Shown here: one piece after another, positions 1 through 64,000 of the stretch
Position numbering within the stretch: the stretch's first letter is position 1
Layout: the number at the start of each line of letters is the position of its first letter
Source: Vulgatibacter incomptus
Lineage (GTDB): Bacteria > Myxococcota > Myxococcia > Myxococcales > Vulgatibacteraceae
Direction of reading: 5' to 3'
NCBI RefSeq assembly: GCF_001263175.1
Contig: NZ_CP012332.1
Coordinates: 4,112,220-4,176,219 of the forward strand
Length of the DNA stretch: 64,000 bases
Notes under the pieces: model-generated
What the model saw: only the letters and a program-made list of their open reading frames with translations
The model's database searches: none
What the model was told of the DNA's origin: nothing
Translations under genes and position numbers: made by a program

Positions 1-352
1 GGCGCACCTGATCGGGCGTGAACGGCTTGGGGATGTAGTCGACGGCGCCGGCCTTGATCGCCTGGACGGCGCTCTCGAAGGTGGCGAAGGCCGTGATCAG
101 GATCACCGCCGTGTGCGGCTGCCGGCGCAGGATCTGCGGCAGGAGCTCGAGCCCCGACTCGGCGCCGAGCCAGAGGTCGAGGAAGACCAGGTCGTAGGCG
201 CTCCGCTCCAGGGCCTCCAACGCGGCGGCGCCGGCGCCCACGCCGAGGATCCGGCCGCCCGCCGCCTCGAGGCAGAGGCGCAGCGACTGCCTCACTCCAG
301 CGTCGTCGTCGACGATGAGGGCGGACCAGCTCTTGTCGTTGGCGATCTCCAC
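1..352 (-). CDS. Response regulator, N-terminal receiver domain (partial, cut by window edge)
   Basis: Only the first 117 codons lie in the window. The translation is a complete CheY-like receiver: acidic pocket D15-D16-D17, probable phospho-acceptor Asp59 in LVFLDLWLG, conserved Thr87 and Lys109 in DYIPKPF. The segment ATFESAVQAIKAGAVDYIPK is typical of NtrC-family receivers, so an AAA+ sigma-54 activator may follow, but that part is outside the window. The start is a GTG at 352 with an AGGGAGG ribosome site just upstream; the only other signal is weaker. It lies 32 bp behind the RND pump gene on the same strand, so it is probably the last-but-one part of the efflux operon and the regulator of that operon, with a histidine kinase expected nearby. 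Receiver assignment is firm; the output domain and the signal are not known. Confidence 0.88.
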   Translation of the reverse strand, partial: MEIANDKSWSALIVDDDAGVRQSLRLCLEAAGGRILGVGAGAAALEALERSAYDLVFLDLWLGAESGLELLPQILRRQPHTAVILITAFATFESAVQAIKAGAVDYIPKPFTPDQVR

Positions 353-384
353 CTGCGCCTCCCTGGAACGGGCGTTCGAACACC

Positions 385-3300
385 CTAGTCGAATGCTTCC
401 TGCCCCGCGGCGATCGTGCGCTCGGATCCTCGCCCGGCTGGCGCCAGTATCCGGTAGACCACCGGGACCACGAAGAGCGTGAGCAGCGTCGCGCTCGAGA
501 GGCCCCAGATGATCACGGTGGCGAGGGGACGCTGCACGTCCGAGCCGAGGCCGGTCGCGAGCGACGCCGGCAGGAGGCCGAGCACCGCGACCGCGGACGT
601 CATCAGGATCGGGCGGAGGCGGGACATCCGTCCATGGACGATCGCCTCGTCGAGCGAATGCCCCTCGAGCCGCCAGGCGTCGATCCCGCGGACCATGAGC
701 AGGCCGTCCATGATGGAGACGGCGAACACCGTGGCGAGGCCGACGCCGGTCGAGACGTTGAGGTTCATGCCGCGCAGGTAGAGCGCGATCATCCCCCCGG
801 CAAACGCAAAGGGGATCGGGACCAGCAGGATCAGCGTGGTCTTCAGCGAGCGGAACGCGGCGAGGAGCACCAGCGCGATCACGCCGATGGTGGCGGGGAT
901 CAGCAGGAGGAAGTGCCGCTGTGCCCGCGCCAGGTTCTCGAACATGCCGAGCCAGGCGACCCGGTAGCCGGCGGGCAGCTCGACCTCCTTCTCGAAGCGC
1001 CGCTTCGCCTCGGCGACGAAGCTGCCCTGGTCGCGGCCGACGATGTCGGTGCGCACGGTGAGCCGGCGCTGTCCGTTCTCCCGCGCGACGATGGTCTGGC
1101 CGTCGACCACCTCGATCGTTGCCACCTGGGCCAGGGGGACCGTCCCGCCACTCTCGGTGTGGACCGGGAGCTGGCCGATCGCCTCGGGGGACACCAGCGC
1201 GCTGCGGTCGAAGCGGGCGGTGATATCGAAGCGTCGATCGCCCTCGTAGAGCACGCCCAGCGGCTCGCCGCCGATGGCGACGTCGATCATCCGGGTGAGC
1301 TCCGCGACCTTCACGCCGTAGCGCGAGGCCCTGGCCCGGTCGGCCGAGATCACCACCTGGGGCTGCGGCCCCTCCTGCTCGATGGCCACGTCGCTGGCGC
1401 CCGGGACGCTGGCGAGGACCGTGGTCGCTCGCTGCGCGAGCGAGAGGAGGGTGGCGGGATCGGCCCCGCTGATCTCGAGAGCGAGGTGCGCCGACGTGCC
1501 GTTGGTGTCCTCGGTCACGCTGTCGATGATCGGCTGGGTGAAGTTGAACTTCGTGGTTGGGAACTCGGTCCGGAACTTCTCGCCGATGGCCGCCACCAGC
1601 TCGTGCTTGGTGGAGAAGCGCTCCCAAGCGGCGCGCGGCTTCGGCCCGATGAGGATCTCGAGGCGGCTCGGCGGAAAGGGATCGGTGCCGCTGTCGTTGC
1701 GGCCCACCTGCACCGCCACGTAATCCACCTCGGGGAGCTCCCGGGCGAGGTCGCGCAGGCGCTTGCCGTAGGCGGCGCTCTGCTCCACGGAGGTGCCCTC
1801 CGGGAAGTTCGCCCGGACCCAGATCACGCCCTCGTCCATGTAGGGCAGGAACTCGGTGCCGAGGCGGGGCAGCACCACCGCCATGCTCGCGGCGAAGGCG
1901 ACCACGGTGAGGCCGGCGACCTTTCCGCGGTGACGGAGGAGCGCTTCCACCCAGGCGGCGTAGCGCGGCCGGAACCAGCGCAGGAGCGGGTTCTCCCACT
2001 CCTCGTAGCCGTTCCGGAGGATCCACGTGGAGAGCACGGGCACGGCGAAGAGGGAGAAGAGGAGGCCACCCGCCACCGCGAAGATCATGGTCATGGCCAT
2101 GGGGCGGAAGAGGAGTCCCTCGATCTTCTCCAACGTGAGCAGGGGAAGGTAGGCGGCGACGATCAGGAGCATCGAGAGGAAGAGCGGGCTCTCCACCTCG
2201 AGGGCCGCGTCGAGGACGTGTCGGATCAGCTCGCGCCGCGGCACGCGCCCTGCCTCGCCGATCCGGCGGGCGATGTTCTCCGCCATGATCACGGCGCCGT
2301 CGGCGATGATCCCGAAGTCGATCGCGCCGATGGAGAGCAGGCCCAGCGGGATGTTCGTGAGGTACATCATCCCGATCGCGAAGAGCAGGGCGAAGGGGAT
2401 CGTGGCCGCGACCAGCAGCGCCATCGAGGGGCGTCCGAGGAAGAAGATCAGCACCAGGAGCACGAGTGTGATGCCGGTGACTACGATGTGTGTCACCGTG
2501 TGCACCGTCCCCTGGACGAGCTCGCTGCGGTCGTAGAAGGGCCGGAGGAAGACGCCCTCCGGGAGCCCGCCCTCGCCGAGCTCGGCCACCGCCTCGTGGA
2601 GTCCCTCGAGCACCTGGGTTGGATTCTCACCTTTTCGCATCAGGACGATCCCCTCGACCGCGTGATCGTCGTCGTCCTTGAGGAAGATCCCGGTGGCGAG
2701 CTTGGCCGTCTCCTCCACCGTGGCGACGTCGCGCAGGAGCACGGGCGTCCCGCCCACCGACTTGAGGAAGATCTCCCGCAGGTCGGCGGCGCTCTCGATC
2801 GAGCCGCGTCCCCGGACCACGAAGGAGAAGCTGCCGCGGTTCACCACGCTGCCGCCGGCGCTACCGCTGTTGCTCTGGATCGCCTCGATCACGTCGCCGA
2901 CCGAGAGGCCGAAGCGCTGGAGCTGCGACGGCTGGAAGACGACGCCGATCTCCTTCGCGTCGCCGCCCAAGTTGGAGACCTCGGCCACGCCGGGCACGCG
3001 GAGCAGCCTGGGGATCACCACCCAATCCTGCAGCGTGCGCAGCTCCATCGCGTCGCGGGTGCCGTCGCTCGCGAGCTGGTAACGGAAGATCTCACCGTAG
3101 GCGGTGGCGAGGGGTCCGAGCTCGGCGGTCGCGCCCTCGGGGAGCTCGGCGCCGGCGAGGTTCTCCTGCACGCGCTGGCGGGCCCACCAGGGGTCCACGC
3201 CGTCCTCGAAGATCAGCGAGACCACCGAGAGGCCGAAGATCGTGCGGGAGCGCAGCGTCTCCACCTTGGGCACGGTCCGCAGGGCGAGCTCGATGGGGAT

Positions 3301-3498
3301 GGTGACCTGCCGCTCCACCTCCTCCGGCGCACGTCCGGGGAAGGTGGTGACCACCTCGACCATCTGCGCGGAGATGTCGGGATAGGCGTCGACGTTCTGC
3401 TGGCCGAGGGCCCAGGCCCCGGCGGCGGCGACGAAGAACAGGCATGCGAGGACCGGCACCCGGTGAGCGAGCGCGGCGCGAACGAGCGTTGCGACCAT
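385..3498 (-). CDS. Heavy-metal efflux RND permease, CzcA-like
   Basis: A 1037-residue inner-membrane proton/cation antiporter of the HME-RND family, the pump of a tripartite complex exporting divalent metal ions. The usual layout is visible: one N-terminal membrane helix (about residues 10-32), a large periplasmic porter loop, helices from about 335, a second loop and the C-terminal helix bundle. In TM4 the motif DFGIIADGAVIMAEN (residues 394-408) gives D394, D400 and E407, the same spacing as the three essential acidic residues of CzcA, which points to Zn/Co/Cd/Ni-type ions rather than the Cu/Ag CusA class. The reading frame is open 41 codons further upstream, but that part is arginine/serine-rich and overlaps the previous gene. 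ATG at 3498 follows an AGAGGT site and leaves a 4-bp gap to the fusion-protein gene, so it is preferred. Exact substrate is not determinable. Confidence 0.95.
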   Translation of the reverse strand: MVATLVRAALAHRVPVLACLFFVAAAGAWALGQQNVDAYPDISAQMVEVVTTFPGRAPEEVERQVTIPIELALRTVPKVETLRSRTIFGLSVVSLIFEDGVDPWWARQRVQENLAGAELPEGATAELGPLATAYGEIFRYQLASDGTRDAMELRTLQDWVVIPRLLRVPGVAEVSNLGGDAKEIGVVFQPSQLQRFGLSVGDVIEAIQSNSGSAGGSVVNRGSFSFVVRGRGSIESAADLREIFLKSVGGTPVLLRDVATVEETAKLATGIFLKDDDDHAVEGIVLMRKGENPTQVLEGLHEAVAELGEGGLPEGVFLRPFYDRSELVQGTVHTVTHIVVTGITLVLLVLIFFLGRPSMALLVAATIPFALLFAIGMMYLTNIPLGLLSIGAIDFGIIADGAVIMAENIARRIGEAGRVPRRELIRHVLDAALEVESPLFLSMLLIVAAYLPLLTLEKIEGLLFRPMAMTMIFAVAGGLLFSLFAVPVLSTWILRNGYEEWENPLLRWFRPRYAAWVEALLRHRGKVAGLTVVAFAASMAVVLPRLGTEFLPYMDEGVIWVRANFPEGTSVEQSAAYGKRLRDLARELPEVDYVAVQVGRNDSGTDPFPPSRLEILIGPKPRAAWERFSTKHELVAAIGEKFRTEFPTTKFNFTQPIIDSVTEDTNGTSAHLALEISGADPATLLSLAQRATTVLASVPGASDVAIEQEGPQPQVVISADRARASRYGVKVAELTRMIDVAIGGEPLGVLYEGDRRFDITARFDRSALVSPEAIGQLPVHTESGGTVPLAQVATIEVVDGQTIVARENGQRRLTVRTDIVGRDQGSFVAEAKRRFEKEVELPAGYRVAWLGMFENLARAQRHFLLLIPATIGVIALVLLAAFRSLKTTLILLVPIPFAFAGGMIALYLRGMNLNVSTGVGLATVFAVSIMDGLLMVRGIDAWRLEGHSLDEAIVHGRMSRLRPILMTSAVAVLGLLPASLATGLGSDVQRPLATVIIWGLSSATLLTLFVVPVVYRILAPAGRGSERTIAAGQEAFD

Positions 3499-3502
3499 GT
3501 CT

Positions 3503-4627
3503 CTACCTCTCGCTTCGGCTGGCGAGGGCCTTCGCGACGAAGGGCTTGAGCAGGATGGCGCCGTCGGCGACGACGCGGAGGGGCGCTGCGGGGCCGTCGA
3601 GGAGCTCGATGTCGGCTCCATGCGGAGGGCCGAAGCGGACCTCCGCCACGCGCCAGCGATCGTTCCCGTCCTCGACCAGCACGTAGTCCAAGCGGCCGAG
3701 GTGGAGGGCCGCGGTCTGGGGAACGAGCTGCGCGTCCCGCCGGTCCACGCCGATCCCGACCTCCGCGAACATGCCGGGGAGGAGGCGCTGCTCGCGGTCC
3801 TCCAGTGTGACCAGGAGGCGCAGGGTGCGCGGCTCGGTGGCCACGAAGGGGAGGATCTTCTTCACGCGGCCTTTTCGCGACGTGGCGGCCGGTTCGCTCG
3901 CGAGGCGGACGGAGACCTCCTGCTCGGTCTTCACCCGCGCGATCTGCGACTCGGGGACCTCTGCGACGACGACCGCGTTCCCAACGCCGACCTCGCGGAG
4001 CAGGGTCGGCGAGACGCCCTGCTGCTCGAGCTGCCTCTCGAGGGACGCGTGGTGCCGGGTAGCCGCGGTCGAAGCGGCCTCCGCCTCGTGGTTCGCCTGC
4101 CGCGCCTCGAGCCGGACCTGGATCAGGTTCGCTTCTTCTGCGGCGAGCTCGCTCGCGGCGCTGGAGCCGATCTCGAAAAGGCGACGGAGCCTCTCCACCA
4201 CGTCGGCGGCGGCCTTGCCCTTCGCGTCGTGGAGCTGCCTCGTGGTGGCGAGCTGCGAGCGCTGGAAGGCGACGTCCGCCGAGGCCTGCACCCACTCCGC
4301 CCACGCGCCCAGGAGCTCGGGGCTCGCGAGCTGCCAGCCTTCCGCGCGGTGGGTGGCGACGATCGAGCCGGCCACCTGGAGGAGCGGGCTGTCGATTTCG
4401 GCGGTCCGGATCGGGACGATGGTCAGGCGCTCCGCCAGCGGCGAGGCCGAGGGGATCCCGATGGCGAGGGGCTCGATGGAGATGCCGGCGCGGAGCGCTG
4501 GATCGCTCGGGGCCCACGCGGGAGCGGGAGGAGCGGCGAGCGCGAGCCAGCCGATGGCGGCGCCGAGGAGGACGGCGACGAACGCCCAACCCTTCCATTC
4601 GCCGGAGAGATTCGCGAGACGGTTCAC
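3503..4627 (-). CDS. RND efflux periplasmic adaptor (membrane fusion) protein, CzcB/CusB-like
   Basis: A 374-residue HlyD/CusB-type adaptor linking the RND pump to the outer-membrane factor. Residues 12-32 form the membrane anchor or uncleaved signal. The middle (about 105-210) is an Ala/Glu/Arg-rich alpha-hairpin, and the C-terminal part carries barrel-type segments such as VPESQIARVKTEQEVSVRL and LPGMFAEVGIGV that are typical of the family. The start is GTG at 4627, whose last bases form the TGA stop of the upstream outer-membrane factor (GTGA overlap), a strong sign of translational coupling. The pump gene follows after 4 bp. Family assignment is firm; no metal-binding His/Met-rich extension is seen, so the substrate cannot be refined from this protein. 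Confidence 0.92.
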   Translation of the reverse strand: MNRLANLSGEWKGWAFVAVLLGAAIGWLALAAPPAPAWAPSDPALRAGISIEPLAIGIPSASPLAERLTIVPIRTAEIDSPLLQVAGSIVATHRAEGWQLASPELLGAWAEWVQASADVAFQRSQLATTRQLHDAKGKAAADVVERLRRLFEIGSSAASELAAEEANLIQVRLEARQANHEAEAASTAATRHHASLERQLEQQGVSPTLLREVGVGNAVVVAEVPESQIARVKTEQEVSVRLASEPAATSRKGRVKKILPFVATEPRTLRLLVTLEDREQRLLPGMFAEVGIGVDRRDAQLVPQTAALHLGRLDYVLVEDGNDRWRVAEVRFGPPHGADIELLDGPAAPLRVVADGAILLKPFVAKALASRSER

Positions 4628-5922
4628 GGGAGCACCTGGACGCCGACGGCGGCCTGCAAGCGGGAGAGGGAGCGCCAGAGCTCGGCGCGGCTGGAGAGGT
4701 GGTTCCGCCGGGCCTCGCGCCAGCTCTCCTGGGCGTCGAGGACCTCGAGGAGCGATCGGCCGCCGAGGGCGTAGGCCTCTTCGATCCGCTCCTTGGCTCG
4801 GGTCGCGGCCCGGAGCGCCTCCTCGTCATGGGTGGTGGCGATCTCGAAGCTCGCCTCGTAGTTGCGGACGGCCTCTGTCACCTCCGCGCGGGCCTCGCGC
4901 CGGCTCGCCTCGAGCTCGTGCTCGGCCTGCCGCCGGACGGAGCGGGCTTTCGCCAGGCCGCCCTGGTTCCGGTCGAAGATCGGGAGGCCCACGGTCAGCC
5001 CGACGCCCCAGGAGTGGGCATCCGGGGCGCCCATCGCCTTGCGCTGGAACTGACGTGTGTAACCGGCTTCCACCGAGAGCTCGGGGAAGGCATCGGCCCG
5101 CTCCTTTCTGAGCTCCGCGCCCGACTGATCGACGTGCAAACGGAGGCCTACGAGATCGGGGCGGCTCTTCTCCGCGAGCTCGAGCGCGGCATGTTCCGAG
5201 ACGGGCTCCGGCGCGGGGCCCTCGAGGGATCCGGGCTCTTCGCAACCCCGGCCGACGATCGCCTCGTAGCGCGCACGGGCTCCGGTCTCTGCAGCCCTGG
5301 CGAGGGCGAGCTCGCGGCGCCTCTCCGCGATGGAGACGCGGACGCGATCCAGCTCTACCGCCTCGGCTCCGCCGGCGCCGACGCGGGCCGCCGTGATCGA
5401 GTAGAGGCGCTCGGCCTCGCGGTGGGCCTCGTCGGCGAGCTCGCGCACGCCGGCGGCCTCGGCGAGATCGTAGTGGGCCTCGAGGGCGGCGAGCAGGCGC
5501 TGCCGCCGGAGGTCGTCGAATCCGGCCTTCGCCACGTCCACGCCGATACCTGCGCTCTCTCGGGCGGCGGCGCGCTTGCCGAAGACCAGCCAATCGAGAG
5601 GCATCGAGACGATCGCCTCGAGCTGCGGAGGGCCGCCCGGGTGGTCGGCGTCGTCGAAGGGGCTCCAGGGGAAGGGCACGAGGCCCGAGGCCACCTGCAG
5701 CTCGGGGTTGGGGACGAGGGAGGCCGTGACTTCCTCCGCCTCGGCCTGGTGGATCTCCTCCTTGCCCGCGAGAAGCCTGGGATCGGCCTCGAGACACGAC
5801 GCGATTCGCGCCGCTACGGACGCGGGCGAGGCCTCGGCTTCGACTTCGGCGAAGGCGGGCCTGCCGGCGGTGAGGAGGAGAAAGGAGGCGAGCGCGCCGG
5901 GACGTCTGGAGCGGAGGAACAT
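4624..5922 (-). CDS. TolC-family outer-membrane efflux protein, CzcC-like
   Basis: A 432-residue outer-membrane factor and first gene of the efflux operon. An N-terminal signal peptide (MFLRSRRPG..., hydrophobic core, cleavage near AFA-EVE at about residue 25) is followed by two long amphipathic, coiled-coil-rich repeats typical of the OEP family, each with an ARxxxxEAE-type helix; the segment GVGLTVGLPIFDRNQGGLAKA marks the second beta-strand/helix junction. An in-frame ATG 21 codons upstream exists, but the extension is Arg/Pro-rich and would bury the signal peptide, so 5922 is chosen; a GGAAAG site lies just upstream. The stop overlaps the start of the adaptor gene. Czc rather than drug-efflux type is inferred from the partner pump. 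Confidence 0.92.
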   Translation of the reverse strand: MFLRSRRPGALASFLLLTAGRPAFAEVEAEASPASVAARIASCLEADPRLLAGKEEIHQAEAEEVTASLVPNPELQVASGLVPFPWSPFDDADHPGGPPQLEAIVSMPLDWLVFGKRAAARESAGIGVDVAKAGFDDLRRQRLLAALEAHYDLAEAAGVRELADEAHREAERLYSITAARVGAGGAEAVELDRVRVSIAERRRELALARAAETGARARYEAIVGRGCEEPGSLEGPAPEPVSEHAALELAEKSRPDLVGLRLHVDQSGAELRKERADAFPELSVEAGYTRQFQRKAMGAPDAHSWGVGLTVGLPIFDRNQGGLAKARSVRRQAEHELEASRREARAEVTEAVRNYEASFEIATTHDEEALRAATRAKERIEEAYALGGRSLLEVLDAQESWREARRNHLSSRAELWRSLSRLQAAVGVQVLP

Positions 5923-6246
5923 GGGGCTTTCCGGGCGATCGCGCCGCGAGCGTCGCGGCGACGGAATCGCGTGGCCCCCGTGCACCTCCGATGCCAGCTC
6001 TCAGACGCCCGATTCAGCGATTTTCCCCGGGTTTTCCGCGAGTGTCGGGGCGGAATGCGCGATTGCTCCGGGGCGGCTCCTGCATATTGCCTGGACGGTC
6101 GCTCTCCCTTCCCCGAGGCTCGAGCGAATGGGGCTCCTCGCGCTCTCGTGAGAGTGTCGTTTGGAGTTCAAACCGATTGCGGGTAGGGTCGAGCAAGTTG
6201 GCGCTCTGCCGACCCCCCAAACCAAACCCGAGCAGTTGGAGTCGAG
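5923..6246. other. Divergent intergenic region with an inverted repeat
   Basis: A 324-bp stretch between the minus-strand efflux operon and the plus-strand lipoprotein, so it must hold both promoters. The clearest element is a perfect 8-bp inverted repeat (CGCCGCGA at 5942-5949, TCGCGGCG at 5953-5960, 3-nt loop), 20-38 bp upstream of the efflux start codon. It could be an operator for the regulator at 1-352 or an mRNA leader hairpin. No convincing -35/-10 pair was found on either strand and no small gene is supported. Confidence 0.5.
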
Positions 6247-7269
6247 ATGTTTCGAATGAAGTACCTCCTGGTGGCCGCTCTCTTCGCGGTTGGAACGATG
6301 ACGTCGGCGTGCGGCAGCGACTCTGCCGACACGGGAGGAACGGGCGGCGACAACGGCACCGCCGGCAGCGGTGGCGATGATGGCACCGCCGGCAGCGGCG
6401 GCGATGACGGCACCGCCGGCAGCGGTGGCGATGATGGCACCGCTGGCAGCGGCGGCGACGACGGCACCGGCGGCACGGGTGGCGATGACGGCACCGGCGG
6501 AACTGGTGGCGACGACGGCGGCGTGAAGCCGACGGACTGCGAGGCGGCCTGCGACTTCGCCGAGGAGACCTGCGGCTGGCTCGACGCTTCGAGCCCCGAC
6601 TATGCGGCAGAGCACGCCGGCTGCATAGCGATGTGCGACGCGGAGACCGAGTGCTTCGTGGAGGCCATCCATGCCTGCAGCGAGCGAGCGCTGGACGCCT
6701 GCTTCCGCTCGGCGGACGAGACGCCCGAGTGCACCGAGATGTGTGACAACCTCTATTACGAGTGTGGGAGCGGCTTCGAGGGCGTGTCCCGCGCGGACTG
6801 CGGCGCCGCCTGCTCGGCGGGCGTGTTCGAGCCGGAGCTGGTCGCCTGCCTCTCCGCCACCTGCGACGAGGACGCGCTTCAGGCCTGCTTCGACGACGGC
6901 GAGGGTCCCGGCGGGCCGGACGCCTGTGAGGTGGCCTGCGCCCACGTGACCGGCGAGTGCGGCCTCGACACCTGGACCGAGACCTCGTGCCTGCGCGCGT
7001 GCCGCGCCTCCTACACCGCCGAGCAGGCGGACTGCCTCGCCTCGCTCGAGTGCACCGCGGATCCGATCGAGACCTGCTTCGGCGAGCTCTCCTGCGTCGG
7101 GATGTGCGACCACGTCTACAACGAGTGCGGCGCCGCCATCGGCGACGGCACCCAGGAGGACTGCGAGGTCCTCTGCCGCTGGGGCCTCTTCTCGGATACC
7201 GAGGTCGCCTGCTTCTCCACGGTGGCCTGCGGCGAGGTCGACGCCTGCGACGAGACCCTCGCGGACTAA
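6247..7269 (+). CDS. Cys-rich secreted lipoprotein with Gly/Asp/Thr repeat linker
   Basis: Not a recognised enzyme. The 340-residue product has a lipoprotein signal (MFRMKYLLVAAL..., lipobox TSAC, acylated Cys at residue 22), then a low-complexity linker of nine-residue repeats (GGDDGTAGS type, about residues 33-92), then about 245 residues with some 35 cysteines. The Cys domain itself looks repeated: units of about 60 residues carry a CxxMCDxxYxECG start, a DCxxxC middle and a VACLS or VACFS stretch, consistent with disulfide-bonded modules on the cell surface. ATG at 6247 is chosen because GGAG lies 8-9 bp upstream; an ATG three codons later is possible. Such linker-bearing lipoproteins are common in Myxococcota. 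Function unknown; a surface or spore-coat role is only a guess. Confidence 0.85.
   Translation: MFRMKYLLVAALFAVGTMTSACGSDSADTGGTGGDNGTAGSGGDDGTAGSGGDDGTAGSGGDDGTAGSGGDDGTGGTGGDDGTGGTGGDDGGVKPTDCEAACDFAEETCGWLDASSPDYAAEHAGCIAMCDAETECFVEAIHACSERALDACFRSADETPECTEMCDNLYYECGSGFEGVSRADCGAACSAGVFEPELVACLSATCDEDALQACFDDGEGPGGPDACEVACAHVTGECGLDTWTETSCLRACRASYTAEQADCLASLECTADPIETCFGELSCVGMCDHVYNECGAAIGDGTQEDCEVLCRWGLFSDTEVACFSTVACGEVDACDETLAD
6343..6522 (+). repeat. 27-bp in-frame tandem repeat encoding a Gly/Asp/Thr linker
   Basis: Six full copies and one partial copy of a 27-bp unit inside the lipoprotein gene, each coding for a nine-residue variant of GGDDGTAGS. The first four units end Ala-Gly-Ser, the last two Gly-Gly-Thr, so the array has evolved by unit duplication and drift. 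Such arrays can change copy number by slippage and would alter linker length without shifting the frame. Confidence 0.9.
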
Positions 7270-7297
7270 GCTGAGGCCCGTCTTCCGCGCCTTCGGT

Positions 7298-8251
7298 TCA
7301 GGGGCGCGGAAGGCTCCGCGGCCTCGCGCTCACCGCGGCGAGGCCCGCCAGCCCGAGCAGGACCACCACCCCGCCGACCAGCGTCCAGCCGGCGGGCCAG
7401 GGCTCGTCGAGGAGCGCTACGCCCATCAGCGTGGCGAAGAGGAGCTCCGAGCCCTGCATCGCCTCCACCGCGCCCAGCGCAGTGGGATCGTTGCGAACCC
7501 TTCCGGTCGCCTCGAAGAAGAGCACCGTCGCGATCACGCCCGCGGACACGGCGACGCCGCCCGACAGCCACACCTGCTCGATCGACGGCGCCCCGCTCCG
7601 GACGAAGCCCCAGACGGCGACGACCAGCCAGAGCGGCATGCTGGCCAGGGTCATGCCGAAGACGCGCTGCAGGGCGCTCAGCGAGCGCCCCTCCCTCTCC
7701 AGGTGGAGCAGCATCCTCCGGTTGCCGAAGGGATAGGCGAAGGCCGACACGAGCACGCAGCCGAGGGCGATCCAGCCGTCGCTCTGCAGGCCGCTGCCGA
7801 TGCGGCCGAGCTGCATGAGGACCACGCCGCCCACCGTGACCAGGCCGATGCCGAAGGCGAGAGGCGGGATGCGCCCGCGCTCGTCGTCGTAGAGCAGCGG
7901 CGCCAGCACCATGCCCGCGACCACCGTGAGCTGGAAGCCCGCGGCGACGAGCCACGACGGTCCGCTGTCGGCGGCGTAGCTCAAGCAGACGTAGAAGAGG
8001 ACGAAGCCGATGCCGCTCCATGCGAGCCACGGCCCGGGGCTCGCGCGCATCGCCGAGAGCACCGGGCGCGCGCCGCCCCGGAGGCCCACCAGCCCCGCGA
8101 GGATCGGGAGGGTGATCAGGTAGCGCAGGCTCGCCGTCCACGCCCAGTGGCCGCCTGCGACCGCCGCGCGGCGGTTGAGGACGTAGGTGAGCGTGAAGAA
8201 AAGGGCCGAGGCCAGGGCGAGGAGCACGGCGCGGAATGCGGTCTTGTTCAT
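7298..8251 (-). CDS. DMT-superfamily exporter, EmrE-type multidrug resistance family
   Basis: A 317-residue inner-membrane protein with about ten predicted helices in two tandem halves, as in the drug/metabolite transporter superfamily. The N-terminus (ALFFTLTYVLNRRAAVAGGH) and the positions of Arg/Trp residues in the loops resemble the EmrE multidrug resistance efflux family rather than plain EamA transporters. It starts at ATG 8251, 81 bp behind the second efflux operon's last gene on the same strand, and ends 28 bp from the convergent lipoprotein gene. Substrate unknown; it may be cotranscribed with the efflux operon but the gap leaves room for its own promoter. Confidence 0.82.
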   Translation of the reverse strand: MNKTAFRAVLLALASALFFTLTYVLNRRAAVAGGHWAWTASLRYLITLPILAGLVGLRGGARPVLSAMRASPGPWLAWSGIGFVLFYVCLSYAADSGPSWLVAAGFQLTVVAGMVLAPLLYDDERGRIPPLAFGIGLVTVGGVVLMQLGRIGSGLQSDGWIALGCVLVSAFAYPFGNRRMLLHLEREGRSLSALQRVFGMTLASMPLWLVVAVWGFVRSGAPSIEQVWLSGGVAVSAGVIATVLFFEATGRVRNDPTALGAVEAMQGSELLFATLMGVALLDEPWPAGWTLVGGVVVLLGLAGLAAVSARPRSLPRP

Positions 8252-8332
8252 GGGCGGGACATCGGGCCAGAGGCGCGGCTACCGCTCTTTATTCCGCCCG
8301 CGTCCGCGCGTCGCCCTCAATTGCGCGCACGC

Positions 8333-9649
8333 CTATCGGGAACGCGATTGGCGGAGCCACGACGCGCGTGCCACCCGCAGTTCGAGCACCGCGAGATCGA
8401 GGCGCCTCGTCGCGGCCTCCAGCCTGCGGAGGGCCACGCCTCGAGCGACGGCGTCCATCGCGCCGCTCTCCACCGCGCGACCGAGTAGCTCGAAGTCCCG
8501 CGAGATGATCGCAGCGGTCGGAACGAGCTCTCGATGGGCGTTTGCGGCCGCCATGTAGGCGGCCCACGCCTGCTGGAGCTCGGCACGGACGTTGGAACGG
8601 ACGATCGCAACACGGGCCGATGCGCCCAGCGATGCGGCTCGTGCCTGCGCACGAGGCTCGCGGGCGCCCTCGAAGATCGGGATCGGCACACCCAGCGAGA
8701 GGACCACCTCCTTCTCCGGCCACGCGGCGCTCAGGCCTGCAGACGAAGGACCGTGGAACGAGCCCTCGGGAATGTCGGACCGCCTGGTGATGAAGTCCAC
8801 GCCCACCGTCGGCACGGGCCACATCAGGCGCTCGTTCATCCGGACGGCCAGCTCCATCGCGTGCGCCTCGGCCTCCGCGGCGCGTACCCTGGGGTCGCGC
8901 TCGATCACGGCATCCGGTTCGTTCTCGTCGGGGGCGTTCGAAGGCTCGTCCGGATCCTCGACCTCCAGGTAGGGCTCCAGCCCGCAGGCCATCAGCCTAG
9001 CCAGGGCGACCCGGGTCGTCTCGACCGCGCCTCTGGCCTGCTCCAGTCCGGCGCGGGCGTCTGCTGCGTCGATCTCCGCCGCGTCGAGGTCGATCCGATT
9101 GCCCTGACCGACTTCGAACCGCTGTCTCTCGGCGTCCACCGCGAGCTCGAAGAGGGCGGACACACGCTTGGCAGAGGTCACGGCGCGCTGGGCAGCCGCG
9201 AGCTGGGCGAAGGCGACGTCCACCGCTTCGTCCAGGGCGCGGAGCGCGTCCTCCCGGTCGTACCTCGTGCGCTCCAGGTCGGCCTCCGCCGAGCCCTTGC
9301 GCGATGACCACGAGCCCGAGACATCGATCGGAAACCGGGCGCCGACGGTGGCGGAATATCCCGCCGACGTTCCAGCGGCGGACGCAGGCGAGAAATCGAT
9401 TGAGAGCGACGGATCGTGCCGCAGCCGACGGCTCGCATCCTCGAGCAGAATCTCTGCGCCGCGAACGCGGGCCTCGAGCTCCGCGGTCTCTGGCGCGTGG
9501 GCGCGAGCTTCGGACCTGGCCTCCTCCAGCGTCATCGGTCTCGCCAGGTCCGTGCAGGATCGGGCCTCGATGAGGCTGGACGCCTGAACATGGGCCGGCC
9601 CACTGAGGGAGAACGCGAGGATTACGAAGGTGCGGCCGGCCCGTTTCAT
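8333..9649 (-). CDS. TolC-family outer-membrane efflux protein of the second RND operon
   Basis: A 438-residue outer-membrane factor, last gene of the BlaI-headed efflux operon. The N-terminal signal peptide runs to about residue 24 (HVQA-SSL). The body shows two OEP repeats: PMTLEEARSEARAHAPETAE opens the first and ERDPRVRAAEAEAHAMEL opens the second, with coiled-coil regions rich in Ala/Glu/Arg. LSLGVPIPIFEGAREPRAQA is the characteristic strand-to-helix junction. Its ATG overlaps the stop codon of the pump gene (ATGA), indicating translational coupling. It differs clearly from the first operon's factor, so the two efflux systems are not recent duplicates. Confidence 0.92.
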   Translation of the reverse strand: MKRAGRTFVILAFSLSGPAHVQASSLIEARSCTDLARPMTLEEARSEARAHAPETAELEARVRGAEILLEDASRRLRHDPSLSIDFSPASAAGTSAGYSATVGARFPIDVSGSWSSRKGSAEADLERTRYDREDALRALDEAVDVAFAQLAAAQRAVTSAKRVSALFELAVDAERQRFEVGQGNRIDLDAAEIDAADARAGLEQARGAVETTRVALARLMACGLEPYLEVEDPDEPSNAPDENEPDAVIERDPRVRAAEAEAHAMELAVRMNERLMWPVPTVGVDFITRRSDIPEGSFHGPSSAGLSAAWPEKEVVLSLGVPIPIFEGAREPRAQARAASLGASARVAIVRSNVRAELQQAWAAYMAAANAHRELVPTAAIISRDFELLGRAVESGAMDAVARGVALRRLEAATRRLDLAVLELRVARASWLRQSRSR

Positions 9650-12600
9650 CCCGGGCCTCCCGCGAGCCGTCGGGTCCGCCGGCTCTCGAGCCAGACGTAG
9701 ACGGTGGGCAGCACGATCAGGTTCAGCGAGGTCGCCGTGACGAGGCCGCCACAGACGATCAGGGCCATCGGGGCCTCGAGCTCGCTGCCGGCGCGGCCGA
9801 TCGAGAGGGCGAGAGGGAGCAGCCCGAGACCCGCCGTTGCCGCCGTCATCACCACAGGAAGCAACCGCTCCTCCGCCGCGCGGAGGATCCTCGCGACGGC
9901 GTCGACGTCCGGCAGCGCCAGCTCGAGGTGACGTTTGTGGGTCACGAGGAGGATCCCGTTGCGCGCGCTGATCCCGAAGAGGGTTACGAAGCCGATGAAC
10001 GCCGCTACGGAGAGCCCGTCCGGGATCAGCGTCGAGGCGAGGACGCCGCCCACGAGCCCCAGGGGAAGGTTGAGCAGTACGATCCCCGCGTCCCGGAGAG
10101 AGCCGAAGGCAGACGCGAGGAACACGACGATCCCGGCGAGGACCAGGCCGCCCACCAGGGCGAGACGCCCTGCCGCCTCTTGCCGGGCGACGGCCTCGCC
10201 GCCGATCTCGATCCGGTAGCCCGGGGGTAGCCGAACCCGCTGCTCGAGCTCGCGAGAGAGGCGGGCAGCCGTCGTCGAGAGCGCCGACCCCGGCGGGCTC
10301 GCCGTGATGGCGACGCGCCGCTCGCCGCCGTCGCGCCGCACCTCGAACGGAGCAGGGACCTCCCGGATCGAGGCGAGGGCCTCGAGGGGAAGCACGCCAG
10401 CGAGACGGGTCGCGATCGGAATGTCACGCAGCGCTCCGCGCTCGCGAAAATCGGGAGGACCGGCGAGGGCGACGTCGACGATGCGTCCCGAGGGATCGAA
10501 GACCTGGGTGACGGTCCGCCCATGTCGCCAGTCGACCACGGCGTCGGCGACCTCGGCAGGTCGGATCCCCGAGGTCAGGAGCCTCGCGCGGTCGGGAACG
10601 ACGAGGAGCTGTGGGAGATCGAGCTGGGGCTCGACGCGAACCGGGCCGAGCTCCGGAATCGTCTGCATCACCGAGGCGATCTGCCCTCCGAGGGCGCGAA
10701 GCTCGCCCAGCTCGGGACCGATGGCCTTGACGACGATCGGCGCGGTCTCGCCTGCAAGGACCTCGTGGATCCTCTCCGAGAGGAACCCTTCGACGACGAA
10801 GCCGATCCCGGGAATGGCGTCGAGCCTGGCCTCGAGCTCTTCGATCGCATGATCCCTGCTCTCGCCGCTGGGCAGCCCGAGATCGAGCTCCATGCTGTGA
10901 ACCGGGGCGCCGTCGTCGTCGAGCTCGGCGCGGCCGATTCGCGTCGCGACGTGCTCCGCAGCGTCGGGCCGGGCGTTCCGATCGATGGCCCGCGCGATCG
11001 CCTCCGCCGCCTCGAGCGACGCTCCCGGAGCGGCGTGAACGTGCGCGATCACCGTGCGCTCGTGGAACTCCGGGAGGAAGCGGCCTCCGAGCGAGGACCA
11101 GGTCAAAACTGCGGCGACCACCGCTGTCGCAGCCGAGCCGAACACGATCCGGGGATGCCCGACGGCCTTCCCGAGGAGGAGCCGGTACCGGAGCAGCAGC
11201 CAGGTCGCGAGCCGGGTCGGGTTGGCCTCGGTCGCTGCCACGCGCGGGAGGAGGAGCCCGCACATCGCCGGAGTCACCGTCAGCGCGACGAGGAGTGAGG
11301 CCGCGATGGCGAGGACATAGGATTGCGCCAAGGGCGAGAAGATCCGCCCCGCGATCCCTCCCAGGAAGATCACCGGCAGGAGGACGACGCAGACGATCAC
11401 CGTGGCGTAGACCACGGAGCCGCGGATCTCCTTCGATGCGTCCCGGATCACGTCGAGGGCGGGCCTCGGCTCGATTCGGAGCGCGTTCTCCCTCAGGCGG
11501 CGCCAGACGTTCTCGACGTCCACGATGGCGTCGTCCACGACCTCGCCGACGGCGATCGCGAGGCCGCCGAGGATCATCCCGTTGATCGTCTCCCCTCGGA
11601 GGACGAGCACCGTGAGAGCGGCGACGAGGGACAAGGGGATCGCGGTCAGGCTGATCGCCGCCAAGGTCTTGGACCGCAGGAAGGCGATCAGCACCGCGAC
11701 CACGAGGACGCCGCCGAGGAGCATCGCGTGGACGACGCTGCGGACCGAGGTCCGCACGAAGTCGGCCTGGCGCGAGACCGGCGCCTCGAAGCGAGCGCGG
11801 GCTGGAGCGGCAGCCGCGAGCTCGTCGAGCGCGGCTTCGACCCGCCGGGTCAGCTCGAGGGTGTCCGTTCCCGGGAGCTTGTTGACCTGGAGGTAGAGCG
11901 AGGGACGCCCGTCGTGGATCGCCGCGCCTACCTTCGGGACGGTGGCCATGACCACGTCGGCCACGTCGCCGACGCGGACGGGCACGCCGTCAGGCGACAC
12001 CACCACCACGTCGCCGAGGTCGGTGAGGGCACGAGCGAGGGGAAGGTGCGTATCGGTGACGACCTCGAGACGTGCGTCCCCACTGGTGGTGAAGCCGGCG
12101 CCGGCAGGCGCCTGGGCGTCTCTCAGGGCCAGCGCCAGGTCCTGGATGGAGACCCCGCGGGCATGGAGCCTGGCCAGATTGGGCTGGACCTCGATCCGCT
12201 CCACCGCGCCGCCGTGGATGCCGACATGGGCCACCCCCGGGATCCCGAGGAGGCGAGGTCTCACGACCCAGTCGCCAAAGGCGCGCAGGTCCCGAAGCTC
12301 CTGTTCGGACGCATCTTCCGGGAGGGAGATCGAAACCTTGAGGAGCGCGTTGAGGGCCGCTGTTACGGGCGCGAGGCGTGGGAGTCCAACCGACAGCGGC
12401 AGTTGGGCTCGCGCGAGCTCGAGCCTCTCGGTCACGAGCTGCCTGGCGCGGTAGACGTCGACGGCCTCGTCGAAGGTGAGCGTGATCACGGAGAGGCCCG
12501 GGCCGCTGGACGAGCGCATGGAATCCAGCGAGGGCGTGCCGAGGAGCGCCCGCTCCAACGGGCGTGTCACCAGCTCTTCCAGCTCCAACGTGCTCATGCC

Positions 12601-12771
12601 CGGGGCTTCGGTCTGGACCACGACCTGGGGTGGCAGAAACTCCGGGAGCACGTCCCACGGCGCGCGCGCACTGACCGCGATGCCGCAGCAGAAGAGGGCG
12701 CCTGCGACGAGGACGACGATGAGCCGATGGCGGATCGACCACGCGATCAGGCCGTCGAAGAGGCGATCCAC
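9646..12771 (-). CDS. Heavy-metal efflux RND permease (CusA/CzcA family, variant TM4 motif)
   Basis: A 1041-residue RND pump with the family's 12-helix architecture (first helix about 16-34, TM2-TM6 from about 345). The N-terminal half carries HME signatures such as VVVQTEAPGMSTLELEELVT and RPLERALLGTP. In TM4 the motif is VGEVVDDAIVDVENVWRRL (408-426): the CzcA-type DFG is absent and the acidic residues are E410, D413, D414, D418 and E420. This matches a distinct HME-RND subgroup often lacking a proven substrate. The start at 12771 lies 3 bp after the adaptor stop. Context (a BlaI/M56 regulator pair) suggests induction by an envelope or metal signal. Family is certain, substrate is not. Confidence 0.94.
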   Translation of the reverse strand: MDRLFDGLIAWSIRHRLIVVLVAGALFCCGIAVSARAPWDVLPEFLPPQVVVQTEAPGMSTLELEELVTRPLERALLGTPSLDSMRSSSGPGLSVITLTFDEAVDVYRARQLVTERLELARAQLPLSVGLPRLAPVTAALNALLKVSISLPEDASEQELRDLRAFGDWVVRPRLLGIPGVAHVGIHGGAVERIEVQPNLARLHARGVSIQDLALALRDAQAPAGAGFTTSGDARLEVVTDTHLPLARALTDLGDVVVVSPDGVPVRVGDVADVVMATVPKVGAAIHDGRPSLYLQVNKLPGTDTLELTRRVEAALDELAAAAPARARFEAPVSRQADFVRTSVRSVVHAMLLGGVLVVAVLIAFLRSKTLAAISLTAIPLSLVAALTVLVLRGETINGMILGGLAIAVGEVVDDAIVDVENVWRRLRENALRIEPRPALDVIRDASKEIRGSVVYATVIVCVVLLPVIFLGGIAGRIFSPLAQSYVLAIAASLLVALTVTPAMCGLLLPRVAATEANPTRLATWLLLRYRLLLGKAVGHPRIVFGSAATAVVAAVLTWSSLGGRFLPEFHERTVIAHVHAAPGASLEAAEAIARAIDRNARPDAAEHVATRIGRAELDDDGAPVHSMELDLGLPSGESRDHAIEELEARLDAIPGIGFVVEGFLSERIHEVLAGETAPIVVKAIGPELGELRALGGQIASVMQTIPELGPVRVEPQLDLPQLLVVPDRARLLTSGIRPAEVADAVVDWRHGRTVTQVFDPSGRIVDVALAGPPDFRERGALRDIPIATRLAGVLPLEALASIREVPAPFEVRRDGGERRVAITASPPGSALSTTAARLSRELEQRVRLPPGYRIEIGGEAVARQEAAGRLALVGGLVLAGIVVFLASAFGSLRDAGIVLLNLPLGLVGGVLASTLIPDGLSVAAFIGFVTLFGISARNGILLVTHKRHLELALPDVDAVARILRAAEERLLPVVMTAATAGLGLLPLALSIGRAGSELEAPMALIVCGGLVTATSLNLIVLPTVYVWLESRRTRRLAGGPG

Positions 12772-12774
12772 GGC

Positions 12775-13968
12775 TCAGTCGACCTCGAGGAGGGAGCGAA
12801 GCGTCTCCCCACGGAGACCCATCGCCCCGGACACGACGATCCGCTCGCCGACCTTCAGGCCCGTGCCGATCCGGACACGACCGGCGAGCCGCGCCACGGC
12901 CGTCACGAGGCGTGGCCGGAACGCTCCGTCGGCACCTTCGACGAAGACCAGGTCGCCGCCGACGACGGGGACGAGCGCCGCCTCCGGGACGACCACGCCC
13001 GACGAAGCGCCGACCGCGACGCGGACCGGTACGGATGCGCCCGGGAGAAGACGAAGGGCGTTCGATTCATCGACCTCGAGGCGATCCCTCCGGGCTCCGT
13101 CGTTGCCGACGACGCCTCCCGTCCCGACCAGGCGAGCGGGGATCCACTCGGATCCCGCGCGGATCTCGTAGGAGTCGCCGGAGGGCTCGTCGGGAGCGGC
13201 GAGCACGTCGATCCAGCGTGGACCCTTCGCGATCACGTGTGCGATCACGTCGCCGGGATGGACGACCGCACCGAGGTTGACGTCGAAGGCAGCGAGGCGC
13301 CCCGACTCCGGTGTGAAGAGGGGTACTGCCCCATGACCTCGACTCGCCGCGCGTGCCCGTTCGAGGCCGGCGATTCGAGCGCGGGTCGTCTCCACCAGCG
13401 TGTCCGCTTCCTGCCGGGCCTGTCCGCTGACGATCGTGGCTTCGGACAGGGCGTTCGCTCGGGCGGCGGCGGCCTCGTGGAGCGAGAGCTCCCGACGTGC
13501 CGCCTGGAGCTGGCCGGCGAGGTCGGCCGCCTGCACGTCGACGCCGATGCGCTCGGAGGGGGAGAGGAGCGGCTCTAGGATCGCGAGGATTGCGCCCGCC
13601 TGGAGATCGTCTCCGATCGAGAGGGGGGACACCTCCGATACGCGGGCGAGGGTGGGTGAGACGATCGAGATCCCGTCGACCGGGCGGGCCAAGACGCGTC
13701 CCAAGCGGAGTCGAACATCGGGAAGATCGACGAGGGCGGCGGCCTCGACCCGCAGGCCGAGAGATGCCCGATCGCTGGCGCTCAGCCGCACCGAGCCGTC
13801 GGGCTGGAGCCTCTGACTCCTGGCTGCCTCGCCATCGCGGCCGGGATCCGGGTCTCCCTTGCAGGAAGCACCGCCGAGCGCCGCGACGAGGAGGATCGCC
13901 GCGACGAGGTCTCCTCGCCCTGCTCCGCAGGAGGCGCGCCTTCCGTCGTGGAGGCCATGGGCGCTCAC
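12775..13968 (-). CDS. RND efflux periplasmic adaptor lipoprotein
   Basis: A 397-residue HlyD/CusB-type adaptor. The frame stays open far upstream, but the natural start is GTG at 13968, which overlaps the TGA of the M56 peptidase gene (GTGA), the same coupling seen at the next junction. From there the protein begins with a short Arg/Gly stretch and a hydrophobic run ending LGGASC, a plausible lipobox (Cys at about residue 36), so it is probably anchored by lipid. Then come barrel and lipoyl-like segments (IVSPTLARVSEVSPLSIGDD), a coiled-coil hairpin (about 125-190), and the C-terminal region with VVVPEAALVPVVGGDLVFVE. It sits between regulator and pump genes and must form the tripartite complex with them. 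Confidence 0.9.
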   Translation of the reverse strand: MSAHGLHDGRRASCGAGRGDLVAAILLVAALGGASCKGDPDPGRDGEAARSQRLQPDGSVRLSASDRASLGLRVEAAALVDLPDVRLRLGRVLARPVDGISIVSPTLARVSEVSPLSIGDDLQAGAILAILEPLLSPSERIGVDVQAADLAGQLQAARRELSLHEAAAARANALSEATIVSGQARQEADTLVETTRARIAGLERARAASRGHGAVPLFTPESGRLAAFDVNLGAVVHPGDVIAHVIAKGPRWIDVLAAPDEPSGDSYEIRAGSEWIPARLVGTGGVVGNDGARRDRLEVDESNALRLLPGASVPVRVAVGASSGVVVPEAALVPVVGGDLVFVEGADGAFRPRLVTAVARLAGRVRIGTGLKVGERIVVSGAMGLRGETLRSLLEVD

Positions 13969-14837
13969 GGCAGGTTGCCGCAGAGCCACTCGGCGATCGA
14001 ATCTCCCACGGTGCTCCCCAGGGAGACGAAGAGCGCCGCCGAGGCGAGCCACGCAATGCGGAGACGTTTGGAAGGAGGAGTCCAGGTCGGGACCGGGGCG
14101 AGCAAGCGCTCCACCCGGTCGCGCAAGGCGCCTCCCGGTCCTTCGATTGCCGCGAGAGAAGTCGAACGGGCAGCGTCGTATCCCGCTGCCTTCAGCACGG
14201 CGGCGGCGAGAGCGGCTCCGTCCGAGCCGGCACGCCTGGCGTCCTCGTCCCTGGCGATCCCGAGCGCATGTCTCCAATTCGCGAGGTGCAGCGCGGGAGC
14301 GCGAAGGGGCCATTGCAGATCGGCGATCACTTGCCCGATCCAGAGTCGAAGCGGGTCGTGGCCCGCGACATGGGCCGCCTCGTGGGCGAGCACCGCGTCG
14401 CGTTCCTCGTCGTCGAGGCCGGCGAGGAATTCGGAGGAGACGACCACGCGGGGCCGGAGGATCCCGACCGCAGCCGCAGTGGAAACCTCGGGGCGAACCA
14501 GAGCGGACCGGACGGCGCGGATCCCCGCGCGAACGACCACCGGGCCATAGAGCAGGGCCGCGAGGGTCAGCGAGAGCGGCGGAATCTCGTCGGATTGCTC
14601 CGGCTCCGTGTGTGCCCAGCCGATCAGGAAGAAGATGGCCGCTGCCATCGGCAGCATAGGCAGGACCAGCCTTCGGAAGCTCGTCCGCTCCGCGACTTGA
14701 GCGCTCGTTTCGGGGGAGGCTTCGCGTCGAGGCGCCCGGAAGGGCAGCCGGCACGCGATCCAGACGAGACATCCCGAGGCCAGCGCGAAGACGGCCCCCG
14801 CCATCTCGCGGCTGATCAGGGCCGGCTCGGGGCTCAC
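13965..14837 (-). CDS. M56-family (BlaR1/MecR1-like) membrane metallopeptidase, probable signal transducer
   Basis: A 290-residue protein with several hydrophobic helices (about 10-30, 58-75, 88-108 and one near 262-278) and a zinc-protease motif in VLAHEAAHVAGHD, i.e. H152-E153-x-x-H156. This is the gluzincin core of the M56 family, in which BlaR1/MecR1 sense a ligand and bring about cleavage of the BlaI/MecI repressor. Unlike BlaR1 there is no C-terminal penicillin-binding sensor domain: after the last helix only about ten residues remain, so the signal is unlikely to be a beta-lactam sensed by such a domain. The GTG start at 14837 overlaps the repressor stop codon. The adjacent efflux genes suggest metal or envelope stress as the signal (inference). 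Confidence 0.88.
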   Translation of the reverse strand: MSPEPALISREMAGAVFALASGCLVWIACRLPFRAPRREASPETSAQVAERTSFRRLVLPMLPMAAAIFFLIGWAHTEPEQSDEIPPLSLTLAALLYGPVVVRAGIRAVRSALVRPEVSTAAAVGILRPRVVVSSEFLAGLDDEERDAVLAHEAAHVAGHDPLRLWIGQVIADLQWPLRAPALHLANWRHALGIARDEDARRAGSDGAALAAAVLKAAGYDAARSTSLAAIEGPGGALRDRVERLLAPVPTWTPPSKRLRIAWLASAALFVSLGSTVGDSIAEWLCGNLP

Positions 14838-15229
14838 GGGTTCTCCTTTCGCTCGCGCTTCTGCGCGACCAAGCGTCCGAGCTCGTCGAGGAGAGTCGCG
14901 TCGACGGTCTCGACCGCGTCGATCAGCGCCGCCATTGCGGGCCTCGGCTCGTCTCCCAGGAGTCGTCGCACGACGTCGCGCGCCCGCTCCTTGCCGATCG
15001 CCTCTCGGCTCGCCGCCGCTCGGTAGACGAACGCCTTTCCTTCGCGGCGACGCGACACCAGGCCCTTCTCGTGGAGCCGGTCGAGGACCTTTGCGGTGGT
15101 CGTGTAGACGAGGCCTCGGGGATCGCCGATGCGCTGGTGGACTTCGCGAGCCGAAGCCGGCCCGAGCTCCCACAGCGCACCGAGGGCCGCGAGCTCGAGA
15201 TCCCCTCCGGGGAGGTTGGGAGTGCTCAT
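14834..15229 (-). CDS. BlaI/MecI/CopY-family transcriptional repressor
   Basis: A 131-residue protein with an N-terminal winged helix (about 8-80): LELAALGALWELGPASAREV, then VYTTTAKVLDRLHEKGLVSR, the recognition-helix region shared by BlaI, MecI and CopY, then the wing RREGKAFVYRA. The C-terminal half is the dimerisation helix bundle. It heads a five-gene minus-strand operon with an M56 peptidase and a tripartite RND pump. In the family, repression is relieved when the partner peptidase triggers cleavage of the repressor; here that is inferred from gene order. The start at 15229 has no clear Shine-Dalgarno (upstream is CTCCCCTTCC) and lies close to the predicted transcription start, so translation from a very short leader is likely. 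A perfect palindrome sits 12-33 bp upstream. Confidence 0.92.
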   Translation of the reverse strand: MSTPNLPGGDLELAALGALWELGPASAREVHQRIGDPRGLVYTTTAKVLDRLHEKGLVSRRREGKAFVYRAAASREAIGKERARDVVRRLLGDEPRPAMAALIDAVETVDATLLDELGRLVAQKRERKENP

Positions 15230-15239
15230 GGAAGGGGAG

Positions 15240-15267
15240 CATCTACGACGCGCGTCGTAGATGTCAA
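15240..15267 (-). promoter_or_regulatory. Promoter of the repressor/efflux operon with a palindromic operator
   Basis: On the minus strand a consensus -35 TTGACA (15267-15262) is followed after 16 bp by a weak -10 TAGATG (15245-15240). A perfect 22-bp palindrome, half-site ATCTACGACGC at 15241-15251 and its reverse complement at 15252-15262, fills the whole spacer and touches both boxes. BlaI/CopY-type repressors bind dyads placed exactly like this (half-sites of the CTAC/TACA type), so this is very probably the autoregulatory operator. A second unpaired copy of CTACGACGCG occurs at 15287-15296. Confidence 0.8.
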
Positions 15268-15286
15268 GACCGTGGACGGGGCGCCT

Positions 15287-16282
15287 CTACGACGCGCTGA
15301 TCGTCCCGCAGATCTGCGCCGTGATCTCGAGGGATCGCAGCCTCGCGGCGTGGTCGTAGACGTGCGACGTGACCATCAGCTCGTCGATCCCGGTGGGCTC
15401 AAGGAAGGCCTCGATCGCGGCCTGCACAGTCGCGGGCGATCCGACGGCCGAGTACACGAGGGTGCGCGCGACCGTCGCGAGCTCCGCGGGCGACGCGAGC
15501 GACGCGAGGTCGTCCAAGGGCGGCGGAAGCTGGCCCGGCGTGCCGCGCCGCAACGCGAGGAACTGCTGCTGCTGGGAGGTGAAGAGTCTCCGGGCTTCAC
15601 TGTCCGTGTCCGCTGCGACGATGTTCAGCACCGCCATCGCGTAGGGCCGGTCGAGCTGCTCGGACGGCTGGAACTCGCGCCGGTAGAGCTCGAGGGCGGC
15701 GAGGAGGGCGTCCGGCGCGAAGTGCGACGCGAAGGCGTACGGCAGGCCGAGGGCGGCGGCGAGGCGGGCGCCGAAGGTGCTCGAGCCGAGGAGCCAGAGC
15801 GGCACGTCGAGGCCCGCACCGGGGACGGCGCGCACGGCCTGGCCCGGGTCGGCGGGGCGGAACCAGCCCTGCAGCTCGAGGACGTCGTCCGGGAAGGTGT
15901 CGGAGGAGGCCGGGTTGCGGCGGAGCGCGTGGGTGGTGAGGGGATCGGTCCCGGGCGCCCGGCCGAGGCCGAGGTCGATGCGGCCCGGGTAGAGGGAGGC
16001 GAGGGTGCCGAACTGCTCGGCGACGAGGAGGGGCGCGTGATTGGGGAGCATCACGCCGCCGCTGCCGACCCGGATCGTGCTCGTGCCGCCGGCGATGTAG
16101 CCGATCGCGACGGCGGTGGCCGAGCTCGCGATGCCGGTCATGTTGTGGTGCTCGGCCAGCCAGAAGCGGCGGAAGCCCCACTTCTCGGCGTGCTGAGCGA
16201 GGTCGAGCGAGTTGCGGAGCGCTTGGCCGGCGTCGCTGCCTTGGACGATGGGGGCGAGGTCGAGGATCGAGACGGGGACCAT
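15287..16282 (-). CDS. LLM-class flavin-dependent oxidoreductase (luciferase-like monooxygenase)
   Basis: A 331-residue cytoplasmic enzyme of the bacterial luciferase superfamily, YhbW/MsnO8-like branch, expected to use reduced flavin and oxygen on an unknown substrate. Family hallmarks are the N-terminal strand [54 protein letters not shown] and [19 protein letters not shown], all in the usual order, and length is standard. It starts at ATG 16282 and its stop overlaps a half-copy of the downstream operator. It shares strand with arfB upstream (38-bp gap) and the efflux operon downstream; cotranscription with the latter would bypass the repressor, so a separate unit is more likely. Confidence 0.9.
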
Positions 16283-16320
16283 AGGGCCCGGAGCATAAGG
16301 CCAGCGCCGCGTTCCGCCGC

Positions 16321-16752
16321 TCAGTCTTGGTAGGACCCCGATCGACCCTTCTTGATCGCCCCGCGGTGCTGCTTGCCGGCGAGGCGGCGCTCCTTCGAGC
16401 CGCGGGTGGGCTTCGTCGGACGACGCGGGCGGGGCGGCGGCGCCGTGGCCTCGGCGAGGAGCGTCGCCAGCTTCGCCAGCGCAGCCTCCCGGTTGCGGAG
16501 CTGCGAGCGGTTGTCCGACGCCCGCACGGTGATCACGCCGTCGCCAGAGAGGCGGCCCGCGAGGCGCTGCAGCGCCCGCTCCTTGAACAGGCCCGGCAGC
16601 GCGCGTGAGCCGGCGACATCAAACGACAGCTCGACCGCCGAGTCGGTGGTGTTCACGTGCTGGCCGCCCGGCCCGGAGGAGCGGGAGAAGCGCCAGCTCA
16701 GCTCGGCCTCGGGGATGAAGACCGAGCCTCGAATGTGGATCGCGCCGAGCAT
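16321..16752 (-). CDS. arfB: Alternative ribosome-rescue factor ArfB (peptidyl-tRNA hydrolase)
   Basis: A 143-residue release-factor-like protein that hydrolyses peptidyl-tRNA on stalled ribosomes. The catalytic GGQ is at residues 29-31 inside [16 protein letters not shown], and the C-terminal tail is rich in Arg/Lys ([20 protein letters not shown]...) as needed to enter the empty mRNA channel. Length is normal for ArfB/YaeJ and too short for a canonical release factor, which would need the domain that reads stop codons. This is the intact copy; two remnants of related genes lie near 54.6 and 56.3 kb. Confidence 0.95.
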
Positions 16753-16852
16753 CTAGGACAGACATCCCCGCGCGGTGCAGGCAGGGGCAGGGATCGAGAA
16801 GGGAACCATCGGCCCCGCAGGATATGCCTCGCGCGAGAGATCGCCAGTAAAG

Positions 16853-17437
16853 CTACATGAAGCGGCGCCCGAGATGGATGGCGGGAAAGACCGACCAGCG
16901 ATCGCTCGCGAAGGTCTCGCCGCCGAGCGTGACGTCCTTGGGATTCAGCGAGTAATCGAGGGAGATCCACGGCGTGGCGTAGAAGCCGGCGCCGAGGTCG
17001 AAGCGCCAGCCGACGTGGGGGCCGATTCCGACGTCGTACTGCTGGGCGGCGAGCTCGGTGCCCTTGAGCCCGTAGAGACCGCGGGCGATTCCGGCGCCGA
17101 CGCCGACGAAGCCGCCGGTCTGGTCGGCGAAGAGGAAGTAGGCGAGCTTGGCTCCGAAGCCGTGGAAGGACTGCTCGAAGGCCTTCTGACCGTGGTACGC
17201 CTCGGGGACGTCCATGGCAAAGGCGCCCAGGTCGAGACGAAAACGCTGCCAGCCGATGCCCGCGTGGAGCGAGTAGCCGCCGAAGACGAACGCGGTCGGA
17301 TCGACCTCGAGGTCGAGGTGGAGCGAGCTCTCCTTCGCCTCCGACGGTGACTGGCTGACCTCGAGCGCCTGGGCGAGGATCGGGCACGAGAGGAGAGCGA
17401 GGAAAAGGGCCAGGGTGGTGGACTTGCGTGCGAACAT
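16853..17437 (-). CDS. Predicted outer-membrane beta-barrel protein, function unknown
   Basis: A 194-residue secreted protein: signal peptide MFARKSTTLALFLALLSC..., cleavage near AQA-LEV (about residue 24). The mature part alternates hydrophobic and polar residues with many Gly/Tyr/Phe, e.g. FVFGGYSLHAGIGWQRFRLD and VGIGPHVGWRFDLGAGFYAT, and ends in the aromatic GRRFM, all typical of a small OmpA/OmpW-like eight-strand barrel. No family name can be assigned with certainty. It lies alone, 100 bp downstream of the divergently unrelated arfB end and facing away from the serine hydrolase gene, so the 208-bp region 17438-17645 holds two divergent promoters. Confidence 0.75.
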   Translation of the reverse strand: MFARKSTTLALFLALLSCPILAQALEVSQSPSEAKESSLHLDLEVDPTAFVFGGYSLHAGIGWQRFRLDLGAFAMDVPEAYHGQKAFEQSFHGFGAKLAYFLFADQTGGFVGVGAGIARGLYGLKGTELAAQQYDVGIGPHVGWRFDLGAGFYATPWISLDYSLNPKDVTLGGETFASDRWSVFPAIHLGRRFM

Positions 17438-17645
17438 GATTGCCTCCGTCGATGGGGGGCAATCTGCACGGATCTCGGGGCAAGCACCGTGACCGGCCGC
17501 GCCAGATCGATGGACAGATTCGGACAGGCCCCGTTCCAGGCGCAGACGTTCGAAACGGCGAACGTTCCGGTAGCGCGATTGCTGATCGTCCTGGCGGCTT
17601 GGTAGTTCTGAGCGCGTCCTGGAGAGAGTTCACGAGAGGTATGCA

Positions 17646-19004
17646 ATGCGAAGACCTATGGTGTCGTTCGTCGTGGCCACCCTGGCCGTCACGATGGCTG
17701 CCTGTGCCCACGCTCCGCAGTCCGCGACACCGAGCTCGGCGGCGTCCGCGGCGGTACCTGCCACCCCGGCAGGCGAGGGCCTCGCGTGGTTCGTGCGGTC
17801 GATCAACGACGCCCACGGAGTGGTCACCGAAGACGAATTGGTCGAGCGGTTCTCGGGGGACTTCCTCTCGAAGGTCCCGGCCTCCCAGCTCGTCCAGCTC
17901 TCGAAGCAGTTCGGCCAGCAGATCGGCAACGTGACGCTCGAGTCGGTCGAGGAGCAGTCGCCCCTGGCCCTCGTGGCAAAGCTCGGCTCGGCCCAGGGCC
18001 TGCTGCGCGTCTCGGTCGCCGTGGAGCCGGAGCCGCCGCATCGCATCGTGGGGCTCCTCATCGGGCCGGACATCCCGGCGCGAGCCCGCCCGACCTCCTG
18101 GGAGGAGGTCGAGACCGCGCTGGGCGCCATCGCGCCTCGCACCAATCTGCTCGCCGCCCGCCTCGAGCCGGATCGGTGCGTTCCGGTTCGCGAGGTCGGA
18201 AAGGACGAGGTTCTGGCGCTCGGCTCCGCGTTCAAGCTCTACGTCCTGCTCGCAGCCTCCGAGCAGATCTCAGGCCAGACGCTGAGCTGGCAGACGCCGA
18301 TCGCGGTTCGCGATTCCTGGAAGAGCCTGCCCTCGGGGACGCTGCAGCACGAGAAGGACGGCAAGGAGCTTCCTCTCGTGCAGATCGCTCGCCAGATGAT
18401 CTCGATCAGCGACAACACGGCGACCGATCACCTGATCCGCACCGTGGGCCGCGACGCAGTGGAGCGGATGCTCGATCGGACGCGTCACGCGTCTGCGACC
18501 CGGAACCGGCCCTTTCTCACCACGCGTGAGTTCTTCCAGCTCAAGCTCGCCGCCAACGCCGACCAGGAGCGCTACCTCGGCCTCGACGAGGCGGGGCGGC
18601 GGGCGTTCCTGGAGGAGCTCGATCGCAAGGAGCTCCCACCCATCGAGACGGCGGCCGAGTGGAAGGCGCCGAGGGCGATCGACACGCTCGAGTGGTTCGC
18701 GAGCACCGGTGATCTCTGCCAGGTGGCGCTCGCGCTCCGCGAGGCGGGCCAGGTCGAGGGCTCGCCGGTCCTCGACATCCTTGCCCAGAACCCCGGTGTA
18801 CGGATCGATCGCGACCAGTGGTCCTACGCCGGCTTCAAGGGTGGCTCGGAGCCCGGCGTGATGAACCTCACCTTCCTGCTCCGCCGAAAGTCCGACGACG
18901 CCTGGTTCTTCTTCTCCGTGGGAGCCAACGACACGCGGAAGGAGATCGATGCGCCCGCCCTGGTCGCGGTCGCCGAGGGCGCGCTCGAGCTGCTCGGGAA
19001 GTAG
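17646..19004 (+). CDS. Serine hydrolase lipoprotein, class A beta-lactamase-like fold
   Basis: A 452-residue secreted lipoprotein (signal MRRPMVSFVVATLAVTMAAC, lipobox Cys at residue 20). An N-terminal domain of about 120 residues with a DUF/NTF2-like look precedes the penicillin-recognising hydrolase domain. Its active-site motifs are complete: Ser194-x-x-Lys197 (GSAFK), Ser255-Asp-Asn257 (ISDN) and Lys398-Gly-Gly. The first spacing (61 residues) equals that of class A enzymes, the second (143) is about 40 longer, so there is an insertion between SDN and KGG, and I do not see the ExxLN omega-loop. It is therefore more likely a peptidase/esterase-type serine hydrolase than a true beta-lactamase. 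ATG at 17646 has AGAGG 7 bp upstream. Confidence 0.85.
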   Translation: MRRPMVSFVVATLAVTMAACAHAPQSATPSSAASAAVPATPAGEGLAWFVRSINDAHGVVTEDELVERFSGDFLSKVPASQLVQLSKQFGQQIGNVTLESVEEQSPLALVAKLGSAQGLLRVSVAVEPEPPHRIVGLLIGPDIPARARPTSWEEVETALGAIAPRTNLLAARLEPDRCVPVREVGKDEVLALGSAFKLYVLLAASEQISGQTLSWQTPIAVRDSWKSLPSGTLQHEKDGKELPLVQIARQMISISDNTATDHLIRTVGRDAVERMLDRTRHASATRNRPFLTTREFFQLKLAANADQERYLGLDEAGRRAFLEELDRKELPPIETAAEWKAPRAIDTLEWFASTGDLCQVALALREAGQVEGSPVLDILAQNPGVRIDRDQWSYAGFKGGSEPGVMNLTFLLRRKSDDAWFFFSVGANDTRKEIDAPALVAVAEGALELLGK

Positions 19005-19009
19005 GGGCG

Positions 19010-19036
19010 CGCCCGCCCCGAGAACGGGGCAGGGCG
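19010..19036 (+). terminator. Hairpin after the serine hydrolase gene
   Basis: An 11-bp GC-rich stem (CGCCCGCCCCG with CGGGGC-A-GGGCG, one bulged A, AGAA loop) starts 6 bp after the stop codon and lies between convergent genes. There is no clear T-run, so termination strength is uncertain. Confidence 0.5.
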
Positions 19037-19052
19037 GAATCCCGGACGGCGA

Positions 19053-19469
19053 TCAGCCCTGGACGGCCTTGGGATCCATCCACATGACCTCCCAGTGGTG
19101 GTCGTCCACGTCGTAGAAGCTCCAGCCGTACATGAAGCCGTGATCGATCGGCTCCATGGCGTGCTTGCCGCCGGCGTCGATGGCCGTCTTCACCATCTCG
19201 TTCACCGCCTCGCGGCTGGGACAGGAGAGCGCGAAGAGGCCCTCGGTGTGGCTCTTGGTGTCGCAGAGCTCCTTCTTGGTGAAGCCCTTGAAGAAGGGCT
19301 CCGTGAGGAGCATCACGAACGCCTTGTCGCTCACGACCATGCAGGCCGCGTTCTTGTCGGTGAACTGCGGGTTGAACTCGAAGCCGAGCTTGGAGAAGAA
19401 CTCCATCGAGCGGCCCAGATCGCGGACGGCCAGGTTGACGAAGAGCATGCGGGATTCGGTCGAAGCCAT
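19053..19469 (-). CDS. VOC-family (glyoxalase/bleomycin-resistance fold) protein
   Basis: A 138-residue single-unit VOC protein: MLFVNLAVRDLGRSMEFFSKLGF opens the first beta-alpha-beta module and YGWSFYDVDDHHWEVMWMDP closes the second, with the Glu/His positions typical of metal-binding members. It follows the ECF sigma gene by 75 bp on the same strand and is probably cotranscribed. Pairs of a VOC or YCII-type protein with an ECF sigma factor carrying a SnoaL-like tail are common, but the substrate of the VOC member is generally unknown. Catalytic activity cannot be told from sequence. Confidence 0.85.
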   Translation of the reverse strand: MASTESRMLFVNLAVRDLGRSMEFFSKLGFEFNPQFTDKNAACMVVSDKAFVMLLTEPFFKGFTKKELCDTKSHTEGLFALSCPSREAVNEMVKTAIDAGGKHAMEPIDHGFMYGWSFYDVDDHHWEVMWMDPKAVQG

Positions 19470-19544
19470 TTCGTTTCCTCCGGTGGGTGCTTCCGGAACA
19501 CGGACTCCTCGGAGCCCGAGGACTCATCGGTCGACCTGAAAAAA

Positions 19545-20495
19545 CTACGCGAGCTCGGGCGGCAGGCCGAACTTCGGGAAGAGGACCTCCGTGTCCAGGA
19601 ACGAGTTCCAGCCCGCGATCCGATCCCCGTCGAGCTCGAGGACGACGAGGGCCCACGGCCGCCAGGTCCCTTCGACCTCCCCGGGCCGGTATTGCCCGAA
19701 GGCAGGGGCGCCACAGGCCCAGGTGGGTAGAAGACGGGAACCCTTGCACGGCGCGCCCGGTCCCAGGAGCCACTGGCGCACCAGCTCGGGGCCCTGGAGC
19801 CAAAGCGCGTACGGCGGCATGGAGAAGGTCGCGTCCTCGCGGAGGAGCGAGGTCAGCTCGGCGACGTCGAAGCGCTCGAAGGCCGCCACGTATCGCTCCA
19901 ACATTCGCGTCTGAGAGTCGGAGAGGGGACCGCCGCCGCCCTGCAGGTCGCGGGTCGCCAGCGTGGCGCGGGCCCGCTGCAGCGCGCTGTTCACCGCGGG
20001 CACGGAGGTGTCCAGGCAGTCGGCGACCTCCGCCACGGACCAGCCCAGCACCTCCGTTAGGAGCAGTGCCGCCCGCTGGCGGGGCGGGAGGTGCTGGAGC
20101 GCCGCCACGAACGCCAGGCGGATGCTCTGCCGCAGCATCGCGCGCTCTGCCGGGTCGGCGCTGTCGGGGATCACCGCGGCGTCGGGCACGGGCTCGAGCC
20201 AGTGAGTCCTCGGGCGCTGCTCGAGGTCGTCGTTCATGGAGCCGACCGGCCCCTCCTCCATCGGGCGCGCGCGGCGCTTCTCCGCCGCGAGGGCGTCGAG
20301 GCAGACGTTGGTCGCGATGCGGTGGAGCCACGTGCGCATCGACGAGCGTCCGTCGAAGCGATCGAGGCTCCGCCACGCGCGCACCATCGTCTCCTGGACG
20401 GCGTCGTCCGCGTCGACGACGGAGCCCAGCATCCGGTAGCAGAGGCCGGTGAGCGAGGTGCGGTGCTCTTCGAGCTGGGCGGCGGGGAGGGACAT
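19545..20495 (-). CDS. ECF-type RNA polymerase sigma factor with C-terminal SnoaL-like domain
   Basis: A 316-residue sigma-70 family protein. Region 2 is at about residues 8-85 ([40 protein letters not shown]), region 4 at about 125-185 ([24 protein letters not shown] then the helix-turn-helix). Residues 200-316 form a SnoaL-2/NTF2-like domain ([34 protein letters not shown]), as in SigG/SigJ-like factors. In such factors the extra domain replaces an anti-sigma factor and controls activity, so no anti-sigma gene is expected and none is seen. The frame is open far upstream, but the ATG at 20495 begins exactly at the conserved N-terminus. Operon with the VOC gene. Confidence 0.92.
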
Positions 20496-20548
20496 TCGGC
20501 CGACACTAGCAGTGCGAGCGCCGGGCGATCCACCGCCCGTCCCGTGGT

Positions 20549-21946
20549 TCACGGTGCGATCTCGAACACGCCCCGCAGATCCTCGGTCATCGAGATCGGG
20601 TTGCCCGCGTTGCCGAACGCGGTGAGGCGCCACTGGTAGGGGAAGCCGGGCTCGAGAGCCACGGCGCCGTCGTAGGCCGCGTTCGTCGTCGTCACGGACT
20701 TGATCCAGAGCCGGGTGCCGAAGTTGTCGAAGAGCTCGACGTCGTAGCGCTTCGCGCTCGAATACGCCTGCCACCGGAAGGTCGGCTGGCCCGTCACCGC
20801 TTCGACGGTCTCGCCCGCGCCGGGGCCCACCATCCGAACCGCGCTCGTCACCTTGAACTTGGGGCTCGCGGAGGTGACGCCTCCGGAGACGACGATGTGC
20901 TGGATCTGGGTCCCGGAGATGTCCGGATCGGGATCGCGAACGAGCCCGTCGTTCTCGAACGCGGCGAGGATCACGTACCTGCCGTCCGGGATCCCGTCGA
21001 TCCGGAAGTCGCCCTTGATGTTCGGCGCCAGGCCCGGCTCCGGCGCGCGCAGCCCGGGCACCAGGATCCCTCTGGCGAGGGTCTCGTCGAACGTGCTCTC
21101 CAGGACCATGACGACGCTCGTCGCGCCGTTCCCGGCGACGATCGAGACGGAGCCGGCCAGCGTCGCGGTACCGGTCTCGGCGACGTCGAGCCTGACGCCC
21201 TTCACGTCGGCGCGCTCCACCGCGACGCCCGCGGCGACGTAATTGACGCCGCGCCGGTACGCCTGGACCGTGTACGAGCCGGGCGGGACGTTGAAGAGGA
21301 CGAACTCGCCTCGCTGGTTGACCCGGCCGGTGATCGTCTCGCCGCCACTCGCGCGCTCCGCGACCACCATGGTCCCGAAGCCGAGCGAGCCGTCGGAGGG
21401 CAGCCCGACCGTTCCGGAGATCGACGCGAGGCCGACCCGATCGGAGGGGAGCGGCTCGAGGCCGATCACGGCGGGGCCGCCGGCGACCACCCACGCGCCG
21501 TCGGCGGCTTCGGTGGCCTGGGCGGTGTCGAGCGGGAGCGCCACCCGGAATCCGCTGGGGAAGGGCACGTAGTCCCGGGCCGCGGCTCGCAGCGTGATCG
21601 TCTGTCCGACGGGAGCGCCGCTGCCATCCTGGCGGGTCGAGGGGATCCGGATCGCGTAGGTCCCGCCGATCCCCGTCTCGGCCACGTCGCCGATGGGCCG
21701 CCCCGAGGCCTCCTCGGCGTTGACCCGGGCGGCCGCGATCGCGACCTCCGTACGCAGGTCGATCACGGAGCCCCGGATCTCCACGGGCCGGAAGCAGGCG
21801 GGATCGGCCTCGCCCACGACGGGCTCGCAGACCAGGCCCTTGGAGCAGGTGCGCGGGTCATCCACCTTGCACGGCTTCGATTCCGAATCGTCCCCGCAGG
21901 CAACGAGCGTTGCGAAGACCGCGAAACTGGCGAGCTTGCGCTTCAT
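20549..21946 (-). CDS. Secreted lipoprotein with repeated carboxypeptidase-regulatory-like (beta-sandwich) modules
   Basis: A 465-residue lipoprotein ([17 protein letters not shown], lipobox Cys 17). After a Cys-containing segment with [18 protein letters not shown], three or more beta-sandwich modules follow: [40 protein letters not shown] with [19 protein letters not shown], and [20 protein letters not shown] with [20 protein letters not shown]. These G-x-V and xPPGxY patterns are those of CarboxypepD_reg-like/DUF domains. The C-terminus resembles an FN3-type domain ([19 protein letters not shown]). ATG at 21946 is preferred because AAGGA sits 8 bp upstream; an ATG three codons earlier has poor spacing. 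Likely surface-exposed; function unknown. Divergent from the peroxidase gene. Confidence 0.8.
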
Positions 21947-22145
21947 ACCTTGCATCCTTTGAAAATTAGGATTTCGGCGAGAAGACACCGGCGGGAGCGC
22001 ATCGTCAAGAAATCGATGGGCGTCACCGCTCGGAAAACCGGCGTTCGAGGCGGCCGAAACTCGTCTCGCCCTGGAGCATCTGGTAGGGACGTTCGCCGTT
22101 CGTCGCCCCGGCTGGCGGCGATGGCGATCCCTAAGGAGCCATGAT

Positions 22146-23231
22146 TTGAAGTCGTTCAGAGTGATCCCGCTCGTCGCGGGAGCCGTTGCCCTCGCGTCGT
22201 GCAAGGGCGAGGCGAAGCAGGAGAAGCCCCAGGCGGAGGAGCAGGCGATCGTCCAGAAGGCGGTCGCGGCAATCGACCCCGCCTTCCTCCACGCGTTCGG
22301 CAAGCTCCCGGCGCGCATCGACCACGCGAGCGGCCCCGACGCCGAGGAGCGGATCTCGCTCGGCCGCACGCTCTACTACGAGACCCGCCTCTCCAAGAAC
22401 CACGACCTCTCGTGCAACAGCTGCCACGACCTGGCGGCGTTCGGCGTGGACGGCAAGGCGACCTCGCCCGGACACAAGGGCCAGCTTGGCGCACGCAACT
22501 CCCCGACGGTCTACAACGCCGCGGGCCGCCACGCGCAGTTCTGGGACGGCCGCGCCGTCGACGTGGAGGAGCAGGCCACCGGTCCGATCATGAACCCGGT
22601 GGAGATGGCGATGCCCGACGAGAAGCGGGTGGTCGAGACCCTGCGCTCGATCCCGGCCTACGTCGAGGCGTTCGCCAAGGCCTTCCCCGAGGAGAAGGAG
22701 CCGATCACCCTCGCCAACGTGGGCAAGGCGATCGGCGCCTTCGAGCGCGGCCTCGTCACGCCGTCGCGCTGGGACGCCTACCTGGGCGGCGACGAGAAGG
22801 CCCTCACCGACGAGGAGAAGGTCGGCTTCACCAGGTTCATGGAGACGGGCTGCACCGCCTGCCACGCCGGAGCCTACGTCGGCGGCGCCATGTTCCAGAA
22901 GCTGGGCCTCGTGAAGGCCTGGCCAACCAACAAGGACCTCGGCCGCTTCGAGGTCACCAAGAACGAAGCGGACAAGATGATGTTCAGCGTCCCGTCCCTG
23001 CGGAACATCGCGAAGACCGGTCCGTACTTCCACGACGGTTCGGTCGAGAGCCTGGACGAGGCGGTGCGGATGATGGCGGCGCACCAGCTCGGCAAGGAGC
23101 TCGCAGACGACGACGTGAAGTCGATCGTCGCCTGGCTGGGCTCGCTCACGGGCGAGGTCCCCGCGGCGTACATCGCGAAGCCGGAGCTGCCAGCCTCGAC
23201 GGACAAGACGCCGAAGGCCGATCCCACCTGA
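22146..23231 (+). CDS. Di-heme cytochrome c peroxidase (CcpA/MauG family) lipoprotein
   Basis: A 361-residue periplasmic peroxidase reducing hydrogen peroxide with electrons from a c-type cytochrome. Two heme sites are present: C90-N-S-C93-H94 and C236-T-A-C239-H240. Family signatures ISLGRTLYYETRLSKNHDLS, GARNSPTVYNAA and FSVPSLRNIAKTGPYFHDGS are intact. The N-terminus is a lipoprotein signal (lipobox LASC, Cys 19), so the enzyme is probably tethered. The start is TTG at 22146: AAGGAG lies 7 bp upstream, while the ATG at 22141 is followed at once by ATT-TGA. The Lys/Glu-rich segment after the lipobox is a flexible spacer. Confidence 0.93.
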   Translation: MKSFRVIPLVAGAVALASCKGEAKQEKPQAEEQAIVQKAVAAIDPAFLHAFGKLPARIDHASGPDAEERISLGRTLYYETRLSKNHDLSCNSCHDLAAFGVDGKATSPGHKGQLGARNSPTVYNAAGRHAQFWDGRAVDVEEQATGPIMNPVEMAMPDEKRVVETLRSIPAYVEAFAKAFPEEKEPITLANVGKAIGAFERGLVTPSRWDAYLGGDEKALTDEEKVGFTRFMETGCTACHAGAYVGGAMFQKLGLVKAWPTNKDLGRFEVTKNEADKMMFSVPSLRNIAKTGPYFHDGSVESLDEAVRMMAAHQLGKELADDDVKSIVAWLGSLTGEVPAAYIAKPELPASTDKTPKADPT

Positions 23232-23278
23232 TCGCCGCCTGGGACATCCGTAGTGGAAGGCAAGCCCCGGCCGTCGCG

Positions 23279-23332
23279 CCGCGGAGCCGAAAGGCGGAGC
23301 AAACAAAAGGGGAGCCTCTCGCGCGAAGCGCG
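23279..23332 (-). repeat. Terminator-associated repeat, inverted relative of the 37.9-kb array
   Basis: This stretch closely matches the reverse complement of unit 3 of the tandem array at 37931-38063: CCGCGGAGCCGAA, then GGCGGAGCAAAC, then a run of A, then GCCTC and a GCGCGAAGCGCG palindrome. At both loci the repeat lies directly beside a hairpin whose arms begin and end with GAAGAA and TTCTTC, so the two form one composite element. Confidence 0.7.
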
Positions 23333-23336
23333 AGAT

Positions 23337-23374
23337 GAAGAAGACGGGCCCGCATCCGCGGGGCCGTCTTCTTC
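23337..23374 (+). terminator. Strong hairpin downstream of the cytochrome c peroxidase gene
   Basis: A 17-bp stem (GAAGAAGACGGGCCCGC and GCGGGGCCGTCTTCTTC, one mismatch) with a 4-nt loop, 105 bp after the peroxidase stop and 49 bp before rlmN. The adjacent T content is modest, so it is a likely but not ideal rho-independent terminator. Confidence 0.65.
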
Positions 23375-23423
23375 AATCGCTCCGTCTCTTTCCTGGGGCG
23401 CGATCCTCCGGTAAGAAGCCGCC

Positions 23424-24491
23424 ATGCACGTGGGTTCCCTCACCTCCGACCAGCTCGCCGAATGGGCCCGGACCAAAGGCGCATCCGAGGCGTCGGCCCG
23501 GCAGCTCGCGAGGGCTGTGATGGGTCGATTCACCAATCGTGAGGTAAGCGCGCTGCCCTCGAAGCGCCTGCTCGAGGAGGCGGAGCGCGAGCTGGGCTGG
23601 TCCCTCCCGGAGTCGACGCCGGTGGAGGATCCCGACGGGACCATCCGCCACGCGGTCCGCTTCGCCGACGGCGCGCTGGTGGAGGCGGTCGCGATCCCGC
23701 ATCCCGAGCGCAGCACGATCTGCCTCTCCACCCAGGCCGGCTGCGCCAGGGGCTGCCTCTTCTGCGAGACCGGCCGACTGGGGCTGCAGCGCCAGCTCCT
23801 CCCCGAGGAGATCGTGGGGCAGTTCGCGGTGGTGTCGCGGCACCTCGCCGCGCTGGGGCGGCCGGCGCCGAGCAACATCGTGTTCATGGGGATGGGCGAG
23901 CCCCTCGACAACCTCGACGCGGTCCTCGCCGCAGCGGACGTCCTGAGCGACGACTGCGGCTTCGCCGTGGCCCCGCGGCGGATCACGGTGTCCACCGTGG
24001 GCGTGGTGCCGCGGATGCGGGAGTTCTACCGGCGCTCGCGCTACCGCCTGGCGGTGAGCCTGCACGCGGCGAGCGACGAGGAGCGGAAGGCGCTCCTGCC
24101 CGTGGCCCGCACCTGGGATCTCGCGGTGCTCCGGGAGGCGATCGCCGAGTCGCCCGAGCCCGTGCTCCTCCAGTGGACGATGATCGACGGGGTGAACGAC
24201 ACCGATCGCCACGCCGACCAGCTCCTCGCCTTTTGCAAGGGCCTGGACGTGCGGGTGAACCTGATCCCCCTCAACCCGGGCCCCGAGGAGCGGCTGCGCG
24301 CGCCGTCCATGGAGCGGGTGCGCACCTTCCAGAAGCGGCTCCGCGACGCGGGACTGCGCACCCTGGTGCGGATGCCCCACGGCAGGGAGATCGGCGGCGC
24401 CTGCGGCCAGCTCGCCGGTGCGCTTCGCGAGCACCCGGAGCGAAAGCCCGCGCTCCCCGTGATCGGCAAGGCCACGAGCCTGCACCGCTGA
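23424..24491 (+). CDS. rlmN: 23S rRNA (adenine-2503-C2)-methyltransferase, RlmN family
   Basis: A 355-residue radical-SAM methyltransferase that methylates C2 of A2503 in 23S rRNA (and A37 of some tRNAs). The 4Fe-4S ligands are C107, C111 and C114 (QAGCARGCLFC), the SAM-binding segment FMGMGEPLDN begins at 154, and the methyl-carrying cysteine is C327 in GGACGQL; the other mechanistic Cys is expected among C100-region residues (C100 in STICLSTQAG). The N-terminal HhH-like domain is present though the extreme N-terminus is short compared with the E. coli protein. ATG at 23424 has only a weak purine stretch upstream. Flanked by terminators on both sides, so monocistronic. Confidence 0.93.
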   Translation: MHVGSLTSDQLAEWARTKGASEASARQLARAVMGRFTNREVSALPSKRLLEEAERELGWSLPESTPVEDPDGTIRHAVRFADGALVEAVAIPHPERSTICLSTQAGCARGCLFCETGRLGLQRQLLPEEIVGQFAVVSRHLAALGRPAPSNIVFMGMGEPLDNLDAVLAAADVLSDDCGFAVAPRRITVSTVGVVPRMREFYRRSRYRLAVSLHAASDEERKALLPVARTWDLAVLREAIAESPEPVLLQWTMIDGVNDTDRHADQLLAFCKGLDVRVNLIPLNPGPEERLRAPSMERVRTFQKRLRDAGLRTLVRMPHGREIGGACGQLAGALREHPERKPALPVIGKATSLHR

Positions 24492-24495
24492 CGAT

Positions 24496-24528
24496 CTCCC
24501 TCGCGGCGGCTTGCATCCGCCGCGGGAG
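24496..24528 (+). terminator. Hairpin after rlmN
   Basis: Five bases after the rlmN stop, CTCCC-T-CGCGGCGG pairs with CCGCCGCGGGAG (12 bp, one bulged T) around a 7-nt loop. No T-tract follows, so it may act together with Rho. Confidence 0.5.
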
Positions 24529-24664
24529 CCGGATAGATCTCGGCCCGCAACAGCCACCCGACGCTTCGATGGCGGCCCCCGGGCCGTAGAGCGTTCGAGC
24601 GTGGTGCGCTTTTCGGCGACGGTTCCCTGCTCGAACTCCATTCGTCGCCGGGAGCGAAACCCCA

Positions 24665-25663
24665 ATGACCACCCGCCCCCTTTCGAGCCGCCCCCTTTCG
24701 ATCAGGGAGTTCTGCCGGAGGCACTTCCGTCACTTCAACGCGGCCGCGCTCGTCGACGCGGCCGAGGGCTACCGCCGCCATGTGGACGGCGGCGGCAAGA
24801 TGATGGTGACGCTGGCCGGCGCGATGAGCACGGCCGAGCTGGGCATCTCGCTTGCCGAGATGATCCGCCGCGACCAGGTCCACGCCATCACCTGCACGGG
24901 CGCGAACCTCGAGGAGGACGTCTTCAACCTCGTGGCCCACGACTTCTACGAGCGCGTGCCCGGCTACCGCGATCTCACGCCGCACGACGAGAAGGCGCTC
25001 CTCGATCGCCACATGAACCGCGTGACCGACACCTGCATCCCCGAGATGGAGGCCATGCGGCGCATCGAGTCGGTGGTCCTGGAGGAGTGGATGGCCGCGG
25101 ATCGCGCCGGGGAGCGCTGCTTCCCCCACGAGTTCATGTATCGGATCCTCCGCAGCGGCAAGCTCGAGAAGAGCTATCAGATCGATCCGGCCGACAGCTG
25201 GCTCCTCGCTGCCTGCGAGAAGAACCTGCCGATCTGGGTGCCCGGCTGGGAGGACTCCACCCTCGGAAACATGTTCACCGGCCACTGCATCTCCGGCGAC
25301 GTGAAGAACGTCCACACCGTTCGCACCGGCATAGAGGCGATGCAGTCCCTCGCCACCTGGTACGAGGAGACGGCTCCCAAGACGCCGGTGGGCTTCTTCC
25401 AGATCGGCGGCGGCATCGCGGGCGACTTCCCGATCTGCGTCGTGCCGATGCTCCACCAGGATCTGCAGCGGACGGGCGTGCCGCTCTGGGCCTACTTCTG
25501 TCAGATCAGCGATTCGACCACGAGCTATGGCTCGTATTCCGGCGCGGTGCCCAACGAGAAGATCACCTGGGGCAAGCTGGGCGTCGACACGCCGAAGTTC
25601 GTCGTCGAGAGCGACGCCACGATCGTCGCGCCGCTCATCTTCGCCTACGTCCTGGATCGGTAG
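24665..25663 (+). CDS. Deoxyhypusine-synthase-family enzyme (probable polyamine synthase)
   Basis: A 332-residue NAD-dependent enzyme of the deoxyhypusine synthase family. Conserved blocks include KMMVTLAGAMSTAELGISLA, the NAD-site CTGANLEEDVFNLVAHDFYE, VGFFQIGGGIAGDFPICVVP and EKITWGKLGVDTPKF; Lys304 in WGKLG corresponds to the lysine that forms the enzyme-aminobutyl intermediate. Bacteria lack eIF5A, and some bacterial members of this family are known to make homospermidine (spermidine plus putrescine), so a polyamine role is more likely than protein modification. Which polyamine is made here is not determinable. ATG at 24665 has GGGAG 8 bp upstream. No polyamine genes are adjacent. Confidence 0.88.
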   Translation: MTTRPLSSRPLSIREFCRRHFRHFNAAALVDAAEGYRRHVDGGGKMMVTLAGAMSTAELGISLAEMIRRDQVHAITCTGANLEEDVFNLVAHDFYERVPGYRDLTPHDEKALLDRHMNRVTDTCIPEMEAMRRIESVVLEEWMAADRAGERCFPHEFMYRILRSGKLEKSYQIDPADSWLLAACEKNLPIWVPGWEDSTLGNMFTGHCISGDVKNVHTVRTGIEAMQSLATWYEETAPKTPVGFFQIGGGIAGDFPICVVPMLHQDLQRTGVPLWAYFCQISDSTTSYGSYSGAVPNEKITWGKLGVDTPKFVVESDATIVAPLIFAYVLDR

Positions 25664-25778
25664 GGCTCCGGGGGCGGTGTCGCCCCCCGGAAGGGGATCC
25701 GTCCAAAAGCGGACGCGATTTCACGCGACCGCGCACGCAGTGATAGAGTCTTTCGTTCCCGGTATTCGGAGGGTTCGT

Positions 25779-28568
25779 ATGCGTACGCGGTTGCTGATGC
25801 TCGTGTCGTGTTTGTCGATCCTTACTGCTTGTGGAACGGAGCGGAACCCGGTCCAAAACGGCGGTACGGGCGGCTCCGGCGCCGATGGCGGCACGGGCGG
25901 TGACGGTGGAACGGCCGGCTCCGGCGGCGATCCGGGAACCGGTGGCACCTCGGGCTCCGGGGGCTCTGCCGGGTCCGACGGTACGGGAGGCACCGGCGGT
26001 ACCGCGGGCTCGGGCGGGCAGGGCCCGTGCGTCGAGCCGAAGGAGCTGCCGCCCTTCTGCCTGGAGGGAACATGCCTCCTCGACGCGCCCGCCGGCATGG
26101 TCGATCTCCTCGTCGCGGGCCGGGATCCCGAAGGCAACATCTACGTGCTCGGCCGTTCTGGCGACCGCTACCAGCTCCGCCTCGCGGTCTGGAACGGGGC
26201 CACCTGGACCAACCTCGGCCGCATCCCGGTCGAAGAGATGGACGGCGAGTCGCGTCTCTCCATGGCCGCCATCAGCCCGACGGAGGTCTGGCTGGTCTCG
26301 AGAGTCCTGATGCGCTGGGACGGTCAGAGTTGGAGGTCCCAGAAGCCGCTGCCCACGTTCAACTCGGCCAACGACCTCGCCGTCTCGCGGTCCGGCACGG
26401 TCTGGCTCACGATGGGAGGTGCCGTCTACCGCCTGTCGAGCGACGGGTGGATCGAGGTCGGGGCCAGGACGATGCAGGCGGGGCGGATCCAGGTGATCGA
26501 CGACTCGGATCTCTGGGTGACCGGCTCGAAGAGCGTCTCCCATTGGAACGGTCAGAGCTGGGAGACCCACGCGGGGAGGGAGTCGGTGACGGCCCTCCTG
26601 GCAACCGAGCGACGTGTGCTCCGGGCGGAGCAGGGCGGAGGCCTGTTCTCCTTCGAGGGCGACACGTGGCGCGAGCTGCCGGGCGGCGCCGAGCTCCGAT
26701 CGTTCGTCGAGGTGGGCGATGTCCTCTACGCCGTCGGGACCACGGACTTCGAGGACGCGCTCTATCGGGTGAGCGCAGCGGGAAGGGAAGCGATCCCGCT
26801 CCCGGCCAACTTCCAATTCATGGACAACTTGCATCTCGCGTCGGATCGCGACGCCCTCTGGATCTTCGGGAGGACGGGGATCTACCGGAAGGGCGAGAGT
26901 TGTTGGGCGGAGCACCAGCGGGCGGATCTCCCGGCCATCGACGCTCTCGCTGGACGCTCCGCCTCGGAGCTCGTCGGATTCAACACCAGCGGATGGGCGG
27001 GGCGCTGGTCCAGCCGGCGTTGGCTCACGGAGGAAGCCAACCCCATGGGCCCCGGCTCCCATATCGAGGCCACGACGGTCGGTGATGAGATCTGGGCGGT
27101 TTCGACGGACAACCCGGTGGTCCGACGAAAGGCCGGCCGGTGGGAGACGATGCTCGAGTCCGAGAATGGCTTCAATGCGGTGGCGTCTGGCGGCGGGCGT
27201 GTGTGGGTCGGCGGAAGCGGAGGGGCGCTGCGGGAGTGGGGCGGCGCGTCCTGGCTCGACCGAAGCATCGCAGGCGGAGGGTACATGTCCGCCCTGGCGG
27301 TGGCCGGCTCCGCCTTTTCCGTGGAATTCTCAAACCTCAACGATTACGTGCTGCGCCGCTGGGATCCGGCCGGGAGTTGGAAGAGGGTGCTCCGGACGTA
27401 CGCGCCGATCTGGCATCTCGCGGCGAAGCCCGACGGCGAGCTCCTCGCCGCCGGATCCCTGGACGTGCTCGGGGGCGGATTCGTGGCCCGGATCCGCGAC
27501 GGAGCCCTGGAGTTCCTCGACGTAGACGCGCCTCCGCCGAGCTGGAGCCGCATGCACGCCCAGGAAGGGGACCTCGACGACCTCAAGATCGACTTCGTTG
27601 GGAACCGCGCAGCGGTCCAAGCGACGGCTACGGGATACCGGGTCTCGGTCAGCCAGAGCGCGCTCCTGGACTCCTGGTCCCACGGGAACGAGCGGTGGTC
27701 CGCCGACGTGAACGGAAATCTCACCCATGAGACCGCCGCGGGCAGCGAGGTCGTCTCGCTGCGCCCCCGCGTGACCGCGATCTGGGGCAGCGGTCCGAGC
27801 GACGTCTGGTTCGTCGGAGACGGAGGACAGGTCCAGCACTGGGATGGCACCGCCCTCGAGGAGAGGACGAGCCCCGGCACCGAGAACTACACGGCGGTGT
27901 GGGGAGCCGGCGGCAGGGTCTGGGCCGCGAACCGGGACGGGAACATCCATTGTCTGGCCGGCGACGGCTGCGTCGGTCTCCCGTCGGCCAGCTACGTCGC
28001 CGCCATCCACGGTACTGGACCGGACGACGTGTGGGCGGCGGGCGCGAAGCTCGCGCACTTCGATGGCACCGAATGGACGTTTGTGGAGCGCCCGCTCGGC
28101 GACACTCTCGTCACCATATGGGCTACTTCGGAGGGCCAGGTCTTCACGGCGAGCTCCAAGGAGGTGGCCCGGTGGGACGGGCTCCGCTGGTCGGTGAACT
28201 CGGTGCCGGCTGTCCGGATCACGGGGATCGCGGGGACCGGGCCGGAGGACATCTGGCTCTGCGCGGAGCAAGCGCAGCACGCGGACGAGCCCACGCTTTA
28301 CTTCTGGAATGGCGAGGAGTGGGACGGGCTTCGCTTCGCGCCCTACAGCTCGCGCCGCTTCCGCGGCATGCGGATCGACTCCCGGGGCGTGGTGTGGATC
28401 GCGGCGGAGGATCGCGTGATCCGCAGCGATGTCACGGACTTCTGGAAATCGGAGCGGGCGCCCTTCGAGGCCCTCGACATCCTCTGGATTGCGCCGAACT
28501 CCAGCTCCGTCGCGATCTCGACCGCGTCGGGGCCGGCGTGGCTCCCGCAGAGCATCGTATCGCATTGA
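25779..28568 (+). CDS. Large secreted lipoprotein with Gly-rich linker and propeller-like repeats
   Basis: A 929-residue lipoprotein (MRTRLLMLVSCLSILTAC, lipobox Cys at 18). Residues about 26-83 are a linker of Gly, Ser, Thr, Ala and Asp. The rest is built from many short repeats of the type G-x-G-P-x-D-V/I-W-x-V-G followed by HWDG-x-x-W, e.g. IWGSGPSDVWFVGDGGQVQH and IHGTGPDDVWAAGAKLAHFD, as in beta-propeller proteins frequent in Myxococcota. No catalytic motif is seen. The frame is open 84 codons upstream, but ATG at 25779 begins the signal peptide. The gene follows the deoxyhypusine-synthase-like gene by 115 bp and precedes another secreted lipoprotein. Function unknown; surface display is likely. 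Confidence 0.85.
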   Translation: MRTRLLMLVSCLSILTACGTERNPVQNGGTGGSGADGGTGGDGGTAGSGGDPGTGGTSGSGGSAGSDGTGGTGGTAGSGGQGPCVEPKELPPFCLEGTCLLDAPAGMVDLLVAGRDPEGNIYVLGRSGDRYQLRLAVWNGATWTNLGRIPVEEMDGESRLSMAAISPTEVWLVSRVLMRWDGQSWRSQKPLPTFNSANDLAVSRSGTVWLTMGGAVYRLSSDGWIEVGARTMQAGRIQVIDDSDLWVTGSKSVSHWNGQSWETHAGRESVTALLATERRVLRAEQGGGLFSFEGDTWRELPGGAELRSFVEVGDVLYAVGTTDFEDALYRVSAAGREAIPLPANFQFMDNLHLASDRDALWIFGRTGIYRKGESCWAEHQRADLPAIDALAGRSASELVGFNTSGWAGRWSSRRWLTEEANPMGPGSHIEATTVGDEIWAVSTDNPVVRRKAGRWETMLESENGFNAVASGGGRVWVGGSGGALREWGGASWLDRSIAGGGYMSALAVAGSAFSVEFSNLNDYVLRRWDPAGSWKRVLRTYAPIWHLAAKPDGELLAAGSLDVLGGGFVARIRDGALEFLDVDAPPPSWSRMHAQEGDLDDLKIDFVGNRAAVQATATGYRVSVSQSALLDSWSHGNERWSADVNGNLTHETAAGSEVVSLRPRVTAIWGSGPSDVWFVGDGGQVQHWDGTALEERTSPGTENYTAVWGAGGRVWAANRDGNIHCLAGDGCVGLPSASYVAAIHGTGPDDVWAAGAKLAHFDGTEWTFVERPLGDTLVTIWATSEGQVFTASSKEVARWDGLRWSVNSVPAVRITGIAGTGPEDIWLCAEQAQHADEPTLYFWNGEEWDGLRFAPYSSRRFRGMRIDSRGVVWIAAEDRVIRSDVTDFWKSERAPFEALDILWIAPNSSSVAISTASGPAWLPQSIVSH

Positions 28569-28632
28569 TCCGACCGCGCCGATCGGGCTTCCCGGGCCTG
28601 GTGAAAGGGCCGCGGGAAGGAGACCTCACGAC

Positions 28633-30651
28633 ATGCGAAGCCTGCTCCTGATCGGCGCGGTTCTCCTCTTCGCCGGATGCAGCTCCTCGAAGGCTACTGG
28701 TGGAACGGGCGGTAACGCCGGCTCCGGTCCTGGCGAGGAGCCCGAGCTCTGCGGCGGCGCCGCCTGCAAGGCAGAGGAGGTCTGTGACCCCTTTGCCCAG
28801 CGCTGCGTCGAGGCGCTGCCTTCGCGCTGCCGCCCAGGGACCTCCTGGCAGCCGGGGATGGTGGCCTTCCGGGACGCGACCGAGAAGTGGGGGCTCGCGG
28901 CGCTGGGAGTCGAGGGTACCCGACTCTCGGTCGCGGACATCGACGGCGACGGCTTCCCCGACCTCTCGGCGCGCAAGGTGGGGACGCTCTCCGACGACTT
29001 CGCCCCCGGCGGAGTCCGGGCGACGTGGCTGCTGCGCAACGTCGCGGGAGAGCGCTTCGAGGACGTCACCGAGGCGTCGCGGCTGGTGACGCCGCGCCGC
29101 ACCACCGAGCCGCGGCGCGGGCGTCCCGCGGAGGTCGTGATCTGGGCCGACGTGAACAACGACGGCCACGTGGACGCGTTTACCGGGCTCTCGAACACCG
29201 ATCCGAAGAACCGCCAGATCGAGAGCTCCGAGCTGATGCTCAACGACGGGACGGGGCACTTCGTCCTCGGCCCCGAGGACGCGGTGTTTCGGCGCGAGGG
29301 GGACGCCGTGAGCCGCGCCGCGGCGGTCTTTCTCGACGCCGATCGGGACGGCGCGATCGACCTCTTCCTGGGAAATGGCGCAGTGAACGGGGCTCTCAGC
29401 CAGGACCAGCTCTACCGCGGTCTGGGCGACGGCCGCTTCGAGGAAGTGACGGCCGCCGCGGGCCTCACCACCTCGCCCTGGAAGTCGCTCGACGATCTCA
29501 ACCACGGCCGGGGCCACTCCAACGCGTGGGGCGCGGTGGCCTGCGATCTGAACGGCGATGGGAGGCCGGACCTCGCCGTGTCGTCGTACGGGCGCGCGCC
29601 GAACCACCTCTGGCAGGCGGCGGATGGCGAGGGGATCTCCTTCGTCAATCGCTCGGTGGAGTCGGGCTACGCCTTCGATGACCGTCGCGACTGGAGGGAC
29701 AACGAATCGGCCCGGTGCTGGTGCAAGCTCCACCCCGACGCGGAGGATTGTGGCGGCGTGCCGGCGCCGCAGTTGATCCGCTGCCAGACGGACGCCGACG
29801 CCTTTCGCTGGAACCACGCCACCGACCGGGAGCCGTACCGCCTGGGCGGAAACTCCGGGACCACGGTCTGCGCCGACGTGAACAACGACGGCGCGATGGA
29901 TCTCGTCACCACCGAGATCGTCCACTGGGACGTCGGGACCTCGAGCGATCCGAGCGAGCTCCTCCTGAACACCGGCTCTTCCGACGTGACCTTCCGGCGC
30001 CCGGGCAACGAGGCCACCGGCCTCGCGCGAGCGCACGATCGCGTCGACTGGAACGACGGAGACATCACCGCTGCCGTCTTCGACTTCGACAACGACGGTC
30101 GGCCGGATCTCTACATCGGCTCTTCGGACTATCCGGGGACCCGCGGCCACCTCTACTGGCAGCGCGAGGACGGGACTTTCGAGGAGGTGCCGATCGACGT
30201 GGGGATCGATCAGAAGGCGAGCCTCGGGATCGCGGTGGCGGACTTCGACGGCGACGGCGACCTCGACGTGGTGGTGGGCCACTCGCGGATGCGCTGCGAG
30301 GATCAGTGCTACGAGACCGCGACCACGCGCATCTTCGAGAACGTGATGGGCCAGGACGGCAACTGGATCCAGCTCGACCTGGTTGGCGGGCCGAACACCA
30401 ACCGCAGCGCCATCGGGGCGCGGGTGACGGTGCAGACCGAGCTCGGCACGCAAACCCAGGAGAAGGGCGGCGGCCACGGCCACTACGGCATGCAGCACGA
30501 CCCCGTGCTCCACTTCGGCCTTGGCAAGGCGTGCGAGGCCAAGGTGACGATCCGCTGGCCCGACGCCGCTCTCACCGAGCAGCGGTTCACGCTGCAGTCC
30601 GGCTATCGCTACCGGCTCGAGCAGGGCGGGGTGCCGGTGGCCCGCCGCTAG
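28633..30651 (+). CDS. Secreted lipoprotein with FG-GAP/VCBS repeats and C-terminal ASPIC/UnbV domain (CRTAC1-like)
   Basis: A 672-residue lipoprotein (MRSLLLIGAVLLFAGC, lipobox Cys 16) with a short Gly/Thr linker and a Cys pair region (CGGAACKAEEVCDPFAQRC). The main part is a beta-propeller of FG-GAP/VCBS repeats, each with a calcium-loop motif D-x-D/N-x-D-G-x-x-D: VADIDGDGFPDL, WADVNNDGHVDAFTG, DLNGDGRPDLAVSS, DVNNDGAMDLVTTE, DFDNDGRPDLYIGS and DFDGDGDLDVVVGH. Residues about 560-672 match the ASPIC/UnbV domain (NWIQLDLVGGPNTNRSAIGA...RVTVQTE). This architecture is known from cartilage acidic protein-like bacterial proteins of unknown role. ATG 28633 lies 64 bp after the preceding lipoprotein gene; the two may share a transcript. 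Confidence 0.9.
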   Translation: MRSLLLIGAVLLFAGCSSSKATGGTGGNAGSGPGEEPELCGGAACKAEEVCDPFAQRCVEALPSRCRPGTSWQPGMVAFRDATEKWGLAALGVEGTRLSVADIDGDGFPDLSARKVGTLSDDFAPGGVRATWLLRNVAGERFEDVTEASRLVTPRRTTEPRRGRPAEVVIWADVNNDGHVDAFTGLSNTDPKNRQIESSELMLNDGTGHFVLGPEDAVFRREGDAVSRAAAVFLDADRDGAIDLFLGNGAVNGALSQDQLYRGLGDGRFEEVTAAAGLTTSPWKSLDDLNHGRGHSNAWGAVACDLNGDGRPDLAVSSYGRAPNHLWQAADGEGISFVNRSVESGYAFDDRRDWRDNESARCWCKLHPDAEDCGGVPAPQLIRCQTDADAFRWNHATDREPYRLGGNSGTTVCADVNNDGAMDLVTTEIVHWDVGTSSDPSELLLNTGSSDVTFRRPGNEATGLARAHDRVDWNDGDITAAVFDFDNDGRPDLYIGSSDYPGTRGHLYWQREDGTFEEVPIDVGIDQKASLGIAVADFDGDGDLDVVVGHSRMRCEDQCYETATTRIFENVMGQDGNWIQLDLVGGPNTNRSAIGARVTVQTELGTQTQEKGGGHGHYGMQHDPVLHFGLGKACEAKVTIRWPDAALTEQRFTLQSGYRYRLEQGGVPVARR

Positions 30652-30702
30652 ATCAGACGAGCGGCCGGGCGCTCGCCCGCACCTGCGGTCGTGCGATCGG
30701 TT

Positions 30703-31404
30703 TCAGGGGGAGTTGAGCTTCCACGCGGAGACCGTCCCGTGGAAGTATCCCTCCACGATCCAGCCGTCCTCCATGTAGCCGCGCGCGGAGACCGCGCCGT
30801 GATGGGCGACCTGCCAGTCCCCGATGGTGCCCCGCTCGCCTTGCGCGATCTCGATCGAGTCGGGCCCCAGGCTCGCCCGGACGCCGTACACGGGCACGCG
30901 GCAGGTGTTGGTGCCCTGTGCGTAGCAGAGCGCAAAGAAGTCGATGTCGGGGCAATCGTCCGCGAACGGAGAAGGATTCTGCGGTGAGAAGGCATAAACG
31001 TCCGCGTTCGCCAGCGTCGCGTTGGGACCGATGACCACGCTCCAATCGCCCCTGCCGTCCACGGTCACCTCGTCGCCGACGGCGAACTTGTCGTCGACCG
31101 GCTCGAACCAGACGAAGGAGAGCGGAACATCCCACGGTCCCTCGAGGATCAGGGTCGAGTCCGACACCGACGTCACCCAGGCCCGCTGCGCGATGCGTTC
31201 CCAATAGCGCGACTGAAGGCCCAGCTTCGGCGAGTCGGACGGCTCGATTGGCTCGATGCCGGGCTCACACGAATCGACGTCGCGCGCGATCACCTCGCAC
31301 CGGCCGTGGTTTTCATCCTGGAGATCCCTGACCGCGGTGGTCCCCGTGCCGGGGCAGTGGAGACTCGCGAGAACGCCAAGGGAGACGAGCGAGACGAGTT
31401 TCAT
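30703..31404 (-). CDS. Hypothetical secreted protein, probable lipoprotein
   Basis: A 233-residue protein not recognised. It has an N-terminal hydrophobic signal MKLVSLVSLGVLASLHC with Cys at 17, which could be a lipobox (ASLHC is not ideal). The mature part has six further cysteines (CEVIARDVDSC; CPDIDFFALC; NTC), suggesting disulfides, and beta-rich segments such as LILEGPWDVPLSFVWFEPVD and VTVDGRGDWSVVIG. The gene is convergent with the ASPIC lipoprotein and divergent from the heme-motif operon. No repeats or known domain. Confidence 0.7.
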   Translation of the reverse strand: MKLVSLVSLGVLASLHCPGTGTTAVRDLQDENHGRCEVIARDVDSCEPGIEPIEPSDSPKLGLQSRYWERIAQRAWVTSVSDSTLILEGPWDVPLSFVWFEPVDDKFAVGDEVTVDGRGDWSVVIGPNATLANADVYAFSPQNPSPFADDCPDIDFFALCYAQGTNTCRVPVYGVRASLGPDSIEIAQGERGTIGDWQVAHHGAVSARGYMEDGWIVEGYFHGTVSAWKLNSP

Positions 31405-31611
31405 CGGACCCCTCCATCGCTACCTCTCGAGCATCCCCTCCTGGTGCGCTTGGCGTCAAGGTTCGGGAACCCACCCGTACTCGGGTCCCATCGCCGCTCC
31501 CCGCGTCGTGGAGTGGGCCCGGTTTCGAAGTTCCGAATTCGGCCGCCCCCCTCTTGAGTCGCGGGTGGGAGCCGTGCTCTCCTTCGTACATCTCGTCGGT
31601 TGCACCCACGT

Positions 31612-32004
31612 ATGTCATCCCAGATCGACTCCCATCTCCTCACCTGGTCGCGGCTCGCCGGGCTCGCGGCGGGCGCCTTGCTGGCCCTCGCTGGCTGCTC
31701 TTCCTCGCCCAACTGCGACGACCTGCTGCCCGCCGGCTCCGCGAGCTTTCGCGACGTCGCGCCGATGTTCACCGACAAGGGCCCGAAGGGCTGCGCCCAG
31801 TGCCACAACACCAAAGAGCCGGTTTACGGGCTGAACTTCGAGGGGCCCGCCGTGACCTACGACGCCCTGAACCGGAGGTTCGACGCGATCTATGACCAGG
31901 TCGAGACCGGCTCGATGCCCCGGAAAGGCGAGCGGTGGACTCAGGCCGATCTGAAGCTGCTTCGGAGCTGGTACTGCCAGGGAGCGATCTATGAGACGCC
32001 TTGA
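31612..32004 (+). CDS. Small c-type cytochrome-like lipoprotein (single CxxCH)
   Basis: A 130-residue lipoprotein (MSSQIDSHLLTWSRLAGLAAGALLALAGC region, lipobox LAGC with Cys at 29) holding one heme-binding motif C-A-Q-C-H in GPKGCAQCHN, about residue 63. The C-terminus (GSMPRKGERWTQADLKLLRSWYCQGA) contains a Met-Pro that could supply the axial ligand, as in planctomycete-type mono-heme domains. A TTG four codons upstream is an alternative start; neither has a clear ribosome site. The gene overlaps the YceI gene by 14 bp and opens a four-gene operon with two other heme-motif proteins. Role as an electron carrier is inference from the motif. Confidence 0.75.
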   Translation: MSSQIDSHLLTWSRLAGLAAGALLALAGCSSSPNCDDLLPAGSASFRDVAPMFTDKGPKGCAQCHNTKEPVYGLNFEGPAVTYDALNRRFDAIYDQVETGSMPRKGERWTQADLKLLRSWYCQGAIYETP

Positions 32005-32536
32005 GCTCTTCGTCGGTCTGCTGATCGTCACGCTCTGTTCGACCGCGCTCGCAGAGCCGACGAAGGAATCGGTGGCGAGCGGCAGCGAGGTGAGCTTCGT
32101 CGCGAAGATCACCGGCGGGTCGTTCGTGGCGAAGACGGAGAAGGTCTCCGGGAGCCTCGCCGTCGATCGGGAGCAGAAGCGGATCTCCGGCACGATCGTC
32201 GTGCAGGCGGGCTCGTTCTCCTCCGGCCTCGGCATGCGCGACAACCACATGCGCGACAAGTACCTGGAGGCGGAGAAGTTCGAGACGCTGGTCTTCACCG
32301 CTGCCGATCAGCCGTTCGATCCGGAGGAAGGCAAGCCGTCGAAGGTCCAGGGAACGCTCACGGTGAAGGGCATGAGCCAGCCCGTCACGGTCGACGTGAA
32401 GCTCGACGCCGGAACCGCGAACGCGACCTTCCAGGTGGACGTCACGAAGTTCGGGATCCCGCAGCCCTCGTTCGCGGTCGTAAAGATGGACCCAATCGTC
32501 GAGGCCACGGTGAAGCTGGTCCTGAAGCATGAGTAG
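31991..32536 (+). CDS. YceI-family periplasmic lipid/isoprenoid-binding protein
   Basis: A 181-residue secreted protein with signal peptide MRRLELFVGLLIVTLCSTALA (cleavage after ALA, residue 21). The mature part is the YceI lipocalin-like barrel: SEVSFVAKITGGSFVAKTEK, then VQAGSFSSGLGMRDNHMRDKYLEAEKFE, VQGTLTVKGMSQPVTVDVKL and a hydrophobic end. MRDNHMRDKYLEAEKFE is the most conserved block. Family members bind isoprenoid quinone or polyisoprenoid lipids in the periplasm. It overlaps both neighbours (14 bp and 8 bp), so it is translated from the same message as the heme-motif proteins, which suggests a lipid- or quinone-related electron-transfer job (inference). Confidence 0.93.
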   Translation: MRRLELFVGLLIVTLCSTALAEPTKESVASGSEVSFVAKITGGSFVAKTEKVSGSLAVDREQKRISGTIVVQAGSFSSGLGMRDNHMRDKYLEAEKFETLVFTAADQPFDPEEGKPSKVQGTLTVKGMSQPVTVDVKLDAGTANATFQVDVTKFGIPQPSFAVVKMDPIVEATVKLVLKHE

Positions 32537-33650
32537 GACCGCGCTCGTCGCGTTCGGAGTCAGCCTCGCGATCGCCGGATGGAGCACCTCGGCTGGTGCC
32601 TATCCCCAGTACGTCGCGAAGGGGTACACGAGCTGTGCCTCGTGCCATTACAGCCCTACCGGGGGCGGTCTCCCGAACTCCTACGGCCATCTTGCGACGG
32701 CGGCCACCTTCCCCGACGAGTTCCCATCCAGTGGGATCGACAAGCTGCGCGATTCCCTTTCGAAGCGAGACGTCACAGGACGGGACGAGAGGGGCGACCT
32801 GGCGTTCCACTACGACGCGGGCCTCGACAGTCGCCTGATGCTCGCGACGTTGCCCACGGTGGCGTTCATCCCGATGCTGGTGGAGGTCGGGGGCGTGATG
32901 GCATACGGCGACGGATTCGCCTACGCCACCATCACGCCGAAGCCGGTGGGCGGCTCGTCGAGCGGACGCTACGACGCCGTCTCGCGCGAGCATTGGGTTC
33001 AGTACAAGCTCTCCGATCGGCAGGGTCTGCGGGTCGGGCGGATGACGCTCCCCTTCGGACTGCGGATCGCCGATCACACCGCTCCCACCCGCGAGGACTT
33101 CGGCTTCGGCAGCTTCGATCAGCGGTATGCGCTGGGGTGGGATCTGCTGACCGACGACGTCGCGGTCTCGGTCGCGGCCTTCGGTGGCTCGCGGCTGGAC
33201 TCGCTCGACGAGCGAGGGGCCGCCGCCTCCGTGACCTACATGTTCCCTTCGCGGCTGGCCATCGGCGCGTCCCTGCTCGGCGCCGACGCGGTGGCCTCGG
33301 CCCGAGTCGCCGGCAGCCTCTTCGCGCGCTGGCGGGTTTGGGGCTCGACGTACGCGCTAGCCGAGGTGGCGGGCCAGCAGCGGTCCACCAAGGGCGCCGA
33401 CGCGAGCATGGTCGAGGCCGCGACCCTGCTGCGCGCGGGGTGGTTCCCCCTGGAGTCGATGGACGTATTCGCGCAGGTGGGTGGCCGGAGGATCCAGGGC
33501 GCCTACGAGGCCACCAAGCTCCGTTACATGGTGGGGACCGATTGGAAAGTCCTCCCCTGGGTCGAGCTCTCGCCCGCCTACGTCTTCGACGAGAACGTCG
33601 AGGCCGGGCCGAGCCACCAGTTGCTCGCACAGATGCACGTCTTTTGGTGA
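32529..33650 (+). CDS. Outer-membrane beta-barrel protein with N-terminal heme motif
   Basis: A 373-residue secreted protein. Signal peptide to about residue 24 (STSAGA-YPQ), then within ten residues the motif C-A-S-C-H-Y-S-P-T-G-G-G followed by LPNSYG, a conserved pattern of a poorly characterised c-heme/barrel family. The rest alternates short strands, e.g. WVQYKLSDRQGLRVGRMTLPF, SVTYMFPSRLAIGASLLG, and ends with an aromatic residue (MHVFW), typical of a porin-like barrel of about 14-18 strands. It could let electrons or a heme-linked ligand cross the outer membrane. The start overlaps the YceI stop by 8 bp and the next gene follows after 9 bp. No MtrB or known porin-cytochrome match is claimed. 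Confidence 0.8.
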   Translation: MSRTALVAFGVSLAIAGWSTSAGAYPQYVAKGYTSCASCHYSPTGGGLPNSYGHLATAATFPDEFPSSGIDKLRDSLSKRDVTGRDERGDLAFHYDAGLDSRLMLATLPTVAFIPMLVEVGGVMAYGDGFAYATITPKPVGGSSSGRYDAVSREHWVQYKLSDRQGLRVGRMTLPFGLRIADHTAPTREDFGFGSFDQRYALGWDLLTDDVAVSVAAFGGSRLDSLDERGAAASVTYMFPSRLAIGASLLGADAVASARVAGSLFARWRVWGSTYALAEVAGQQRSTKGADASMVEAATLLRAGWFPLESMDVFAQVGGRRIQGAYEATKLRYMVGTDWKVLPWVELSPAYVFDENVEAGPSHQLLAQMHVFW

Positions 33651-33659
33651 GGTCTAGGG

Positions 33660-34679
33660 ATGAAGACGAAGTGGATGTGGGTCGTGGTCTGCGCAGCGCT
33701 CGCTGGAGGGCTCGCCTGCCTCGGGTCCGGCACGCTCAACGAGGGCGGCAACTGTGACACGACTAGCGGTGAAGAGGTCGTTAGCGATAAGTGCTTGAGT
33801 TGCCACTCGTCCACCAAGGGTGGCGGGGAGCGCGGCGGCGCGCCGACCACGGTGGATCTCGACAACGACGGCGACGTCCTCCGGCATGCGGACAAGATCC
33901 GCTCCACGGTCTTCGGGAAGGGGACGATGCCGCCGGCGCGACCGCTCGACTCCTGTGAGCGCGCGGCGCTGGAGACCTACCTCTCGACGCTGGAGCAGGG
34001 ACGCTGCATTCCCTCCTGCACGGGCCGTGTCTGCGGCGACGATGGCTGCGGCGGCACCTGCGGGACCTGCAAGATCGGGGAAGAGTGCACGGCGGAGGGG
34101 AAGTGCGAAGCCAAGGTCTGCACACCCGACTGCGACGGAAAGTCGTGCGGCTCCGACGGGTGCGGAGGCAGCTGTGGCACGTGTGCGGACGGGTTCGCCT
34201 GCAGCGCCGAGCAGCTCTGCGCCTGCGAGACCGGGAACTGCGGCTGTACGCCCGACTGCGACGGGAAGTCCTGCGGCCCCGACGGATGCGACGGGACCTG
34301 CGGCACCTGCGGAAATCAGCAGGAGTGCGATCCCGACCAGAAGTGCGCCTGGCAGGCGAAGTCGTACGCGGCGGACGTGGCGCCGATCTTCGCTGCGAAG
34401 ACCTGCGCCAACGGTGGGTGCCATGCCCGGACGAATCCGCAGGACGGCCTCGATCTCTCGACGGCGTCGGCCGGCTTCGCGGGCATGGTGGACAAGCACT
34501 CCCACTGCGCCGGGAAGCTCCTGGTGAACGCGGGAGATGTGACCGGCAGTTACCTCGTCAACAAGCTCACCGGTCAGGGCATGTGCAGCGGCGCGCGGAT
34601 GCCGAAGAACACCACGCCGCTCTCCCCCGGCCAGATCGACGTGGTCCGCGCCTGGATCGGCTCGGGCGCGGCGCCGTAG
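33660..34679 (+). CDS. Secreted heme-motif protein with Cys-rich CGxDGCGGxCGxC repeats
   Basis: A 339-residue protein with N-terminal signal MKTKWMWVVVCAALAGGLAC (Cys 20, likely lipobox). A canonical heme motif C-L-S-C-H occurs at about residues 45-49 and an unusual C-A-N-G-G-C-H (four residues between the Cys) near 253-259. Between them lie three copies of a disulfide-rich unit (PSCTGRVCGDDGCGGTCGTC, TPDCDGKSCGSDGCGGSCGTC type), as found in many Myxococcota surface proteins. The last segment (SGARMPKNTTPLSPGQIDVV) resembles the C-terminal Met-Pro region of mono-heme cytochromes, so the second site is probably also a heme. Last gene of the four-gene operon. Confidence 0.78.
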   Translation: MKTKWMWVVVCAALAGGLACLGSGTLNEGGNCDTTSGEEVVSDKCLSCHSSTKGGGERGGAPTTVDLDNDGDVLRHADKIRSTVFGKGTMPPARPLDSCERAALETYLSTLEQGRCIPSCTGRVCGDDGCGGTCGTCKIGEECTAEGKCEAKVCTPDCDGKSCGSDGCGGSCGTCADGFACSAEQLCACETGNCGCTPDCDGKSCGPDGCDGTCGTCGNQQECDPDQKCAWQAKSYAADVAPIFAAKTCANGGCHARTNPQDGLDLSTASAGFAGMVDKHSHCAGKLLVNAGDVTGSYLVNKLTGQGMCSGARMPKNTTPLSPGQIDVVRAWIGSGAAP

Positions 34680-34776
34680 GCGGCGTGGTCTAGCCTGGCG
34701 GCCTGGCGGGCGCTCGCCGGGTCGCTGCGGGCCTTCGTTGTTCCCGCGGCCCCGGAGCGGGTAGGGTACGGCCCAA

Positions 34777-36977
34777 ATGGAACCCGTGACCCACCGTTTC
34801 CGATTCTTTCGCGCCGGCGGCTTCGACCAGGTCCGCCTCGACCGCGGCGAGGATCTCGTCGCCCTCGGGCAGCTCGATCAGAAGCTCTGGGGGCGCTGAG
34901 CTGCCCCGTCCAGGGCCTCGAGCTCGACGAGAAGACCCTCGCCCTCATCGACTCCGATCGCGACGGGCGCATCCGCGCGCCCGAGGCGATCGCCGCGGCC
35001 TCGTGGGCCGGCGCGATGCTGCGCGATCCGGGCGACCTCGTGACGGGCGGTGACACCGTCGCCCTCTCCGCCATCGCCGAGGATCATCCGGAGGCGAAGC
35101 GGATCCTCGCCTCCGCGCGGCAGATCCTGCGCAACCTCGGAAAGGCCGACGCGGGGCGGATCTCCCTCGCCGACGTGACCGACACGGCGAAGATCTTCGC
35201 GCAGACGAAGCTCAACGGCGACGGGATCGTTCCCCCCGGATCGGCTGGCGACGAAGACACCGCCCTGGCGATCACCCAGATCCTCGACTGCGTCGGCGGC
35301 GAAGTGGATCGCAGCGGAGAGAAGGGCGTCTCCACCGCAAACGCAGACGCCTTCTTCGCGGCGGCGACCGCGTTCGACGCGTGGTGGAAGAAGGCGGAGG
35401 CGGATCGCGACGCGGTGCTGCCGCTCGGAAGCGACACGCCTGCGGCGGCGGCCCTGTTGGCCGAGGTCCGGGCGAAGGTCGAGGACTGGTTCGCCCGGAG
35501 CCGCCTCGCCGGATTCGACGCCCGCGCCGTGGGCCCGCTCAACCGGGACGAGGCCGAATACTCCGCCATCGCCCCGATGCTCCTCTCGTCGACCGGGGCG
35601 GAGGTCGCCTCGTTTCCCCTCGCCCGGGTCGTTCCGGACGGCGCGCTCTCCCTCGTGCACGGGCTGAATCCGGCGTGGGCCGACCGCATCCACGCCATGC
35701 GCGCCCGGGTGATCGAGCCGCTGATCGGCGCCCGCGACTCCCTCACCCCTGCGGACTGGGCCGCGGTGCTCGCGAAGCTCGATCCCTTCGCAAAATGGTC
35801 CGCGGCCAAGGCCGGGGCTGCGGTCGAGAAGCTCGGGATCCAGCGGGTGCGCGAGCTCCTCGCGGGAGGCGCTCGCGAGAGGATCCGTGCGCTGATCGCC
35901 GAGGACATGGCCCTCGAGCCCGAGGCCAACGGCATCGCTCTCGTAGAGAAGCTGGTGCGATACCAGCGCGATCTCTACCGTCTGCTCTGCAACTTCGTCT
36001 CGTTCACCGACTTCTACAGTTCCGAACGGGCCTCGATCTTCCAGGCCGGGACGCTCTTCCTCGATCAGCGGAGCTGCGAGCTCTGCGTCCGCGTCGCCGA
36101 CGCGGAGGCGCACGCGTCGATCGCGACGCTCAGCAAGACCTTCCTCGTCTACTGCGAGTGCACCCGGAAGTCCGACGGCAAGAAGATGACGATCGCGGCG
36201 GCGGTCACCGGCGGCGACTCCGACAACCTCACGACCGGGCGGAACGGGATCTTCTACGACCGGCAGGGCGCCGACTGGGACGCCAGGGTCGTCAAGATCG
36301 TGGAGCATCCGATCAGCATCCGGCAGTCGTTCTGGCTGCCGTACAAGCGCATCGGCAAGCTGATCGGCGCGCAGATCGAGCGCTTCGCGTCGGCCCGCGA
36401 CAAGGAGCTGCACGACAAGGCGGCGGCGAACATCGAGAGCGCGGCGAAGACTGTCGAGACCACGGGAGCGCCGGTGGAGGGATCGGCCAAGGCTCCGTCG
36501 CCGCCCCAGGCCTTCGACGTGGCGAAGTTCGCCGGAATCTTTGCCGCGATTGGCCTCGCGATCGGCGCCGTCGGCTCGGCCCTCGCCGCGGTCACGACCG
36601 GATTCCTGCAGCTGGCGTGGTGGAAGATGCCCCTCGCGATCCTGGGCGTCATGCTCCTCGTCTCCGGTCCGTCCATGGTGATCGCGTGGCTCAAGCTGCG
36701 CCAGCGCTCCCTGGGACCTATCCTCGACGCGAACGGCTGGGCGGTGAACACCCGCGCGAAGATCAACCTCCCCTTCGGCGCATCGCTCACGTCCTTGGCC
36801 GCTCTCCCCAAGAACGCGGAGCGCTCGCTCCGGGATCCTTTCGCGGAGGACAAGACCCCCCAGGTCGCCTGGGTGGCCGTGATCGCGCTCGTCGCGCTCG
36901 TGGCCCTCGTCTGGTACGGCGGCTGGGCCGAGTCGTGGTTCGACTCCGTGCGCACCGCCGTCTCCAGTCGCCCGTAG
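34777..36977 (+). pseudogene. Membrane protein of unknown function, interrupted by a 1-nt frameshift
   Basis: Two frames form one product. From ATG 34777 the N-terminal part (MEPVTHRFRFFRAGGFDQVR...ALGQLDQKLW) runs into a TGA at 34897-34899; the +1 frame then continues, without any start codon, as ALSCPVQGLELDEKTLALID and on to 36977. Restoring one G in the five-G run at 34889-34893 gives an unbroken 733-residue protein. An EF-hand-like loop DSDRDGRIRAPE occurs near the start, the body is alpha-helical, and two or three membrane helices lie near residues 580-640 and at the C-terminus (VAVIALVALVALVWYGG). A conserved gene of unknown function, broken here by a true mutation or by a homopolymer sequencing error. 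Confidence 0.75.
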
Positions 36978-37094
36978 CCGAGGCGCCGCGCTCTTTCGCG
37001 AACCGGACGATGCGCGGTCGGACGGCCCTACGAGGCCGTTGCAGGCGACGCGTGCTCACCTCTAGCCTGCGGGCACCCCTTCATGGAGGCGAGG

Positions 37095-37867
37095 ATGAGC
37101 GCAGGCGCTGGAACCTTCGTTTGGCACGAGCTGCTGACCACCGACACCGAAGCCGCGAAGTCGTTCTACCGGGAGATCGTCGGCTGGAAGACGGAGAAGA
37201 CTCCGACCGAGGGGTACGAGACCTGGATGGTCGACGGCGCCCGGGCAGGCGGCCTGATGAAGCTCCCGGAGGATCTTCGACAGAGGGGCGTGCCCCCGCA
37301 TTGGATGGGCTACGTCGGGGTCGACGACGTCGACGCCTCGGCGCAAAAGGCGACGAAGCTGGGAGGCAAGATCCTCTATCCCGCCACCGACATCCCCGAC
37401 CTCGGCCGCTTCGCGGTCCTCGCGGATCCACAGGGCGCGGCCTTCGCGATCTTCCGGACCAGCGGGTCCGGTGAGGCTCCCCCAAGCCGCGCGTCGGCTT
37501 CTTCGGCTGGGCCGAGCTCAACACCACCGACTGGAAGGGCGCCTGGAACTTCTACTCCGGGCTCTTCGGATGGAAGCCCACCCGCTCGATGGACATGGGC
37601 GCCCAGCTCGGCGAGTACTTCATGTTCGGCATGGACCCCCAGAGCTCCATGGGCGGCATGTCGAACGCCGCGGAGACCCTGAACGTCCCAGCGCACTGGC
37701 TGCACTACGTGCTGGTCCCCGACGCCGACGCGGCCGTGAAGAAGGTCGTGGACAAGGGCGGCAAGGTCCTCCACGGCCCGCACGAGGTCCCGGGCGGGGA
37801 TCGGATCGCGCAGTGCCAGGATCCGCAGGGAGGGATGTTCGCGGTCGTCTCCTCTCCGGCCCGCTAG
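37095..37867 (+). pseudogene. Two-module VOC (glyoxalase-like) protein, interrupted by a 1-nt frameshift
   Basis: Module 1 (MSAGAGTFVWHELLTTDTEA...FAIFRTSGSGEAPP) reads in the first frame; after that the frame is lost and module 2 (KPRVGFFGWAELNTTDWKGA...GGMFAVVSSPAR) continues one frame over to a stop at 37867. Adding one C to the run of five at 37479-37483 joins them as APPKPRVGF into a 257-residue tandem VOC protein of normal length, with the expected PHWMGYVGVDDVD and AHWLHYVLVPDAD linker strands. The start at 37095 has GGAGG upstream. It lies just after another homopolymer frameshift, so assembly error should be considered. Both modules look otherwise functional. Confidence 0.8.
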
Positions 37868-37881
37868 CGATCCAAGCGTGT

Positions 37882-37919
37882 GAAGAAATCGGTCCCGCTG
37901 GAGCGAGCCCGATTTCTTC
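37882..37919 (+). terminator. Hairpin after the two-module VOC gene
   Basis: A perfect 11-bp stem (GAAGAAATCGG with CCGATTTCTTC) around a 16-nt loop starts 15 bp after the stop. A second small hairpin CCGCGC-TTC-GCGCGG (37922-37936) followed by a T5 run comes next. Confidence 0.6.
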
Positions 37920-37930
37920 AGCCGCGCTTC

Positions 37931-38063
37931 GCGCGGTCGCGCTTTTTCCGGTGCTCCGCCTTCGGCTTCGCGTGCGCGGTCGCGCTTTTTCCGGTGCTCC
38001 GCCTTCGGCTTCGCGTGCGCGGAGGCGCTCTTTTTTCGTTTGCTTCGCCTTCGGCTCCGCGGA
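37931..38063 (+). repeat. 43-bp tandem repeat array beside a terminator
   Basis: Two identical 43-bp units (37931-37973 and 37974-38016) start GCGCGGTCGCGCTTTTTCCG and end CTTCGGCTTCGCGT; a third diverged unit runs to 38063 with a T6 run. Each has a GC palindrome followed by a T-tract, so each may itself terminate transcription. A relative lies inverted at 23279-23332. No gene is seen between 37868 and 38072. Confidence 0.85.
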
Positions 38064-38072
38064 GGGCTTCGG

Positions 38073-38606
38073 ATGGGAGAGCTCTTCCTCGGTGGACGCA
38101 TCGAGCTCCTTCAGGGTGACCTCACGAAGCTCGAAGTCGACGCGCTCGTGAACGCCGCGAACCGCACCCTCCTCGGGGGCGCCGGACTGGACGCCGCCGT
38201 CCACCGCGCGGCGGGTCCCGAGCTGCTGGAGGCCACCCGCAAGCTCGGCGGGGCGGCGCCGGGAGAGGCGAAGATCACCGAGGGCTTTCGCCTCCCGGCC
38301 CGCTACGTCATCCACGCGGTGGGCCCGATCTGGCACGGAGGAAAGCAGGGCGAGCCCGAGCTCCTGGCGTCCTGCTACCGCAGGAGCCTCGAGCTGGCGC
38401 GGGACCACGAGCTGGCCTCGATCGCCTTCCCTGCGATCTCCACCGGCGCCTACCGCTATCCCGTAGAGGAAGCGACCGAGATCGCGCTCCGCGAGACCCG
38501 CGCCTTCCTCGAGGCGAACGCCCTCCCGAATCGGGTGATCTTCTGCTGCTTCTCGCGCTACGACCTCGACGTCTATCGCAAGCTCGCCTCGCGCCTTCTT
38601 TCGTGA
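38073..38606 (+). CDS. Macrodomain protein, O-acetyl-ADP-ribose deacetylase type
   Basis: A 177-residue macro domain, the whole protein. Ligand-binding segments are intact: IELLQGDLTKLEVDALVNAA, NRTLLGGAGLDAAVHRAAG (the Asn and Gly-rich loop around ADP-ribose), YVIHAVGPIW and ISTGAYRYPVEEAT (the GxxxYG-type phosphate loop). This closely follows the YmdB/MacroD-like group that removes O-acetyl or ADP-ribose from substrates. ATG 38073 has GGAGGG upstream and lies just after the tandem repeat array. Monocistronic as far as can be seen. Confidence 0.92.
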   Translation: MGELFLGGRIELLQGDLTKLEVDALVNAANRTLLGGAGLDAAVHRAAGPELLEATRKLGGAAPGEAKITEGFRLPARYVIHAVGPIWHGGKQGEPELLASCYRRSLELARDHELASIAFPAISTGAYRYPVEEATEIALRETRAFLEANALPNRVIFCCFSRYDLDVYRKLASRLLS

Positions 38607-38705
38607 GGCGGCCCAAGCGGGAGTGCGAGCCTTGCGCGGGCCTCGTTGCCCGCGTGCCCCCCGAGAACCATGCTGCTGGTGCCTCGTCGCCGCCAAGGGG
38701 GAGCG

Positions 38706-40130
38706 ATGCGCCGTGTTCATGGTCTAGCGATCATCCTGATCTCCGTCGCCGCTTCGGTCGCGATCCCCGACGCCCCGTTCGCCGAGCTCCCTGCGCCGCT
38801 TCCTCCGATCTCGCAGGAAGAGGCTCGAACCCTCGGGGTGGACGCCTACGTCTACGGCTATCCGATCGTGCTCACGATGGTGACTCGTAGTGTGATGACG
38901 AACGTCCCCGCGCCGACTCCTATGGGGCGCGCGCCCTTGAACCAGCTCAGCAACGCGATGGCGCTGCCGACGCCGCGGAGCCGGGACGTGGTGAGCCCCA
39001 ACGTCGACACGCTCTACTCCGTGGCGTGGCTCGACCTCGAGCGGGAGCCCATGGTCCTGCACGTCCCGGACGCCAGGGGCCGCTACTACCTCGCTCCGGT
39101 CCTCGACGCCTGGACGAACGTGATCAGCTCACCCGGCAAGCGGACGACCGGCACCGCGGCGCAGGACTTCGTGATCGTGGGTCCCGCCTACCGGGAATCG
39201 CTTCCGCTCCACCTCACGGAGATCCAGATGCCCACCACCACGGCGTGGATCGCCGCGCGCTTCGAGGTCAGGAACGCGAAGGACGTCATCGCGGTGAACG
39301 CGCTCCGGAAGAACCTCTCCCTCACGCCCCTATCCGTCTTCCTCAAGCGACGGCCCGCCCCCACCACCGCCGCCCGTATCGACGCTTCGATCGACATGGA
39401 GACCCCACCGCCGAAGCAGGTCGAGGCGATGGACGCGCCCGCCTTCTTCACCGCCCTGGCCAACGCGATGGTCACCAATCCGCCAGCGCCGGACGACGCG
39501 CAGATGGTCGCCAACCTCCGGAGGCTGGGGATCGAGCCGGGCCAATCGCTGGACTTCGCCAAGCTCCCGGCGAACGTGGTGGCGGGCTTGACCCGCGCGC
39601 TCCCCGACGCCCGCACGAAGATCGCTGCCCACGCCGAGAAGATGGGGCACAAGGAGAACGGGTGGACGATGAGCCGGGAGCTCGGCTCGTACGGGACCCG
39701 CTACCTCGATCGGGCCGCGACCGCGCTGGTGGGCTTCGGCGCCAACGTTCCCGAGGACTCGATCTACGCCTTCGCCTCGGACGACGAGGTGGGCGTGCCG
39801 CTTGATGGCTCCTCGGGCCAGTACGTGATCCGATTCCCCAAGGGGCAGATGCCGCCGGTGGAGGCGTTCTGGTCGGTCACCCTCTACGGCCCGGACCACT
39901 TCCTGGTCGAGAACGAGCGGAACCGGTATTCGCTCGGCTCGCACGACGCGCTGAAGACGTCCAAGGACGGCTCGATCGAGCTCTTCGTGCAGCACGAAGC
40001 GCCCAAGGGCGCGGAGGCGAACTGGATCCCTGCGCCGAGAGGCCCGTTCAACCTGATCCTCCGGATGTACTGGCCGAAGAGGACCCTGCTCGAAGGGGAG
40101 TGGCAGCTTCCCTCGATCCGGAAGCTCTGA
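38706..40130 (+). CDS. DUF1254/DUF1214 secreted protein
   Basis: A 474-residue protein with a signal sequence (MRRVHGLAIILISVAASVAI, cleavage near PFA-ELP). DUF1254 covers about residues 55-190 (YVYGYPIVLTMVTRSVMTNV, RDVVSPNVDTLYSVAWLDLE) and DUF1214 about 350-460 (AFWSVTLYGPDHFLVENERN, RGPFNLILRMYWPKRTLLEG). Both domains always occur together in bacteria; their function is not established. The longer open frame begins 20 codons upstream, but the start at 38706 with AAGGGGGA before it fits the signal peptide. Stop lies 2 bp from the convergent MBL gene stop. Confidence 0.9.
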   Translation: MRRVHGLAIILISVAASVAIPDAPFAELPAPLPPISQEEARTLGVDAYVYGYPIVLTMVTRSVMTNVPAPTPMGRAPLNQLSNAMALPTPRSRDVVSPNVDTLYSVAWLDLEREPMVLHVPDARGRYYLAPVLDAWTNVISSPGKRTTGTAAQDFVIVGPAYRESLPLHLTEIQMPTTTAWIAARFEVRNAKDVIAVNALRKNLSLTPLSVFLKRRPAPTTAARIDASIDMETPPPKQVEAMDAPAFFTALANAMVTNPPAPDDAQMVANLRRLGIEPGQSLDFAKLPANVVAGLTRALPDARTKIAAHAEKMGHKENGWTMSRELGSYGTRYLDRAATALVGFGANVPEDSIYAFASDDEVGVPLDGSSGQYVIRFPKGQMPPVEAFWSVTLYGPDHFLVENERNRYSLGSHDALKTSKDGSIELFVQHEAPKGAEANWIPAPRGPFNLILRMYWPKRTLLEGEWQLPSIRKL

Positions 40131-40132
40131 CT

Positions 40133-41062
40133 TCAGCGGGCTTTTCGCGAGAGGGCAAAGGCGAGGCCCTGGGCGTTCAGCCGGACGTCCATTTCGAGCT
40201 GGGAGCGGTCTCGCTCGTCCAGGACAAGGCCGACGGCGTCCGTCTCCTCCTCCATCGCACGGCTCAGCTCGCCGAATAGGAAGGACTCCCGCCTCTCGGG
40301 CTCGAGGGACGCTGCCTGCTCCATCAGGTCCTCCGAGCGATCGATCCAGCGGTGGAGCTGGCGCGCGGCGACTGCGAGCTCGTCGATCTCGCCGAAGTGC
40401 GTGAGGCAAGCGGTGGGCGTGCCGAGGCCGATGATTCGATCCACGCTCAGGCGGGCCTGCTCCGCGTCGAAGTCCGTGGGGCTCGTCGACGCGAAGACGA
40501 AGCGGCCGGCCCGCTGGAGCCGGGGATAGGCGAGACCGAAAGTGTCACCTGTGAACACGGTCTCGCGGGCGGGATCGTGGACCACGAAGTGGTGGTTCGC
40601 GTGGCCTCGGGTGTGGAGGAAGTGCAGGGTGGCGTCGCCGAGCGGCAGCGTGTCTCCGTCCTCCGGCGTGCGGACCCGCTCGGCGGAGATCGGCGCGATC
40701 TCGCCGTAGAGCTTGTCGAACTCGGCGTCCCCGTAGACCGCGCGGGCGCTGGCGACGAGCTTCGAGGGATCGACGAGGTGCCGCGCCGCGCGTGGATGAG
40801 CGACGAGCGTCGCCTGCGGGCATTCGGCGAGGAGCGCGGAGGCGCCGCCGGCGTGGTCGAGGTGGGCGTGGGTCACGATCACCCAGCGGACCTGCTCGGG
40901 GCGGAGCCCTTCCTTGCGAAGCGCGTCCATCAGCCGCGGCACCGTGTAGGCGGTGTTCGTCTCGATGAAGGCCGCTTCGCCGCCCTGCACGCGGAGGTAG
41001 CAGGCGGCGAACTCGGGCATCAGGTAGTCGGCGTCGACGGTGACGAGGCGGGGCGAGGTCAT
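40133..41062 (-). CDS. MBL-fold metallo-hydrolase
   Basis: A 309-residue metallo-beta-lactamase-fold hydrolase. The metal motif is T-H65-A-H67-L-D69-H70 followed by AGGAS; the further ligands are His in LHFLHTRGHANHH and Asp in VFTGDTFGLAYPR, with the last His in CLTHFGEIDEL. C-terminal about 90 residues are helical, as in quinoprotein-relay/SoxH-type or glyoxalase-II-like members, but no subgroup is assigned. The start ATG is at 41062. It is followed by the cupin gene upstream at 48 bp on the same strand, so the two could form a unit, cupin first. Confidence 0.9.
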   Translation of the reverse strand: MTSPRLVTVDADYLMPEFAACYLRVQGGEAAFIETNTAYTVPRLMDALRKEGLRPEQVRWVIVTHAHLDHAGGASALLAECPQATLVAHPRAARHLVDPSKLVASARAVYGDAEFDKLYGEIAPISAERVRTPEDGDTLPLGDATLHFLHTRGHANHHFVVHDPARETVFTGDTFGLAYPRLQRAGRFVFASTSPTDFDAEQARLSVDRIIGLGTPTACLTHFGEIDELAVAARQLHRWIDRSEDLMEQAASLEPERRESFLFGELSRAMEEETDAVGLVLDERDRSQLEMDVRLNAQGLAFALSRKAR

Positions 41063-41110
41063 GGCCGGAGCATAGCGGTTACGCCGCCGCCTTGCCGCTC
41101 GACGGGATCG

Positions 41111-41521
41111 TCAGTGCTCGGCTGCGTCCGCCTCGGCCTTGGTGGCGTGCACCGTGCCGTGGGGGTGCTCGGGCGGCCCGTAGAGCGAGTACACCTTGAG
41201 GGGCTTGGTCCCGATGTTCGTGACGTTGTGCCAGGAGCCCGCCGGCACGAGGATGACCCAGTCGTCCTCGACCTCGCGGTCGAAGGAGAGGTCGTCCTTG
41301 CGGGGGCCCATCTGCACGCGGGCCTTTCCCGCCTCGATCCGCAGGAACTGGTCGTGGTCGTGGTGGACCTCGAGGCCGATGTCGTGGCCCGGCTCGATGC
41401 TCATCAAGGTGAGCTGGAGGTTCTCGCCGGTCCACAGCGTCGTCCGGTAGTTCTGGTTCTCGAGCGTCGCCTTCTCGATGTCGATCGCGAAGGGCAGCGG
41501 TCCGTGGTCGTTCATGGCCAT
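41111..41521 (-). CDS. Single-domain cupin protein
   Basis: A 136-residue cupin. The two conserved motifs are present: the first in GLEVHHDHDQFLRIEAGKARVQMG (split His-His-x-His and Glu ligands), the second in WVILVPAGSWHNVTNIGTKP (His). Metal binding is therefore likely; the substrate is not known, although similar small cupins are called mannose-6-phosphate-isomerase-like. ATG at 41521 has AAGGAG 6 bp upstream; an ATG two codons later is less well placed. Divergent from the alcohol dehydrogenase gene across a 265-bp region in which I see no further gene or clear promoter. Confidence 0.88.
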   Translation of the reverse strand: MAMNDHGPLPFAIDIEKATLENQNYRTTLWTGENLQLTLMSIEPGHDIGLEVHHDHDQFLRIEAGKARVQMGPRKDDLSFDREVEDDWVILVPAGSWHNVTNIGTKPLKVYSLYGPPEHPHGTVHATKAEADAAEH

Positions 41522-41786
41522 CTCGTTCTCCTTCCAGGAAGATCGCGACTGCGACGACGCGGATGCCCGCGATCGCCGGGCGTTGCGGCTTCCTGATCGC
41601 TATCGCTCGCGGGCTCGAAGGTCGATGCAGGCTCGTCCCGATCTGTCGGGCGTCCACCTGCGGCCCGTTCGAGAGGGCGCTCGCCTTCGCGGAGAGGAGG
41701 GGCGCCGCCTGGGGCTCGGAGACCGTTGCGGCCACGCCGCCGGCATCCCCATCCATGGCGAAAGCCCGAATGTGGAGGTGCATGCG

Positions 41787-43001
41787 ATGAAGGCAGTCGT
41801 CTTTCATGGAGTCGGAGACATTCGCCTCGAGGACGTCGAGGATCCCAGGATCGAGGAGCCGACCGACGCGGTGGTGCGGATCACGGCGAGCTCGATCTGT
41901 GGAACCGATCTCCACATGGTCCGCGGCACGCTGACCGGGATGAAGCCCGGGACCGTACTGGGTCACGAGGGCGTCGGCGTCGTGGAGGAGCTCGGCGACG
42001 ACGTGCGAAATCTCAAGGTGGGCGACCGCGTGCTCATCGCCTCGACGATCGCCTGTGGGGATTGCGCCTACTGCCGTGAGGGCTACTTCGCCCAATGCGA
42101 CCGGGCGAATCCGAACGGGCCCCAGGCCGGGACCGCCTTCTTCGGCGGGCCCGAGACCTCTGGGCCCTTCCAGGGCCTGCAGGCGGAGAGGGCGAGGATC
42201 CCCTTCGCCAACGTGGGCCTGGTGAAGCTCCCCGACTCGATCTCCAACGAGCAGGCCATCCTCTTGTCCGACATCCTCCCAACAGGCTGGATGGCCGCCG
42301 AGCTCGCGGAGATCAAAGACGGCGACACCGTCGCGGTCTTCGGCTGCGGCCCCGTCGGCCAGGCGGCCATCGCCGCCGCGCGCCACCGGAGCGCCGGTCG
42401 GATCTTCGCCGTCGACAACGTGACCACGCGCCTCGAGATGGCCCGGGCCCTGGGCGCCGAAGTGATCGACTTCTCGGACGAGGATCCGGTGGAGCAGATC
42501 CGACGGCTCACCGACGGGATCGGCGTGGATCGCGCGATCGACGCGGTCGGAATCGACGCGAAGCACCCCCGCAGCGGCAGCGCCCTCGATGACGCGATGG
42601 AGCACAAGGAGGAGTACCGCAAGGAGGTGGCGGAGATCGCGCCCGAGCAGAACCGCCAGTTCTGGAGCTGGCGCCCGGGCGACGCCCCCACCCTGGCCCT
42701 GGACTGGGCCGTGCAGTCCCTCGCGAAGGCGGGAACGCTGGCCGTGATCGGCGTCTATCCGTCCACCGACCGGTTCTTTCCTCTCGGCTATGCGATGGGG
42801 AAGAACCTCACGATCAACATGGGCATCTGCAACCACCGCAAATACATCCCGGAGCTCGTCGAGCTGGTCCGGTCCGGGCAGCTCGACCTGGCGCCGTATC
42901 TCACCGAGATCCGGCCGCTCTCCCAGGTCATCGACTCGTACAAGGCCTTCGAACGCCGCGATCCGTATTGGTCGAAGGTCGAGATCCAGCCCGGCGCCTG
43001 A
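41787..43001 (+). CDS. Zinc-dependent alcohol dehydrogenase, formaldehyde-dehydrogenase-like (MDR family)
   Basis: A 404-residue medium-chain dehydrogenase using NAD. Catalytic zinc ligands are C38 ([13 protein letters not shown]) and H60-E61 (VLGHEGVG); the structural zinc cysteines are C90, C93, C96 and C104. The nucleotide-binding fold starts at [13 protein letters not shown]. An insertion around residues 250-300 ([38 protein letters not shown]) is typical of the glutathione-independent formaldehyde dehydrogenase group. ATG 41787 has GGAGGTG 7 bp upstream. Real substrate not determined. A strong terminator hairpin follows. Confidence 0.9.
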
Positions 43002-43049
43002 CCTGCGCCCGGGGAGGGCATGCGTTCTTCGGGACCCATTCCTTCACAC

Positions 43050-43081
43050 GCTCCGAGCCGCCTCTACTGGCGGCTCGGAGC
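43050..43081 (+). terminator. Rho-independent terminator after the alcohol dehydrogenase gene
   Basis: A perfect 13-bp stem (GCTCCGAGCCGCC with GGCGGCTCGGAGC) and a 6-nt loop, followed by TTT, 48 bp after the stop. Confidence 0.8.
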
Positions 43082-43141
43082 TTTGCGAGCTACACGAGAG
43101 GGGACGCTCGCCCTCCATCGGCGAGTCCGAGGAGGCCCCCC

Positions 43142-44254
43142 GTGCCCGGATGGAAGTCGACGGCCCTCGCGTCCCTGCTCCTCCTCGCGGGAGCCAGCGC
43201 CTGCACGGCGCGCGCTTCCGACTCGCCCGAGGCAAAGACCATGTCCAAGACCTACACCAAGCCCTCCGACGACGAGCTTCACAGCAAGCTCTCTCGCCTG
43301 CAGTACGAGGTCACCCAGCGCGGCGCGACCGAGCCGCCGTTCCGGAACGCGTACTGGGACCAGCACGCCGACGGGATCTACGTCGATGCCGTCACGGGCG
43401 AGCCGCTGTTCAGCTCCCTCGACAAGTTCGACTCCGGCACCGGCTGGCCGAGCTTCACGAGGCCCATCGAGAAGGACCGCGTCGTCGAGAAGACGGATCG
43501 GGGCCACGGGATGGTGCGCACCGAGATCGTCTCCGCCGCGGGTCAGTCCCACCTCGGCCACCTCTTCGACGACGGGCCGGCGCCCACGTTCCAGCGCTAC
43601 TGCATGAACTCCGCGTCCCTGCGCTTCGTGCCGGTGGATCGCCTCGAGGCCGAGGGCTACGGCGAATACCGTTCGCTCTTCGTGGCGGGCGGGGAATCGG
43701 CCCATGCAGCGCAGGCCGGCTCGGGTAAAGCTCCCACCCTGGGCGGAGGGCACAGCTGCGAGTCGACCTACGAGGAGGCGATCCTCGCGGGCGGATGCTT
43801 CTGGGGCATGGAGGATCTGCTCCGCAAGATCCCCGGCGTGGTGGAGACCGAGGTCGGCTACTCGGGCGGCACCACTGCCGAGCCCACCTACGCCCAGGTG
43901 TCCACCGGGACGACCGGCCACGCGGAGTCGGTGCGGATCGTCTTCGATCCTTCGAAGATCTCGTACGCCGAGCTCCTCGAGGGCTGGTTCTTCCGGATGC
44001 ACGATCCGACCACCGTCGATCGCCAGGGGAACGACCGCGGGAGCCAGTACCGCTCCGCGATCTTCTTCGAGAGCGAGGAGCAGCGGAAGACGGCGGAGGC
44101 CGTGAAGGCGAAGGTGGAGGCGAGCGGGAAGTGGAAGGCCCCGATCGTCACGCAGATCGTCCCGGCGGGTCGCTTCACGCGCGCCGAGGAGTACCACCAG
44201 GACTACCTGGAGAAGCACCCCGGCGGATACACCTGCCACTTCATGCGCGACTGA
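43142..44254 (+). CDS. msrAB: Methionine sulfoxide reductase MsrB-MsrA fusion lipoprotein
   Basis: A 370-residue two-domain repair enzyme reducing both R- and S-methionine sulfoxide. Order is MsrB first (about residues 36-180; catalytic Cys154 in [11 protein letters not shown]) and MsrA second (about 205-370; catalytic Cys219 in GGCFWG, with [14 protein letters not shown]). The N-terminus carries a lipobox-like [10 protein letters not shown] (Cys 21), so it is probably a periplasmic or surface-anchored lipoprotein. In MsrB the usual zinc cysteines are replaced (DAVTGEPLF where a CxxC would stand), so it belongs to the zinc-free class. GTG at 43142 has GAGGAGG upstream and is preferred to earlier in-frame codons. 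Confidence 0.93.
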
Positions 44255-44296
44255 TCTGCATGCGCGGGCCGCGGTCTCCTCGATCGCGGCCCGACG

Positions 44297-46834
44297 TCAG
44301 ATGCCTACGCGCTCGAGCCGGAGGAGCGGACCGCCGTCGTCGACGAAGTCCCGCAGGTCCACCACGCAATCGAGCATCCAGTCGCAGTCGCCCGCGGGGT
44401 CGACGAGCCGCTGCTGGGCGCGCCACTGCCGCGGGCCCGCCTCGGCGAGCAGCGTGTTGTGGGGCTTGCGGGCGTGGGGCGTCACGTCGATCGAGGCGTG
44501 CTCCTCGAAGTAGGACGCCATCGCGGCCTCCAGCTCCTCGGCGCTCCAGCCGGTCCGGACGGAAGCGATCGCGCTCGCCCAGTTCCGGTCGGCGACGTGC
44601 TTGAGGAGCCGGTGCAGCTCGCTGCGCACGCGGATCGTGAGCCCGCGCTTGTCCGTGGCGAGGTCGTAGGGCTTCTCCTCCGGCTCCCCGCCGCGCCCGG
44701 TGCTGCGCTCGAGGCCCTGCATCCGCTCCCACTCGTCGAGGAGGCTGGAGTCCACCGTGCGCAGCAGCTCGCGGAAGTGGCCGATGATCGCCTCCACCTC
44801 CTCGTCGCGGTAGCTCTCGGGCACCGCCTGCACCAGCGTCTTGTACGCGTCCGAGAGGTAGCGCAGGAGCACGCCCTCGCTCCGCTGGAGGCCCAGGTCG
44901 CGGATGTACTCGTCGAAGGAGGCGAGGTTCTCGTACATCTCCCGCGCGATCGACTTGATCCGGATGTTCTCCTCGCCCACCCACGGGTGCCGATCGGCGA
45001 AGGCGTTGAACGTGGTGTAGATGAAGTCGCGGTTCGGCTTGGGCCACTCGAGCTTCTCGAGCTCCGCCATTCGATCCTCGTAGTCCATCCCCTGCGCCTT
45101 GAGCTCGGCGACCTTGTCCCCCTTGGCCTTGTCGAGCTGCTTGTAGAGCACGGCGTAGGGGTTCTCGAGGATCGACTCGACAAGCGTGAGGAGATCGAGT
45201 GCGTAGGTCGGGCTCTCCCGGTCCAGGAAATCCAGCGCCTCGAGCAGGTAGAGCGAGAGCGTGTGGTGCAGCGAGAAGTCTTCCTGCAGCGCGGCGTTCA
45301 CCTGGACGTGGGCGCCCGGGCGGCCTCCCTCGCGGCGGGCGACCTCGACGATCCCCGCGTGGCGGAGGTGGCGGAAGCGGACCGCCGCGTCGCGCTTGTG
45401 CTTGCGCCTCGTACGGTCCGTGCCATGGGAGCGCCCGACGATCTCGAGGAGCCTCGCGTAGCCGCCGCCCCGCCTATCGGTCTTGCTCTGCAGGAGCGCG
45501 AGCAGGAGGCCGTGGGTCACCTCGAAGCGCGACTCCAGCGCCTCGGGCGGCCGCGACAGCAGCCGGTCGAAGGTGGTCTTGTCCCAGTGCTGATAGCCCT
45601 TGGTGGGCGCGGCCTGCTTGACCAGCTTCTTCTTCGGGTTGGCCGCCTGCTTCTCGGCGATGCGCAGGTTCTCGATCACGTGCTCGGGGGCCTGGACCAC
45701 CACGAAGCCGCGGTCGTCGAAGCCCTTGCGTCCGGCGCGCCCCGCCACCTGGAGGAAGTCGCGCACGGTGAGGATGCCGACCTTGTCGCCGTCGTACTTG
45801 CAGAGCTGGGAGAAGAGCACGGTGCGGAGGGGGATGTTCACGCCCACGCCCAGGGTGTCCGTGCCGCTGATCACCTTGAGCAGGCCGCTCTGGGCGAGCT
45901 TCTCCACGAGGAGACGGTACTTGGGCAGGAGCCCCGCGTGATGGAGGCCGATCCCGTGGAGCACGAAGCGGGAGAGCTCCTTGCCGTAGGGCGTGTCGAA
46001 GCGGACGCCGTCCAGGGCCTCGCGGATCTTCGCCTTCTCCTCCTTGGTGGAGAAGTTCACGCTCATCAGGTTCTGGGCCTGCTCGGCCGCCGCCTTCTGG
46101 GAGAAGTTCACCAGGTAGACGGGCTGCTTGTTTCCCTCGACCAGCTTCTCGATGGTCTCGTGGAGGGCCCGCTCGCTGTAGTCGAAGTCCAGGGGCACCG
46201 GCCGCTGGAAGGAGCGCACCGTGGCCACCTTGCGGCCGGTGAGCGACTCGAGGCTCTCCTCGATCTTCGAGGTGTCGCCGAGGGTGGCCGACATCAGCAG
46301 GAACGTCGCGTTCCGGAGGGTGAGCAGCGGGATCTGCCAAGCGATGCCGCGATCCTTGTCGCCGTAGTAGTGGAACTCGTCCATCACCACGTAGTCGACC
46401 CGGGGATCCTCGGTGCGCAGGGCGAAGTTTGCGAGGACCTCCGCGGTGCAGCAGATGATCGGGGCGTCGCGGTTGATGCTCGCGTCGCCGGTGAGCATGC
46501 CCACGTTCTCGGCGCCGAAGGCCTCGCAGAGCGCGAAAAACTTCTCGTTCACCAGCGCCTTGATCGGGCAGGTGTAGTAGCTCACCGCCCCTTCGGCCAT
46601 GGCCTTGAAGTGCAGGGCCTGGGCGACCAGCGACTTCCCCGAGCCGGTGGGCGTGTTGAGCACCACGTGCTTGCCGGCGAGGAGCTCGAGGATCGCCTCT
46701 TCCTGGGCCGGGTAGAGCTCGATGCCGCCGGCGGTGGCGAAGGCGACGAAGCGCTCGAGCACCTGATCCGGATCGAGGGGGCCCTGGCCATTGGCCTGGA
46801 GGAGGCTTGCGAGGGGAGCGAGCGGCTGGCTCAT
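44297..46834 (-). CDS. DEAD/DEAH-box RNA helicase with DUF3516 (Ski2-like)
   Basis: An 845-residue superfamily-2 helicase. Walker A is TPTGSGKS (61-68), motif II is D152-E153-F-H, motif III is MSATL, and motif VI is VAGRAGRKG; the C-terminal half (about 480-845) is the DUF3516 region with winged-helix and helical-bundle parts. The domain order resembles Ski2/Mtr4-type RNA helicases, so a role in RNA processing or decay is suggested. Coding may be open 83 codons further upstream, but that extension is Arg-rich; ATG 46834 is chosen with weak support (no good ribosome site). Divergent from the DoxX gene over 257 bp, where no gene or clear promoter is visible. Confidence 0.9.
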   Translation of the reverse strand: MSQPLAPLASLLQANGQGPLDPDQVLERFVAFATAGGIELYPAQEEAILELLAGKHVVLNTPTGSGKSLVAQALHFKAMAEGAVSYYTCPIKALVNEKFFALCEAFGAENVGMLTGDASINRDAPIICCTAEVLANFALRTEDPRVDYVVMDEFHYYGDKDRGIAWQIPLLTLRNATFLLMSATLGDTSKIEESLESLTGRKVATVRSFQRPVPLDFDYSERALHETIEKLVEGNKQPVYLVNFSQKAAAEQAQNLMSVNFSTKEEKAKIREALDGVRFDTPYGKELSRFVLHGIGLHHAGLLPKYRLLVEKLAQSGLLKVISGTDTLGVGVNIPLRTVLFSQLCKYDGDKVGILTVRDFLQVAGRAGRKGFDDRGFVVVQAPEHVIENLRIAEKQAANPKKKLVKQAAPTKGYQHWDKTTFDRLLSRPPEALESRFEVTHGLLLALLQSKTDRRGGGYARLLEIVGRSHGTDRTRRKHKRDAAVRFRHLRHAGIVEVARREGGRPGAHVQVNAALQEDFSLHHTLSLYLLEALDFLDRESPTYALDLLTLVESILENPYAVLYKQLDKAKGDKVAELKAQGMDYEDRMAELEKLEWPKPNRDFIYTTFNAFADRHPWVGEENIRIKSIAREMYENLASFDEYIRDLGLQRSEGVLLRYLSDAYKTLVQAVPESYRDEEVEAIIGHFRELLRTVDSSLLDEWERMQGLERSTGRGGEPEEKPYDLATDKRGLTIRVRSELHRLLKHVADRNWASAIASVRTGWSAEELEAAMASYFEEHASIDVTPHARKPHNTLLAEAGPRQWRAQQRLVDPAGDCDWMLDCVVDLRDFVDDGGPLLRLERVGI

Positions 46835-47091
46835 CGGCAAAACGGGACGTCCTTCGGATGACGGTTCGAGAAGGGATCGGTATATCGCGAAGCCCCGGCC
46901 GGGGTCGCAAATTCCGGGCTGATCCGGGGCGCGTCGCAGGTTCACGGAGGCGCGCCGCGGGTCCGGCGATCGAGCGCTCTCCAGAGCGCACGGCCGAGCG
47001 GCTTCGGTGGCGCTCGGATTTCCGCCGAAACTTCCCGCCGGCCCGCGCATTCTCGGGCGCGACTCACCTCGGAAACGGAGCACCCTCGATC

Positions 47092-47505
47092 ATGGCTTGG
47101 CCCTCCAGTGAAAAGCAGCGCGACATCGGTCTCCTCCTCGTGCGGGTCGGCATCGGCCTGATGTTCATCCTCGCCCACGGCCTCCCCAAGCTGATGGGCG
47201 GCCCCGCCGTCTGGGCCAAGGTCGGGAGCGCGACCGGGTACCTCGGCATCACTGCCGTCCCCGCGCTCTTCGGCCTTCTCGCCACGATCGCCGAGCTCGG
47301 CGGCGGCGTGCTCCTGATCGCGGGCAAGTGGGTGCGCGTCGCCAGCGCGGCGATGCTGGTGACGATGCTGGTCGCCACCTTGATGCACATCCAGGGAGGC
47401 GACGGCCTCGCCAAGGCCAGCCACGCCATAGAGGCGGCGGTCCTCTTCGCGGGCCTCACGCTCCTCGGCGGCGGCCGCTACGGCATCGACGGCCGGAGCG
47501 CCTGA
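47092..47505 (+). CDS. DoxX-family membrane protein
   Basis: A 137-residue inner-membrane protein with four helices: about 13-32, 48-66, 73-95 and 108-125. The pattern LLLVRVGIGLMFILAHGLPKLMGG opens the DoxX fold and is followed by the Glu of LATIAELGGGVLLI, both conserved in DoxX/DoxD-like proteins. Members are linked to quinone-related or oxidative-stress functions, but here no partner gene tells which. ATG 47092 is used; GGAG is 12 bp upstream. Followed after 128 bp by the aminopeptidase gene. Confidence 0.87.
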   Translation: MAWPSSEKQRDIGLLLVRVGIGLMFILAHGLPKLMGGPAVWAKVGSATGYLGITAVPALFGLLATIAELGGGVLLIAGKWVRVASAAMLVTMLVATLMHIQGGDGLAKASHAIEAAVLFAGLTLLGGGRYGIDGRSA

Positions 47506-47633
47506 AGTCGCGTGAGCAGGATGACGATCCGCGCTTCCGCTCGGCAGCTTCGTCGCCAAGCGGTTGCGCTCCCGCCCCAACGGACCTCTCGGATGGTTCT
47601 TGAATGGCCGCGCGCCGTCGCTAGACTGCGCGC

Positions 47634-49124
47634 ATGGCCACCCGTACGAAAAAGACCAAGTCCCCCACGGTAGTTCCTTCCGAGGCTCCTGCCGCCGCCC
47701 ACGACACGCGGCCGCCCGCGAAGCTCCTCGCGTTCATGCGCCAGGGCTGGAAGGAGAAGGCGAAGAAGCTCCCGCCGAAGGTGAAGGGCCACGAGAACTT
47801 CCTCGCGCGGCGCAACGCGGTCTCGGCGCGCTTCCCCGGCGAGGTGGTGATCGTCCCCACGGGCCACGAGAAGGTCCGCGCGAACGACACCAACTACCGC
47901 TTCCGCCCGGGCAGCGATTTCTACTACCTCACCGGCAACGTCGAGGCCGACTGCGTGCTCGTGCTGGAGCCCGTGGGCAAGGGCCACAAGCACGTGCTCT
48001 TCGTCGAGCCCAACCCGGGCCGCAGCGACGACACGTTCTACCTCGACCGCAACAAGGGCGAGCTCTGGGTGGGGCCGCGCCTCGGCGTCCCCGAGAGCCA
48101 GGCGCGCTTCGGCATGGACGCGTGCCGCGGCCTCTCCGAGCTCCCCGAGTACCTCGCTTCGCTCCGCGGCGCGACGGCCCGGCCGTTCCGCCTCCTCCGT
48201 GGCTTCTCCGAGTCGGTCGAGGCGCGGCTCCCCGCGCAGCGCGAGCGCGATCAGGAGCTCGGCACCTTCCTCTCCGAGATGCGCCTCCTCAAGGACGCCC
48301 TCGAGATCCGGGAGCTGCAGGGTGCGATCGACTCCACCAAGCGCGGCTTCGAGGATGTGATCGAGCGCCTCGCCCAGGGTGAGTCGGAGCGCGAGGTGGA
48401 GGGCGTGTTCAACCTGCGCGCTCGCGTCGAGGGCAACGACGTGGGCTACGGCACGATCGCCGCCTCGGGCGCGAACGCCTGCATCCTCCACTGGACCCGG
48501 AACGACGCGAAGCTGAAGGCCGGCGACCTCCTCCTCCTCGACGCCGGCGTGGAGCGCGACACGCTCTACACCGCGGACATCACCCGCACCCTGCCGATCT
48601 CGGGCAAGTTCTCCAAGGAGCAGAAGGAGATCTACGAGCTCGTCCTCGAGGCGCAGGACGCGGCGTTCGCCGCGGTGAAGCCTCGCAACGACTTCATGGA
48701 GCCGAACCGCGTCGCGATGGTCGTGCTCGCGAAGGGCCTCGAGCGACTCGGGATCCTCGACAGCGCCGAGGAGGCGCTCGCCGACGAGAACCAGTTCTAC
48801 AAGCGGTACTCGCTCCACAACGTGAGCCACATGCTCGGACTCGACGTCCACGACTGCGCCCAGGCGCGGGCCGAGAGCTACAAGTTCGGCAAGCTCCAGG
48901 CGGGCATGGTGCTCACGGTGGAGCCGGGCCTCTACTTCCAGCTCGACGATCTCACGGTGCCGGCGAAGTACCGCGGCATCGGCGTGCGGATCGAGGACGA
49001 CGTGGTCGTCACCGCCCGTGGCTGCAAGGTGCTCTCGGCGGACATCCCGAGGACCACGAAGGAGGTCGAGGCCTGGATGGCGTCGATCTGGAAGCAGCGG
49101 AAGGCGCGGCCGAAGAAGGCCTGA
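47634..49124 (+). CDS. pepP: Xaa-Pro aminopeptidase (aminopeptidase P, M24B)
   Basis: A 496-residue metallopeptidase removing N-terminal residues before proline. The N-terminal AMP_N domain (FLARRNAVSARF, VRANDTNYRFRPGSDFYYLTG) is followed by the pita-bread catalytic domain from about residue 215. The five metal ligands fall in LLLDAGVERDTLYTADITR (two Asp), SHMLGLDVHD (His), TVEPGLYF (Glu) and GVRIEDD (Glu). A Lys/Thr-rich start of about 30 residues is not a signal peptide, so the enzyme is cytoplasmic. ATG 47634 is used. Confidence 0.95.
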   Translation: MATRTKKTKSPTVVPSEAPAAAHDTRPPAKLLAFMRQGWKEKAKKLPPKVKGHENFLARRNAVSARFPGEVVIVPTGHEKVRANDTNYRFRPGSDFYYLTGNVEADCVLVLEPVGKGHKHVLFVEPNPGRSDDTFYLDRNKGELWVGPRLGVPESQARFGMDACRGLSELPEYLASLRGATARPFRLLRGFSESVEARLPAQRERDQELGTFLSEMRLLKDALEIRELQGAIDSTKRGFEDVIERLAQGESEREVEGVFNLRARVEGNDVGYGTIAASGANACILHWTRNDAKLKAGDLLLLDAGVERDTLYTADITRTLPISGKFSKEQKEIYELVLEAQDAAFAAVKPRNDFMEPNRVAMVVLAKGLERLGILDSAEEALADENQFYKRYSLHNVSHMLGLDVHDCAQARAESYKFGKLQAGMVLTVEPGLYFQLDDLTVPAKYRGIGVRIEDDVVVTARGCKVLSADIPRTTKEVEAWMASIWKQRKARPKKA

Positions 49125-49139
49125 TCGCAAACCGCTTTC

Positions 49140-49168
49140 GCGCGCGGCTCCTGTTTCGGGCCGCGCGC
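49140..49168. terminator. Convergent-gene terminator hairpin
   Basis: A perfect 9-bp stem (GCGCGCGGC with GCCGCGCGC) with an 11-nt loop lies 15 bp after the aminopeptidase stop and 24 bp before the minus-strand stop of the next gene; a T-rich CTGTTTC is in the loop. Likely bidirectional. Confidence 0.5.
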
Positions 49169-49192
49169 GACGCTCGCTTCAACGGCCTGGTT

Positions 49193-50209
49193 TCAGCGGC
49201 GCCTGCGCGTCTCGCCGGCGAGGAAGAGCGGGGCCGGCAGCCTGTCGGCCTCGATGTAGGCCTCCACCGCGCCGGGATGCAGGGGGTCCGCCTCCCGGAT
49301 GCTGCAGAACCGCACGTAGTCGAGGAGCAGCTCCGACACCTTCTGGAATCGCTCGATCACCGCCTCGCCCTCTTCCTCGAAGAGCCCGGCAGCGGTGGCG
49401 AGCGAATCGGGGCGATCGGACGGAAGGGCCGAGAGTCCCGCCCGAAGCGCCTCGATCCGGCGGTGGTTCGGCTTGCCGAAGAGGCTGCGCCTGCGCAGGT
49501 GGGAAGCCAGGAAGAGCTGGCCGACGCTCGAGAGGCCACGGGCGAGCGGGACGCTCGGCGCGTAGGTCGAGGCCTGCCGGAGGTATTCCTCGAGGGCGTC
49601 GACCTCCCTGCCGGTGGACGTCGACATCCCGCTCCACTCGGGCATCCGATCGTTCTCGAGGTCGTAGCCGAGCTGCCGGGCCGTGAGCTTGGCGAACGCG
49701 CGGCCGTTCTCCTCCCGCCGGGCGGCGTCGGCGAGTCGCGAGAGGTCGAGGTCGAGCTCGAGGTCCGAGAGGAGGTCGAGCTCGCCGACCAGGGGGACGT
49801 TCGCCTCCAGCCCGGCGGTGGACTCACGGGGATCGTCGGCGTCGATCGCCTGGCGGCAGGCGCCCCACAGGCCGAGGAGGAAAGGATCGTCCCCGATCAT
49901 CTCCGTGAGCAGCAGGGGATCGCCTGCCAGGCCGCGGAGCGTGGGAATGAGCGCGTGGAAGTCCCGCTCCGCGGAGGCCTGCCCCAGGCGCGCCAGATCG
50001 AAGCAGATCAGGCAGGCGGCGAGCTGCGCCTTGTGGCCGGGCCTCGCCCGGAGGATCCCGAGATAGAGGCTGAGCCTCGAGGGATCCCGGCGCATGCGCG
50101 CGCCAAGGGCGAGCAGCTCGGGGGTGTCGAGCGCCTGCAGCTCGCGGCGAAGGCTCTCGCGATCGAAGGGCAGAGGAGGTGGAGTTGGCACCGCTCCGAG
50201 AAGTGCCAT
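49193..50209 (-). CDS. Hypothetical alpha-helical protein
   Basis: A 338-residue, soluble, mostly helical protein without signal or membrane segments and with few cysteines. I recognise no family. Leu/Ala/Arg-rich helices dominate, e.g. LRRELQALDTPELLALGARM and LSSVGQLFLASHLRRRSLFG. ATG 50209 has no Shine-Dalgarno just upstream. The gene is divergent from recA with 167 bp between, so recA's promoter region also borders this gene. Coding potential is supported by length, codon periodicity and the absence of a better gene on the other strand. Confidence 0.65.
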   Translation of the reverse strand: MALLGAVPTPPPLPFDRESLRRELQALDTPELLALGARMRRDPSRLSLYLGILRARPGHKAQLAACLICFDLARLGQASAERDFHALIPTLRGLAGDPLLLTEMIGDDPFLLGLWGACRQAIDADDPRESTAGLEANVPLVGELDLLSDLELDLDLSRLADAARREENGRAFAKLTARQLGYDLENDRMPEWSGMSTSTGREVDALEEYLRQASTYAPSVPLARGLSSVGQLFLASHLRRRSLFGKPNHRRIEALRAGLSALPSDRPDSLATAAGLFEEEGEAVIERFQKVSELLLDYVRFCSIREADPLHPGAVEAYIEADRLPAPLFLAGETRRRR

Positions 50210-50295
50210 GTCGTCAACAGAGGCGCAAGGAAAGGTGCAAGAGATCCGATGTCAGAGGGGTGGGGTAGAAGGGAAGGACGCATGGCGGACGGGGC

Positions 50296-50333
50296 TTGAC
50301 CGAGCCGCCTGGAGCAACTAGACAAACGTACAG
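50296..50333 (+). promoter_or_regulatory. recA promoter with possible LexA site
   Basis: TTGACC (50296-50301), 17-bp spacer, TAGACA (50319-50324), about 52 bp before the recA ATG. The sequence CTAGACAAACGTACAG (50318-50333) overlaps the -10 and shares most positions with the myxobacterial LexA consensus CTRHAMRYBYGTTCAG, but with several mismatches, so SOS control is possible, not shown. Confidence 0.6.
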
Positions 50334-50376
50334 TCGTCCTTGCACACACGCGGGGATGGACCGGGAGGACTTCGAT

Positions 50377-51447
<1,071 letters not shown>

Positions 51448-51493
51448 GTCGTACGCGGTCGGGGCCTTCGTCCGATGCGCGAGACCCCGGCGA

Positions 51494-51521
51494 GTTCGTG
51501 AACGTGAAGAAATTCACGAAC
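51494..51521. repeat. Inverted repeat between recA and the LETM1-like gene
   Basis: GTTCGTGAA (51494-51502) and TTCACGAAC (51513-51521) form a perfect 9-bp dyad with a 10-nt A-rich spacer, 47 bp after recA. It could be a terminator stem or an operator; no T-run follows. No gene lies in 51448-51628. Confidence 0.5.
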
Positions 51522-51628
51522 GCTCGCGAGCCGGAGGCGAAGCGACCGGTCACCTGCGGATCGGTTCGCGCGCTTCGACGCTTGCTGTTAGAAGAACGAG
51601 GCGCGGACGTCCCGCGAGCGACGCGAAC

Positions 51629-53026
51629 ATGGATCTGCAGCTTCCAGGCTGGCTCGCCGATTTCTTCGGCAGGCTCCTCGGCGGATACGACGCCGAGGAG
51701 GCCAGGAAGCGCCTGCCCGCCGAGATCCGCGGCGACGGGCCTGCGCCCGCCTCCCTGCGCCGGCGGGCGCTCCGACACGTCGACGCCGAGCTGCGCCGCT
51801 CGGGCCTCGTCTACGGCTCGCCGAAGCTTCCGTCTCGCGTGGCCCAAGGCGCCCGGCTCGATCGCGCCGAGGCCCTCTTCTTCGCGGTTCTCTCGGGAAA
51901 GTGTTTCATCGCCCTGGACATCGCCCGCCTCCACGGCGTGCCGTTCGAGCCCCAGCGATCCGAGGCGAGCCTCGCGATGCTCCTGGCCGCCGGTGCCGGA
52001 AGGGCCGATCTGGCGGACGAGATTCACGCGCTCGTCAGCATGGGCCAGCCGGCCTTTGGCGACGGCCGACTGCTCGCCAGGCTCGAGCAGGCGCTCATCG
52101 ACGCGATCGCGCCCGCCACTGGCGATGCGATCCTCGACCTCCTCCTCCACAACGCCACGAGCTTCGCTGAGGCGCGGGTCATCGGCCGGCTGGCGATCGC
52201 CTGGTACGGCGAGGAGCACTTCGATCCGGCCGAGGCCTCGCGCCTCCTCGCGGCCGCGGCGAGGGAGCGCGCGCAGTGCCTGGGCGCCCTCTCGACCATC
52301 GCGGCGCCGAGGGGCGGGCTGAGGGAGAGGGGCCGGCGGGCCCTGGGAAAGGAGCTCCGCAAGCTCCGGCTCGGTCGGGACCTCGAACGACAGGTGAGAG
52401 TGAGTTTCACTCTTCCGGCCTCGCCGGAGGAGCTGGCGGGTCGAATCCGCACGCGGACCATGCGGCGATTCCTCGTCGAGCAGCTCTACCTGGCGAACAT
52501 GCTCGAGGGGCGGGAGGGCTCGCCCCTCCTCGACGGGCTGGCCTCCCGGCTCGACTTCGGGCGCGCCGATCGGGACGCCCTCGAAGCGCAGGTGGCCGAC
52601 TACTTCTACGATCCGTCCGACGTCTTCGACGCCTTCGAGCTCCGGGCCGTGGGCCAGGCGTCGTCGGAGCTCCTCGTCGATCGGATCGCACGAGAGGTTC
52701 AGCTCAACGTTGACCGGATCGCGCTCGAGGTGAAGGAGACGGGCGAGCTCACCCAGCTCCTCGCTAAGGCGGCGATGGGGCAGAAGCTCACCGCCGAGGA
52801 GAGGGCCAAGGCGCGGGAGCAGCTCATCGACCTCGCCAAGGTGGTCCCCTCCCTCGCGATCATCGCCGCGCCCGGCGGCATGCTCATCTTCGCAGCGCTC
52901 CTGAAGGTCCTCCCCTTCAGCCTCCTCCCCTCGAGCTTCCAGAAGCGCCCGGAGGACGACGCCCCTCTGCGCCCGGCGGCCGTGCAGCCTCGGCCGCGTC
53001 AGCGTCGCGTTCCACGGCGGTCGTAG
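51629..53026 (+). CDS. LETM1-like domain protein
   Basis: A 465-residue protein. The C-terminal part (about 335-445) has the LETM1-like block: TGELTQLLAKAAMGQKLT, EERAKAREQLIDLAKVVPSL, then AAPGGMLIFAALLKVLPFSL and LLPSS, ending in a basic tail. The N-terminal 330 residues are helical with no known motif (MDLQLPGWLADFFGRLLGG...). In mitochondria LETM1 proteins act in cation/proton exchange or ribosome binding; bacterial members are uncharacterised. Only one hydrophobic segment (AIIAAPGGMLIFAALLKVLP) is visible, so an integral transporter is unlikely by itself. ATG 51629 is used; the ribosome site is weak. Confidence 0.8.
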   Translation: MDLQLPGWLADFFGRLLGGYDAEEARKRLPAEIRGDGPAPASLRRRALRHVDAELRRSGLVYGSPKLPSRVAQGARLDRAEALFFAVLSGKCFIALDIARLHGVPFEPQRSEASLAMLLAAGAGRADLADEIHALVSMGQPAFGDGRLLARLEQALIDAIAPATGDAILDLLLHNATSFAEARVIGRLAIAWYGEEHFDPAEASRLLAAAARERAQCLGALSTIAAPRGGLRERGRRALGKELRKLRLGRDLERQVRVSFTLPASPEELAGRIRTRTMRRFLVEQLYLANMLEGREGSPLLDGLASRLDFGRADRDALEAQVADYFYDPSDVFDAFELRAVGQASSELLVDRIAREVQLNVDRIALEVKETGELTQLLAKAAMGQKLTAEERAKAREQLIDLAKVVPSLAIIAAPGGMLIFAALLKVLPFSLLPSSFQKRPEDDAPLRPAAVQPRPRQRRVPRRS

Positions 53027-53123
53027 GCCTGCGCACGTGGGGTATCCGCGGCCCCGACAGCTCCGCACGCCACAGCTTCCGTAGAGCTGCATCCGAGCAG
53101 CGGTGCACGCGAGATTGCGAGCG

Positions 53124-53153
53124 CACGAGCCTGCGCTGCAGCACAGGCCCGTG
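53124..53153. terminator. Hairpin between convergent LETM1-like and hemL genes
   Basis: CACGAGCCTG (53124-53133) pairs with CAGGCCCGTG (53144-53153), 9 of 10 bases, 10-nt loop; flanking bases extend the stem with some mismatches. Probably a shared terminator. Confidence 0.45.
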
Positions 53154-53166
53154 TGCTTCGCTTGGC

Positions 53167-54450
53167 TCAGAGGCTCTTGAACGCCTCGCGGGCGGCGGCG
53201 AGCGTGTGCTCGACCTCGGCGTCGCCGTGGGCCGTGGACACGAAGGCCGCCTCGAACTGCGAGGGCGGCAGGTAGACGCCGCGGTCGAGCATCGCGTGGT
53301 AGAAGCGGCCGAAACGCTTGGTGTCAGCGGTCTTCGCGGTCGGGTAGTCGTAGACCTCGTCCGGCGTGAAGAAGATCGTCCACATGCTCCCCACCCGGTT
53401 GAGCCGGTGGGGAACGCCGGCCTCGGTGGCCAGGGCCGAGAGGCCGTCGCAGAGGCGGGCGCTGGTCTTCTCGAGGCCGTCGAAGAGCGCCGGATCCTCG
53501 ATGGCCTTCAGCATCGCCTGTCCAGCGGCGACGGCGAGCGGATTTCCGGAGAGAGTGCCCGCCTGGTAGACCGGACCCTCCGGCGCGATGAGCTTCATCA
53601 GCTCCCGCTTGCCGCCGTAGGCGCCAACGGGCAGGCCGCCGCCGATCACCTTGCCGAAGGTGGTGAGGTCCGGGGTGATCCCGAAGCGGGCTTGCGCGCC
53701 GCCGCGGGCGAGGCGGAAGCCCGTCATCACCTCGTCCCAGATCAGCACGGTGCCGTGCTTCGTGCAGAGCTCGCGGAGCGCCTCGTGGAAGCCCTCCTTC
53801 GGCGGCAGAACGCCCATGTTGCCCACGACCGGCTCGAGGATCGCGCCGGCGATGGTGTCGCCGTGGCGGTCGAAGAACTCGCGGAGCTTCTCGATGTCGT
53901 TGTAGGGCAAGGTGAGCGTGTGCTTGGCGAGGTCCGCCGGCACGCCCGGCGAGTCCGGGAGCCCGAGGGTCTCGACGCCAGAGCCCGCCTTCACGAGCAG
54001 CGAATCCGCAGCGCCGTGGTAGCAGCCCTCGAACTTCAGGATCCGGTCGCGGCCGGTGGCGGCCCGGGCGAGCCGAATCGCGGCGGAGGTCGCCTCGGTG
54101 CCGGAGGAGACCAGGCGCACCTTCTCCACCGACGGCACCGCCCGGATGATCGCCTCGGCGAAGACCACCTCGGCCTCGTGGGGCGCGCCGAAGCTCGTCC
54201 CGCGCTTCGCGGCTTCGCAGACCGCATCAACGGCCGGCGCCCACGCGTGGCCCATCAGCAGGGGGCCCCACGAGCCGACGTAGTCCACGTAGCGGTTGCC
54301 GTCGACGTCCACGAGCCAGGCGCCCTCGCCCCTTTCGAAGAAGACGGGGTCACCGCCGACGCCGCGGAACGCCCGCACGGGCGAGTGGACGCCGCCCGGA
54401 AGGACGGCCTGAGCCTGGCGAAAGAGGTCGTGGCTACGGCTGCGGTTCAT
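53167..54450 (-). CDS. hemL: Glutamate-1-semialdehyde 2,1-aminomutase
   Basis: A 427-residue PLP enzyme converting glutamate-1-semialdehyde to 5-aminolevulinate, the first tetrapyrrole precursor in the C5 pathway. The PLP lysine is K267 in [17 protein letters not shown]. Other blocks: [33 protein letters not shown] and [16 protein letters not shown]. Length is standard. ATG 54450 starts at the conserved N-terminus ([20 protein letters not shown]). No other heme gene is adjacent; it lies downstream of the scrambled region but is intact. Confidence 0.97.
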
Positions 54451-54522
54451 GTTCGTCCTGGCTCCTCGCGGATCGTGCAGCCTTCCGCATGGTCCACGCC
54501 CCGGCGGTGGACGCCGGACGTT

Positions 54523-54727
54523 CTACCTCATCGCGGCGAGTCGTGTGCCCGCGTCCGTGCCCGTGCGCAGAGACCTGGACGACCGGGCGAAGGACTTGGA
54601 CACCGGAACTGGAGCGCCCGTCACGTTGACGTGCTGCCCGCCCGGCCCCGACGAGCGTGAGAAGCGCCAAAGCCGCTTGGCCATCCGAGATGGCAACCGC
54701 ACCGCGGATGTGGATGGTCCGGGCCAT
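54523..54727 (-). pseudogene. arfB remnant (frameshifted, truncated)
   Basis: ATG 54727 gives MARTIHIRGAVAIS, matching the ArfB N-terminus; the frame then slips by one base and the next frame reads [20 protein letters not shown], including a perfect GGQ core. After that similarity ends abruptly (stop at 54523). The C-terminal basic tail is absent, so it cannot work. It sits between hemL and the GNAT gene and is separate from the stub near 56.3 kb. Confidence 0.8.
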
Positions 54728-54733
54728 CCGGGT

Positions 54734-55276
54734 TCAATCCTCCGAAAACGCACCTCGTGCGGTGCCGATGGGGAGGAACATCCGTCTTGGCCAGCTCACC
54801 TTGGACATGCTGACGAAGTCGTATTTGGAATAGAAGCGCGCAGCGTCCTCAGTCTTGGCATCGACGACGACACCGATGCAGCCGAGGATGGCGGACGCAT
54901 CGACGATCCGTCGCAACGCATCCAGCAAGAGCCGCTCACCGACGCGACGCCCCTGGGCCCGTTGATCGACGGCGAGGCGCCCGATGAGCGCCACCGGCAT
55001 CGGATATCCGGGCAGCTTGGCGTCGAGCACGCCGGCGACCTGCGTCGACTCCGCCAGCGCCATGCTCAGCGTGTAAAATCCAAGCACGAGAGGCAGATGC
55101 GGCGGGTCGACGAGGCTTCGCCGAAGAACGTAGGCGCGACCTATCCCGTCTGCATCGTTCGATACTGCGTGGCGAGCGAGGTAGTCGTCGAGAGCACGGT
55201 TTCCACACGAAAAACCCGCCTTGGCGTCGGCGGGTTCGATGGGGCTCGTGGCGTATGGAAACTGGGGCTCGCTCAT
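54734..55276 (-). CDS. GNAT acetyltransferase, TacT-like probable toxin
   Basis: A 180-residue GCN5-type acetyltransferase. The start SEPQFPYATSPIEPADAKAG, FSCGNRALDDYLARHAVSND and GFYTLSMALAES is the pattern of TacT-like toxins; the acetyl-CoA pocket is in LAVDQRAQGRRVGERLLLDAL and the core ends FYSKYDFVSMS. TacT toxins acetylate the amino group of charged tRNAs and stop translation; they are paired with a ribbon-helix-helix antitoxin encoded just upstream. Here the upstream RHH gene overlaps by ATGA, fitting that scheme. Toxicity is inferred. ATG 55276 is chosen over an upstream in-frame ATG because of this overlap and the domain start. Confidence 0.82.
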   Translation of the reverse strand: MSEPQFPYATSPIEPADAKAGFSCGNRALDDYLARHAVSNDADGIGRAYVLRRSLVDPPHLPLVLGFYTLSMALAESTQVAGVLDAKLPGYPMPVALIGRLAVDQRAQGRRVGERLLLDALRRIVDASAILGCIGVVVDAKTEDAARFYSKYDFVSMSKVSWPRRMFLPIGTARGAFSED

Positions 55277-55617
55277 TTCCCGTGGCGCTTGGCCGCCGCG
55301 CGAAGGCGCAAGCTCGGTGCCGGTGCGTCCTTCGCCAAAGCGCGCATTTTGGCATGCTCTTCGGGAGAGAGCTCCATCTTCTCGGGTTTCCCTGCCCATT
55401 CGAGCGCTGCGAGAGTCGGGGTCGCAAGCTCGCAGGCCGGGCGCGAGGTGGCAGGATCGAGCATGACGAGTCGGCGCCCCTTGCGCACCTCGAGCACGGC
55501 CTTCAGGAAGAGCGCGAGCGCTTCGTCGATCAACTGGCTACGGCTGAGGCCGAGCTCGTCCGCGAGCTGCAGCACGGCGCTCCCTCGGCTGTCCGGGACG
55601 GTCGCTTCGAGTCGCAT
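55273..55617 (-). CDS. Ribbon-helix-helix-type protein, probable antitoxin of the GNAT pair
   Basis: A 114-residue small protein. The N-terminus MRLEATVPDSRGSAVLQLAD then LGLSRSQLIDEALALFLKAV fits a ribbon-helix-helix DNA-binding fold; the rest (about 60 residues with PEEHAKMRALAKDAPAPSLR) would wrap the toxin. It is coupled to the GNAT gene by an ATGA overlap. It is not a clear DUF1778 match. As in such modules, autoregulation of the pair is likely; no palindrome stands out upstream. Antitoxin role is inference from context. Confidence 0.72.
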   Translation of the reverse strand: MRLEATVPDSRGSAVLQLADELGLSRSQLIDEALALFLKAVLEVRKGRRLVMLDPATSRPACELATPTLAALEWAGKPEKMELSPEEHAKMRALAKDAPAPSLRLRAAAKRHGK

Positions 55618-55727
55618 GATGTTCCTCGTCCCTCAAAATCGAGGGATAACTGAGGACTATGTCTTTCGGCCGGCGCGCGCAAGAGGAGGTCCTTGGAACC
55701 TCCCCGGAAAGGACCAGAGCGGCGTCG

Positions 55728-56270
55728 TCAGCCCTCGATGCCGTTCTTCTGGCTGTGCTCGAGCCGGCGAGCCTCCGGGACCTGCCGCCGGGCGCGGGAG
55801 ATCTCGGCCTGGACGCTCTCCGGGTCCGGGTGGCGCTTCAGGGCCTGGACGAAGCTGGCGAGGGCGGCCTCCGGTTCACGGAGCGCGAGCTGCTCCACGC
55901 CGATCTGGAACCGGGCCTTGGAGGCGAGCTCGCCGTCCGGGAAGCGGCGCTCGACCTCCTCGAACGCGACGATCGCCTCTGCGTGCTCCTCGAACTGCCA
56001 CGCGCTGCCGGCCACGAAGAGGGCATCTCCGGTCCACTTGCTCTCGGGCGCGACGCGAGGGCTGCGGCCTCCTTGCGGCTCTAGTCGTATTCGCGGAGCT
56101 CGAAGTAGCCGTTCGTCACGAAATAGCTGAAGCGATCCGCCTCGGGCTCCCCCAGGGCCGCAGGCGCGTTCCACTGGCTGATCGCCTCGGGGAGGTAGTT
56201 GAAGAAGCGGCGAGACAGCTCGGCGAGCTTCTCGCGGGCGGCCAGCGACTCCTCGTGGGCCGGCGTCAGC
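55728..56270 (-). pseudogene. Broken partial copy of the TPR/BamD-like lipoprotein gene
   Basis: About 545 bp strongly resemble the last two-thirds of the intact gene at 58404-59243 (for example ESKWTGDALFVAGSAWQFEE), with scattered substitutions. It lacks the 5' end and signal peptide, has an in-frame TAG (56081-56083) where the intact gene has a Gln codon, and a small deletion near 56045-56055 that changes frame. Its left boundary is just after the stop codon. Clearly a non-functional duplicate. Confidence 0.88.
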
Positions 56271-56334
56271 GCAGCTCGGCCTCGGGGATGGAGACGGCGC
56301 CTCGGACGTGGAGGGGGCCGGTCATGCCAATCAT
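56266..56334 (-). pseudogene. 5' stub of a second arfB gene, coupled to the GGDEF gene
   Basis: ATG 56334 overlaps the TGA of the diguanylate cyclase gene (ATGA). The product MIGMTGPLHVRGAVSIPEAELR equals the first 22 residues of an ArfB, then runs into a TGA because the sequence switches to the TPR copy. The switch lies in GCGCTGACGC (56272-56263, minus strand). The catalytic GGQ is lost. Confidence 0.82.
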
Positions 56335-58193
56335 GGCGCCCGAACGTGTGGATTCGCAGCTTTCTTCGCTCGTTTCACCTTGAGCAATTCTGCGTCGGCC
56401 GTCGCCAGGAGCTCCTCGAGGGCGACCGGATCCTCCGGCTCCCAACGCGCGGCGCCAATCGAGCAGGCCAGGGCGTAGGGCCGACCCCCGGCGGCGTTTG
56501 CCTCCGCGAAGCGCTGTTGGAGACGTTCGCACATCGCCGCGACGGGATCCGACTCCTCCCCGCTGCGAGCCAGCACGACGAACTCGTCGCCGCCAAGCCG
56601 ACCGACCACGTCCGTATCGCGAAAGGTCCCGCGTAACAGCCGCGCCGTCTCGACGAGCGCCACGTCTCCCTCCGGGTGTCCGTGAACGTCGTTGATCGCC
56701 TTGAAGCCGTCCAGATCCAGGTACAGGAGGACACAGGCGGCGTTGGAACGCCTGGCAGAGAAGAGCTTCTGGCCAGCCAGGAGCAGAAAACCCCGCCGAT
56801 TGTGAAGGCCGGTGAGCTCGTCGCCGATCGCCTGGGCCTTCAGCAGCTTCTCCGCGTGGATGCGCTCCGTGATGTCCCGCAGCACGAACGTGGACGCCGG
56901 CGCGGCGCCAAAGACCTCCAGGCGCGCGATCGTCGCTTCGGCGACGAACTCTTCGCCATTTTTCTTCAGGCCCGTTACCTCGCCGCGCCGAGGTGCCTCT
57001 CCGTCGGACGCGCCGGAGTCGATGAAGGCTCGCACCAGCGATGATTGTCGAGCTCGGGTCTCGTCGGGCATGAGGAGGTCGAAGGCCCGGCCCAGGACCT
57101 CCGCCGCTTCGTAGCCGAACAACCGCTCCGCAGCGGGGTTGAAGAGCGTAATCCTCGACTCGTCGTCCACGGAGACGATCGCTTCTTCCGCCATCGTGAC
57201 GATCCCTGCGAAACGGGCCTCCGAGACGCGGAGCTGCTCCTCCGCGCGCTTTGCCGCCACCACCTCCCCCAGCTTCGACGCCACCGTGGAGATCGACTGG
57301 ACGAAGCGCCGGTCCTCCTTGCCGAGGCGGGTCGCGTGGAACACCAGCACGGCCTCCACCCTGTCGCCGGTGAGGACCGGGAGCCCCACCGCCGATCGGA
57401 TCCCGAGGGGAGCCGCGAGGGCGAGGCGCGTGTACGAGGACGAAGCGGCGAGGTCGCGTTCCCAGATCGGCCGGCCGGTCTCCCACACCGTCCCTGGCAG
57501 TCCCACACCGCGTTCGAAGGTGTAGGTGCGGCTGATTCGCGTGAATGGATCGTCGCGCGAGGCGAACCAAAACGGGGCGCAAGACAGCCGGAGGTCGGCT
57601 GCGTCGGGGAGCCACGCCTCACCGTATTCCCAGCCGGTGAAGCTACAGACCTGCTTCAGCGTCGCGAAGATTGCGCTCGCGACGTCCGGCGCCAGAAAGG
57701 CCGCTTGGGAGATCGAGTGGAGGAGGTCGAGCTCGTCCTCCCGCTTCCTCCGCGCCGCAGCTTCCTCCTGGAGCTTCCACCAGGTCAGGACTCCATCCGC
57801 GAGATCCTCGAGCGACGCGAGAGCGTCTCCGCCCCAGCCGCGGGCCTCCGGATCGCAGACCACGATCGCGCCACGCGCCGTGGGCTGGTGGATGGGGACC
57901 AGGACGAGCGAGCGAGCGCCGAGCATCTCCGCGAGCGCCTTCGGTTCGCTCTCAGGCAGGTCGTTTGCGTCCTCGACCAGCACCGGGCGCTGCACGTCGA
58001 GGATCAGGGCGACCGGGGCGGAAGATCGGAACGCTCCGGCCTCGGATGACCCGCCGGAGACCGTTCCGCCGCCACGCCAGACGACCAACGCCCGCGGGGC
58101 ACCAAGCGCCTGGGTCGCGACGCGCGCGAGCCGGGTCAGCGCCTCATCGATCGCGAAAGGCAGGGAAAACGGGTGGGCTGAAGGGGATCTCAT
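56331..58193 (-). CDS. GAF-GAF-PAS-GGDEF diguanylate cyclase
   Basis: A 620-residue soluble signalling enzyme making cyclic di-GMP. N-terminal GAF-like domain (about 10-140), a second GAF domain (about 150-305; SISQAAFLAPDVASAIFATL, RGVGLPGTVWETGRPIWERD), a PAS domain (about 325-445; AIVSVDDESRITLFNPAAER, RLFGYEAAEVLG) and the GGDEF domain (about 455-610). The active-site motif is intact, G534-G-D-E-F538, and an RxxD inhibitory site (R525-D528) lies five residues before it, so product inhibition is likely. No EAL or output domain is present. ATG 58193 is chosen because of GAGAG upstream; a longer start at 58232 is possible. Light, redox or small-molecule input unknown. Confidence 0.93.
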   Translation of the reverse strand: MRSPSAHPFSLPFAIDEALTRLARVATQALGAPRALVVWRGGGTVSGGSSEAGAFRSSAPVALILDVQRPVLVEDANDLPESEPKALAEMLGARSLVLVPIHQPTARGAIVVCDPEARGWGGDALASLEDLADGVLTWWKLQEEAAARRKREDELDLLHSISQAAFLAPDVASAIFATLKQVCSFTGWEYGEAWLPDAADLRLSCAPFWFASRDDPFTRISRTYTFERGVGLPGTVWETGRPIWERDLAASSSYTRLALAAPLGIRSAVGLPVLTGDRVEAVLVFHATRLGKEDRRFVQSISTVASKLGEVVAAKRAEEQLRVSEARFAGIVTMAEEAIVSVDDESRITLFNPAAERLFGYEAAEVLGRAFDLLMPDETRARQSSLVRAFIDSGASDGEAPRRGEVTGLKKNGEEFVAEATIARLEVFGAAPASTFVLRDITERIHAEKLLKAQAIGDELTGLHNRRGFLLLAGQKLFSARRSNAACVLLYLDLDGFKAINDVHGHPEGDVALVETARLLRGTFRDTDVVGRLGGDEFVVLARSGEESDPVAAMCERLQQRFAEANAAGGRPYALACSIGAARWEPEDPVALEELLATADAELLKVKRAKKAANPHVRAP

Positions 58194-58403
58194 GCGCACT
58201 CTCGGCCGCGACGGCTGCCATGGCTCCGGCATTCACGGGTCATCGATCAGGGAGGTGGCGAACCACACTCCTTGTATGCGGACGAGAGTACACCTTCTTC
58301 GGCTGCGGCGGCCGGCGGTTGATCGCCGCGCACTCAGGCTTCGGGATTTTGGTCAGGACATCTTTTGGTCTTGGACGCTGGTGGGGGAATGCCCCTCGCG
58401 TCT

Positions 58404-59243
58404 TCAGCCCTCGAAGCCCGTCTTCGCGCTGTGCTCGATCCGGCGAGCCTCCGCGACCTGCCGCCGGGCGCGGGAGATCTGGGCCTGGACGCTCTGCGGG
58501 TCCGGGTGGCGCTTCAGGGCCTGGACGAAGCTGGCGAGGGCGGACTCCGGTTCACGGAGCGCGAGCTGCTCCACGCCGATCTGGAACCGGGCCCTAGAGG
58601 CGAGCTCGCTGTCCGGGAAGCGGCGCTCGACCTCCTCGAACGCGACGATCGCCTCTCCGTGCTTCTCCTCGAACTGCCACGCGCTGCCGGCTACGAAGAG
58701 GGCATCTCCGGTCCACTTGCTCTCGGGGGAGCGCGCCGCGAGGGCTGCGGCCTCCTTGCGGCTCTGCTCGTACTCGCGGAGCTCGAAGTAGCCGTTCGTC
58801 ACGAGATAGCCGAAGCGATCCGCGTCGGGCCCTTCCAGGGCCGCCAGCGCCTGCCACTGGCCGATCGCCTCTGGGAGGTCGTTGAAGAAACGGCGGGAGA
58901 GCTCGGCGAGCTTCTCGCGGGCGGCGATCGACTCCTCGTGGGCCGGCGCCAGCGCGATCAGGCGCCGGTACGCTGAGGCGGCGCCGCGATAGTCGCGCAG
59001 ATCGAGGTAGCTGAGGTCACCAAGCCGCGCCAGGGACTCCACACGCGCCGCCAGGCTCGCATCGTCGTCGGCCGACACGTCGTCGAGGTACGTGAGGAGC
59101 GTCCGGAACTCGGCGGCGGCCTGCTGGGCCTTTCCAGCGAAGGTGAGGTCACGGGCGCGCTGGAGCCGCGACTCCACGGACGACTTGCAGCCGGAGACCG
59201 AGAGGGCGGCGACCAGGGCAAGGAGCGTGACATGTCGGAGCAT
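58404..59243 (-). CDS. TPR-repeat lipoprotein, BamD/YbgF-like
   Basis: A 279-residue lipoprotein (MLRHVTLLALVAALSVSGC, lipobox Cys 19). The mature part is a chain of TPR-like helix pairs: RDYRGAASAYRRLIALAPAH, DLPEAIGQWQALAALEGPDA, KHGEAIVAFEEVERRFPDSE and REPESALASFVQALKRHPDP. The build resembles BamD or CpoB-like periplasmic scaffold proteins but no specific function can be claimed. It follows gyrA with a terminator between. The 3' two-thirds are duplicated as a pseudogene at 55728-56270. Confidence 0.85.
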   Translation of the reverse strand: MLRHVTLLALVAALSVSGCKSSVESRLQRARDLTFAGKAQQAAAEFRTLLTYLDDVSADDDASLAARVESLARLGDLSYLDLRDYRGAASAYRRLIALAPAHEESIAAREKLAELSRRFFNDLPEAIGQWQALAALEGPDADRFGYLVTNGYFELREYEQSRKEAAALAARSPESKWTGDALFVAGSAWQFEEKHGEAIVAFEEVERRFPDSELASRARFQIGVEQLALREPESALASFVQALKRHPDPQSVQAQISRARRQVAEARRIEHSAKTGFEG

Positions 59244-59560
59244 CGGCGACCTCGGTGATTCCTGTATTCGACGTGCCTACATACTGTTCGGCGCGACGAC
59301 TCGAGCACCTTTCATGCGCAACTTTCCCACTTCGCGTCAAGTATTTGATGTTTCGATCGATCCCGCGGGCCGTAACGTTCGCGCACGGGCGGCGCCGGAT
59401 CGATCGGCACTCGATGTCCGAGAAACGTTTTCCTGTTGTTTGGATCGCGAGAGCACGGCTGCCCTTCGGCCCTGCTGCGTCGAGGCCGAGAAAAAGCCCC
59501 CCGGCCGCAGGAGCCGGGGGGCTTGGGTACCGATAGGCCCAGCGGCCGCGGGCTCAGGCG
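59244..59560 (-). other. Intergenic region between gyrA and the TPR gene
   Basis: This 317-bp gap holds the gyrA terminator (59491-59524) and should also hold the TPR gene promoter. The minus strand has TTGACG at 59340-59335 with only a weak -10 candidate at proper distance. No small gene or RNA is supported. Confidence 0.45.
59491..59524 (-). terminator. gyrA rho-independent terminator
   Basis: On the minus strand AAGCCCCCCGGC (59524-59513) pairs perfectly with GCCGGGGGGCTT (59505-59494) around a 7-nt loop, followed by a T-run (five A on the plus strand, 59491-59495). Located 36 bp after the gyrA stop. Confidence 0.9.
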
Positions 59561-62224
<2,664 letters not shown>

Positions 62225-62302
62225 GAAGACCTCTTTCGCGAAGATGGGCGGCAGGCCCGGAAAAGAACGAGGGCAGCCTGCGTCAACTTCTGTAAACAAG
62301 CA

Positions 62303-62332
62303 GGTTTAGCCGCATGTTCCCATGGGGGTCAA
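62303..62332 (-). promoter_or_regulatory. Probable gyrA promoter
   Basis: Minus strand: TTGACC (62332-62327), 18-bp spacer, TAAACC (62308-62303), 79 bp upstream of the preferred start in the only A+T-rich stretch of the 290-bp gap 62225-62514. The spacing and -10 are not ideal. Confidence 0.4.
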
Positions 62333-62514
62333 CCACTGAAAAGGCCGGGTCCGGGGCCCGCCGATCGGGCTTGTGGGGAAGCGGTCCCGGCCGGCATGGG
62401 CCCGCTCCTCGAGCTCACGGCCGCGGGGTGACGGGCCGGAAGGATCCCCCCGCACCGAGGCGTTGGGTATCCTGACGGCTGCCTTCCGAAGGCGGCACGG
62501 AGGGAACGAACGAG

Positions 62515-63072
62515 ATGATGCAGCGAATGGTCCGATGGAAGGGGTGGCTCGCAGGGTTGCTGTCCGCCGCGACGTTGGCCGGAGCCCTCACCGCCTTCGC
62601 GACTCCGAAAGCGGCCGAGGCCACTCACGCGACGGTCGCGGTCAAGGCGCCCGATCTCCTCTTCAGCGTGGCCCGCAGCAAGAACTCCAACGTCCTCGTC
62701 TACGAGCTCCGCGGGGGGAACGGCGCCATCGACGTGAAGGAACCCGTCCGCGCCAAGTGGATCATGCTCGAGAAGGACGGCCACGAGGAAGGCCTCACCA
62801 AGCTCGAGCAGAGGGCCTACGGCGTGAAGGTGCTCTCGGCTTCGCCATCGGAGGCGAAGATCGCGCTCGCCGCGCTGCCCGACCGCGAGGTCACGGTCCG
62901 CAACGGGCCCGACGGCCCCGAGGCGATCATGGAGATCGACGGCGTCCCTTCCCGGCTCGAGTCGATCTTCGTCGAGAGCAAGGAAGGCATCTTCCCCAAG
63001 GTGAAGTGGGTGGACGTCTCCGGCGTCTCGCTCGCCGACGGGTCGGCGGTGACCGAGCGCATCACGCCGTAG
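62515..63072 (+). CDS. DUF4833-family secreted protein
   Basis: A 185-residue secreted protein with a signal peptide (WLAGLLSAATLAGALTAFAT, cleavage near residue 35). The mature part follows the DUF4833 pattern: DLLFSVARSKNSNVLVYELR, the acidic KEPVRAKWIMLEKDGHEEGL and LTKLEQRAYGVKVLS, then a beta-rich end. Function of the family is unknown; members are periplasmic or extracellular. GGAGGG lies about 10 bp before the double ATG at 62515. Divergent from gyrA and convergent with the outer-membrane protein gene. Confidence 0.88.
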   Translation: MMQRMVRWKGWLAGLLSAATLAGALTAFATPKAAEATHATVAVKAPDLLFSVARSKNSNVLVYELRGGNGAIDVKEPVRAKWIMLEKDGHEEGLTKLEQRAYGVKVLSASPSEAKIALAALPDREVTVRNGPDGPEAIMEIDGVPSRLESIFVESKEGIFPKVKWVDVSGVSLADGSAVTERITP

Positions 63073-63144
63073 CACCGACATCGAGGGCTCGCCGCGGATG
63101 CGCCGACAGCGAGCCTTCGTTCGGTCGCGGGCGCCGAGCGGCGA

Positions 63145-64000
63145 TCAGCCCGCGTCCGAGCCCTCCGCATTCTCCAGCCAGCCGCCGCCCAAGGCGCGGT
63201 AGAGCGCCGCCACGTTGCTCAGGCGCTCGAGCTGCGTGTCGATCAGCAGCACCTGCGCCTGGTAGAGATCGCGCTGCGCCTCCAGGAACGTCACGTAGCG
63301 ATCGATGCCCGCCCGGTAGCGCTGGTCGGCCAGCTCGTAGCGGCGCAGGTCGGCCGCGACCCGCACGGTCTGCGACTTGATCCGCTGGTCGATGCTCGTG
63401 CGCGCGACCAGCGCGTCCGCCACCTCCCGGAACGCCGCCTGGATCGAGCGCTGGTACCTCTCGACCTCGATCGACTTCGAGATCTCGGTGGCGTTGAGGT
63501 TGGCCTTCAGCGCGCCGCCCTGGAAGATCGGGACGGTGATCTTCGGCGTGAAGCTCCAGTTGAAGGCGTTGCCCGTGAAGAGATCGCCGAGATCCACGCT
63601 GGCGAAACCCGCGGCGCCGGTGAGGGTGATCGCGGGAAAGAACGCCGCGCGGGCCGCGCCGATCGACGCGTTCGCCGCCATGAGCTGGTGCTCGGCCGCG
63701 AGGATGTCGGGCCGGCGCTGCAGGAGGTCCGCAGGGAGCCCCTCGGGGATCTCGGCGAAGACGATCGACTCCTCCAGCGGCCTGGGCTCCGGGAGATCCG
63801 ACGGGAGCGGCATGCCGACCAGGAAGACGAGCGCATTCTCCGACTGCGCGTGGCGCTGCTCGAAGAACGCCAGGTTGAACCGCGCGGTCTCCACCTGGCT
63901 CTCGGAGGTGCGCAGGTCGAGCTCGGAGGCGGTGCCGACCTCGAAGGAGCGCTTCGTGATCGCGAAGGACTGCTCCACGATGTCGAGGGTCTCCTGCGCC
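63145..64000 (-). CDS. RND-type outer-membrane efflux protein, NodT/OprM-like (partial, N-terminus cut)
   Basis: The last 284 residues of a TolC-like outer-membrane factor; the start lies beyond the window. Recognisable blocks are RSFEVGTASELDLRTSESQV, LPADLLQRRPDILAAEHQLM, ANASIGAARAAFFPAITLTG and the long helix of ADQRYRAGIDRYVTFLEAQR, all in the order of OprM/NodT family proteins. The frame continues open to the window edge, reading AQETLDIVEQSFAITKRSF there. It would belong to a third efflux system, probably drug/solvent type rather than metal. The stop lies 72 bp from the convergent DUF4833 gene. Confidence 0.92.
   Translation of the reverse strand, partial: AQETLDIVEQSFAITKRSFEVGTASELDLRTSESQVETARFNLAFFEQRHAQSENALVFLVGMPLPSDLPEPRPLEESIVFAEIPEGLPADLLQRRPDILAAEHQLMAANASIGAARAAFFPAITLTGAAGFASVDLGDLFTGNAFNWSFTPKITVPIFQGGALKANLNATEISKSIEVERYQRSIQAAFREVADALVARTSIDQRIKSQTVRVAADLRRYELADQRYRAGIDRYVTFLEAQRDLYQAQVLLIDTQLERLSNVAALYRALGGGWLENAEGSDAG

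Follow-up and report, generated by a model that had tools for sequence, protein, structure and literature searches.

A tight operon of Vulgatibacter incomptus linking a YceI lipocalin to a predicted monoheme cytochrome-porin: a candidate outer-membrane redox module

Vulgatibacter incomptus is a soil myxobacterium that, to the best of our knowledge, is known neither as a mineral respirer nor as an iron oxidiser. Within the 64,000-nucleotide stretch of its genome that we analyzed (the window), positions 31612-34679 are occupied by four co-oriented genes in a tight operon. Heme-c motifs are present in three of the exported proteins that they encode, and the fourth product is a YceI lipocalin. What might such a combination of proteins do at the cell envelope? 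A sequence-only reading of this DNA had suggested that it could carry electrons from a periplasmic lipid carrier through the outer membrane to the cell surface, as an undescribed system with an architecture unlike that of MtrCAB.

The operon and its small exported proteins

When the coordinates were re-derived, the four open reading frames, both overlaps and the gap between them proved exact, as expected from the claim of one translational unit (Table 1). The CxxCH motif occurs in four of the 53 likely open reading frames of the window, and three of these four lie inside the operon. Cytochrome c assembly genes are present in the V. incomptus genome. No match to the sigma-70 consensus was found in the intergenic region preceding gene 1.

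Table 1. Features of the operon region (positions within the window)
Feature	Position	Strand	Length	Characteristics
Intergenic, presumed promoter region	31405..31611	.		Between divergent gene 30703-31404 (-) and the operon
Gene 1 (P0001), putative lipoprotein, monoheme class-I-like cytochrome c	31612..32004	+	130 aa	Lipobox-like LAGC, CAQCH
Gene 2 (P0002), exported YceI-family lipocalin	31991..32536	+	181 aa	Signal peptide, PF04264; overlaps gene 1 by 14 bp
Gene 3 (P0003), predicted fused monoheme cytochrome-porin	32529..33650	+	373 aa	Signal peptide, CASCH, barrel-like; overlaps gene 2 by 8 bp
Gene 4 (P0004), putative (lipo)protein	33660..34679	+	339 aa	CLSCH, TMPP, Cys-rich repeats, CANGGCH; 9-bp gap after gene 3

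The gene 1 protein possesses a likely axial Met in the sequence TGSMP and a conserved Cys pair (C35/C122), and its similarity to PF13442 (E=1.1e-4, 22.9 bits) falls just under the Pfam cut-off of 27. An AlphaFold2 model of this protein reached a pLDDT of 50, and a fold search with it gave no meaningful match. A clear homolog (46-47 % identity) was found in one distant genome only, where it is positioned upstream of a YceI-barrel pair (G189/L072); both proteins keep the CxxCH motif and the Met in TGxMP. The trimmed N-terminus of the gene 4 protein is a cytochrome c domain that scores over the PF13442 cut-off of 27 (E=5.1e-7, 30.4 bits). Its C-terminal domain, in which CANGGCH is a putative heme site of the CX4CH type, matched no family. 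The products of genes 1 and 4 had been described as CAQCH and CLSCH lipoproteins: the motifs are there, within cytochrome-c-like domains, but the case for gene 4 as a lipoprotein is less strong than claimed, since its lipobox is not canonical.

YceI proteins form an isoprenoid/quinone-binding family. Gene 2 belongs to it with a score of 76.8 bits (PF04264, E=3.1e-21; curated cut-off 23.7 bits), and its closest solved chain is TT1927b (1wub, E=8.8e-9). Ubiquinone-8 has been found bound in YceI lipocalins linked to cytochrome b561 (PMC9113575), and in Cbp2D a YceI domain is fused to c-type cytochrome domains (PMC8981238).

The heme barrel in comparison with MtrCAB and Cyc2

The gene 3 protein begins with the module AYPQYVAKGYTSCASCHYSPTGGG, which is followed by the outer-membrane barrel part. 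Exactly one CxxCH is found at the same N-terminal place in all 36 aligned homologs of the barrel, even where identity falls to about 20 %, and the extended motif CxxCHxxPxG is likewise kept in 36/36; we therefore reject a chance occurrence of CxxCH in gene 3. Invariant residues of the barrel part are R102, M116, R153, H183, R188, R259, R267, and E279. Similarity to Porin_O_P was weak and under the Pfam cut-off for gene 3 itself (E=0.005), and such weak matches were obtained for seven of the 36 family members. No relative was found when the barrel-family profile was searched against solved structures, and an AlphaFold2 prediction for gene 3 together with one relative had a pLDDT of 30, which is too low to read from it the number of strands, the heme position, or the pore lining. 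Judging from the conserved residues, heme is probably attached to this protein, the protein probably resides in the outer membrane, and arginines probably line its pore.

In MtrCAB, MtoAB and PioAB, a 26-strand barrel surrounds a decaheme cytochrome (PMC8406198). The V. incomptus operon resembles these systems in its possible role, outer-membrane electron transfer with periplasmic and surface cytochromes, but differs from them in combining a single heme site and a small barrel in one protein, with mono- to tetraheme partners in the related loci. A decaheme gene was sought in the window and none was found. With one heme site in a protein of 373 aa, gene 3 does not represent an MtrCAB-type conduit, and the sequence-only reading was right to set its architecture of a single heme site and a barrel of about 370 aa apart from MtrCAB.

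Cyc2, which oxidises Fe(II), is the sole characterised fused monoheme cytochrome-porin that we know of. By calling the system undescribed, the earlier reading overlooked this protein, whose fused heme-porin design is the same. Cyc2 has been delimited as a protein with a signal peptide, a length of 365 aa or more and a single N-terminal CXXCH, and its single heme is placed at the mouth of a barrel of similar size (PMC8406198). Gene 3 agrees with this description in length and motif, and the likeness extends to an A-x-P that starts 12 residues before the first Cys. In a profile comparison, the heme module of the barrel family matched that of the Cyc2-motif cytochrome-porins with E=2e-9 over 48 columns, a match that comprises the signal peptide and the heme module only and to whose score the signal peptide contributes. 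The two barrels cannot be aligned, however, and the gene 3 family possesses CxxCHxxPxG. Cyc2 is further characterised by a 16-strand OprO/P-like barrel, a trait on which the weak Porin_O_P matches of seven gene 3 family members bear. The motif AXPXFAR[QK][TY], which precedes the heme site and has been described as exclusive to Cyc2, occurs in none of the 36 barrel homologs (gene 3 has AYPQYVAKGYTSCASCH); a search of the entire genome that allowed as many as three base mismatches found no match to it. A PXL motif four residues past CXXCH is present in 21/22 Cyc2-motif proteins but in 0/36 members of the barrel family. Conversely, seven arginines are near-invariant in the barrel of the gene 3 family, and none was found in the Cyc2-motif set. 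Genes of the gene 3 family are also accompanied by YceI and, in most cases, by a cytochrome with a surface tag, whereas a search for YceI homologs beside Cyc2-motif genes returned none. Since the Cyc2 signature is missing from every one of the 36 copies, we do not regard gene 3 as a Cyc2 but as a sister kind, and the related gene sets across the phylum look like an undescribed relative of Cyc2.

Conservation of the gene set across the Myxococcota

Of 189 Myxococcota genomes, about 50 contain a homolog of the gene 3 barrel. A YceI gene is found upstream of the barrel gene in 32 of the 40 loci that were inspected, representing 21 genera, and lies within 100 bp in 27 of them; V. incomptus shares this arrangement, its YceI gene being directly upstream and overlapping the barrel gene. 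The divergence of YceI follows that of the barrel (r=0.81; permutation maximum 0.38), as calculated without a species-tree control. A scan of the genome collection gave one close relative; plasmid, phage, and viral collections yielded zero.

Immediately downstream (-7 to +77 bp), 43/53 barrels are followed by a small monoheme protein with a Ca-site and a MYXO-CTERM-like surface tag. Its profile gave 45 strong matches, 43 of them at such a barrel-adjacent place, but no match in the V. incomptus genome, gene 4 included. In a separate comparison, this profile matched mainly calcium-binding loops. The tail of this protein has the layout GC-TM-RRR, and 7/12 of these proteins matched TIGR03382 at E <= 0.1. 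The destination of MYXO-CTERM proteins is the cell surface (PMC11980579). Gene 4 occupies the position of this cytochrome; unlike its counterparts in most related loci it is devoid of the tag, ending in GSGAAP, and it was found at that place in none of the other genomes seen. Lipoprotein-like cytochromes with one to four CxxCH motifs lie beside or between the YceI-barrel pair in eight other loci. The four-gene order as such does not recur in other Myxococcota: genes corresponding to P0001, YceI and the barrel stand together in one other genome, and P0004 accompanies them in none. The conserved core is thus YceI plus the heme barrel, and the V. incomptus operon is an atypical variant that lacks the MYXO-CTERM monoheme protein and carries cytochrome-like lipoproteins in its stead.

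A possible outer-membrane redox module and competing readings

On balance, we think it probable that the operon encodes an outer-membrane redox module, composed of a fused monoheme cytochrome-porin, a YceI protein holding (mena)quinone, and cytochrome lipoproteins that pass electrons. The heme module of gene 3 would lie where the barrel opens to the periplasm, and fixed arginines are probably abundant in the interior of this barrel. From knowledge of the families and from gene linkage, we infer that YceI would hold (mena)quinone or another isoprenoid in the periplasm and that the cytochromes of genes 1 and 4 would shuttle single electrons between the quinone pool on one side and the heme of the barrel or the cell surface on the other. 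A single heme does not suffice to bridge the membrane, so either a diffusing redox partner would have to pass into the pore, presumably a small and soluble donor or acceptor of electrons that may be anionic, or a second cytochrome, such as one at the surface, would have to dock on the barrel. Of the proposed electron conduit, the linkage of barrel, YceI and small cytochromes stands; with one heme at one mouth of the barrel, transfer through the membrane could not proceed by heme-to-heme hopping. By analogy with YceI-quinone reductant systems, net electron flow would more likely be outward, from quinol to an extracellular acceptor, than inward as in Cyc2. V. incomptus and its relatives may in this manner exchange electrons across the outer membrane. 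More tentatively, and with considerable doubt, the loci could represent a phylum-wide, undescribed class of outer-membrane conduit that combines a quinone-loaded YceI, a fused monoheme porin other than Cyc2, and a surface cytochrome anchored by myxosortase, and that connects the quinone pool with the exterior while dispensing with multiheme wires, V. incomptus possessing a lipoprotein-cytochrome variant of it. If real, a second family of monoheme porins, distinct in sequence and with regular partners (a quinone lipocalin and a surface-sorted cytochrome) in soil myxobacteria, would show that this minimal design is not confined to iron oxidation. YceI proteins would gain a defined partner for electron transfer, and gene deletion would offer a direct test of redox chemistry outside the myxobacterial cell.

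Inward electron flow as in Cyc2, with Fe(II) or another reductant entering the pore and reducing the heme plug, from which electrons pass via gene 1/gene 4 to the respiratory chain, is unlikely in our view. It would suit the shared design, the spacing of the heme module and the predicted placement of one heme at the opening of a barrel of comparable size, as in Cyc2 (PMC8406198), and Cyc2-motif proteins do occur in 18 of the 189 Myxococcota genomes; the absence of both Cyc2 motifs from the whole barrel family and of YceI from the surroundings of Cyc2-motif genes speaks against it, and the seven barrel arginines favour an anionic over a cationic partner. We hold it to be very improbable that the operon is a branch of antioxidant defence, in which quinol bound to YceI shields the lipids of the outer membrane against peroxyl radicals, with the barrel and cytochromes serving to recharge it or to discharge electrons. 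Such a system exists in Burkholderia, where BcnA, a YceI protein, acts with the cytochrome b561 LcoA (PMC9113575). The V. incomptus operon resembles BcnA/LcoA in pairing a YceI lipocalin with the gene of a redox cytochrome, but here YceI regularly goes together with c-type cytochromes and a heme barrel; no b561 Pfam match was found in the operon genes or the adjacent open reading frames, and two further YceI genes of the same genome score much nearer the family core than gene 2.

Electron supply to extracellular oxidative enzymes, e.g., lytic polysaccharide monooxygenases (LPMOs), would recall Cbp2D of Cellvibrio japonicus, which also pairs YceI with small c-type cytochrome domains and whose isolated cytochrome domain reduces LPMOs (PMC8981238). 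Cbp2D is, however, a secreted multidomain protein with a carbohydrate-binding module and without a barrel, and a search of the V. incomptus genome for an LPMO_10 gene found none; we consequently reject LPMO donation as the main role and consider a function of this kind extremely unlikely. An uptake porin for an anion, iron or a heme compound, with CxxCH as a structural or sensing plug and incidental neighbours, would accord with the weak similarity to Porin_O_P, a family of phosphate-selective porins, and with the invariant arginines of the barrel. This is improbable as well, since an uptake porin would not be expected to possess an invariant CxxCH or to be paired repeatedly with different cytochromes.

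The operon and its heme-motif proteins

The sequence-only reading had described four tightly packed genes, and our analysis confirms this layout: all four lie on the + strand, the first three overlap by 14 and 8 bp, and 9 bp separate gene 4 from gene 3. CxxCH motifs are present in 4/53 likely ORFs of the window, three of them in the operon. When its repeats are left aside, the N-terminus of gene 4 matches the PF13442 cytochrome c domain above the Pfam cut-off (E=5.1e-7); gene 1 scores just under it (1.1e-4), but the CxxCH motif, a Cys pair, and a probable Met ligand are conserved between gene 1 and its single close homolog. The match of gene 3 to Porin_O_P is weak (E=0.005) and under the Pfam cut-off. 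Cytochrome c assembly genes are present in the genome (one contig, 4,350,553 bp).

Genes of the operon and other features considered in the text
Feature	Position	Strand	Description
Gene 1 (product P0001)	31612-32004	+	130-aa putative lipoprotein, CAQCH
Gene 2	31991-32536	+	Exported YceI protein, PF04264 (E=3.1e-21)
Gene 3 (barrel)	32529-33650	+	373 aa, signal peptide, single CASCH, barrel-like remainder
Gene 4 (product P0004)	33660-34679	+	339 aa, CLSCH, CANGGCH, cysteine-rich repeats
Peroxidase	22146-23231	+	Ordinary diheme cytochrome c peroxidase/MauG-type, PF03150 (E=7.6e-55); only CxxCH ORF of the window outside the operon
Repeat protein	28429-30651	+	FG-GAP/VCBS repeats, C-terminal ASPIC/UnbV domain (PF13517, PF07593)
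Second gene with gene 4 repeat	G000:C1:520333-521628 (in L125)		C.PDCDGKSCGxDGCGGxCGTC; similar C-terminal region
Full Cyc2-signature proteins	L083-L108, e.g. L090:3385-4788, L092:2353-3843, L106:3286-4641		Sometimes several per genome
Downstream monoheme proteins	L035-L071, e.g. L041:7158-7655		CxxCH, TSP3/EF-hand-like calcium loop, MYXO-CTERM-like tag
Added lipoprotein-like cytochromes	L033, L044, L045, L049, L050, L051, L057, L061
P0001-YceI-barrel locus	L072:5110-7143		MAG JALHOP010000011; between recF and gyrB
gyrB ORF	L072:7222-10989		1255 aa

A barrel family with a single heme motif, outside Cyc2

Homologs of gene 3 were found in 47 of 195 Myxococcota genomes, and a profile search of 189 such genomes matched 51 genomes in 32 genera, a count in which some of the weakest matches are Cyc2-motif proteins. 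The 36 barrels that we aligned have an N-terminal module in common (consensus AYPWMIRHGYxSCAxCHVDPSGGGxLTxYGRAQ), whose CxxCH never varies and occurs just once per protein. Three residues of the barrel part (M116, H183, and E279) are strictly conserved, as are, fully or almost fully, seven arginines (R102, R153, R171, R179, R188, R259, and R267). Either M116 or H183 could provide the sixth ligand of the heme.

In Cyc2, an N-terminal monoheme domain is joined to a porin of 16 strands, and the motifs AXPXFAR[QK][TY] and PXL precede and follow CXXCH, respectively (Keffer et al.; PMC8406198). A profile-profile comparison of the 36 barrels with 22 Cyc2-motif proteins gave E=2e-9 (probability 96 %) over an alignment spanning the signal peptide and heme module only, and the spacing from A-x-P to Cys is equal in both groups. 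Nevertheless, their signatures are mutually exclusive: CxxCHxxPxG is found in 36/36 barrels and 0/22 Cyc2-motif proteins, whereas none of the 36 barrels has the Cyc2 motif or PXL, the latter occurring in 21 of the 22 proteins, which had been picked by their motif. The barrel family thus lies outside Cyc2 by defining signature, although it most likely works like Cyc2 in layout; the conserved arginines point to a different barrel chemistry.

Proteins with the AXPXFAR[QK][TY] pattern occur in 18/189 Myxococcota genomes, and none of the 26 loci examined had a YceI match near the Cyc2-motif gene. Lineages carrying the full Cyc2 signature may possibly oxidise Fe(II); to our knowledge, they are not known for this activity.

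Gene linkage and a putative redox module

Among 40 extracted neighbourhoods, 32 loci from 21 genera possess a same-strand YceI gene upstream of the barrel, in 27 cases within 100 bp. Across pairs of loci, the divergence of YceI is correlated with that of the barrel (r=0.81, against a maximum of 0.38 in 2000 permutations), a value computed without species-tree control. In 43/53 cases the barrel is followed by a protein of about 160 aa that combines a single CxxCH with a calcium-binding DxDGDGxxDxxEL loop and has a GC-transmembrane-RRR tail; 43 of its 45 strong matches in the phylum follow a barrel at a distance of -7 to +77 bp. The tail fits the MYXO-CTERM sorting model in 7/12 members (E <= 0.1); myxosortase and, it has been proposed, type II secretion bring MYXO-CTERM proteins to the cell surface (PMC11980579). 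These downstream proteins apparently form a surface-anchored, calcium-binding cytochrome family. In eight other loci, an additional lipoprotein-like cytochrome (1-4 CxxCH) precedes YceI or separates it from the barrel.

Known ligands of YceI lipocalins are isoprenoids, among them ubiquinone-8, and an antioxidant system links these lipocalins to cytochrome b561 (PMC9113575); in Cbp2D a YceI domain is fused to c-type cytochrome domains (PMC8981238). Given these precedents, the operon is most economically read as a redox module, in which YceI would carry the quinone, gene 1 and perhaps gene 4 would serve as periplasmic single-electron carriers, and a soluble partner would enter the barrel pore, at which the heme plug would sit. 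One heme located at a mouth of the barrel cannot carry electrons all the way across the membrane, a limit also stated for Cyc2 (PMC8406198). This weakens the earlier proposal of a through-membrane electron conduit, unless the gene 4 product or a surface cytochrome docks into the outer side of the barrel. With modest confidence, we lean towards a net outward direction of electrons. In the open-access literature searched, we found no description of a YceI-heme-barrel unit; one may exist elsewhere.

The variant of V. incomptus

The nearest barrels, from the distant Myxococcota genomes G187 and G189, are about 39-46 % identical to that of the window; most other aligned barrels, including those from the same taxonomic order, reach only about 19-28 %. 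Of the four-gene order, the P0001-YceI-barrel part recurs in G189, between recF and gyrB, while P0004 was not seen behind the barrel in other genomes' loci; in G187 the contig stops just upstream of the barrel, in or near the YceI gene. Apart from one marginal match, no P0001 homolog was found in the 189 genomes beyond G189. The Cys repeats and C-terminal region of P0004 recur at one other locus of the V. incomptus genome. The search for MYXO-CTERM cytochrome homologs returned none from this genome. The window thus carries a rare subtype, with cytochrome-like lipoproteins in place of the surface-tagged cytochrome, whose job gene 4 may do. Among other possibilities, horizontal transfer across distant lineages might explain the distribution. 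At L072, the first gene overlaps the recF stop, and the gyrB ORF contains an apparent intein-like insertion.
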